Source of the DNA: Actinomycetota bacterium
GTDB lineage: Bacteria > Actinomycetota > Rubrobacteria > Rubrobacterales > Rubrobacteraceae
NCBI GenBank assembly: GCA_902810695.1
Contig: CADDYV010000039.1
Coordinates: 1 to 33,119, forward strand
Direction of reading: 5' to 3'
DNA: 33,119 nucleotides
The stretch's first letter is position 1. Each line of letters opens with the position of its first letter. The notes below the pieces were generated by a model. The model was not told where the DNA came from, did not search any database, and saw only the letters and a program-made list of their open reading frames with translations. Positions 1 to 33,119 of the stretch are shown here, piece after piece. A program made the translations under genes and the position numbers.

Positions 1-130
1 GCTCGGGGGCGTTCACTACCGAAACCGCTACCAGCTGCGCTCCGTAGCGATCCGCGAGATCGCAGGCCACCTCGTAGGCTGTCGCTGCATTCTCCGAACC
101 GTCCCAGGCGAGCATCACTTTGCTAAACAC
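1..130 (-). CDS. Universal stress protein (UspA family), 3' part cut off by window edge
   Basis: The reverse strand reads FSKVMLAWDGSENAATAYEV followed by a segment with DLADRYGAQLVAVSVV. This is the usual Usp opening: a beta strand, the D-G-S loop, an alpha helix and a second beta strand of the Rossmann-like ATP-binding fold. I chose the GTG at 130 because AGGAGGT (141-147) sits 10 bases upstream. The in-frame ATG at 151 would lie before that ribosome site. About 43 codons are present and the rest is outside the window. It lies 41 bases downstream of the second hyfB copy on the same strand, so it is probably co-transcribed from fluoride riboswitch 1. Usp proteins are cytosolic stress proteins; Usp genes have been reported behind fluoride riboswitches elsewhere. 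Confidence 0.85.
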   Translation of the reverse strand, partial: MFSKVMLAWDGSENAATAYEVACDLADRYGAQLVAVSVVNAPE

Positions 131-171
131 CTCTCTCGCAACCTCCTGCATTATTTCTTCCCGACCACCAC

Positions 172-2191
172 TTACAGCACCACCACGCCGGCTCCGATCA
201 GCGCGTAGGTGAGGTAGGTGCTGAGGTTCGCGTTCTGGAGAGTCTCGTACAGCAGCGTCGCAGCGAACACCGCCAGCACGTACCCCAGGTAGGCGGACAA
301 ACCTCCCGATTGGATGTTCTTCATCTTGCGAGTGACCGACATCAGCGACGCCGCCATAGCCTCGTAGAAGGTTCCCTCCAGCCAGGGCACTATCCGGCAA
401 GTGTAGATGTGCGCCTTTTACCTTCTCGGTAGGCCGGTAGAAGGGGTAGAACACGGTCCGGATAGGGTTTGAGAAGCCCGGTGAGGTGTACTCCGCGCCG
501 CCGAGAAAGGGCTCACCAGAGGCCCACACCGGCCCAGATTTGCTCTGGGGAAGCCACACCACCGCAACAACCCCTGCGGTCATAAGTGCCAACAGCGGTA
601 GCGCCGCGGCCAGCAGAGTTGGCGAGAGCGCAGAGAAGTTCGGGTAGGCGGGCTGGAGGACCACCGAAGGTGTCCCGAACATCTTCTCCGAGATATTGCC
701 AGACACTATCCCCGCGCTCGCGCGGCCCACAAGCCGGATCCAATAGGGAGCGATAATGCCCAACGAGAGAGCCAGAATCGCCAGGAGCAACATACCCACG
801 CGACCACTCACCGGCGGCTGATTTGCGCCTGCCGGGTATTCGTTGCGCGGCCTGCCGAGGAAGACGCTTCCATAGACCTTCACGAAGCCCAAAATGGCCA
901 GAGCACTCGCCAGCGCCAGTAGCGCCCCCGCGATGGCCATCGAAGCTTTCCCGGCAAGCGAAGAGAGCCTGAAGCCCTGCATCAAAGGCTCGAATGACAA
1001 CCACTCCGTGGCGAACCCGCCGGAGGGCGGCATGGCAGCTAGAGAGAGGGCAGCAACAAAACAGAGTGCAGAGGTTAAAGGCATCCGCTGTGCAAGGCCC
1101 CCCAGCCGATCCATGTCCGTCGTTCCCGTGGCGTGATCTACCACTCCCAGGAGCAGGAGTGATTTGGAGGCCGAATGGTGGAGCATGTGGTAGAGAGCCA
1201 CCAGAAGCCCCAGCCCCGCAAGGGGTTTCAGCCCTGCAGCCCATCCCAACATCGAAGCTCCGATTCCTATGAGGATTATCCCACCGTTTTCTACGCTGGA
1301 ATAAGCCACAAACCGGCTGAGATCTCGCTGGGCTATTCTGTAGAGAATACCCACCGCAGGCGAGATACCGCCCACCAGCAAGGCCAGCAGCCCGCGCCAC
1401 TCCGGTCCCGCACCAAGGACCTGCATGTCCACTCGCCAGACCCCGTAGAAGCCCAGGTTCAGCACTACCCCTGCAAGGAGCGCCGAGACCGGCTTAGGGC
1501 TTTTGGAATGGGCGTCGGGCAGCCAGAGCTGGAGCGGAACCATCCCTGCTTTTACGCCGAATCCGACGAAGGAGAGCAGGAATATCGCGTTGGCGTAGGG
1601 TGTGGGAATAGACGACCTCGCCATCTCCCCGAAGCCGAAGCTGCCGCTTCTAGTGTAGGCCAGGAAGAAGGCGACGAAGATCAGGGTCGTCCCCAGCTTC
1701 GAGGCCGCAGAGAAGAGATATCCTGCGCCCACACGCCCTTCCCGCAGGTCCTCGAAACTAACCAACCCGTAGAACAGGACAGCCGTAAGCTCCCAGAAGA
1801 GCATGAATAGAAAGACGTGATCCGCGGCGAAAACGAGCAGCGTCGCCGCCATCAGCAAATCATACAACGCCGCGAACACCCATCTTGGGCCCCGTACCTC
1901 GTAGCCTGTAGCGTAGATCGAGACCGGAAGCAATACCATTCCCGAGACAAGCACGAAGAAGGCCGAGAGTCTATCCAGCCCGAACGTTACCGCACCGAAA
2001 CCGTATCCCAGACTGAAAGTGATCCCGAATCGGGCTCCGAAGAGAGCCGAAAGCCCGGCGAGGATTGCGAACAACCCGCCTGCTGCTCCCAAAACGAAAG
2101 CAGCTTGCGTGGAGACGTTTTTCTTCACCGGAGCGATCGCTGCCCCGAAGACAAGGGATAGTACGGAAAACCAGAAGAAAACACCGCTCAC
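172..2191 (-). pseudogene. hyfB: Second HyfB-like (NuoL/MrpA-type) antiporter subunit, single frameshift near C-terminus
   Basis: From GTG 2191 (ribosome site GGGGAGGG about 8 bases upstream) the reverse strand encodes a long membrane protein that aligns end to end with the HyfB encoded at 2512-4479. It starts VSGVFFWFSVL and has a WLPDAHSKSPKPVSALL motif typical of proton-translocating NuoL-like subunits, plus a HxxxHxxxKS loop. Near 416-419 there is one extra A/T pair in a 4-base run. Before it the frame reads YRPTEKV; after it KAHIYTCRIVPW continues the homology in another frame, to the TAA at 172-174. Without correction, the upstream frame stays open across usp to the window edge. The gene has its own fluoride riboswitch and is followed by usp. 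It is either a C-terminally broken gene or an intact gene with a sequencing error. An in-frame extension upstream of 2191 exists but is not family-like. Confidence 0.85.
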
Positions 2192-2375
2192 CTGCTCGCC
2201 CTCCCCGGATACCGTGGTTGTTCCGGGTTGCGTTCTGCCCACCAAAGTGCGACCAGAAAACGGATACAGCAACGTTCGATGAGGTGCCCGAACGTTTTGG
2301 TGCTCGCCAAACCGGACGTCTCTGTCACGCTTCCCCTTCCCCTCTTTGCACTGCATCAACAGGCCGGAGCAGAGA

Positions 2376-2450
2376 AAGCAAAAGCTCCTGCTCCGGTCGG
2401 GGCAGAAGCCATCAGCACCGAAGTGCGGTTAAGCGAGCTTCATCGCTATA
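2376..2450 (-). promoter_or_regulatory. Fluoride riboswitch 1 (crcB motif) with intrinsic terminator
   Basis: On the reverse strand, AGCGATGAAGCTCGCT forms P1 (2447 downward), followed by AACC, a GCAC-TTCG-GTGC stem and GCTGATGGCTTCTGCC. The loop GAAGC can pair with GCTTC in the 3' part as the pseudoknot. GCTTCTGC then pairs with GCAGGAGC (2384-2391), followed by a short T run (2380-2383), giving a terminator exclusive with the pseudoknot, so fluoride should turn the gene on. The last conserved triplet is TGC where the other four copies have TAC; the terminator arm carries the matching change. A -10-like TATAGAAT lies at 2456-2463, which would start the RNA near 2449. It precedes the second hyfB gene by about 185 bases. 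Confidence 0.88.
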
Positions 2451-2511
2451 TCTCTATTCTATACGATGTCCTGTGAGGCGCCATCTCACACGTCATGATC
2501 TTGTTGGGCAG

Positions 2512-4479
2512 CTACTGGACTGCCGCGTACAGGAGGATCACCAGGAGCACCGCGAACAGGTATGCCAGGTATGCGCTCAGGTTTCCAGACTGAATCACCT
2601 TCATCTTTCGGGTAATCCAGAGCAGCAACCTCGCCGCCGCTTCGTAGAAGGAGCTCTCGATCCAAGGCACGATGCGGGTGGTGTAGATTCGCTCCTTAAC
2701 TTCCTCCCGGGGCAGGTAAAAGTCCGCGAATACCGTGCGTATCGGGTTGGAGAAGCCGCGCGAGGTGTACTCCGTCCCGCCAAGACGTCTCTCTCCGGAA
2801 GCCCAGACCTCTCCGCGCCGCCCCCGTGATCTGCGCACTACCGCAACTATCCCGAGAGGCGCGAGCAGCAGTAAGGGCAGCGCCACCGCCAGCAGGGTGG
2901 GCGAGAGCGCAGAGAAGTTCGGGTAGGCGGGCTGGAGGACCACCGAAGGTGTCCCGAACATCCTCTCCGAGATGTCCCCGGACACGAGCCCTGCGCTCGC
3001 TCGGCCGATGAGCCTTATCCAGAGCGGCGCCAGCACCCCAAGAGATGCGGCGAGCAGGGCTAGAAGGGCCATCCCCAGCCTGCTGCTCAGTGGGGCTTTA
3101 TCGGCGTCTTTCCGGTATTCACTCCTCGGCCTGCCGAGGAAGACGCTCCCGTAGACTTTCACGAAACCCAAAATGGCCAGCCCGCTTGCCAGCGCCAACA
3201 GCGAGCCTGCCAGGGCCATCGGGATCCTCCCGGCGAGGGAGGGGAGTCTGAAGCCTTGCATCAGCGTCTCCAGAGAGAGCCATTCCGTGGCGAACCCGCT
3301 GGAAGGCGGCATGCCCGCCAGAGAAAATGCTCCAACCAGGAAGAGAACCGAGACCAGCGGCATGCGACGTGCGAGCCCTCCGAGGAGGTCCATGTCCGTC
3401 GTGCCCGAGGCGCGCTCCACGGCCCCGACGCCGAGAAACAGGAGCGACTTGGAAGCTGAGTGGTGGAGCATATGGTAGAGGGCCACGAGAAGCCCCAGCC
3501 CTGCAAGAGGTTTCAGCCCCGCGCTCCATCCCAGCATGGAGGCTCCGAGCCCCAGAAGCACTATCCCGGCGTTCTCGATGCTCGAGTATGCGACGAACCG
3601 GCCCAGATCCTTCTGGGCTATCCCGTATAGAATGCCGACCGCTGCCGAGACCGCCCCTACTAGCAGCACCAGGATGCCCCACCACTCCGGGCCTTTGCCG
3701 AGAACGCTCATGTTGAAGCGTGCGATCCCGTAGAACGCCACGTTCAGGACCACGCCCGCCAGCAAGGCCGCCGCGTTCGCCGGAGCCGCCGGATAGGCCC
3801 TGGGAAGCCAGAGTTGTACCGGAACCATCCCCGCCTTCACCCCGAACCCTACGAAAGCCAGGACGAATGCTGCGCTCGCCAGCATGCCGGGAAGCCGGGT
3901 AGAAGCCATCTGCCCGAAGACGAAGCTTCCGGACTTCAGGAAGACGAGCAGGAAGGCGGCCAGAATCAGGGCCGTCCCCAGCTTCGAGGCTGCGGACATC
4001 ACGTACCCGGCCCCCATGCGTCCCTCCTTCAGATCCTCGAAAGCCACCAGGGAATAGAACAGCACCGACATAACCTCCCAGAAAAACAGGAAGGCGAAGG
4101 CGTTATCTGAGACGAAGATCAGCAACGTCGCAGCCAGGATCAGGTTATAGAGGGCCGCGAAAGCCCGCCGCGAGCCCTGTACCTCATGGTCGAGAGAGTA
4201 GAGTGAGACCGGCACGGAAACCATGCCCGCGGCGAGCACGAAGAACCCACCGAGCGCGTCGAGGTCTGCTCCAGCGCGCCCGATCCCGTACCCCAGGTCC
4301 ACCGACCAGCCAAAACCGCCACCGTAAATCGCCGCGGCACCTGTCGCCACCGCCAGTAATCCGCCGAGGATGGAGAAGATGAATGAAATCTGCATCGAAA
4401 TCCGTTTGTCCGGGAGCGCGGCGGCAAGAGCTCCCAGAGCGAAGGCCAGAAGCGAGAATCCAAAGGCCGCTCCGCTCAT
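2512..4479 (-). CDS. hyfB: HyfB-like antiporter-type membrane subunit of the Ehr/Hyf complex
   Basis: 655 residues, almost entirely hydrophobic helices, of the proton-antiporter family (NuoL/HyfB/MrpA). Visible family marks are FFWEVMSVLFYSLVAFEDL (glutamate in a membrane helix), GFGVKAGMVP (lysine helix), the HMLHHSASKS loop and a C-terminal lateral region ending in one more membrane segment. The loop after KAGMVP reads WLPRAYPAAPANAAALL, where most homologues, including the second copy here and HyfF, have WLPDAHxxxPxPVSALL; the Asp and His are lost. It is the last gene of the eight-gene unit started by riboswitch 2. Its ATG overlaps the hyfI stop as ATGA, implying coupled translation. It should sit in the cytoplasmic membrane and move protons or Na+ as part of the complex. 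Confidence 0.9.
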   Translation of the reverse strand: MSGAAFGFSLLAFALGALAAALPDKRISMQISFIFSILGGLLAVATGAAAIYGGGFGWSVDLGYGIGRAGADLDALGGFFVLAAGMVSVPVSLYSLDHEVQGSRRAFAALYNLILAATLLIFVSDNAFAFLFFWEVMSVLFYSLVAFEDLKEGRMGAGYVMSAASKLGTALILAAFLLVFLKSGSFVFGQMASTRLPGMLASAAFVLAFVGFGVKAGMVPVQLWLPRAYPAAPANAAALLAGVVLNVAFYGIARFNMSVLGKGPEWWGILVLLVGAVSAAVGILYGIAQKDLGRFVAYSSIENAGIVLLGLGASMLGWSAGLKPLAGLGLLVALYHMLHHSASKSLLFLGVGAVERASGTTDMDLLGGLARRMPLVSVLFLVGAFSLAGMPPSSGFATEWLSLETLMQGFRLPSLAGRIPMALAGSLLALASGLAILGFVKVYGSVFLGRPRSEYRKDADKAPLSSRLGMALLALLAASLGVLAPLWIRLIGRASAGLVSGDISERMFGTPSVVLQPAYPNFSALSPTLLAVALPLLLLAPLGIVAVVRRSRGRRGEVWASGERRLGGTEYTSRGFSNPIRTVFADFYLPREEVKERIYTTRIVPWIESSFYEAAARLLLWITRKMKVIQSGNLSAYLAYLFAVLLVILLYAAVQ

Positions 4480-4961
4480 CTACCGGCCCCCGTGGTGTGC
4501 TGCGTGTGCTCGATCTTCTGCTCCATCCTGCCGAGTGCGAGGAGGATTCCGTGTAGCAGCGAGAGCGGCGGCGGGGGACTTCCAGGTACGTAAACATCCA
4601 CCGGCAGCACTCGGTCCACACCGCCCAGGGTCGCATACGAGCGGCCGTAGATGCCGCCGCCGCAGGCCGGTCCGCAGGCGGCGATTACGATCTTGGGCTC
4701 CGGCATCGCCTCGTACGCCGCCCGCAAGGGTCGCTCCATGGCCCGCGTTACCGGACCGGTGACCAGTAGCAGGTCCGCGTGACGCGGCGAGGGAGTAAAG
4801 AACAGCCCCACCCGGTGCAGATCGTAGTAGGGGTTCTGCAGTGCCTGAATTTCCGACTCGCAGGCCCCGCAGGACCCCGCATCCACGTGTCGGACGTGCA
4901 GCGAACGTCCGAAGGCTTTCACGCGCTCCTCCAGCGTTCCTATTGCCCGGGCCTCATCCAC
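4476..4961 (-). CDS. hyfI: HyfI/NuoB-like small subunit with one cluster ligand replaced by Ser
   Basis: 161 residues of the NuoB/HycG family, which carries the proximal [4Fe-4S] (N2-type) cluster next to the large subunit. C31 and C34 appear in GSCGACESE; SPRHADLLLVTGPVT is the family core; C96 and C100 appear in ACGPACGGG. The last ligand motif, normally VPGCPP, reads VPGSPP with Ser128, so the fourth cysteine is missing unless C96 or C100 substitutes. GTG start at 4961; it overlaps the end of hyfH by 8 bases and shares ATGA with hyfB. Together with the altered HyfG and HyfH this argues for a modified electron path, or none, in the complex. Confidence 0.9.
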   Translation of the reverse strand: MDEARAIGTLEERVKAFGRSLHVRHVDAGSCGACESEIQALQNPYYDLHRVGLFFTPSPRHADLLLVTGPVTRAMERPLRAAYEAMPEPKIVIAACGPACGGGIYGRSYATLGGVDRVLPVDVYVPGSPPPPLSLLHGILLALGRMEQKIEHTQHTTGAGR

Positions 4962-5283
4962 GGCGTACCACCGTCACCAGATCCTGGCAGTTGCGAACCG
5001 CTAACTCGAAGTCCGGCTCCATCGTGAAGGCGCCGCCCGGAACCTGCGCGCACAGCCCGCAGCAGATGCAGCGTCCGAGATCGAGTGTGAGTTCCTCTTC
5101 GGTAACCTGGATCGCACCCGGAAGACACGCCCGCGCGTAGGGCTCCCACGAGGCTTCGGGATCTAGCCGTTCCGGGTGTACCACCGGCCTGGCTCTAAAA
5201 CCTTCCGGCATACTCTCTGGGACTATCGGGTAGCGGGTCGTAACCCGCCTGCTGGTCAAGCCCCTGTAAAACCATCCGAGCAC
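4954..5283 (-). CDS. hyfH: HyfH/NuoI-like ferredoxin subunit retaining one of two [4Fe-4S] motifs
   Basis: 109 residues, shorter than usual HycF/NuoI proteins (about 160-180). The N-terminus MLGWFYRGL resembles the family's amphipathic anchor. A standard two-cluster ferredoxin has eight cysteines. Here only C53 (ACLPGAI, the fourth Cys of the first motif), C72, C75 and C78 (CICCGLC) are in place. Those four are exactly the ligands of one cluster. The first three Cys of motif one are replaced by HPERLDPEASWEPYA, and the last of motif two by Pro (AQVPGG). So one [4Fe-4S] cluster is predicted. The GTG start has AGGAGGT 9 bases upstream, 13 bases after hyfG. Role: electron transfer subunit of the complex on the cytoplasmic side. 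Confidence 0.85.
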   Translation of the reverse strand: MLGWFYRGLTSRRVTTRYPIVPESMPEGFRARPVVHPERLDPEASWEPYARACLPGAIQVTEEELTLDLGRCICCGLCAQVPGGAFTMEPDFELAVRNCQDLVTVVRRG

Positions 5284-5296
5284 CGGTTAAAACCTC

Positions 5297-6844
5297 CTAT
5301 CCGTCGCACCCGCCTTGCGAGAGGGCAAATGATTGCTCCATGAAAACGAAATCCGTCAGGATTTGACCTTCTATGGTGCGGGGGAAGAGTGGCCAGTTGA
5401 CGAACGAGGCGGTACGGACCTTTACCCTGTCCAGCAAACCTTTCTCGCCGAACCTGACGAAGTACATCTCCTCGCCGCGCGCCCCCTCGGCCCATCCCAG
5501 GGCTCGTGAACCGGGCTCGGGTACTGGCACTTCCGCGGAGATGGATCCCTCCGGCATCCGGTCTACGGCCTGTCGAATCAGGTCGAACGCATTATGTATC
5601 TCCTCGGTGCGCACGTTGAATCGGGCGTCGGCATCTCCGTCGGCGGCGGTGGCTACAGCGAACGCGAGCTCCGGGTAAGCAGCGTAAGGATGGTCTCTCC
5701 GGGAGTCCAGGTCCACTCCAGAACCGCGGGCGATAGGCCCGACGGCGCCGTATGCGACGGCATCCTCCCTGGAGAGAGGTCCGGCGGTGATGATCCGGTC
5801 CAGAAACGAGTCGGTCCGCTTGAGGAGGCGCGTCTCGGCTCCGAAATCTTTTTCCAGGCTGGACAACTCGTCGAGGAGCACGCCCGGATCCGCGAGATCC
5901 TGGCGGAGACCCCCGACCTGATTTACGCCCCGCAGGTAGCGGCTCCCGGTGAGAGCGGCGTTCAGCCGCAGCACGCGCTCCTTGAGGATCGAAAAGCGCG
6001 CGTTGGCCACGTTGAGCGAGGCGCCCTCGCAATGCTTGGCGATGTGATCCACGTGGTTGTATATGCGCTCCAGCTCCGCAAAGACTATCCGCAAATGCAG
6101 CGCCCGGGGCGGAACCTCTATCTCCAGGGCTCGCTCCACAGCCTGGCAGAAGGCCAGCGACTGGGCGAAGGAGTCCGTCCCCGAAACCCTCTCGGCGACC
6201 AGCGGCGCCTGTTCCAGGGAGACGCCTTCGAAGATCTTCTCCATCCCGCGGTGCTTGAAGAACATGTTGAGGTGGAGCCCCAGGATCTTCTCTCCCGGCG
6301 TGTCCACCACGAACTGCGCCGACTCGAAGATCCCCGAACGTATCGGACCGTAGGGCATGTGGAAAATGCCGTCGCCCTCAACCGGTTCGTGCATTCGGGG
6401 TCCGCTGCGCTCCGGCGGTGCCAGCTCGACCTCCCGTTCGCGGGGAAAGCTTTTTCTCATCGGGTAGAGCCCTTCCGGCCAGCCCTCCGGGAGAACGAGG
6501 CGCGTAGGATTTGGGTGCGCAGCGGGGGTGAGGCCGAAGAGGTCCCGGATCTCGCGCTCCGGCCACTCCGCCGCCGGCAGCCTCACGACCAGCGAACTGA
6601 AGCGCTCGGCCTCCAGAGGAGCCTCCAGCACCAGGTAATCGTCCCCGACATCGAGGATTACGTAAATGGCGAACCTTTCAGAAAGCTCTGCGGCGAACTC
6701 GGTGACGAACCGGGCACCCCCGCCCTCGACCAGGTCGGGAACGATGTACACGAGTTGCTCCGGCCGCAGCCGCAGCCACAGCTCCCCGCTGCGGGCTCGC
6801 TCCGGAGCCCGTCCTAGCCTCTCTTCGATCGCTCGCGCGTTCAC
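5297..6844 (-). CDS. hyfG: HyfG/HycE-like large subunit (NuoC-NuoD fusion) lacking [NiFe] ligands
   Basis: About 515 residues. The first ~170 resemble NuoC/HycE-N (PAAEWPEREIRDLFGL, PLxxDFP-like region); the rest resembles NuoD/HycE (LNMFFKHRGMEK, ELERIYNHVDHIAKH, TEEIHNAFDLI). A true group 4 hydrogenase has RxCGxC..H near the middle and DPCxxC at the end. Here the first motif reads RVSGTDSFAQS (R219 to S229) and the C-terminus reads TDFVFMEQSFALSQ with no Cys pair. All four Ni-Fe ligands are absent, so H2 chemistry is not expected. This matches the Ehr class of hydrogenase-related complexes. The GTG at 6844 overlaps the hyfF stop by one base and has GGAGGA 5 bases upstream. An upstream in-frame extension to 6964 has no family support. 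Confidence 0.9.
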   Translation of the reverse strand: MNARAIEERLGRAPERARSGELWLRLRPEQLVYIVPDLVEGGGARFVTEFAAELSERFAIYVILDVGDDYLVLEAPLEAERFSSLVVRLPAAEWPEREIRDLFGLTPAAHPNPTRLVLPEGWPEGLYPMRKSFPREREVELAPPERSGPRMHEPVEGDGIFHMPYGPIRSGIFESAQFVVDTPGEKILGLHLNMFFKHRGMEKIFEGVSLEQAPLVAERVSGTDSFAQSLAFCQAVERALEIEVPPRALHLRIVFAELERIYNHVDHIAKHCEGASLNVANARFSILKERVLRLNAALTGSRYLRGVNQVGGLRQDLADPGVLLDELSSLEKDFGAETRLLKRTDSFLDRIITAGPLSREDAVAYGAVGPIARGSGVDLDSRRDHPYAAYPELAFAVATAADGDADARFNVRTEEIHNAFDLIRQAVDRMPEGSISAEVPVPEPGSRALGWAEGARGEEMYFVRFGEKGLLDRVKVRTASFVNWPLFPRTIEGQILTDFVFMEQSFALSQGGCDG

Positions 6845-8313
6845 TATCTTCCTCCCGAAATCACGTTCGCCGCCCCGCGCAACGTCGCGCTCAGAATATC
6901 CGGCACCCACACCCCGAGTCCCAGGACGAACACGAGAGCGAACACCATCGCCGCCACCATCCACCTGGATGCCTCGCCGGGTTTCGCGCCTTTCGGAGGT
7001 TCGCCCAAAACCATCTGGTTCGCGTAGCGGAAAAGCCCGAGAAAGGCCAGGTTCACCAGGGCGAGCAACAGCGCTGCGGGGATAAACAGCGCGCCGCCGC
7101 GGGAGAATCCGCCGGCCAGGATCAAGAACTCGCTGCGGAAGATGCCAAACGGCGGCAGACCGCTGATCGCAATCCCCGCCATCAAAAACAGAACCGCCGT
7201 AGCCGGGACGATGTGGATCAGGCCGCGCACCTTCGCCGTCTCCTTTGTTCCGAGCTTTTTCAGGATACTCCCCGCGCCGAAGAACGCCATACTCTTGGTT
7301 GCGGCGTGGGTGAGTACGTGCAGGGCGACCCCGTAGAGAGCAAGAGGCGTTCCGAACGCCGTGCCCACCGCCAGAACCCCCATGTGCTCTATGGAGGAGT
7401 AGGCGAGAAGCCGTTTGAAGTCACGCTGGATGAGGACGAAGAACCCGGCCAAAATCAGCGACGTTATTCCGAAGACGAACAGGACGGTACTGGGAAAACC
7501 TGCGCCCACGGCCCCCACGGTTATCCCGTAGAAGCGAAAGATGGCGTACATCGCGTCAGCCAAAAGCGCGCCGGAGAGCAGAGCCGAGACGGGCGTGGGG
7601 CCTTCCGAGTGCGCGTCCGGGAGCCAGGTGTGCATCGGGACGAGCCCGGCCTTTGTTCCGAACCCGATCACGGCGAACAGGAACGCCAGCCGTACGGTGC
7701 TGTCCTCCAGCCTGCCGGAAGCCGAGAGCAGAACGCTCCAGTTCGGCTCGTACCCGGGTCCCAGAGCCCCCGTACCGCTGGCGTACAGGAGCACCACCCC
7801 CAGAAGGGCCAGCGCCAGCCCCGCAGAGGCAATAAGGATGTACTTCCAGGCGGCCTCCAGCGCGGATCCAGTCCCCTCCAGCCCGACCATGAGCGCCGAG
7901 ACGATAGTGGTAAGCTCCACCGCCACCCACACCAGGCCCAGGTTGTCCGTGGCCGGGACGAGGAGCATGGTGAAGGCGAAGAGATTCAGGAGCGCATAGA
8001 AGTTGCGCGCGTAGCGGGAGAAACCCGGAGAGTTCTGCTCACTCTTCAAATACCCGATGGAGAAGATGGCGCTCGCCGCGTACACCAGCGCCACCGAGAG
8101 GAGCAACACCACGCTCAGGGAGTCGGCGTATAAGATCCCTCCGGCGGTGGAAATCCTGCCTCCCCTTAACTCCAGCAGGCTGCCTGCCAGAGCGAGTGTG
8201 GCGATGGCTCCGGCGACGGTGAGCGCCTGCGAGATGCGGGGCGCAGGCGAGAGGTACGTAACGATACCCAGAAGCAGGGGGATGACAAGGAGAGCACAGA
8301 GCGCGGCCATCAT
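6844..8313 (-). CDS. hyfF: HyfF-like antiporter-type membrane subunit
   Basis: 489 residues, about 14 membrane helices, NuoN/HyfF family. Canonical features are intact: VWVAVELTTIVSALMVG (membrane glutamate), GFGTKAGLVPMHTWLPDAH then GPTPVSALLSG, RLLAYSSIEHMG, and HVLTHAATKSMAFF. This subunit is expected to translocate protons or Na+ in the membrane arm. Start ATG at 8313 overlaps the hyfE stop (ATGA type). It lies in the middle of the riboswitch 2 operon. In contrast with HyfB its proton-channel motifs are undamaged, which suggests the membrane arm still pumps although the catalytic site of HyfG is gone. Confidence 0.93.
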   Translation of the reverse strand: MMAALCALLVIPLLLGIVTYLSPAPRISQALTVAGAIATLALAGSLLELRGGRISTAGGILYADSLSVVLLLSVALVYAASAIFSIGYLKSEQNSPGFSRYARNFYALLNLFAFTMLLVPATDNLGLVWVAVELTTIVSALMVGLEGTGSALEAAWKYILIASAGLALALLGVVLLYASGTGALGPGYEPNWSVLLSASGRLEDSTVRLAFLFAVIGFGTKAGLVPMHTWLPDAHSEGPTPVSALLSGALLADAMYAIFRFYGITVGAVGAGFPSTVLFVFGITSLILAGFFVLIQRDFKRLLAYSSIEHMGVLAVGTAFGTPLALYGVALHVLTHAATKSMAFFGAGSILKKLGTKETAKVRGLIHIVPATAVLFLMAGIAISGLPPFGIFRSEFLILAGGFSRGGALFIPAALLLALVNLAFLGLFRYANQMVLGEPPKGAKPGEASRWMVAAMVFALVFVLGLGVWVPDILSATLRGAANVISGGR

Positions 8314-8969
8314 CCTCTAAGCTCCCTCAGAGGAGAAGTTGTTACGGTCGAGCGGCGTACAGCCAAGAGCCTCACCAGCACACCGAAGACCAGCACCGCC
8401 ATCAACACGTCGAAGAGGATCAAGAGCCCCACCAGAAGCGGCAGGCCGGGGGCAATGGCGACCGTTCCCAGGAAGATCCCGTTCTCCAGCGTAAGCAGGC
8501 CGATGAGCTGCGAGATGGTGTTGAGGCGTGTGATCATGAAGAAAAACCCGATCAGGACCACAGCGAGCCCGATGGCGAACGCGCTGTGGGGCAGGAGCAC
8601 GCCGCGCAGGTTCAGTTTGAGAGTCGCTGCGTATGCTATTCCGGTAAAGACCAGAGCCGCGATCAGCGAGGAGGGAACTCCGACCGCGAGGGGAACCTCG
8701 ACCTCCACGTGCTCGTCTATCCCGCGAGTCAGGCGCAGCACGATCGCGGGCACCAGCACAACCTTCGCCACCACGGTAACCGCCGCCAAGACGTAGAGGC
8801 CCACGTTTCCGGTGATGAGGCCCGCGACCCCCGAGAAGACCGCGACGAAAAACGACTCGAAGGCGTAGAGCGAGGTCTGTCCGTGTATCGCTCGCGACCT
8901 CAAGAGGCCGAACTGCATCAGAATCACCAGTACGGCCGAGAGGTTCCCGACGGCTTCCAGGGCGCCCAT
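8310..8969 (-). CDS. hyfE: HyfE-like membrane subunit
   Basis: 219 residues, hydrogenase-4 component E family. The C-terminal half (RLNTISQLIGLLTLENGIFL) is the NuoK-like part with the conserved glutamate in LLTLENG. The N-terminal half supplies extra helices (ESFFVAVFSGVAGLITG). It is expected in the membrane arm, between HyfC and the antiporter subunits. ATG at 8969 immediately follows the hyfC stop at 8971-8973, and its own stop overlaps the hyfF ATG, so translation is coupled on both sides. Confidence 0.9.
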   Translation of the reverse strand: MGALEAVGNLSAVLVILMQFGLLRSRAIHGQTSLYAFESFFVAVFSGVAGLITGNVGLYVLAAVTVVAKVVLVPAIVLRLTRGIDEHVEVEVPLAVGVPSSLIAALVFTGIAYAATLKLNLRGVLLPHSAFAIGLAVVLIGFFFMITRLNTISQLIGLLTLENGIFLGTVAIAPGLPLLVGLLILFDVLMAVLVFGVLVRLLAVRRSTVTTSPLRELRG

Positions 8970-8970
8970 C

Positions 8971-9927
8971 TCACCTGCCTCCCAGGTAGAAAGTAACTAT
9001 TGCGAGCACGGAGAGTATGAATCCTGCCCCCATAAACTCCGGTATCTTGAGCAGCCTGAGCTTGGCGAAGGAAGATTCGATCCCGACGACCACGGCGGCC
9101 ACGACCATCATCTTCGCCAGGAGCAGCACCAGCGCCAGAAACACCGTGAGCGGCCTCCCGTCGGCGGAGAGGCCCCAGGGGAAGACCAGTACGTTCACGA
9201 AGATCACGTACAGAAGAAACTGCTTCATCGCCGTTCCCCACTTCAAGAGCGCCATCTCCGGTCCGGAGTGCTCGAAGATGCGCGCCTCGTCTATCATGCC
9301 GAACTCCAGAGTGGAGGAAGAACTCTCTATAGGGATGCGCCCGGTGTCCACGAGTATCATCAGGAAGAATGCCGCTATCGAGAGGACGTGGCTCGCGGAG
9401 AAAACGGTCGCCCACGAATTCCTCAAGGACTCCCCCATAACGTAGGGCAGGTCGGTCTTGCTGATGAGTGCGACGGTGAAGAAGACGAAGATGAGGGTCG
9501 GCTCTGCCAGCACGGATACCATCATCGCCCGGCTCGCCCCCAGTCCCGAGTACGGGCTGCCCGAATCGAGCCCCGCAAGCGCGATGAAGAAGGCGGCTAA
9601 AGAGAATAGAAATGCCCCGCCCAGGATGTCCCCCATGTACCCGAGCGGTAGGGGGAAGCTGGTTAATACTGGTATGAGCATGGCGATGCTCATGTAGGAG
9701 GCAAAGGCGACGTAGGGGGCGAGGAAGTAGATCCAGGATACCCCTTGCGGAGTGGAGCGGCTCTTGCGCAGGTACTTCCAGATATCGTAGTAGGGCTGGA
9801 AAACGCTTGGGCCTTTGCGAGCCTGCAGGATAGCCTCCGCGCGTGAGATCACGCCGGTGATGAGCGGAGAGAAGATGAGCAGCGTAAGCACCTGCAAAGC
9901 CTGCAATACAACCGGTGGCAGCGCCAA
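8971..9927 (-). CDS. hyfC: HyfC/NuoH-like membrane subunit
   Basis: About 318 residues, NuoH/HycD family, the membrane anchor that meets the peripheral arm. Marks include LQARKGPSVFQPYYDIWKYL near the N-terminus, LAGLDSGSPYSGLGASRAMM, TGRIPIESSSSTLEFGMIDE (the conserved Glu-rich loop) and a C-terminal KIPEFMGAGF. I chose TTG at 9927, 9 bases after GAGGAGG at the end of the preceding gene; an alternative TTG at 9954 overlaps that gene more and adds residues foreign to the family. It is the second gene of the riboswitch 2 operon. Confidence 0.92.
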   Translation of the reverse strand: MALPPVVLQALQVLTLLIFSPLITGVISRAEAILQARKGPSVFQPYYDIWKYLRKSRSTPQGVSWIYFLAPYVAFASYMSIAMLIPVLTSFPLPLGYMGDILGGAFLFSLAAFFIALAGLDSGSPYSGLGASRAMMVSVLAEPTLIFVFFTVALISKTDLPYVMGESLRNSWATVFSASHVLSIAAFFLMILVDTGRIPIESSSSTLEFGMIDEARIFEHSGPEMALLKWGTAMKQFLLYVIFVNVLVFPWGLSADGRPLTVFLALVLLLAKMMVVAAVVVGIESSFAKLRLLKIPEFMGAGFILSVLAIVTFYLGGR

Positions 9928-9928
9928 G

Positions 9929-10192
9929 CTACACAGCCTCCTCGCGGGCCACAAGCTCGTTCAGGTAGCAGACTTCGCAGACCATCTCCAGCCTGCGGCC
10001 TCCTTTCTGGCGGTTAGGTGTCATGATGCCCACCGGCTTCGGGCGGGAGTGATAGACGAGCTTGACCACGTGCCTGCGACAGACAAACGCTCCGCAACGG
10101 CAACAGGTAGCTACGGGAGACTCCTCTTCGTTCTCGCACAACAAGCACCTGCCGAATACCGGAATCGCTCCGTGGTCCTGATCCTCTGGCAC
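9929..10192 (-). CDS. Small Cys-rich zinc-binding-like protein (DUF2180-like), paralogue A
   Basis: 87 residues from GTG 10192, which has AGGAGGT about 9 bases upstream; an in-frame extension to 10237 lacks a ribosome site. The Cys/His pattern is CLLC, then CCRCGAFVCRRH, then CEVC, which fits two small zinc-binding knuckles and resembles DUF2180 proteins. A paralogue at 13972-14235 has the same length and shares RCLLCE, CGA-VC, PVG and RRLEMVCE-CYLN. Both are the first gene behind a fluoride riboswitch. Function is unknown: a zinc-dependent adaptor, metallochaperone or RNA/DNA-binding regulator would all fit. Here it leads the Hyf/Ehr operon. Confidence 0.75.
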   Translation of the reverse strand: MPEDQDHGAIPVFGRCLLCENEEESPVATCCRCGAFVCRRHVVKLVYHSRPKPVGIMTPNRQKGGRRLEMVCEVCYLNELVAREEAV

Positions 10193-10249
10193 GCTTCCTG
10201 ACCTCCTGCGTTTCTGGTACCTGCTAAACCCGGACAATTGAGTAGGGAA

Positions 10250-10332
10250 AACGAAAAGGCTCCTACTCCGGACTGACCGGGGTAGAAGCCATCAGCACCT
10301 CGCTGGTGCGGTTAAGCGAGCTTCATCGCTAC
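10250..10332 (-). promoter_or_regulatory. Fluoride riboswitch 2 with intrinsic terminator, leader of the Hyf/Ehr operon
   Basis: The reverse strand has AGCGATGAAGCTCGCT (from 10330), TAACCGC, a GCACC-AGCG-AGGTGC stem and GCTGATGGCTTCTACC (ending 10281). GGCTTCTAC pairs with GTAGGAGCC (10258-10266), with an inner CCGG-type stem, followed by TTTTCGTTTT. The terminator arm uses the same GGCTTC needed for the pseudoknot with the P1 loop, so ligand binding should prevent termination. The first gene starts about 58 bases downstream. Confidence 0.92.
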
Positions 10333-10353
10333 TTCTTTTTGCTTGCCGGAGAG

Positions 10354-10383
10354 ACTATACACGCAACGCCACCGCGCTTGCAA
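10354..10383 (-). promoter_or_regulatory. Sigma-70-type promoter for riboswitch 2 operon
   Basis: On the reverse strand TTGCAA (10378-10383) and TATAGT (10354-10359) are separated by 18 bases. This places the RNA start about 15 bases before the P1 stem of the fluoride aptamer. The same TTGCAA box also precedes riboswitch 3. Confidence 0.6.
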
Positions 10384-10619
10384 CCTCTGCGTTGCGAGAA
10401 GTGTGAAAATATGCGCTACTGATACGATCACACTCAGCCAGCGAGCTTATCGGGCCACCTTTCTGGTGGACAGCGGATCAACAAAGCGCAAGAGGACAAA
10501 GGTGGCCGGTGGCTGCAACGCAGCACGTATCGGCGGCTTCTGCCTCGGACAGCGCCCATATCAAAGCCTTCTGCTACCGCTCTACCGGCAACGGCGGTCA
10601 ACGAACCGAGATGATCTAT

Positions 10620-11051
10620 CTATCCTGCAAAAAGGTCGACAAGAGACGCGAGAGCACCGAGGACGCGAGGGAGAAGATGCGATCCAAGCGACGCAGCCCA
10701 GTCCGTTGCTCTTCTGGAGCCGGGGGGGCCGGTGGACAGCGAGTCCGGAGGAGAGACGTGGAGCACTTCCGCCTCGTCCAGAGAGACGCGTGCTTCTGGC
10801 ACTCTCTCTCGCAACCGGTGCAAAAACTCTTCTATCCGTCCCCTTTCGTCCACCGCGAGAACGCAAAATGGAGAGTCAATTTTTGGATTCTTGTAGGCCA
10901 TCGCAGTAGCTATCCCCCATCGATGGGCCAGGCTAATCACCCGCTCGCAGGCCCGGTGTGTGCTCAGGTACAGGGTGGCCTCGGTGATCATTCGTGTTTG
11001 TGGGGATGGTTCCTTTCCCCCGAAGCCGTTCGGTGTGCCTATCTCATCCAA
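10620..11051 (-). CDS. Hypothetical protein of 143 residues
   Basis: I do not recognise a family. The chosen start is TTG 11051, with GAGGAGG 5-6 bases upstream; an ATG at 10991 (MITEATLYLS) is possible. The core from MITEATLYLSTHRACERVIS through ARVSLDEAEVLHV alternates strands and helices like a small alpha/beta domain. The last 45 residues are less ordered (SLSTGPPGSRR) and end in a hydrophobic helix VLGALASLVDLFAG. It lies on the same strand as the MFS gene but about 250 bases downstream of it, and ahead of the promoter of riboswitch 2. It could be the last gene of the riboswitch 3 unit or separate. Confidence 0.5.
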   Translation of the reverse strand: MDEIGTPNGFGGKEPSPQTRMITEATLYLSTHRACERVISLAHRWGIATAMAYKNPKIDSPFCVLAVDERGRIEEFLHRLRERVPEARVSLDEAEVLHVSPPDSLSTGPPGSRRATDWAASLGSHLLPRVLGALASLVDLFAG

Positions 11052-11217
11052 TTTTCCTCCTCTCTCAGGAAAACGGTACAGGTCTTTTCGGACCCTCAAA
11101 ATCCTGAATCCTCTGCGTAGGGGCCGCCGGTGTTCCGGTATCATTGCGGGCCAACTTCGTCTCCTCTGAAACGTGCAAGCTCACCCTGAATTTTGAACAG
11201 AACAACGCAGTAGTTAA

Positions 11218-11249
11218 GGTGCCCGGGCGTTTTCGGGCCTCCTGGCACC
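11218..11249 (-). terminator. Inverted repeat after the MFS gene, possible terminator
   Basis: GGTGCC (11244-11249 read in reverse) pairs with GGCACC (11218-11223), with inner GCCCG/CGGGC. It lies about 55 bases after the MFS stop. There is no clear T run, so termination is uncertain. Confidence 0.3.
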
Positions 11250-11302
11250 ATCGCGGTAGCCATCCGGGGCTTCTGCTACAGAGAGACGGTTCGGATTTAC
11301 GT

Positions 11303-12499
11303 TTACGTACGCCATAGCTTCGCCACATAGAGCAGGGTCGGGATGGATGCCAGTTGAATGATTACCGAGAATGCGACCAGCGCCGGGATAGAGACGTCGT
11401 AGAGCAAGCCCATCAAGGCGCTCCCCGCGAACCAGAAAAGTCCGTAGCATGCGTTGAAGACACCGTAGGCGAAGGCGCGGCGATCGGCGGAGACCGTGAC
11501 CGCTACTGGTGCGCTCATCAGCGAATCTTGAATTCCCATCCCCAAACCCCACAGGATCATGCCCACGACCGCCAGTGAGAAACCTCCCAGGAAGGAGAAG
11601 GGAGCGAAGAAGGCTGCCAGGACTGCCGCGAGTATTAAAACCGAAAAACCCCGGCGGTCGAACCACCGGCCCAGGATCAGAGCCGAGATCGCCGAAACCC
11701 CCATCGCTATGGCGTAGAGGATAGGGATCTGGTCGCTGGAAGCGAGGGAAGCCTTCTGCAGGTGGAAGGAAATGAGGTTGAAGTCGGCGTAACCTGCGGC
11801 TATCAGGCCCATCGAGACCAGGTAGAACCAGAAAGCTCTTGGTAGCCCGCCGCCCTGAGGTGCTGCGGTGGGCGGGCTGACCTCGAGGTTTCGGGGGTTG
11901 GGGTAAGATGCCCTGGCGACGAGCAGGAGCACGAGCGAAATCAACGCGGGTATCGCCAGGAGTGCATATCCTGTGTGGTAACCACCCTTGAAGTAGAGGA
12001 CGGCTGAGATTATCAGCGGCCCCGCGAGGGCGCCGGTCTGGTCGAGGGCTTCCCGCAGGGCGAAAGCCCAGCCCTGGCCTATAACGGACCCGGCATGGGA
12101 GAGCATCGCATCGCGCGGAGGGTTCCGGACGCCTTTCCCCAACCGTTCGCAGATGATGAGCGCGGCGGCCACTTCCCAGCGCCCGGCCAGCGCCAACAGC
12201 GGCACGGCGAGCAGGTTTATAACGTAGCCGGTGCCGGTGACGAGCCAGTACCTGCCGGTGGCGCTGCTGATGTAACCTGAGAGGAGCCTGATCAGGTACC
12301 CGAGCAGTTCGCCCAGCCCCGAGACTACGCCCACGATGGCTCCGCTCGCGCCTAGCACGGCGAGGAAGGCCCCGTTGGTGCTGCGGGCCCCCTCGTAGGT
12401 CATGTCCGCAAACAGACTCAAGACGCCTATGAGCAGGACAAACCTCAGGGCCGCTGACCTCGATACGCTCCTTGCGGATGGTTTTGTCTTCTCGGTCAA
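11303..12499 (-). CDS. MFS transporter, fluoride-riboswitch-controlled
   Basis: 398 residues with 11-12 membrane helices. Family marks are the N-terminal LFADMTYEGARS, GKGVRNPPRDAM in the loop between helices (resembling the MFS A-type motif), and GRWFDRRGFS at the start of the second half. The closest general type is an uncharacterised MFS drug/ion transporter. TTG start at 12499 with AAAGGAGAAA upstream, 11 bases after the hydrolase stop, so the two are co-transcribed. Substrate is unknown. Since no CrcB or CLC-F gene is present, export of fluoride or of a fluorinated or phosphorylated compound is a reasonable but unproven idea. Confidence 0.9.
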   Translation of the reverse strand: MTEKTKPSARSVSRSAALRFVLLIGVLSLFADMTYEGARSTNGAFLAVLGASGAIVGVVSGLGELLGYLIRLLSGYISSATGRYWLVTGTGYVINLLAVPLLALAGRWEVAAALIICERLGKGVRNPPRDAMLSHAGSVIGQGWAFALREALDQTGALAGPLIISAVLYFKGGYHTGYALLAIPALISLVLLLVARASYPNPRNLEVSPPTAAPQGGGLPRAFWFYLVSMGLIAAGYADFNLISFHLQKASLASSDQIPILYAIAMGVSAISALILGRWFDRRGFSVLILAAVLAAFFAPFSFLGGFSLAVVGMILWGLGMGIQDSLMSAPVAVTVSADRRAFAYGVFNACYGLFWFAGSALMGLLYDVSIPALVAFSVIIQLASIPTLLYVAKLWRT

Positions 12500-12510
12500 A
12501 GATTTCTCCT

Positions 12511-13851
12511 TTAGTACCTGGGCAGAGGGGCGCCGCCTGCGTCTTTGAGGACGTAGTCGCGGAACATCCGCTTGATGATTTCCGGGTGCCTGCCGGAGAT
12601 GTCTTTCTTCTGATCCGGATCTCTTCTGATGTCGTAGAGTTCCATCCCTGAGCCAGTGTTGGGGCCGTGGATCAGGTAGCGATCATCGCGGGACATGACG
12701 TAATTGTCATAACCTAAAGTGAAATGGTCTCGCTTCTGGGAGGGCTCCTTTCCTTCGAGCAGCGGCGAGAGGTCCACGCCTTGCGTCTGTTGAGGCGCCT
12801 CTATTCCCAGAGAGCCCAGTATCGTGGGGGCCACATCGTGGGTCGAGGCGTAATAGTCGCTTTTCTTGCCGGCCATCTTGCCCTTTGGGTGCCGGATCAT
12901 GAATACGGTATCCGTGAGTTCCGGGTAGAGCGCGTTGTAGGGCTTTCCGACGTAGCCGTGCTCGCCGAGGCAGTGACCGTGGTCGGAGAGCAAGATCAGG
13001 AGAGCATGGTCCAGCATGTCCAGATCATGAGCTTTGTTCAGAAAATGCCCCAGCCATTTGTCAGCGAGGGCGGCCTCCCCTGCATAGAGGGCTCGCATTC
13101 TATTCAGCTCGGCTTCTGTGAGGTAATCGCTCGGCCCGTAGTCGGGCTCTATGGGCTCGGGACCGTGGTAGGAGTCGTCGTAGAGGTCTGCGTACTTTTT
13201 AAGTGGAGCCCACGGCTCGTGCGGGTCGTAGTTGTCTGCCACCAGGAAAAAGGGCTGCTTCTCCTTGAGCGTTTGAAGAAGCGCGGAGGCGCGGGTGAAC
13301 ACCCGTGGTGGGAACCAGTCGGTCTCGCTCTTGTAGCCGGCGGTGTTTGCCAGATATTGCTGGATCGTATCCCGCACGCGAAGCGGGTTTCCCTTGAGGA
13401 GGTATCGGTCCATCTTCTTCTGGGAAACCGCCCAAACTGGTTTGTAACGGTCTTTCTCCTGGCCTCTTACCCACTGGAAGACTTCGAAGCCCTGATGAAA
13501 GTTGTAGAACGGTTTGAAGAGGTGGTCGGTGTCCGAGACGAGCGCGCAAGTGGTCCCATGCTTTTGGAGTACGTCGGCTATTGTGGTTTGATCTTCTGGG
13601 ATCGGAGCCCACCCCGCCGGTTCGTTCTCTTCACCCGGCATGGGATGCCAGTTTCTAAAAGGCCAGGTTCTCACCCCGGTGTGAATGGCCCGCCTGGCGC
13701 AGACCGTCGGGAGGGACTCCGGGTAAGGGTGGTTGAAACTCAGGCTTTCCTTCTCCAGCGCGTCGAGGTTGGGAGTCTTGATCCCGTACCTGTCATAGGT
13801 TCCCACGTGATCCCGCCTCAAACTGTCTATGATCACCAGGATTACGTTCAT
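12511..13851 (-). CDS. Sulfatase/alkaline-phosphatase superfamily hydrolase with unusual nucleophile region
   Basis: 446 residues, no signal peptide, so cytosolic. VIIDSLRRDHVG (D9, metal ligand), YDPHEPW (H211) and LLSDHGHCLGEHGY (D290, H291) are the metal-binding marks of the sulfatase fold. Classical sulfatases have C/S-x-P-x-R as the formylglycine site; here the aligned segment reads TVCARRAIHTG, placing T49 at the nucleophile position, C51 where Pro normally sits and R53 at the conserved Arg. A Thr nucleophile is typical of phosphodiesterases, nucleotide pyrophosphatases and LtaS-like enzymes of this superfamily, so a phosphoester may be the substrate. Alternatively C51 is the functional residue. 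It is the second gene of the riboswitch 3 unit. Confidence 0.85.
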   Translation of the reverse strand: MNVILVIIDSLRRDHVGTYDRYGIKTPNLDALEKESLSFNHPYPESLPTVCARRAIHTGVRTWPFRNWHPMPGEENEPAGWAPIPEDQTTIADVLQKHGTTCALVSDTDHLFKPFYNFHQGFEVFQWVRGQEKDRYKPVWAVSQKKMDRYLLKGNPLRVRDTIQQYLANTAGYKSETDWFPPRVFTRASALLQTLKEKQPFFLVADNYDPHEPWAPLKKYADLYDDSYHGPEPIEPDYGPSDYLTEAELNRMRALYAGEAALADKWLGHFLNKAHDLDMLDHALLILLSDHGHCLGEHGYVGKPYNALYPELTDTVFMIRHPKGKMAGKKSDYYASTHDVAPTILGSLGIEAPQQTQGVDLSPLLEGKEPSQKRDHFTLGYDNYVMSRDDRYLIHGPNTGSGMELYDIRRDPDQKKDISGRHPEIIKRMFRDYVLKDAGGAPLPRY

Positions 13852-13971
13852 CTTCGACCTTTCTGCGAGCTATGCGCTGGATACCGTGCCAGCAAGCATG
13901 CAAAGCGGCCTCGTGTTAGCAGCCGTCTTGCTTTTCCTTGCGCTGGTTGTGGGCTGCAAGAGCTCTCAGCG

Positions 13972-14235
13972 CTAAGCCGTCCACTCACCGTCCGCCAGCC
14001 CGTTCAAGTAGCAAGTCTCGCAGACCATCTCCAGGCGCCGGGTGCTCCTGCGGGATCTCGGGACCATGAGCCCTACAGGAGTTGGGGATGGGTAGTGAAT
14101 CAGCCGCACCGCATGGTCTTCGCACACCAGGGCGCCACAACGACGGAAGACTGCCACAGGAGGGCGGCCTGTATCCTCACAGAGCAAGCACCTGCTAACC
14201 GTCCAACTCGTATTCCACTCCCGATCGTGCTCCAT
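13972..14235 (-). CDS. Small Cys-rich zinc-binding-like protein (DUF2180-like), paralogue B
   Basis: 87 residues from ATG 14235, with GGAGAGGAGC upstream. The pattern is CLLC, then RRCGALVCEDH, then CETC. Compared with paralogue A at 9929-10192, the first Cys of the middle knuckle is replaced by Phe (AVFRRCG versus ATCCRCG), so one zinc site may be altered. It is the first gene behind riboswitch 3, followed after about 120 bases by the hydrolase and MFS genes. The repeated placement directly behind fluoride switches suggests a general role in the fluoride response, unknown in detail. Confidence 0.72.
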   Translation of the reverse strand: MEHDREWNTSWTVSRCLLCEDTGRPPVAVFRRCGALVCEDHAVRLIHYPSPTPVGLMVPRSRRSTRRLEMVCETCYLNGLADGEWTA

Positions 14236-14288
14236 ACTTTCTTGCTCCTCTCCTGCTCTTGCTCTCGCTGCGCCCCGGCGGAAGCGGA

Positions 14289-14372
14289 GAAAAGAAAAGG
14301 CTCCTACTCCCGACCTCTCGGGGTAGAAGCCATCAGCACCCTGGGTGCGGTTGAGCGAGCTTCATCGCTATC
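14289..14372 (-). promoter_or_regulatory. Fluoride riboswitch 3 with intrinsic terminator
   Basis: The reverse strand has AGCGATGAAGCTCGCT (from 14369), CAACCGC, a GCACC-CAG-GGTGC stem, and GCTGATGGCTTCTACCCC. GGCTTCTACCCCGA pairs with TCGGGAGTAGGAGCC (14299-14313), followed by TTTTCTTTTC. This is an unusually long terminator stem that competes with the GAAGC/GCTTC pseudoknot. The first gene starts about 54 bases downstream. Confidence 0.92.
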
Positions 14373-14387
14373 CTGTGCTAAAATCGA

Positions 14388-14415
14388 ATCATAAGATCTT
14401 TTGTTTTGGTTGCAA
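14388..14415 (-). promoter_or_regulatory. Sigma-70-type promoter for riboswitch 3 unit
   Basis: TTGCAA (14410-14415) and TATGAT (14388-14393) on the reverse strand, 16 bases apart, placing the RNA start shortly before the fluoride aptamer. The -35 box matches that of riboswitch 2. Confidence 0.5.
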
Positions 14416-14507
14416 CCCTGCTGTTACTAAAAGTTCTTAAAAGCTGTGAAAGCATTTGCTTTTTTCGCAAGGGGGCTCTCGATCCTGAAGAGATGGCGTG
14501 AGCAACA

Positions 14508-14581
14508 GCGGAGCCGCAGGCGTAACACTCAGATTTGTGTGATGTTTGTCGTAAAATAACAGACACGCGATGGGGCTCCGC
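14508..14581. repeat. 8-bp inverted repeat upstream of the DUF47 gene
   Basis: GCGGAGCC (14508-14515) and GGCTCCGC (14574-14581) are perfect complements enclosing 58 bases. The whole 14400-14670 stretch holds no gene I can support; besides the riboswitch 3 promoter it contains this repeat and a small AAAGC/GCTTT hairpin near 14450. Confidence 0.3.
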
Positions 14582-14671
14582 GTGGTGGATTGCTGCCAAA
14601 CTACCCGCAGACGGTTGATGGCTCCTAGTAAAGTTGTCGGCATTGACAGCGAAGGAGACCTGAAGAGCGGC

Positions 14672-15300
14672 ATGAACCCTCGGGAGAGTCCACCATCTCC
14701 GGCGTTACCAGCTAAGATCTTCGCCCAGGGCGACGATCTTGTGGCTGCAGCAACGCTGCTGCATGGAGCCTTCGTTGATCCCTCCCATATGTCCGATCAC
14801 ATCGAGTTCATCCGCTCCTTGGAAGAGGCCTCGAACGTCTCGATCGGCGAGGTGGCGCGGAGCCTCGATTCCACAGATTGCCCCGGAGCGATCCCGGCAG
14901 TTGTGATCACAATCTTGCTACAGAGTCTAGACGGCGCCATGGACGCACTGGAAGAGGCCGCAGATTTCGTCCAGGTCTACGGGATCCGGCAGCCCACCGA
15001 CCAGGCGACCGGTCTGGCCTCGTTCTTGCGGCGAGCCGCTGAGGAGCTTCTTGAATGTATAACCGGAGCGCGGGAACACCGCGACGTAAGTTCTCATGTT
15101 CGGGTGGTAGCCAGAATAGAGGATGAGGCAGACGAGCTCTACAGGACAGCCTTGGGGGCACTGGTTGTCTTAGGATCGGACCCCTTTCACGCCATGTGCT
15201 GGAGAAGGACATCTACACCTGGCTGGAGGAGGCGATCGATCGCTGCGAGGAGGTGGCGCAGTATCTGGGAAGCGTGAATCCGGGAACCGTCGAGAAGTGA
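14672..15300 (+). pseudogene. PhoU-like DUF47 protein (phosphate-transport accessory type), one frameshift near C-terminus
   Basis: The frame from ATG 14672 (upstream in-frame starts at 14570 and 14618 are possible) reads KIFAQGDDLVAAATLLHGAF, SLDGAMDALEEAADFVQVYG and ARIEDEADELYRTALGALV, the helical-bundle pattern of DUF47 proteins that accompany Pit-type phosphate transporters. After GSDP the frame goes wrong. If one C is added in the CCCC run at 15181-15184, the protein continues HVLEKDIYTWLEEAIDRCEE to the TGA at 15298-15300, which is the expected family ending. So the sequence lacks one base there: a true mutation or a sequencing error. Without correction the ORF ends at 15277. No Pit gene is adjacent; the DUF211 and VIT genes follow downstream. 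Confidence 0.75.
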
Positions 15301-15449
15301 AACTGTGCTGCCCCGAATGCCGGGAGACTAACGACTGGAGTAGAAGAATCGGCGCCCGCTGCGGAGTTCTCTACGTGGACTCAAAACGGAAACCTGCATG
15401 GGGGAATTCACCTAGGTGCTTCACCACAAGAAACGTTCAACTGCGCTGA
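15297..15449 (+). CDS. Possible 50-residue Cys-rich small protein
   Basis: GTG at 15297 overlaps the corrected DUF47 stop (GTGA), a common sign of coupled translation. The peptide starts VKLCCPECRETNDW and contains GARCGVLYVD, resembling a zinc ribbon with one Cys missing from the second knuckle, then a basic tail to the TGA at 15447-15449. No separate ribosome site is visible. It may be a degenerate or chance ORF. Confidence 0.3.
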   Translation: MKLCCPECRETNDWSRRIGARCGVLYVDSKRKPAWGNSPRCFTTRNVQLR

Positions 15450-15471
15450 GGACCGCAACTCCTGGGCGACC

Positions 15472-15774
15472 TTGGTCTCGGGAGACGATCAACGCCTTGA
15501 TAGAATTGTAAGAAAGGGGGTGCAGATCCCTGCGTCGAGGCTGCTTGCCGAGAGTAGCTGGGGACTTATCGGAGAAGAGAGGATGCAAGAAACTATTGCA
15601 GAGGATCTGGAGCAGCACGGCCCAGTCTCGGTTCGGCTGACTGCTGTGGAGGCTTCAGAGGCAATGGACCGCAGAGAAGCCGTGGCGGCACTGCGGGGCG
15701 CTACCAGTGACAAGAGTCAGATGGTCAGGGACGCCGCCAGCAGAGTACTGAGCATGTATTCAAATCAGATGTAG
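15472..15774 (+). CDS. Hypothetical protein with a HEAT-like helical repeat
   Basis: About 100 residues from TTG 15472, or about 85 from GTG 15520, which has AAAGGGG just upstream. The C-terminal half reads as helix pairs, with SVRLTAVEASEAMDRREAVA and DKSQMVRDAASRVLSMY, resembling a PBS/HEAT-type repeat in which the last helix starts VRDAAxxVL. No specific family is recognised and no good ribosome site supports the longer start. It is followed after about 65 bases by the DUF211 gene. Confidence 0.45.
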   Translation: MVSGDDQRLDRIVRKGVQIPASRLLAESSWGLIGEERMQETIAEDLEQHGPVSVRLTAVEASEAMDRREAVAALRGATSDKSQMVRDAASRVLSMYSNQM

Positions 15775-15838
15775 TCAATACCAGGGATCACCAATGGTCA
15801 GAACAGATTCATCGAACTGCAGGAGGTAGGCTGCGATT

Positions 15839-16129
15839 ATGGTGCGGTTACGCAGAGTGGTGCTGGACGTGGACAAACCCTCCAAGGAGCCCTCGCTCTT
15901 CGCTATAGCAGAGGCTCTGGACAAGATCGAGGGGGTGGCGGCAATCAACCTGACAGTCAATGAGGTAGACGTGGACGTCATAGGTTTGATCGCCGTTATC
16001 GAAGGCGACAGCTTCGATTTCGCCGAGATAGAGCGGGCGATCTACGAGGTGGGGGCGGTCCTTCATGGCGTGGACCAGATAATCACCGGCAGCCGCCTGA
16101 TCGAGACGACCGAAACCCCCATAAGCTGA
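15839..16129 (+). CDS. DUF211 family protein
   Basis: 96 residues, MVRLRRVVLDVDKP... with EPSLFAIAEALDKIEGVAAI, VNEVDVDV, and DFAEIERAIYEVGAVLHGVD. This is the DUF211 pattern, a small ferredoxin-like alpha/beta fold found often in archaea and some bacteria. AGGAGGT (15821-15827) lies 11 bases before the ATG. It is directly followed (6 bases) by a VIT/CCC1-like transporter gene, so it may act as a cytosolic sensor or partner for that transporter, an inference from adjacency. Confidence 0.85.
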   Translation: MVRLRRVVLDVDKPSKEPSLFAIAEALDKIEGVAAINLTVNEVDVDVIGLIAVIEGDSFDFAEIERAIYEVGAVLHGVDQIITGSRLIETTETPIS

Positions 16130-16135
16130 CCTTCT

Positions 16136-16663
16136 ATGCGATTACCGCTGGATCCCCGCTACGCGACCCTGGGTCTCATAGACGGCATCATCATAGCGCT
16201 CGGGTTAGGAGCCAGGGTTATCCTGAGCGCCCGCGTCCCGTCCGGCGTGGGCAACATAGTCCTCGATGCTGGCATCTTCGCCGCCATAACCAACCTGGTC
16301 ACCTCTATCTTTACCGAATTGCACCAGACCCGGGCGGAACTATTGGACGTCGAGCGCAAGATGGTGATCTCCGAGCGGGGACGCCTCTTTGGAACGGCCC
16401 TTTACCGTGCCGGTCAGCTTCGGGCTCTCAACCGGGCCCTGAGTTTCTCTTTGACCGCTTTCGCAGGAGCTTCCATACCACTTTTGCCCGTAATTTTCCT
16501 GCAAGGCGAGCCCTTCTTCGGATTGCTCGTTCCATTGCTCTCGCTCTTTATCCTGGGCTTCTATCTGGGACGCAAAGGCGCAGGGAATCCTGTTCTGTGG
16601 GGGGTGGCGATGGTCCTGGCCGGGGCGTTGGTAACCGTGGTGGGCAGGATCTTTCCCGCTTAG
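16136..16663 (+). CDS. VIT1/CCC1-like integral membrane protein
   Basis: 175 residues with five hydrophobic segments. The N-terminus PRYATLGLIDGIIIALGLGA is the typical first helix of VIT/CCC1-family proteins, and a charged cytosolic stretch (TELHQTRAELLDVERKMVIS) separates it from three C-terminal helices. Characterised members move Fe2+ or Mn2+ across membranes; the substrate here is unknown. The protein is shorter than yeast CCC1, as usual for bacterial members. It follows DUF211 by 6 bases and ends about 50 bases before riboswitch 4. Confidence 0.75.
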   Translation: MRLPLDPRYATLGLIDGIIIALGLGARVILSARVPSGVGNIVLDAGIFAAITNLVTSIFTELHQTRAELLDVERKMVISERGRLFGTALYRAGQLRALNRALSFSLTAFAGASIPLLPVIFLQGEPFFGLLVPLLSLFILGFYLGRKGAGNPVLWGVAMVLAGALVTVVGRIFPA

Positions 16664-16712
16664 AGATTCTCCGAAGCACATCGGCAACCCGAAGTGGTAA
16701 ACTAATATATAC

Positions 16713-16800
16713 AGGGGTGATGAAGCTCACCCGGCAACCGCATCCGCCTGAGATGCTGATGGCTTCTACGCCGAGTAGCCGGCGTAGAAGCCTTTTCTCG
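16713..16800 (+). promoter_or_regulatory. Fluoride riboswitch 4 with intrinsic terminator
   Basis: GGGTGATGAAGCTCACCC forms P1, followed by GGCAACCGC, a GCATC...GATGC stem and GCTGATGGCTTCTACG. GGCTTCTACGCCG (16761-16773) pairs perfectly with CGGCGTAGAAGCC (16780-16792), followed by TTTTCTC, a 13-bp terminator stem. TAATAT at 16703-16708 would serve as -10, starting the RNA at the first bases of P1. The first gene starts about 90 bases downstream. Confidence 0.93.
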
Positions 16801-16889
16801 TTGCCGGCTCTCGGTGAAGCAACTGGTAGCGGCAACAGAGGCGCAAAGTGGAGGGCCTCCGTTGCAAGGTAGGACGAAGGAGGAGAGCG

Positions 16890-17384
16890 GTGGTTGCGAT
16901 GCTCACCGAAGGCTTGCCAACGAGCATCCTCTTGCAGTCTGTAGTCCCCCAGGCGCTCGTGGTGTTTATCGTGGTGGTAGCTTTTACGCTTCCCGCGCTG
17001 CTTCAGCGCTTCTCGTCTGGGATCTTGCGATGCAGGACAGGTGAGATAACTCCCGAAGCGATCGCAGACCATGAGCCCTCGGAGGAGCATCCCGGCCCTG
17101 AGATACTGTGCCGCCGGATCGTGGAGCGGGTGGAGCAGATCCGGCGGGTCTTACTGGAGAATCCTTCGGAGATAGAGGTCGAGATGTGTTCCATAGGATA
17201 CAGGGCATGCGTGGAAGACATGGGGGTGCTGATCGACCTCGTCGAGGCGGAACTTGAGGTTTCGGGTCCGATCAGGCGGTGGCGGCTGAGAGCGTGGCGC
17301 CGCAGGGCGGCGGAGGCTATCTTCCACATGCACGAAGCGTTTCCCACCGGCAGTTTGCATCCTCTTTACCACAAGGATGCCTAG
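16890..17384 (+). CDS. Hypothetical single-TM protein, first gene of riboswitch 4 unit
   Basis: 164 residues from GTG 16890, with AAGGAGGAG a few bases upstream; in-frame extension to 16848 lacks one. Residues ~14-34 (VVPQALVVFIVVVAFTLPAL) form one membrane helix. The remainder is charged and helical, with PGPEILCRRIVERVEQIRR and RRWRLRAWRRRAAEAIFHMH. The family is not recognised. It precedes the MutS-like pair by 75 bases in the same direction and shares its riboswitch, so it might tether that ATPase pair to the membrane; this is inference. Confidence 0.65.
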   Translation: MVAMLTEGLPTSILLQSVVPQALVVFIVVVAFTLPALLQRFSSGILRCRTGEITPEAIADHEPSEEHPGPEILCRRIVERVEQIRRVLLENPSEIEVEMCSIGYRACVEDMGVLIDLVEAELEVSGPIRRWRLRAWRRRAAEAIFHMHEAFPTGSLHPLYHKDA

Positions 17385-17458
17385 ACTGGGGCAGCAAGCC
17401 CGGGTTGATGCGAAGCCGCGTGTATGGTCCTTGGCGTTTCAGGAGGTGAAGTCTTCCA

Positions 17459-18994
17459 ATGCGGTTCCACAGCATCCTATTTGACCAGTTCGAAGGCAGC
17501 GTCGAGGTCGCTGAGCTGGAGGAGCCTTCCTTCTTTGCCGACTTGAACCTCGATCAGGTGCTGGAGTCTATGACCACAGGGCGTAAGGAATATGACCTGA
17601 AGCCCTTCTTCTACGCTCCGTTGCACGACGTTGCAGCCGTGAAGTATCGCCATGAAGTACTGCGCGACCTCGAAAAGCACGCCGTGTTCGAGTCGGTGAG
17701 GGCATTTGCGCAGAGGATGCGGAGAATGCGCGAGCACCTCGCTCAGGCGGAGAAGCTGCACTACGAGTGTCAGAAGGAACGCTGGTTCCTGGACGCGGTG
17801 GAGATCTACTGCGATGCCGTCCGCTCTCTGGCGGGCGAGTTGGCTCATCTAGAGGTGAATTCGCGGGGATTTCAGGCGTTCCGCGAATACCTCAGCGGCT
17901 ACACCGAATCGGAGGGCTTCACGTCGCTTGCAGCCGAGACGCAATCACTGAAAGAGGCTCTCGCCGGGGTGAAATACTCCGTTCACATCAAGGGAAACCG
18001 GGTCAGGGTCAGTAAGTACGACGAGGAACCAGACTACAGCGCGGAGGTGGAGAAGATATTCGCGAAGTTCAAGCAAGGAGCGGTGAAGAGCTACCGGGTC
18101 AAGTTCCCCAACTGGCCGGACATGAATCACGTTGAAGCGCGTGTGCTGGAACTGGTCGCGCGGCTGTACCCGGAGGTCTTCGGTACTCTGGAGAAGTACT
18201 GCACCCACCACCGCGATTATCTCGACGGCGCGATCGGCATCTTTGACCGCGAGGTGCAGTTCTACCTGGCATATCTGGAGTACATCGAGCGGTTCGAGAC
18301 AGCAGGATTGCCGTTTTGCTACCCACAGATGTCCGCTCAATCGAAGAATGTCCGTGCCGATGGAGCGTTCGACCTCGCCCTGGCCAACAAGCTCGTCTCC
18401 GAGGGCTCGTCCGTGGTGTGCAACGACTTCTACCTGAACGACCCGGAGCGCATTCTCGCGGTCACCGGCCCGAACCAGGGCGGTAAGACGACCTTCACGC
18501 GGATGTTCGGCCAGCTACATTACCTGGCCAGCCTGGGGCTTCCGGTTCCCGCGAGCGGAGCCCGACTCTTCCTCCCCGACCAGATCTTCACCCACTTCGA
18601 GAGAGAAGAGGACGTCGAAACGCTCAGAGGCAAGCTGGAGGACGACCTGATCAGGATCCACAAAATCCTCGAAGAGGCGACGGGTAGCAGCATCATCATC
18701 CTGAACGAGAGCTTCAGCTCCACAACCCTCAGAGACGCCCTCTTCCTCGGAACGGAGGTGCTGAACCGCATAGCAGAGCTGGGCTCGCTGTGCGTATGCG
18801 TAACTTTCGTTGACGAGCTGGCGTCTCTCAACGAGGCGACCGTGAGCATGGTCGGCACTGTAGATCCAGACAACCCGGCGATGCGGACGTTCAAGATCGT
18901 CAGAAAACCTCCCCAGGGACTCGCCTACGCGATCGCGATCGCCCGCAAGTACGGCCTCACGTACGAGACACTGAAGGAGCGCGTCGCACGATGA
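17459..18994 (+). CDS. MutS-like ATPase A
   Basis: 511 residues. The N-terminal ~300 are helical, resembling the MutS core/lever domain III; the mismatch-binding domain I is absent. The C-terminal ATPase has Walker A TGPNQGGKTTF near 336-346, a Walker B variant IIILNESFSST near 412-421 with Asn-Glu rather than Asp-Glu, and the region VTFVDELASL in place of the usual VTHxxEL. This places it among the MutS-related ATPases other than canonical MutS1. ATG at 17459 follows AGGAGGTGAAG by about 8 bases. The next gene encodes a second MutS-like protein and overlaps by ATGA, so the two probably form a heterodimer. Such genes have been reported behind fluoride riboswitches. Confidence 0.85.
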   Translation: MRFHSILFDQFEGSVEVAELEEPSFFADLNLDQVLESMTTGRKEYDLKPFFYAPLHDVAAVKYRHEVLRDLEKHAVFESVRAFAQRMRRMREHLAQAEKLHYECQKERWFLDAVEIYCDAVRSLAGELAHLEVNSRGFQAFREYLSGYTESEGFTSLAAETQSLKEALAGVKYSVHIKGNRVRVSKYDEEPDYSAEVEKIFAKFKQGAVKSYRVKFPNWPDMNHVEARVLELVARLYPEVFGTLEKYCTHHRDYLDGAIGIFDREVQFYLAYLEYIERFETAGLPFCYPQMSAQSKNVRADGAFDLALANKLVSEGSSVVCNDFYLNDPERILAVTGPNQGGKTTFTRMFGQLHYLASLGLPVPASGARLFLPDQIFTHFEREEDVETLRGKLEDDLIRIHKILEEATGSSIIILNESFSSTTLRDALFLGTEVLNRIAELGSLCVCVTFVDELASLNEATVSMVGTVDPDNPAMRTFKIVRKPPQGLAYAIAIARKYGLTYETLKERVAR

Positions 18995-20517
18995 AAGCCT
19001 TCCTCATGTACAGAGACCAGGACTTCGACCTCGGGCGCGAGCTACCCACCAATGAGGGCGCGCTTACACAGGATCTCGGCCTCAATACGCTCTTCGAGGC
19101 GATGGCTCTCGGGGACGAGTTCCTCTTCGACGTGGTCAAGAAGGCGCTTCTGTCCAGCCTGACCGACCCGGAGGAGATCACCTATCGTCAGCAGGCCCTC
19201 GCCGACTGCCTCGAGGAGCCGGAGATCATCAGGGACATCTACCGGATCGCGGTAGAGGCTATTCAGGGCGAAAAGAATATCTTCCTCGGCCTCCTCAAGG
19301 ACTCACCCGACGCCATACTGAACCGATCCCTGCAAGTCCTGCAGTTGTTCTTCGATCTGCTCAAGAGACTGAGGCAGATCGCCGATGAGCACGCTGCCAG
19401 GTTCCGCTCGGAAGCCTTCACCCGGTTCTTCGCGATGCTTGAGAAGGAACTCGACGATAAATACCTTCAGACCGTCGAGCACCACCTCAAAGAGCTGCAG
19501 TTTCATGGTGGAGTCCAGATCAGCGCGCGCCTCGGCAGGGGCAATAAAGGCGCTAACTACGTGCTCCGCACTCCCAAACAGCAGAGCCTCATGGAGCGCC
19601 TGCCTTTCGGAAATCGCTCCGGTTACAGCTTCACGATCCCCGACCGGGACATGAGCGGCCTTAGAGCGGTGGACGAGTTGCGGGGTAGAGGTCTCAACCC
19701 CATCGCCAACGCTCTCGCCCAGTCTACCGACCATATTCTGAGTTTCTTCACCATGTTGCGCTCCGAGTTGGCCTTCTACATCGGCTGCCTGAACCTGCAT
19801 TCGCGGCTTGCCGAGAAGGACGAGCCCACGTGTTTTCCTGTCCCGCTGGTATCTGGTCGGGACGAGCTTTCGGCACAGGGACTCTACGACGTCTCGCTCA
19901 GCCTAAACCTCGAAGAGCGGGTCGTCGGCAACGACCTGGGCACTGATGGCAAACGGCTCGTGATGATCACGGGAGCAAATCAGGGAGGAAAGTCCACGTT
20001 CTTGCGCAGCGTAGGTCTGGCGCAGTTGATGATGCAGGGTGGGATGTTCGTGCCGGCCGAATCCTTTCGTGCCAGCGTCTGTAACGGAATATTCACCCAC
20101 TACAAGCGGGAAGAAGACGCCACCATGACAAGCGGCAAGCTCGATGAGGAACTGAGCAGGATGAGCGACATCGCCGCCAAGATAACCCCGAACAGTATCC
20201 TGCTGTGCAACGAATCATTCGCCTCGACAAACGAGCGAGAGGGGTCGGAGATCGCCCGTCAGGTAGTCTGTGCACTGATAGAAGCGAACGTCAAGATCTT
20301 TTTCGTCACTCATCTGTTCGACCTGGCGTACGGGTTCTACCATGAGCGACTGGACACAGCTCTCTTCCTTCGCGCCGAAAGGCAGCCTGATGGGAGGCGC
20401 ACGTTTCGTCTCGTCGAAGGCGAGCCGCTGCCCACCAGCTATGGCGAAGATTCCTATCGGCGGATCTTCAGCGTCTCTTCCGAGGATGCACCGACGACTT
20501 CGGACGTCAGAAGGTGA
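18991..20517 (+). CDS. MutS-like ATPase B
   Basis: 508 residues, same architecture as its upstream partner: helical N-terminal domain, then an ATPase with Walker A ITGANQGGKSTF from about 326, the FTHYKREEDATMTSGKLDEE segment (partner A has FTHFEREEDVETLRGKLEDD), Walker B ILLCNESFASTNEREG and the VTHLFDLA switch. Both partners have N-E in Walker B, so hydrolysis may use only the Glu. The pair shares the spacing of all motifs but diverges strongly in the N-terminal half, as expected for a heterodimer. Role unknown: DNA or RNA structure processing under fluoride stress is possible, but without domain I a mismatch role is unlikely. Confidence 0.85.
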   Translation: MKAFLMYRDQDFDLGRELPTNEGALTQDLGLNTLFEAMALGDEFLFDVVKKALLSSLTDPEEITYRQQALADCLEEPEIIRDIYRIAVEAIQGEKNIFLGLLKDSPDAILNRSLQVLQLFFDLLKRLRQIADEHAARFRSEAFTRFFAMLEKELDDKYLQTVEHHLKELQFHGGVQISARLGRGNKGANYVLRTPKQQSLMERLPFGNRSGYSFTIPDRDMSGLRAVDELRGRGLNPIANALAQSTDHILSFFTMLRSELAFYIGCLNLHSRLAEKDEPTCFPVPLVSGRDELSAQGLYDVSLSLNLEERVVGNDLGTDGKRLVMITGANQGGKSTFLRSVGLAQLMMQGGMFVPAESFRASVCNGIFTHYKREEDATMTSGKLDEELSRMSDIAAKITPNSILLCNESFASTNEREGSEIARQVVCALIEANVKIFFVTHLFDLAYGFYHERLDTALFLRAERQPDGRRTFRLVEGEPLPTSYGEDSYRRIFSVSSEDAPTTSDVRR

Positions 20518-20621
20518 CGGTTGTTGTGCCTGCTAGCGCCCGGGCGGGATTGGGTCCGGGAGCGCCACGTGTGAGGTCCGAAGGGCCTCAGCGCAAGAGG
20601 CGGAGTATAATAAATAACTAG

Positions 20622-20712
20622 CGAAGGCGATGAAGCTCGCCGCAAACCGCATCTCTATCAGGTGCTGATGGCTTCTACACCGGGTTGCCGGAGAGTAGGA
20701 GCTTTTTCTTTG
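20622..20712 (+). promoter_or_regulatory. Fluoride riboswitch 5 with intrinsic terminator and upstream -10 box
   Basis: GGCGATGAAGCTCGCC forms P1 (from 20626), followed by GCAAACCGC, a GCATC...GGTGC stem and GCTGATGGCTTCTAC. GCTTCTAC (20671-20678) pairs with GTAGGAGC (20695-20702), with inner CCGG/CCGG, followed by TTTTTCTTT. A consensus TATAAT lies at 20606-20611; no good -35 box is seen. The first gene starts at 20762. Confidence 0.93.
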
Positions 20713-20761
20713 TCCAACCCGGTAAAAGAGAAGTGACAGAGACAAACAGAGGAGCACAGCA

Positions 20762-21595
20762 GTGGTGCGGGCGGAGCTTCCATACCGGGTCTCTGAGCGA
20801 CATGGTCTTCCAGAACCTTTTGCGGAGGTTGCTCCTGCGGCTGATGAAATCATCTTCGTTCCGCCTCAAGGGTTCAGCAGCACCTGGGAGAGGTTACTGC
20901 GGAGCCGGCATATAGCAGATTCGGCGCGGGCACTAGAGCTGGGAGAAGACCGGCTGTGGATCCTGGAGGAAGGGGAGCGCAAGATCAACCGCCGCAGGAT
21001 CGCCTTCGAGGACTTGCTGGAAGTTGAGATCGGTAACGTATTGCTGCATGGGTGGGTGGCGTTCAAGGCTGATGGAGAGGATCCCATCCATATCGACTTC
21101 AACGCGGTTGTGCTCTCCACGTTCGAGGATTTCGTGGACGGGGTTCTGATGAAGTTGCGTGACGATGATCAGAGAGAGGATCCCGGAGTTTTGGCGGACC
21201 TCTCCAGTTTGGATCTGAAGTTCCGCAACGCCATCAGAAGCAGGCTGCTTCCAGGAGAAACGCTCAAGACCGTCACCTTTGGAGATGCGGTCTGGGGACG
21301 CAAGGCCCTGGTACTCCGCAGGAGGCTGGTGGCCGCCACCGCCCTGGTGCTCACCGACTGGCGGCTTTTGGTCGTCGAAGAGGGTGAGGCCCTCAGAGAC
21401 ACCACCTACGGCTCTACAGCTTGTTCGATCCCCCTGAATCGCATCGCCACTCTGGCAAAGACTGAGGATGGTCTACTCGTCTCTTTCCAGACCAGAAGAG
21501 AACATTGTGAGCGTCAGATCCCTTTCTCAAAACCTGAGGGGCTCACTCCCGTAATCCAGGAGGCAACAAAGGGAGGTAGCGTTGGGCAGAGCTGA
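20762..21595 (+). CDS. Hypothetical protein with two PH/GRAM-like domains
   Basis: 277 residues from GTG 20762, with GAGGAG 7 bases upstream. Two segments look like bacterial PH-type domains: residues ~55-125 (ALELGEDRLWILEE ... IAFEDLLEVEIG ... WVAFKADG) and ~205-260 (ALVLTDWRLLVVEEGE ... IPLNRIATLAKTEDGLLVSF). Each has the typical strand order in which a 'denRLxi' strand is followed by a 'i.l..I..v' strand and a ligand-like loop. No membrane helix. First gene of the riboswitch 5 unit, overlapping the DUF6062-like gene by 14 bases. Function unknown. Confidence 0.7.
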   Translation: MVRAELPYRVSERHGLPEPFAEVAPAADEIIFVPPQGFSSTWERLLRSRHIADSARALELGEDRLWILEEGERKINRRRIAFEDLLEVEIGNVLLHGWVAFKADGEDPIHIDFNAVVLSTFEDFVDGVLMKLRDDDQREDPGVLADLSSLDLKFRNAIRSRLLPGETLKTVTFGDAVWGRKALVLRRRLVAATALVLTDWRLLVVEEGEALRDTTYGSTACSIPLNRIATLAKTEDGLLVSFQTRREHCERQIPFSKPEGLTPVIQEATKGGSVGQS

Positions 21596-22289
21596 GAATA
21601 ATAAGAAAAGCCTACCCCACTTCAAGCTCGAGGAAGCCCTGCGCCAGCAGGGGTGTGCCCTCTGCCGCCTGGTAGAGAATACCGCTCAGGACTATCTCGA
21701 GGGTCTCATGTACGAACTGGTAAACGACCCGGCAGTCCAGGAAGAGTTCAAGTCCTCTCTGGGGTTCTGCGATCGCCACGCCTACCAGGCTCTTAAGATG
21801 CGCGAGGGGTTGGGGATGGCCATCCTCTACGGGGTGGCGGTTCGCGAGATGGAGAAACTGCTCTCTGGGCTGGCTGATAACCCAAAGCCACAAAACCCGA
21901 TCACAAGCGTTCTCAGCCGTTCTTCCGGGGAAGGGGCGACCATACCTGAGCCGGGTGAGGGATGCATGGTTTGCGCGGCTGAAGATAAAGCGGAGGAGCG
22001 CTATCTGAAGGTCTTGCTGGAGGGAGCCGAGGATGGTTCGCTGGATAGTCTCCTGCACGGCCCAGAATCGGTGTGCGTGCGGCATCTGAGCCGTGCCTCG
22101 GCGCTCTCGGGAGGATGGCTGCCGCCCAGGCTAACAGAGATAGCCACACATGCGCTCCGGGATCTTGGCTCGGACCTGGAGAAATACGTGCGTCACAACG
22201 ACTACCGCTTCAGCGAGGAGCCCTGGGGCAAAGAGCGCGACTCTCCAAAGCGGGCAGTAAAGCTTCTACTTGGCCGACGCAGGAGGTGA
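21582..22289 (+). CDS. DUF6062-like Cys-containing protein
   Basis: 235 residues from TTG 21582 with GGGAGGT upstream. It has two similar halves, each with CxxC and a later C..H: QQGCALCRLVENTAQDYLEG with GFCDRHAYQAL, and GEGCMVCAAEDKAEERYLKV with SVCVRHLSRAS. This repeated CxxC...C(D/V)RH pattern suggests two metal or Fe-S binding modules and resembles DUF6062. Cytosolic. It overlaps the previous gene and is followed by two coiled-coil genes. The Cys/His content recalls the small Cys-rich proteins leading riboswitch units 2 and 3, although the sequences are not obviously related. Confidence 0.72.
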   Translation: MGRAENNKKSLPHFKLEEALRQQGCALCRLVENTAQDYLEGLMYELVNDPAVQEEFKSSLGFCDRHAYQALKMREGLGMAILYGVAVREMEKLLSGLADNPKPQNPITSVLSRSSGEGATIPEPGEGCMVCAAEDKAEERYLKVLLEGAEDGSLDSLLHGPESVCVRHLSRASALSGGWLPPRLTEIATHALRDLGSDLEKYVRHNDYRFSEEPWGKERDSPKRAVKLLLGRRRR

Positions 22290-22297
22290 GGCACATC

Positions 22298-22732
22298 TTG
22301 GAGGAGAATGAGATCCTCGATCTCAAGATAGACGTTCCGCAAAAGATGCTCGAACGTCTGAAAAATGCGCTAGTGGAGGATAAGGAGTACAGCAGGGAGA
22401 ATGATCTTCTCGCCTACGCGCTCCTTCTGGGATTGCACCTGAAGGCGCTAAAGAGTAGCAGAGAAGCGATGGAAGAGGAAGGCAAGGCAGTAAAGGAGAT
22501 CTACCAGGCGATGTACGAAGAACTTGCCCGCGCCCAATCAGATTACGCCCGCGAGAGTTTCTCCTTCGCCGAGGCTGCCAGAGATGACCAGACGGGACGG
22601 ATGGTAAATAGTGCCCTCCGCAAGGAAGTCTCAGCAACCAAGAACTATCTCATCCCGCGCCTCAAGAAAGAGCGCGAGCAGCTTCTCAGGCGCAAAGAAG
22701 CCCTCTTACGAGCCCTTGAGGAGGACGAATGA
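22298..22732 (+). CDS. Hypothetical coiled-coil protein
   Basis: 144 residues from TTG 22298, which has AGGAGG 11 bases upstream; a GTG at 22286 overlapping the previous stop is also possible. It opens EENEILDLKIDVPQKMLERL, resembling a short beta strand plus helix as in ribbon-helix-helix-like or dimerisation modules, then has long amphipathic helices (KALKSSREAMEEEGKAVKEI; VSATKNYLIPRLKKEREQLL) likely forming a coiled coil. No family recognised. Its TGA overlaps the ATG of the next gene, so the two are probably made together and may interact. Confidence 0.65.
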   Translation: MEENEILDLKIDVPQKMLERLKNALVEDKEYSRENDLLAYALLLGLHLKALKSSREAMEEEGKAVKEIYQAMYEELARAQSDYARESFSFAEAARDDQTGRMVNSALRKEVSATKNYLIPRLKKEREQLLRRKEALLRALEEDE

Positions 22733-23253
22733 TCACAGTGAGGCTTTTGGAGGGCGTCTACCGAGAGGCGTGCGAGAGACCGGGGGCAGAGGCACTGACC
22801 CTGGAAGAAGCGTTTGAGCTGGGAGCATGCTCATACCTGGAAAATCCCAGGAAGAAGAAGCTGCTTCTGGAGGGTAATACCGAAGAGCGTCTGGAGGACT
22901 TGCTGTTGATGTTGGCCCAGACCCAGGCTTCTTACGGGGTTTTGAGGACCTGGCAAGCTACCGAGGGTAAAGATTACGCTGCCGGACGCGAAGAATACAA
23001 GGCTCTCGCGGATGCTCTGCAGCGGATGGAGCACGGTACGGCACGAGGGAGAAAAGAGATCGAAGCTCTTTCAACCCAGGTAACGAGGCTAGAAGCGAAG
23101 CTGCGTGCGAGAGGAGGGGATCCAGAAGGGATAGAGCCTCCTTTCCCCGCCAGTGTTAGCCGTCCTCCACTCGCTTCACCCGCTGACTCTTCTGACACCA
23201 CCTCCGACAGAGGCATCCTGCGAAAACTCTGGCGGTACATTGCACCCAAATAA
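22729..23253 (+). CDS. Hypothetical coiled-coil protein with low-complexity tail
   Basis: 174 residues. Residues 1-55 form a small alpha/beta segment (MITVRLLEGVYREA, LTLEEAFELGACSYLEN), residues ~60-125 a helical coiled coil (QRMEHGTARGRKEIEALSTQ, VTRLEAKLRARGG), then a Pro/Ser-rich linker and a short basic C-terminal helix LRKLWRYIAPK. ATGA overlap with the previous gene. The terminal basic-aromatic helix could touch membrane. Unrecognised family; fourth gene behind riboswitch 5. Confidence 0.65.
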   Translation: MITVRLLEGVYREACERPGAEALTLEEAFELGACSYLENPRKKKLLLEGNTEERLEDLLLMLAQTQASYGVLRTWQATEGKDYAAGREEYKALADALQRMEHGTARGRKEIEALSTQVTRLEAKLRARGGDPEGIEPPFPASVSRPPLASPADSSDTTSDRGILRKLWRYIAPK

Positions 23254-23308
23254 CTGAAGCAAGCCTTCGTCACTGGCGGGAAAGGCGAGGATCACAGAGC
23301 AAAGCACG

Positions 23309-23497
23309 GTGGAGGAAGATTCTCTGGTAGAGCAGATCATCATAGAGATCGAAGCCACTTCTGAGGGCACGGTCATCGAGATCATAAGGGTCGCTGATCC
23401 CAAAGATCTTTTTGGCGTCAGAACGCTTATCAGAGAGTGGTTGGACGAAAGATATTACCGCGACGTAGAGGAAGTAGGGGACCCTCTAGCTATCTGA
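23309..23497 (+). CDS. Small acidic hypothetical protein, possible last gene of riboswitch 5 unit
   Basis: 62 residues from GTG 23309: VEQIIIEIEATSEGTVIEII then DPKDLFGVRTLIREWLDERY. Regular strand-strand-helix pattern, strongly acidic. There is no clear ribosome site. Downstream, TTACCC-tctc-GGGTAA at about 23499-23514 forms a short perfect hairpin without a T run. Plausible but not certain to be translated. Confidence 0.5.
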   Translation: MEEDSLVEQIIIEIEATSEGTVIEIIRVADPKDLFGVRTLIREWLDERYYRDVEEVGDPLAI

Positions 23498-23528
23498 TTA
23501 CCCTCTCGGGTAAGGAGAGCACATCAGC

Positions 23529-23895
23529 TTAGGTCCTCGGAACCTGAGCCTTAGATAGGTTCGGAATCCAGATCACCGGACTCCAATGCCTGGAGAATGC
23601 TGGGTCTCCACATGCGTTCTCTAACGGCCGACCGTGGGTTCGATACTGTTTGGCAGATGAAACCCCGCTCCTGCGGTTTGTCCCATCCACCACCCTCTGA
23701 TTCTCTGCGCTGCGTTCGCTGCGGGTTTTGGCTTCGATGATGACCTTGGGGGTTCTGGCGAGGTTGGGCAAGCTGTGGACGGGCTTCGCTATCTCGCCGC
23801 AGCCGGGACACCGTATGGGCTCGCTCGTCTGGTCAAATGTTCGCCGTTGCTCGAACTTACTGCAGAATGTGCATAACGTACTCATAAACAAGCAT
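23529..23895 (-). pseudogene. fmdB: FmdB-type zinc ribbon, frameshifted near the N-terminus
   Basis: From ATG 23895 the frame reads MLVYEYV, the classic FmdB opening (M-x-x-Y-E-Y-x-C), then one extra base around 23874-23876 moves the rest to another frame: CTFCSKFEQRRTFDQ, RCPGCGEIAKP, with the two CxxC knuckles intact. Without correction, a shorter open frame starts at ATG 23900 (MLCLFMSTLCTFC) with AGGAG just upstream, so a protein with an odd N-terminus might still be made. The frame runs to 23529, although the tail after KVIIEAK looks low in family support. FmdB proteins accompany formamidase genes, and a formamidase remnant lies just upstream on this strand. Confidence 0.7.
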
Positions 23896-24007
23896 AGCAT
23901 CTTAACTCCTACTAGAACGGGTAGCGTTTTGTACACTCTTCTCGATAGGGTTGGGCACATACATCTGCCTAACCCTATGATGGCTGCTTCTTGATTGCAC
24001 CCCGGAT

Positions 24008-24390
24008 TCACCTGGGGCTGGCAAGCTCTCCGTGGGATTCGGAGATTGATCCATCGGCCGAGGGCTTTATATCGAAATCGAAAATATCGATAGGCAGCGC
24101 CACTGTGCAGCACGCGCTCGGGATGTCCACGATCGCGCTGATACGTCCCTCGATAGGCGCGGTGCTGAGGAGAGTGTACGCCTGTTCCTCACTGTAGCCG
24201 AACTTGCTCAGGTACTCGAGGGCCTTCAGGCAGGCATCTGGTAGGAGACGGTGGCGTCCACATAGTATTGCGCACCTTCTCTATCAACCGAGATCCCCTC
24301 GAACAGCAGGTAACGTGAAGGCGAGTTGCAATGGTAGCGTTTAACTCTTACTGCCAATCTCAAGGTGAGGTTGCAAACATAGCAAATATA
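24008..24390 (-). pseudogene. fmdA: Acetamidase/formamidase remnant (C-terminal part only)
   Basis: The reverse strand from about 24390 reads VKRYHCNSPSRYLLFEGISV, DREGAQYYVDATVSYQM, then after a missing base near 24233-24235 (one G lost in ATGGCC), ACLKALEYLSKFGYSEEQAY, IEGRISAIVDIPSACCTVAL and PIDIFDFDIKP, ending at TGA 24008-24010. This is the typical C-terminus of FmdA/AmdA. The N-terminal ~270 residues are absent, and the segment before YLLFEG also looks shortened. So this is a decayed gene, not simply a frameshift. No gene is seen in 24391-24542. Confidence 0.75.
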
Positions 24391-24542
24391 AGAACCGAGC
24401 CGCCAGAAAGAGAAGAATAGAAGAAGACGACTCGGCTCTCTCCGGCTAGACACCATTGCTATACCGCTCACGAGGGTTTGTGAAACGGACTGCGTACGGA
24501 CCGAGTTATTCGTTTCCCCTTGCCGTCATTCATACCAGGGCT

Positions 24543-24887
24543 TTACGTGCCTCTGGGAGCGGGCAGGCCGTGCTCGTCGCGACATTTGCGCATCTGTTTA
24601 CTCTGGTAGGGAACGATCACCAGATCTGAGCACGCCTTACCTGTGCAGATCAGGGCGAAGCCGCATTTTCTATCTTCTTCAAAGTAGCGGCGCGAGTCAG
24701 ACTGGTCCACCTCACCCTCTACAATCTTCACCGCGCAGGCCAGATCCCATCCCTGTTCGCAAAGACTGGGTAATTGAAGACCCGCACGGCGGGCGGCGCC
24801 GAGGATGTACTCCCCGGCGCCAGCCTCAAAAGTTTCTTCACCCCCCTCAGGAAACTCCACCTTGACAGTGAAGGTTTTTTCAGCCAA
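24543..24887 (-). CDS. [2Fe-2S] plant-type ferredoxin with Asp at one ligand position
   Basis: About 114 residues from TTG 24887 (start approximate, weak ribosome site). The fold marks are VEFPEGGEETFEAGAGEYIL, LPSLCEQGWDLACAVKIVEG, EVDQSDSRRYFEEDRKCGFA and LICTGKACSDLVIVPYQ. Plant-type ferredoxins use C-x4-C-x2-C...C. Here C43, C51 and C81 are present but the second position is Asp48 (QGWDLAC, where relatives have QGWCLTC). Extra cysteines C75 and C86 lie near the fourth ligand. The gene follows the ferritin-like gene by 10 bases on the same strand, so it may supply electrons for iron release or peroxide reduction. Confidence 0.85.
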   Translation of the reverse strand: MAEKTFTVKVEFPEGGEETFEAGAGEYILGAARRAGLQLPSLCEQGWDLACAVKIVEGEVDQSDSRRYFEEDRKCGFALICTGKACSDLVIVPYQSKQMRKCRDEHGLPAPRGT

Positions 24888-24897
24888 AGCCCTATCT

Positions 24898-25569
24898 TTA
24901 TGGATTGTAGAGTGGGCGGTTCTTGGAGTAGGGGGCTTCGCCCGGCTCGCCTCTGCGGAAGTGTCCGGAGGGACGCACCACGCCATCGCGCTCCATCGAG
25001 AGTAGCTCAATGAACCACGCCTCATGCTCTATCTCCTCGTTGAGGATGCGCGAGGCCAGATCATAGGTGCGCGGGTCCTTGCCCCCCGCCGTCAGGTCGC
25101 AGATCTCCGACCAGGTGCGGATAGCGCAGCGCTCGGAATCCAGGAGCACTTCGAGAATGTCCGCCGCACTGGGCCCCTTGCCGTCGCCCATCTCCGGAGC
25201 GTGCTGGCCGTTGTCGGTACCCGGCAGGTAAGCGTGCGGACAGCCTGCCCTATCGGCGAACTCATGCAAATTGTAGGGCAGAGATCCCCCCAACTCGTAG
25301 ACCCGCGGGGTCATAAGCTCGAAGTGCGCCCGGTCCTCGAGGCGGGCGTCCTCGCAGATCTCCTTGTAGTCTTCATGCCCGGCGAGGTACATCCGCAAAA
25401 TCGTGTAGTAGTAGTAGGTGCTGGCGAACTCCGCAGCGATGGCGTCAATGAGCTTTTCCCTAAGCTCCTCGACATTCACGCCGCGAGCTTCCATGACCTC
25501 GATGCCTACCCTCTGGGTCACATCACCTGGGGGAACCTTGCCAGTGGCATGGGGCATTTCCCTGGCCAT
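24898..25569 (-). CDS. DPS-like ferritin (DpsL/thioferritin type)
   Basis: 223 residues from ATG 25569, which has AGGAGGT 10 bases upstream. An in-frame extension to 25629 lacks that support. Ferritin-like helices carry [38 protein letters not shown] (ExxxH type), [16 protein letters not shown] and [19 protein letters not shown] (ExxH type), the di-iron ligands. Cysteines in RAGCPHAY and [13 protein letters not shown] fit the Cys pair near the di-iron site in DPSL proteins. Known members form 12-mers that use peroxide to oxidise iron. Followed by a [2Fe-2S] ferredoxin gene in the same unit. The 25570-25813 stretch upstream holds its likely promoter; no gene is seen there. Confidence 0.85.
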
Positions 25570-25813
25570 TTCTTTGGCTACCTCCTTCCTGTTTCTGTTG
25601 GTGCTTCGGCGTTCGCTATCAAGAATCATTCATACCCTTGGGGCACTCAAATAAACGCCCTCTTTGGTCTTGTTCGTTAAAGGTTAATCATTACTCAATG
25701 CAGCTTGCTCGTGCGCTTGGAGTTTCAGGTAGAGGCGGCTAGCGGGATCGATCCCTGTAGTGATCATATGTGTAGATGGGGAGCGGTTGCGGATACAAGC
25801 TCGTTTTCTTCGC

Positions 25814-26269
25814 CTACTGAGGAGGGTTCTCCAGGGTCACAGCCAGCCTTTCAAGCACCTTCTCGTAGACGTCCCGGATCGCTCGTGGGGCGAACATTCT
25901 CTCAAACAACCCCGCGATCCCGCTCGCTCCCTGCCATTCAGCCCTGGCCTCTATTCGCGTGCTCTCACCCCTACGGGCAGGCGTTAGGGTCCAGGTGACT
26001 ACCAGCGAGGAGTCAAGCTCGTCCTCCACCAGGATCTGAGCGGGAGAAGGCTCCTCTACAACCATGCGGTAGGGCCTCTGCCTGTCTGCAGCCTTCAACC
26101 GATAGTGGAAAACCGTTCCCGCGCCGTTTCCGCCTTCTTCTACCTCGTAATCGAGGAAGTGCTCAGGCGGCAGGATCTGTGGCCTGCCCTGACGATAATC
26201 AGTCAGTAGTCTATATACTTTTTCGCGGTTTGCGGCGAACACTCTGCTGGTTTTGGCTACGTTCTTCAT
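25814..26269 (-). CDS. SRPBCC (START-like) family protein
   Basis: 151 residues: MKNVAKTSRVFAANREKVYR opens the fold, LLTDYRQGRPQILPPEHFLD follows, then strands GAGTVFHYRLKA, PYRMVVEEPSPAQILVE, SSLVVTWTLTPA and the long C-terminal helix RMFAPRAIRDVYEKVLERL. This is the helix-grip fold of polyketide cyclase/dehydrase-like proteins, which bind hydrophobic ligands; the ligand is unknown. Start ATG 26269 lies inside the 3' end of the Crp-like reading frame, a 59-base overlap if that frame ends at 26211. Confidence 0.85.
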   Translation of the reverse strand: MKNVAKTSRVFAANREKVYRLLTDYRQGRPQILPPEHFLDYEVEEGGNGAGTVFHYRLKAADRQRPYRMVVEEPSPAQILVEDELDSSLVVTWTLTPARRGESTRIEARAEWQGASGIAGLFERMFAPRAIRDVYEKVLERLAVTLENPPQ

Positions 26270-27111
26270 TCTCTAGAGAACCAACCTCTCTTCGCTTGTT
26301 TATTGCTTGTTCTTTTGATGCGTGATCCAAAAGTGGATACATGAGCGTCACTGAGCGAGTACTTGCCCTTTCCAGCCTCCGCTTCTTTCTGGACTCCGAG
26401 AGGATCACGATGTGTCCGCCTCTTAGCTCAATCACCCTGCTCCGACGCAATCTGCCGAGCGCCAGGTTTACCGACTCCCGGGTGCTGGCTATCATCTCCG
26501 CCAGGTCCCGGTGAGTCAGTCGCAATGCTATCTCCACGGGCACCCTCCCTTTAGGCCCGGACGGGATACCGAACTTGCGGGCGAGGATGGGAAACAGCTT
26601 GAGCAAACGTAGTTCGAGCGTAAGTGGAAACAAGCACCTCGCCAGTTCCTCTCTACCGGAGAGCCTCAAGTCCATTAGCGTCATCAGATCCGGCGCTATC
26701 TGAGGATCGCGATGCAAGACCCGCTCTATGGCTACCGTGGGGATTTTCTGTATCTCGCAAGCGCTCATCGCCTCGGCATAGGATGAGATACGAGGACCCT
26801 GGCAGAAATTTCTGGAAAAGGTTATACGTCCGAAATAATCCCAGGGGCCCCAGCAACTTCAGCGTAGCCTCCTTTGCTCTTGTCTGCTTACCCACCGAGT
26901 AGGATGCCCGCACCCGCATGGCGCCTCTTTTGATCACGTAGAGCCCATCGGTTGGCTCCCCGCCGTGATAGATGAGTTCCCCGCTATCGTAGCGTCGGAG
27001 AAGTGCGGAGAACCCCGTGTCCTCCACTGCCGAAAGAAAACGGCGGCATGCACCCTCCCGCGTATCAAAGCCTCCAGAGGGTACAAGGGCTGCCGCAGAA
27101 CTATCGTCCAT
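26211..27111 (-). pseudogene. Crp/Fnr family regulator with one frameshift
   Basis: From ATG 27111: FSALLRRYDSGELIYHGGEP and TDGLYVIKRGAMRV form the cyclic-nucleotide-binding-like barrel. At GGGGCCCC (26844-26851) one extra base breaks the frame. Corrected, it continues LLGPWDYFGRITFSRNF, SSYAEAMSACEIQKIPTVAI and then the helix-turn-helix LTHRDLAEMIASTRESVNLA, LGRLRRSRVIELRGGHIVIL, typical Crp/Fnr DNA recognition. Uncorrected, the two halves are separate ORFs. No Cys-rich N-terminus of the Fnr cluster type is seen. The open frame after the HTH runs on to 26211, overlapping the SRPBCC start. The homopolymer position makes sequence error plausible. Confidence 0.8.
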
Positions 27112-27233
27112 CTTTCCGTTCTCACCGATGGCTGGCCCGCTCCCCAGTTGTGGTTAGCTACTACGACATCTTCTATTCATTTTCGCCTTTCTTGTCGCCT
27201 TACCGTGATAGAGATTCCACAAGAAGTAGGGGT

Positions 27234-27256
27234 GTTGAAAAAAGCTAGTTTTCAAC
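27234..27256. repeat. Perfect inverted repeat upstream of the Crp-like gene
   Basis: GTTGAAAA (27234-27241) and TTTTCAAC (27249-27256) are perfect complements with a 7-base spacer, extended on both sides by G/C pairing. It lies between the lipoprotein stop (27312) and the Crp start (27111), both on the reverse strand. It may be a terminator for the former or an operator for the latter. The rest of 27112-27311 shows nothing clear. Confidence 0.4.
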
Positions 27257-27311
27257 CCTAGCAACGGCGATCAATGGCCTCATACCTGATGGGAAACGCC
27301 GCAGCTATTTA

Positions 27312-27791
27312 TCACTGCTGTCTTGCCCGGAAAGAGCCTGTAGCGGAGGTACCTGAGAGAAAAGCCTTACCCCACATCTTCCCATTGCTTACCGTGCCTT
27401 TCAGGTTCAGGCGGTCTCCTCCCCCACCGGCGACAGGGGTGGCGACAAGCCTCACCTTGCCGGAGTCGCTCACCTCACCAGAGGAGACGACCAGCCGGGA
27501 AGTGATGTCTTTTCCCTTGCGGGGCCACTTCAGGTAAGCCACACCCGCTACCTTATCTCCCGACTGTTGCAGAGCGAGTCGTAATCCGAGATTATCCGTT
27601 GTGCCGTGATCGGGAACTCTGGCCTGTCCCGACCAGTTGCCAGAGAGATCGGGAGTGCTGCCTCCACAGCCACCGAGCAGCAAGAGAGCGAGGGCGATCA
27701 GAATCAGCAATATCCCTGATAACAGCCGGTGCCCGCCGCACAGCGTGCTGATCTTGCTCCTGCTGCAAAGGGTTTTCGTCGATCTCCTCAC
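27312..27791 (-). CDS. Putative lipoprotein
   Basis: About 159 residues from GTG 27791; the true start may be slightly later. A basic N-terminus is followed by the hydrophobic stretch LLSGILLILIALALLLLGGC, where LLGGC is a lipobox, so the protein would be lipid-anchored outside the membrane. The mature part (DLSGNWSGQARVP, LRLALQQSGDKVAGVAYLKW, LNLKGTVSNGKMWGKAF, LSGTSATGSF) has repeated short strands, as in small beta-barrel lipocalin-like domains. No named family recognised. Single gene with nothing clearly linked on either side. Confidence 0.75.
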   Translation of the reverse strand: MRRSTKTLCSRSKISTLCGGHRLLSGILLILIALALLLLGGCGGSTPDLSGNWSGQARVPDHGTTDNLGLRLALQQSGDKVAGVAYLKWPRKGKDITSRLVVSSGEVSDSGKVRLVATPVAGGGGDRLNLKGTVSNGKMWGKAFLSGTSATGSFRARQQ

Positions 27792-27932
27792 GGTACGTCC
27801 ATCTCTGCTCAGAGACTACTCAGCACTCCTTGATGACGCTAGCACTAGAATTCGGGCTATATGATGGGTTAACGGGGTCTCAACAGGGTAACACTTGTCG
27901 ACGCCACTGTATTGGGGAGCGAGCTTTTTTAA

Positions 27933-28352
27933 TCACTCCTCCGGGCTGCGTTCGTCTGCGGCGGCGTACTCAAGCCCTAAAACCAGCAGATACACAACCG
28001 TAGCGAGAAACCCTGTCGCAGGCCAGGCGACGATGTTGTCTATGCTGTGCGAAGCCAGGTAGGAAGCTCCTATGGCGAAGCCTATGGAGAGAAAGTGCAG
28101 ATTCCCCCACAGTGCCGAGTGACGTGGTTGTTCTTTAAAACGCACTCCCAGCCCTCCAAAGGCGATCATGCTGACCAGAGCGTATCCTGCCACAGCACCG
28201 GCCATGAACATCAGCGCCTGCAAGACGTTGGGCAGCCCATGGGCGTGGATCAGCAGGGCCCCACTGGTCCATACGGTCACGGTGTAGCCGTACGGGGCAC
28301 CGCTTGCCCCTACCGCAGTGCGCAGGTTTCTGCCATAGTATCTTCGGAGCAT
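27933..28352 (-). CDS. Hypothetical membrane protein, four helices
   Basis: 139 residues from ATG 28352 (MLRRYYGRN). Hydrophobic segments lie at about 22-38, 43-65, 83-103 and 108-128 (ALMFMAGAVAGYALVSMIAF; LHFLSIGFAIGASYLASHSI; FLATVVYLLVLGLEYAA). No family recognised and no ribosome site at this ATG. Upstream on the same strand, but in a different frame, about 22 hydrophobic residues are encoded from about 28420 (LVHLAVDLAAAIVVY). A missing or extra base near 28355 could therefore have cut the true N-terminus. Confidence 0.6.
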   Translation of the reverse strand: MLRRYYGRNLRTAVGASGAPYGYTVTVWTSGALLIHAHGLPNVLQALMFMAGAVAGYALVSMIAFGGLGVRFKEQPRHSALWGNLHFLSIGFAIGASYLASHSIDNIVAWPATGFLATVVYLLVLGLEYAAADERSPEE

Positions 28353-28888
28353 GCTTATATACTACTATTGCTGCGGCTAGATCGACTGCAAGATGGACCA
28401 GCTGGCCGAGAGGTAAGCCCAAGACCTTCCGAGAGGGAGCAGCTTCAGATTTATATTCTGCTCAACTGGAGTTCTGCCCAAAGGAGCTCAGTTTCATTTT
28501 GAGGTTCTTGTTTTGGCCGACTGGGCTTTGAGTGTGGCGCCGCATGGCGAAACACGCGCCAACCAGTCCTAGTAAGATCATGGTTCACTGCCTATAAAGG
28601 TGCCAACGAGAAGATCAGCAAGCCGCCAGCATTCGGTGCATGCTAGCTCTGGCGCGGTCAGAGAGGCTGATGGAGGCTACACAATTACTATCAAGAAATC
28701 ATGTTACGAAAGTTAGCGCGCCTTAACCAACGAGATTGAGGTGACAAACGAGGATATTGAGTACCCTGAAAAACCTAGGGCTGGAGCCAAGTCTAGCGCA
28801 TCCCCGGACCGGCACTACGCGAGGTTCGCAAGCCTATAGGAGCACGCTCCAAGATCCTTCTCTTGGAAATTTGGTGCGTGGCGAAGCC
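28353..28888. other. Stretch without a supported gene
   Basis: About 535 bases between the four-helix protein and the DUF4396 gene. I see no convincing coding region, tRNA or repeat. The 28353-28420 part may hold the displaced N-terminal codons of the upstream membrane protein gene. An AT-rich patch near 28680-28720 could hold a promoter. Confidence 0.4.
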
Positions 28889-29578
28889 CTACATGGGTTC
28901 CTTGATGCCCCTCTTTATCAGCCACCAGTTCACCGGGTAAGAGGTAAAGAAACCTAGAATCATCCCGATCTGCATCAGAAACCAGTAGGCGGCCTGGTCT
29001 GGATGAAGCTTCTCCCCAGGAAAGAGTACCAGCTGCATGATGGCCATCCACCCGTAGAGTCCTACCTGAAAGGCTGTGAGGGAGAGTGTGTCCGCCTTTA
29101 TGGCAGCGAGAAGCCCTTGACGGGTTGAGAGTTCCTTCATCGGCTTGATCGAGAAGTATTGGAACCCTATCCCCAGGATGTAGGCGAGTATGTAGTTGAG
29201 TACGTACTTGGCATACAAAAAGAGCCCAAAGAGTTTCCAGCCCAGCAAGAATACGACAGTAGGGCTACCGATGATGTCTCCTAAAGTGCACCCTGCCCCG
29301 CAATGACTGACCCCTACAGCGGTAGACGCGGCAAAGCTCTTCTCCGGTGGATTGCCGTGCTCCTCCATCCACTTCTCGCTCTTTGGGCGTCCCCACCGAT
29401 AATAGCCCCACAGCGCCAGCGGTCCGAAGTAGAGAGCCGTTATGGGCCAGACCACCTCCATAATCCACATGTGCTGCCGATAGCCCCGCCCGAAGATGTC
29501 AGAGAGGATGATCCCCGCGCATACGAACGCCACGCCTAGAGCTACCCAGGAGATTACGGTTAGCCAGGTTGGAACCAT
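28889..29578 (-). CDS. DUF4396 family membrane protein
   Basis: 229 residues with about six membrane helices. The signature GVSHCGAGCTLGDIIGS (about residues 90-106) and MEVVWPITALYFGPLALWGY are typical of DUF4396. The conserved His-Cys-x2-Cys in or near the membrane suggests metal or thiol chemistry, but family function is unknown. The C-terminus has PVNWWLIKRGIKEPM. ATG 29578 is preceded, after 11 bases, by a short Cys-rich ORF on the same strand (29590-29694), which may belong to the same transcript. Confidence 0.85.
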   Translation of the reverse strand: MVPTWLTVISWVALGVAFVCAGIILSDIFGRGYRQHMWIMEVVWPITALYFGPLALWGYYRWGRPKSEKWMEEHGNPPEKSFAASTAVGVSHCGAGCTLGDIIGSPTVVFLLGWKLFGLFLYAKYVLNYILAYILGIGFQYFSIKPMKELSTRQGLLAAIKADTLSLTAFQVGLYGWMAIMQLVLFPGEKLHPDQAAYWFLMQIGMILGFFTSYPVNWWLIKRGIKEPM

Positions 29579-29589
29579 GCCGGAAAAGC

Positions 29590-29694
29590 TTAGAGCTTCC
29601 TAAGCAGTTGCTGCAGGCTCTCGCAGCGGCGACAAGCTTCCGCGCACACTTGGCGGTGCTCGTACGTGCGGAGCATCTGGTGAGTTTGGATCAT
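29590..29694 (-). CDS. Possible 34-residue Cys-rich peptide ahead of DUF4396
   Basis: ATG 29694 has AAGGAG about 10 bases upstream; ATG 29703 is also in frame. The peptide has MIQTHQMLRTYEHRQ, then CAEACRRCESLQQLLRKL. The CAEACRRC pattern resembles one helix of the four-helix copper-binding Cys proteins (DUF326). It ends 11 bases before the DUF4396 start, itself a Cys-motif membrane protein, which supports translation. Too short for firm assignment. Confidence 0.45.
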   Translation of the reverse strand: MIQTHQMLRTYEHRQVCAEACRRCESLQQLLRKL

Positions 29695-29703
29695 GGACCA
29701 CAT

Positions 29704-30230
29704 TCTCCTTAAACTTTAGCCTTTAGCAATACACATACCCCCCACCCCTAAACCATCAAACCTCATGAGATGCGTATTTCGATGCAAAATTAGCCGAATA
29801 CGTACTTTACGAGGATGGTGAGGAGGCATGCACAGTCAAAACTACTCCCTCCACGTCAAGGTCAGGCTAGCCCGACGCCGCCAAGGCAGAAGTCATTCTA
29901 ACGAAGCCAAAACCGCAGTAAGGAGGCTCGCGAGCAGGTCAGTGAGCCCAGAACTTTCTCGGGCGACCGGTGCCGTATTGCCGGTCAGCTCAGCCGTGAT
30001 AGCGGCATGGAAAAGGTTTCTCCACCCAAGCGCGATCCCAAAGACACCAGGTCGGTTGTGGCGAAGCTCTTAACTGCCCCCACGACCGAAAGGGTACAAA
30101 CCCGATCAGTAGCCCACCGGCTGGGGAGTGCGATTTCGCCTGACTTTTCTCCTGCTACAGGTCGTACCTACAAGCATGCTACTAACCGTAACCGTGGAGT
30201 GTTGCTGTTCGCTGCCACTCTCTCAAGCCA
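29704..30230. other. Stretch without a supported gene
   Basis: About 525 bases between the Cys-rich peptide and the histidine kinase stop. Two plus-strand ORFs of 75-81 codons exist (from 29828 and 30007) but have no recognisable domain, hydrophobic pattern or convincing ribosome spacing. The left part should contain the promoter of the Cys peptide/DUF4396 unit. Gene decay is possible. Confidence 0.4.
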
Positions 30231-31496
30231 TTAACAGCGCATGTTTCCTTTACTTTTCGGCCGGGGTAGCTTGAGGCGGAACACAGCACCCCCGTCTCCG
30301 GCATTCTCCGCGGTGAGATTACCTCCCTGCGCGCGGGCGAGGTCGCGGGCGATAGAGAGACCCAGACCCGTTCCGCCGCTGGCACGACTCCTGGCGGTAT
30401 CAACCCGGTAGAAGCGCTCGAATATGTGAGGGAGGTTCTCGGGAGATATGCCATCTCCGGTGTCTTTGACCTCGATTTCTATGAACTCATCCTGCAGATG
30501 GGCACTTACCGTAACCTTACCGGCCTGCGGCGCGTGCATGAGGGCGTTTTCCAGAAGCGCGCTCAAGATCCGCTCCGTGCGTGCCCGGTCGCCGCAGGCC
30601 AGAAGCTTTTGCGGGATTTTGACCTCGAACTTCGGGCCCGTAGGAGGGGAAGCCTGTTTTTCGAAGCGAGCGGTAACTTCCGAGATCAGAGCCCCGAGGT
30701 CGAAATCTTTGGACTCCATGGGGAGCTTGTCCGCATCAAGGCGCGCGACGAGGAGCAGATCGGAGAGCACGGCGCTCATCCGGTCGGTTTCGGCGAGCAC
30801 GTCGTCGGCGAGCTCTGCGTCCCCGGAATCTTCGATCCCCCGCCGCAGAACCTCCGTGTCGGCCCGGATCATGGTCAGCGGGGTTTTTAGCTCGTGGGAG
30901 GCATCGGCTATGAAGGTTCGCTGCTGCTCGAAAGAGCGCCTCACGGGCCGCACGGCCCGTCCAGCCATGTAGGCCCCGCCGGCGGCGGCAACGCCTAGAG
31001 CGCCGAGGCTCAACGGGAGCAGGACGAGCACGAGCTTGCCTACCGTCTGTCTCGCACCCTCGAGTGAGCGGGCGTACTGGATCATCCCGACCACCTTTTT
31101 CCCCTCGCGCATGGGCATGCTCACCGCCCGGGACTCGCCCCTTGGACCACGAACCGTCGCGAAGACCGGACCACCATCCTGCAGGGTTTCTCTGGCGAGA
31201 TTGGAGGCTGGCAGTCCCAGCTTGGGAGAGGTGGGATCCCTGGCGATGATCCGCCCGTCGGGTTTGAGGGCGACCCAGCCGAACTCGTTTGAGCCTTTGG
31301 CTAAATCCTGATGGCTCTTGGGGTTCAGGAGGATCTGCGCCTGATTTCTTGCTTCCTGGCGCAAGGGATCATCCTGCTGGTGGACAAGTTCCTGCCAGAA
31401 ACCGATTACGGCTACGGCCTCCAGAAGCAGGACCGTTAGCGCAAAGATGGTGACGTATCCGAGGGTAAGCCGGAGACGAATGCGGTCCAGGTTCAT
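30231..31496 (-). CDS. Sensor histidine kinase (OmpR-partner type)
   Basis: 421 residues. TM1 is at about 12-34 and TM2 at about 155-177, enclosing an extracytoplasmic sensor of ~120 residues (FGWVALKPDGRIIARDP). Then come the H-box FIADASHELKTPL (H201), an N-box LLENALMHAP, and DTGDGISPENLPHIFERFYR and GTGLGLSIARDLA for ATP binding. A HAMP domain is short or degenerate after TM2 (AGRAVRPVRRSFEQQ). Its ATG overlaps the response regulator stop (ATGA type). The signal is unknown. Confidence 0.93.
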   Translation of the reverse strand: MNLDRIRLRLTLGYVTIFALTVLLLEAVAVIGFWQELVHQQDDPLRQEARNQAQILLNPKSHQDLAKGSNEFGWVALKPDGRIIARDPTSPKLGLPASNLARETLQDGGPVFATVRGPRGESRAVSMPMREGKKVVGMIQYARSLEGARQTVGKLVLVLLPLSLGALGVAAAGGAYMAGRAVRPVRRSFEQQRTFIADASHELKTPLTMIRADTEVLRRGIEDSGDAELADDVLAETDRMSAVLSDLLLVARLDADKLPMESKDFDLGALISEVTARFEKQASPPTGPKFEVKIPQKLLACGDRARTERILSALLENALMHAPQAGKVTVSAHLQDEFIEIEVKDTGDGISPENLPHIFERFYRVDTARSRASGGTGLGLSIARDLARAQGGNLTAENAGDGGAVFRLKLPRPKSKGNMRC

Positions 31497-32182
31497 CGCT
31501 CGGGATCCGGCTCGAAAGTATACCCCACGCCGCGTACGGTGCGTATGTGGGAAGACTTTCCTTCGTAGTCGAGCTTTTTTCTGAGGTAGGAGATGTAGAG
31601 GTCCACCACGTTAGCGTAGGCGTCGCTGGTTGCGCCCCAGACGGTATCCAGCAACACCGAACGGGTGAAGACCTGGCCTGGTCGCCTGAGCAGCGTGGCA
31701 AGCAGCGCGAACTCCTTGGCGCTCAACTCCACCCGCTCCTCACCGCGCCAGACCGCGTGCCGGTGGGGATCCAGAATAACCTCTCCTGCCTGCAGGATCG
31801 AGCCGGTCTTCTTCTCCTCCCTCGGCCAGCGCGAGAGGGCCCTGATTCGGGCCAGAAGCTCGGGGAAGGCGAAGGGCTTCGGGAGGTAGTCGTCGGCGCC
31901 CGCATCGAGACCTTCCACCCGGTCCTCGATCTGGGTGCGCGCGGTAAGCATCAATACCGGCACGCTCATCTCCGCTGCCCGCAGGCGGCGTATGACTTCG
32001 ATCCCGGCGAGGTCCGGGAGCATCCAGTCCACCACCAGAAGGTCGAAAGGCTCGGCAAGAGCCTTCGAGAGCGCCGTCCGCCCGTCGGCGGCCGTCTCCG
32101 CAGTGTATCCCTCCTCGCCCAGAACGCGCGCGATCAGGCGCGACAGGCGCTGCTCGTCCTCTACCACCAGTATGCGCAACAT
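31493..32182 (-). CDS. OmpR/PhoB-family response regulator
   Basis: 229 residues. The receiver domain has the acidic pair in VVEDE, D52 in LLVVDWMLPDLAG as the phosphorylation site, T in LMLTART and K in YLPKPF. The C-terminal winged helix has LSAKEFALLATLLRRPGQVF, DLYISYLRKKLDYEGK and the ending IRTVRGVGYTFEPD. It is the first gene of the two-component operon and would bind DNA after phosphorylation by the adjacent kinase. Targets cannot be read from the sequence. Confidence 0.95.
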   Translation of the reverse strand: MLRILVVEDEQRLSRLIARVLGEEGYTAETAADGRTALSKALAEPFDLLVVDWMLPDLAGIEVIRRLRAAEMSVPVLMLTARTQIEDRVEGLDAGADDYLPKPFAFPELLARIRALSRWPREEKKTGSILQAGEVILDPHRHAVWRGEERVELSAKEFALLATLLRRPGQVFTRSVLLDTVWGATSDAYANVVDLYISYLRKKLDYEGKSSHIRTVRGVGYTFEPDPER

Positions 32183-32434
32183 GCCCTCACTCCAGCATAT
32201 TCCATCCTACCATGCTGCACCGGGCACAACCGGCCCAGATTCTGTCCTTTGACTGCTCTCCCGTCTCATGCGGCCGGGCTTACCTCTCTCTGTGAAAATT
32301 CTCATCGTTCTCACAGGCTTATCACAAGTGCAGCTTGCAGACTGATTGTTGAAATCGATGGAACTTTTGGAGCAACGCAGAGCGGGCACGACAACCCGAC
32401 GCACAGCACGGGCGGCGAGAAGGGGACGCGAAAG

Positions 32435-32947
32435 GTGATCGGTGGCGTGGGATATTTCGAGCTGGCACGAGCCCGGTGCGAGGAGCTATTGCGGGAAGCA
32501 CGCCAGAAGTGGTTGGCCAAGGAGGTCTCTGAAGCACACAAGGACAGAGGAGCAGGCGAACCGGGTCACGAGACCATCAGGGTTCGCTGGAGCCTGGCAA
32601 CGGACGATATCCGCATCGCCCAGTTGCTGCATCTGAACGGAGTGCCGAGATGGATAGCCTTCGACCAGAGCTTCATCGTCGCCGAAGATGGCACGCACAT
32701 TTTGGCGGCTGTGCGCTACTGGACAGAACAGGACTGTCTCCGGCTTGGACTACTGGTGGCAGATCCGAGAAACGAGGAGCGCCGCCTCGCGGCTGCTCTT
32801 TACTCTGGGGTGCAGGAGTTGGCGAAGGAGGAGGATCTGCGGGAGATCAGGGCTACAACCCACAGTAACGCAGACTGCTTAACCGAGGCCGGATACCGGC
32901 GCTGGGGAGGCGGGTGGGTATTCAACGTAACAGATGCCGCACCATAG
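32435..32947 (+). CDS. GNAT-like acetyltransferase fold protein
   Basis: About 170 residues from GTG 32435 (AAGGGGA upstream); the frame is open much further to the left, but that part is antisense to the response regulator. Segments IRIAQLLHLNGVPRW, FIVAEDGTHILAAVRYW, DCLRLGLLVADPRNEERRLA and AALYSGVQELAKEEDLREIR fit the GNAT order (alpha1, beta2-beta3, beta4 with V-x-P-x-x-R-x-x-R/G-like pyrophosphate loop), ending with AGYRRWGGGWVF. The acceptor is unknown. It is divergent from the two-component system. Confidence 0.75.
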   Translation: MIGGVGYFELARARCEELLREARQKWLAKEVSEAHKDRGAGEPGHETIRVRWSLATDDIRIAQLLHLNGVPRWIAFDQSFIVAEDGTHILAAVRYWTEQDCLRLGLLVADPRNEERRLAAALYSGVQELAKEEDLREIRATTHSNADCLTEAGYRRWGGGWVFNVTDAAP

Positions 32948-33045
32948 GTGAGGGCTCCCCCACGAGAAGCAACAGTTTTAACTACCAAATGCAACGCTCT
33001 ATACTTGTACTTCGGCATCTCTGAGACGAGGGGGGAGGATGAGAG

Positions 33046-33119
33046 ATGAGAACCCTCATAGCAGCAGCGATGGTCGTCTTCGCGCTTATTCTGGCCGCAG
33101 GATGTAACCAGGCAGGACA
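33046..33119 (+). CDS. Lipoprotein N-terminus, cut by window edge
   Basis: ATG 33046, with GGGGGGAGG about 8 bases upstream, starts MRTLIAAAMVVFALILAAGC followed by NQAG. LAAGC is a lipobox, so this is a signal peptide of a secreted lipid-anchored protein. TATACT near 33000 may be its -10 box, with a TTTAAC-like element 17 bases before. Product beyond the edge unknown. Confidence 0.75.
   Translation, partial: MRTLIAAAMVVFALILAAGCNQAG

Follow-up and report, generated by a model that had tools for sequence, protein, structure and literature searches.

A Hyf-like operon behind a fluoride riboswitch lacks hydrogenase ligands and may encode an ion-transporting Ehr-type complex

The operon and its riboswitches

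The window (the whole stretch of DNA analysed, 33,119 nucleotides) carries a Hyf-like operon of eight genes on the minus strand (10192-2512; Table 1), and all eight main genes are open. The product of the first gene found no match in Pfam and NCBIfam searches, and homologues stand at the equivalent place in genomes G087, G098 and G109. HyfC is 47-50% identical to riboswitch-linked plasmid homologues and approximately 35% or less to the remainder. No formate dehydrogenase (FdhF), HycB/HyfA-type or electron-input gene was recognised in the operon.

An RF01734 aptamer in the 5′ leader together with an expression platform is the criterion for the fluoride riboswitch regulon, and the operon meets it. 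The overlap of aptamer and terminator implies a transcriptional ON switch, from which a rise in expression with fluoride is inferred. The fluoride-switched unit reaches further, to a second HyfB gene (hyfB2) with its own riboswitch, in which a frameshift marks either a pseudogene or an assembly error. In the source genome a riboswitch also lies directly before a CrcB-like gene with DUF190-like genes (by eye).

Table 1 Features of the locus, in window coordinates
Feature	Position	Strand	Evidence and remarks
Second hyfB paralogue (hyfB2), 66% identical	172..2188	-	Single frameshift near 413-422
Second fluoride riboswitch, upstream of hyfB2	2396..2456	-	41.2 bits, E=2.7e-8; overlapping terminator z=-2.5
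hyfB (antiporter-like)	2512..4479	-	NF005086 hydrogenase 4 subunit B, E=1.6e-152, under equivalog cut-off
hyfI (NuoB-like)	4476..4961	-	PF01058, E=3.5e-24; 2/4 N2-type ligands gone (P98, S128)
hyfH	4954..5283	-	Of the canonical Cys, only the four of cluster II (N6b type) present
hyfG (large subunit, NuoC-NuoD-like fusion; 515 aa)	5297..6844	-	All four Ni-Fe Cys gone
hyfF (antiporter-like, NuoM/N/L-type)	6844..8313	-	PF00361, E=1e-51
hyfE (membrane subunit, NuoK-containing)	8310..8969	-	NF008556 hydrogenase 4 membrane subunit, E=8e-20
hyfC (NuoH/HycD-like membrane subunit)	8971..9954	-	PF00146, E=4e-33
Small Cys/His-rich protein, function unassigned, first operon gene	9929..10192	-	GTG start, good SD (by eye); ORF reaches 10237
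Terminator hairpin, overlaps aptamer 3′ strand, then U-rich tail	10250..10290	-	Fold -23.0 kcal/mol, z=-5.3, 0/200 shuffles as good
Fluoride riboswitch aptamer RF01734, upstream of operon	10276..10339	-	40.4 bits (gathering score 34), E=5.3e-8
Neighbouring operon: second small Cys protein, sulfatase-like, MFS, DUF190-like	14235-10620	-	Pfam
Fluoride riboswitch of neighbouring operon	14317..14378	-	38.2 bits; terminator z=-4.6

Redox ligands and membrane-arm residues

The initial annotation had proposed that HyfG lacks all four Ni-Fe cysteines, that HyfH retains exactly the four of one cluster, that HyfI has VPGSPP for VPGCPP and that the antiporter subunit HyfF is intact. Alignment of HyfG, HyfH and HyfI with homologues confirmed each of the cysteine losses. 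HyfG aligns with Hyf/Nuo large subunits, Escherichia coli HycE among them (phmmer E=1.5e-65 to 7z0s_E), and the HycE ligands C241, C244, C531 and C534 correspond to S221, D224, S509 and G512. The protein ends at the second Cys-pair site, so the C-terminal tail that HycE/HyfG carry beyond that pair is absent. Ligands elsewhere in HyfG had been named as one outcome that would refute the proposal, and none were found: C233, C272 and C513 are its only cysteines, and C272, the best kept in related operons (13/16), stands alone, so there is no alternative four-Cys set. The quinone-site residues of complex I (NuoCD H220 and Y273) are R and G in HyfG. Single-sequence structure prediction (pLDDT 41.5 for HyfI and 35.7 for HyfG) was not used.

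Of the eight canonical cysteines of HyfH, four are missing (C1-C3 and C8), and the four that remain, C4 (C53) and C5-C7 (C72, C75 and C78), are exactly the ligand set of cluster II (N6b type); two non-canonical cysteines, C74 and C99, are also present. The losses in HyfI are larger than had been claimed, in that the third ligand has been replaced (C to P98) in addition to the PGCPP to PGSPP change (S128). HyfI has unaligned cysteines at 96 and 100. Hence, among the N6a, N6b and N2 clusters of complex I, only the N6b-type set is complete in the window.

In the membrane arm the charged translocation residues are retained. HyfF retains the TM5 Glu, TM7 Lys and TM12 Glu in the residue alignment, as the initial annotation had it, and HyfB likewise retains its charged Glu/Lys/Glu residues. 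All subunits are under purifying selection (dN/dS ~0.11-0.26), with the G098-G109 values for hyfF, hyfH and hyfB left out as the open frames include flanking out-of-gene sequence. The ligand losses are not chance, given that they are common to relatives 71-72% identical and under purifying selection.

A cysteine-less clade linked to fluoride

The Cys-less Ehr-type (energy-converting hydrogenase-related) HyfG proteins of such operons group in one clade of 16 loci (support 95/96) from Actinomycetota, Burkholderiaceae and Bacillota, with the diagnostic gene order C-E-F-G-I-B (C-E-F-G-(H)-I-B). The operons thus extend beyond the single case first described, although outside Actinomycetota the evidence comes from plasmids. 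All four Ni-Fe cysteines are absent from each of the 16 members and from each of the 31 sequences of the two Ehr clades, whereas the group 4 hydrogenases of the same alignment have all four. Both Cys-less clades (31 rows) group apart from [NiFe] group 4 with moderate support (84/80), in a tree without reference Ehr sequences from the defining papers. The Ehr assignment of the initial annotation, with Ehr defined as in PMC6349859, is thus supported by a group 4-like large subunit without Ni-Fe ligands, antiporter-like HyfB/HyfF subunits (PF00361) and the Cys-less grouping. The clade equivalents of NuoCD H220 and Y273 are R/Y/F and G/A, respectively, with 12/16 members having Arg at the position of the complex I His.

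A riboswitch above the cut-off lies upstream of 14/16 clade loci compared with 0/15 in the sister clade, and of all five loci outside the search profile. The G058 locus has a weak match (18.9 bits, below the cut-off) exactly upstream of hyfC, and no riboswitch was detected near the G220 operon even at a lax threshold. Fluoride control of the operon, as initially suggested, is therefore supported by the switch with its overlapping terminator and by this clade-wide association. The clade operons lie in islands beside genes already known from fluoride responses (CrcB, pyrophosphatase and enolase), as well as DUF190 and MFS genes. An Alicyclobacillus plasmid carries a riboswitch-linked HyfG with no membrane subunits adjacent. 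A contig scan with HyfG gave only an ordinary complex I locus in Mesorhizobium.

Fe-S ligands differ along the clade. All four N2 cysteines are retained in Burkholderia, Caballeronia, G094 and G656, and all are lost from HyfI of M. branderi, G590, G328, G058 and G220, where D/N-D/E-D-A/S replaces them. These five loci have no HyfH match; beyond the window itself, three relatives alone gave a detectable HyfH. The riboswitch persists in M. branderi, G590 and G328 despite the loss of all N2 cysteines. The mycobacterial branch has no recognisable ligand set for any redox centre. The Glu/Lys/Glu residues of HyfB and HyfF are present in most clade members, and the HyfF TM5 Glu is missing in G094, G282, G622 and G656.

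Proposed function and relation to known systems

As all metal ligands for making hydrogen are lost, we infer that the complex probably moves ions across the membrane and so aids survival in fluoride. The best explanation, to which we give a probability of approximately one half, is that the complex is a fluoride-induced member of the Ehr branch of the complex I/group 4 hydrogenase superfamily that no longer performs redox catalysis and acts, as inferred from sequence alone, as a Mrp-like cation/H+ transporter independent of electrons. Fluoride would enter as HF and dissociate; the cytoplasm would become more acidic, and the proton-motive force needed for export by Fluc/CrcB and CLC-F would fall. 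The riboswitch would turn the operon on, and HyfB, HyfF, HyfC and HyfE would together exchange cations for H+ electrogenically, while HyfG/HyfI, in place of the former redox module, would form a lid with a structural or gating role. Restored pH and membrane potential may then enable CrcB to export F-. A 2024 review gives Na+/H+ antiporters as the next-commonest riboswitch-associated class after exporters, and sets out the importance of pH homeostasis (PMC11139923).

As far as sequence alone can indicate, this transporter is favoured by the absence of Ni-Fe ligands and of the quinone His/Tyr, by progressive Fe-S ligand loss along the clade, and by kept membrane residues, purifying selection, the riboswitch whose 3′ strand the terminator overlaps, and the link with fluoride-resistance genes across the clade. 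The cation/proton translocator first suggested is a plausible inference from the intact membrane residues, without transport or expression data. Against it, the HyfF TM5 Glu is lost in four members, and a pure transporter model leaves the lone Alicyclobacillus HyfG unexplained. The complete four-Cys site of HyfH in the window and the N2 cysteines kept elsewhere also count against it; some electron transfer may remain there.

The latter observations give some room to an ion pump driven by redox chemistry with a novel acceptor, in which electrons would enter through the HyfH/HyfI clusters and reduce an unidentified substrate in the vacated pocket of HyfG, with pumping of the Mbx/Mbs type. We regard this as unlikely, yet the most serious competitor. 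Its case also draws on Cys 96 and 100 of HyfI and on published proposals that Ehr complexes link a cytoplasmic redox reaction with charge translocation (PMC6349859), but HyfH was detected at so few loci, five members are without any N2 cysteine, no electron-input gene was recognised, and the Ni-Fe and quinone residues are absent. Less likely still, the complex itself could handle fluoride (F-/H+ or HF transport), or the former Ni-Fe/N2 pocket could act as a fluoride sensor that gates transport, for example through Mg2+-F- at the acidic D-D-D site. The confinement of the fluoride link to one clade would fit, as would the Arg replacement, the lone Alicyclobacillus HyfG and the change of three N2 cysteines to acidic residues in most of the five loci. 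However, several of these islands or genomes also contain CrcB, the window's own branch has no acidic site, and there are no F- binding data. 

A further-reaching form of the transporter reading, to which we give somewhat less than even odds, is that a complex I-type machine has shed all redox chemistry and been recruited as a fluoride-induced ion transporter. The acidic residues replacing the N2 cysteines would then make up a novel site of regulation that might bind a metal or metal-fluoride.

A decaying remnant hitch-hiking in a fluoride island would account for ligand loss and the frameshifted hyfB2, but is very improbable and was rejected on the dN/dS values; all main genes are open, and the operon is conserved, switch and gene order included, in several lineages. 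A true formate hydrogenlyase or hydrogenase, as currently annotated, has practically nothing left to recommend it: a B. cenocepacia homologue is named 'nickel-dependent hydrogenase large subunit' in public records, the riboswitch literature says 'formate hydrogenlyase' and the source genome has HypD, but the four Ni-Fe cysteines and the C-terminal tail are missing in every riboswitch-linked member examined, which contradicts this reading at the ligand level, and HypD was not found in G098 and G220, both of which carry the operon. HypD is also present in G087 and G109; its absence cannot serve as proof of no hydrogenase for the source genome.

From the first description of the motif onwards (PMC2864571), 'formate hydrogenlyase' has been counted with the genes under fluoride riboswitches, and a 2024 review interprets it as an enzyme of anaerobic fermentative metabolism (PMC11139923). 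Given the clade-wide cysteine loss with riboswitch linkage, literature that takes this name at face value is very probably wrong. The initial annotation had warned against the label, which is ruled out on ligands, and recognisable formate dehydrogenase or HycB/HyfA-type genes are lacking from the operon as well; on its predicted ligands the protein cannot be a hydrogenase in any riboswitch-linked case examined here. The question thereby becomes how pH and ions are kept in balance under fluoride, and it can be tested directly. The clade also offers a natural experiment on complex I: redox centres disappear stepwise from a hydrophilic connector that itself persists, hence it can be asked whether the membrane arm translocates ions without electrons. 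If the reading as a transporter without any redox chemistry is true, nature would have supplied an example of the complex I membrane arm and connector running in that way.

The Ehr sister clade shares the Hyf-like subunits, the antiporter-like subunits and the absence of Ni-Fe cysteines, but has the order B-C-E-F-G-I or I-B-C-E-F-G, without the upstream riboswitch, repeated N2 ligand loss and fluoride-resistance islands of the fluoride clade. E. coli Hyf/Hyc (hydrogenase 4/formate hydrogenlyase) has the same HyfB/C/E/F/G/H/I set, and 7z0s is the best solved match for HyfG and HyfI; in contrast, the window complex lacks the Ni-Fe ligands, the C-terminal extension, any recognisable HyfA/HycB or FdhF, N6a and part of N2. 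Complex I (NuoCD, NuoB, NuoI, NuoH and NuoL/M/N) has a homologous hydrophilic connector and membrane arm and likewise no Ni-Fe site, whereas the operon has no NuoE/F/G, its quinone-site His and Tyr are replaced and N2 and N6a ligands are lost. Mrp Na+/H+ antiporters have antiporter-like subunits with the Glu/Lys pattern and do not require redox chemistry; we know of no HyfG/HyfI-type hydrophilic module in Mrp, unlike the window complex, which retains one although it is redox-crippled. With the fluoride riboswitch regulon (crcB, eriC, mutS, 'formate hydrogenlyase', enolase and pyrophosphatase) the operon shares the RNA and neighbour genes, and the 'formate hydrogenlyase' member of that regulon is here re-identified, from its predicted proteins, as a Cys-less Ehr clade.

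Redox ligands and membrane arm of the window complex

HyfG and HyfI of the window are homologous to HycE (E=1.5e-65) and HycG (E=1.8e-39), respectively, and on alignment HycE C241/C244/C531/C534 correspond to S221/D224/S509/G512, which bears out the initial annotation that HyfG lacks all four Ni-Fe cysteines. Its other ligand claims also hold: the serine in VPGSPP of HyfI is S128 at HycG C145 (HycG C48/C51/C115/C145 correspond to C31/C34/P98/S128, with P98 at C115 as an additional loss), and HyfH keeps the four cysteines of one cluster and loses the other, given that C4-C7 of the 2[4Fe-4S] pattern are kept and C1-C3 and C8 are missing. In complex I (NuoI/Nqo9), the C4-C7 ligand set binds cluster N6b. 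The quinone-site residues H220 and Y273 of E. coli NuoCD are R and G in HyfG, so the alignments predict that the complex is without any known catalytic site and that at most one of its standard cluster sites is complete.

In the membrane arm, the equivalents of NuoM TM5 Glu, TM7 Lys and TM12 Glu are all kept in HyfB and in HyfF, which had rightly been called intact; in HyfC the E157 equivalent is kept and the D213 position is occupied by Glu, and HyfE retains a conserved Glu. Between the window and its relative G098, dN/dS is approximately 0.11-0.26 in every subunit. A HyfF sub-branch (loci L045, L046, L094, L095) has Gly or Ala for the TM5 Glu, with the Lys and TM12 Glu still present.

A fluoride-type clade and its ligand sets

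Phylum searches of the genome set matched a Cys-less HyfG in only 4/39 genomes of the source organism's class. A maximum-likelihood tree computed from 40 HyfG sequences unites the 16 of fluoride type in one group (support 95/96) and the 15 remaining Cys-less energy-converting hydrogenase-related (Ehr) sequences in another (96/84); placed outside both are the [NiFe] group 4 sequences (4/4 Cys), a variant group with four Cys, and NuoCD. An above-cut-off fluoride riboswitch (RF01734) lies upstream of 14/16 fluoride-type sequences compared with 0/15 other Ehr sequences (Fisher p=5e-7, which ignores kinship of the rows and should be read as approximately five lineages). Genome G058 has a weak candidate at exactly the expected place, and none was found near the operon of G220. 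The search profile, built from ten sequences, yielded additional members in genomes G622, G656, G590 and G328, and a HyfC search indicated one further member, B. cenocepacia; none of the five contributed to the profile, and all five have a riboswitch 5' of hyfC. All complete fluoride-type operons have their genes arranged C-E-F-G-(H)-I-B; the arrangement in the other operons is mostly B-C-E-F-G-I or I-B-C-E-F-G. A separate HyfG group (loci L054, L055, L056, L105) has altered motifs (RACGAC ... FELCYSC), unlike the standard [NiFe] motifs; four Cys are retained, except in genome G642, which has three and an Asp.

The Ni-Fe cysteines of HyfG are gone in 31/31 sequences of the two Ehr clades. The HyfI ligands are CCCC in Burkholderia, Caballeronia, G094 and G656, CCCN in G282 and G622, CCPS in the window branch and D/N-D/E-D-A/S in the mycobacterial branch (M. 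branderi, G590, G328, G058 and G220). Within the clade, HyfH was found only in the window branch by similarity to the window HyfH, and a strongly diverged HyfH could have escaped this search elsewhere. A redox role could persist in the cluster-bearing members, which we regard as unlikely. For the mycobacterial branch, as far as residues can tell, the ligand set is recognizable for none of the known redox centres, and three members carry an above-cut-off riboswitch in front. This pairing of ligand loss with a retained switch is the strongest argument for an electron-transfer-independent function under fluoride in this branch. In HyfI of loci L087, L096, L097, L044 and L048, mostly acidic residues stand in place of the N2 cysteines (for example, GSDGSDEWE ... 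TDAISGG) and may form a metal or regulatory site.

Riboswitches and fluoride islands

The window is an entire contig of a 3.59-Mb genome in 148 contigs, inferred to be that of a rubrobacter-like actinobacterium. This genome has seven RF01734 matches, six above cut-off; six of the seven, one of them weak, fall inside the window, and the seventh directly precedes a CrcB-like gene with DUF190-like genes behind it (named by eye). The operon is transcribed from the minus strand in the order riboswitch, small Cys/His protein, hyfC, hyfE, hyfF, hyfG, hyfH, hyfI and hyfB, and the G087, G098 and G109 operons also begin with a small Cys/His-rich protein gene. The two such proteins of the window are a related pair without a match in Pfam.

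Features of the window and of related loci
Feature	Coordinates	Strand	Remark
Operon riboswitch	10339-10276	minus	
Small Cys/His-rich protein	9929-10192	minus	first gene behind fluoride riboswitch
Small Cys/His-rich protein	13972-14235	minus	first gene behind fluoride riboswitch
Second fluoride riboswitch	2456-2396	minus	3' of hyfB, in front of hyfB2
hyfB2	172-2188	minus	66% identical to hyfB; one frameshift breaks reading frame
Sixth, weaker fluoride riboswitch	14557-14634	plus	31 bits, below cut-off; divergent from riboswitch at 14378-14317
Fluoride riboswitch	16707-16775	plus	then short ORF, then MutS_V pair
Two adjacent MutS_V-domain proteins	17459-20517	plus	511 and 508 aa
Strongest fluoride riboswitch of window	20617-20684	plus	46.7 bits; precedes 277-aa protein without Pfam match and DUF6062 protein
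Riboswitch of separate hyfB-like gene, G087	L041:15291-15352		gene from 15448 onward
Dynamin-family GTPase	L045:5133-6902		behind fluoride riboswitch, adjoins complex
Dynamin-family GTPase	L046:4127-5941		behind fluoride riboswitch, adjoins complex
Lone HyfG, Alicyclobacillus sp. ALC3 plasmid	L092:7624-9323		clade member, Cys-less, behind fluoride riboswitch

The 3' strand of the operon aptamer (GGCTTCTACC...) doubles as the 5' arm of a strong hairpin that has a U-rich tail behind it (-23.0 kcal/mol, z=-5.3; neighbouring switch, -24.8 kcal/mol, z=-4.6; hyfB2 switch, -16.9 kcal/mol, z=-2.5), and bound fluoride would therefore prevent termination; the change in expression is inferred, without expression data. 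A weak -35/-10 match just 5' of the operon riboswitch is no evidence by itself, given that the region's match count is similar to that of shuffles.

The same genes recur around fluoride-type operons, with an MFS transporter in almost all. MutS-like pairs occur in the window, G087, G098, Caballeronia, Alicyclobacillus, G590, G328 and B. cenocepacia (the last by annotation); the MutS ATPase domain is the only Pfam match of the window pair, and 'DNA repair mutS' may be another misleading label among fluoride-riboswitch genes. CrcB and DUF190 are found in the islands of G094, G282, G656 and Alicyclobacillus, and dynamin also in those of G094 and G282. Burkholderia has inorganic pyrophosphatase together with DUF190 and dynamin, and M. 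branderi has enolase with DUF190 and MFS. Genes already known to be under fluoride riboswitches include enolase and pyrophosphatase (PMC11139923). The lone Alicyclobacillus HyfG adjoins CrcB, DUF190 and MFS genes; no membrane subunits were found near it, and its record is absent among the plasmid matches listed in the HyfC search. This gene is left unexplained by a pure transporter model. Direct handling or sensing of fluoride by the complex is a further possibility, of low probability.

Function and relation to known systems

We favour electron-independent cation/H+ exchange, at a probability of approximately one half; transport is inferred, without transport or expression data. 'Formate hydrogenlyase' has already been named as a fluoride-riboswitch gene (PMC2864571, PMC11139923) and is treated as a fermentation enzyme in a 2024 review (PMC11139923), and Ehr complexes that lack Ni-Fe ligands have been described before (PMC6349859, PMC7304191). 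Our literature search, which had partial coverage, found no link between the two. What is new, as far as searched, is that the operons linked to a riboswitch make up a single Ehr clade that has a gene order of its own; all of them lack Ni-Fe ligands, and some lack any recognizable redox ligand set.
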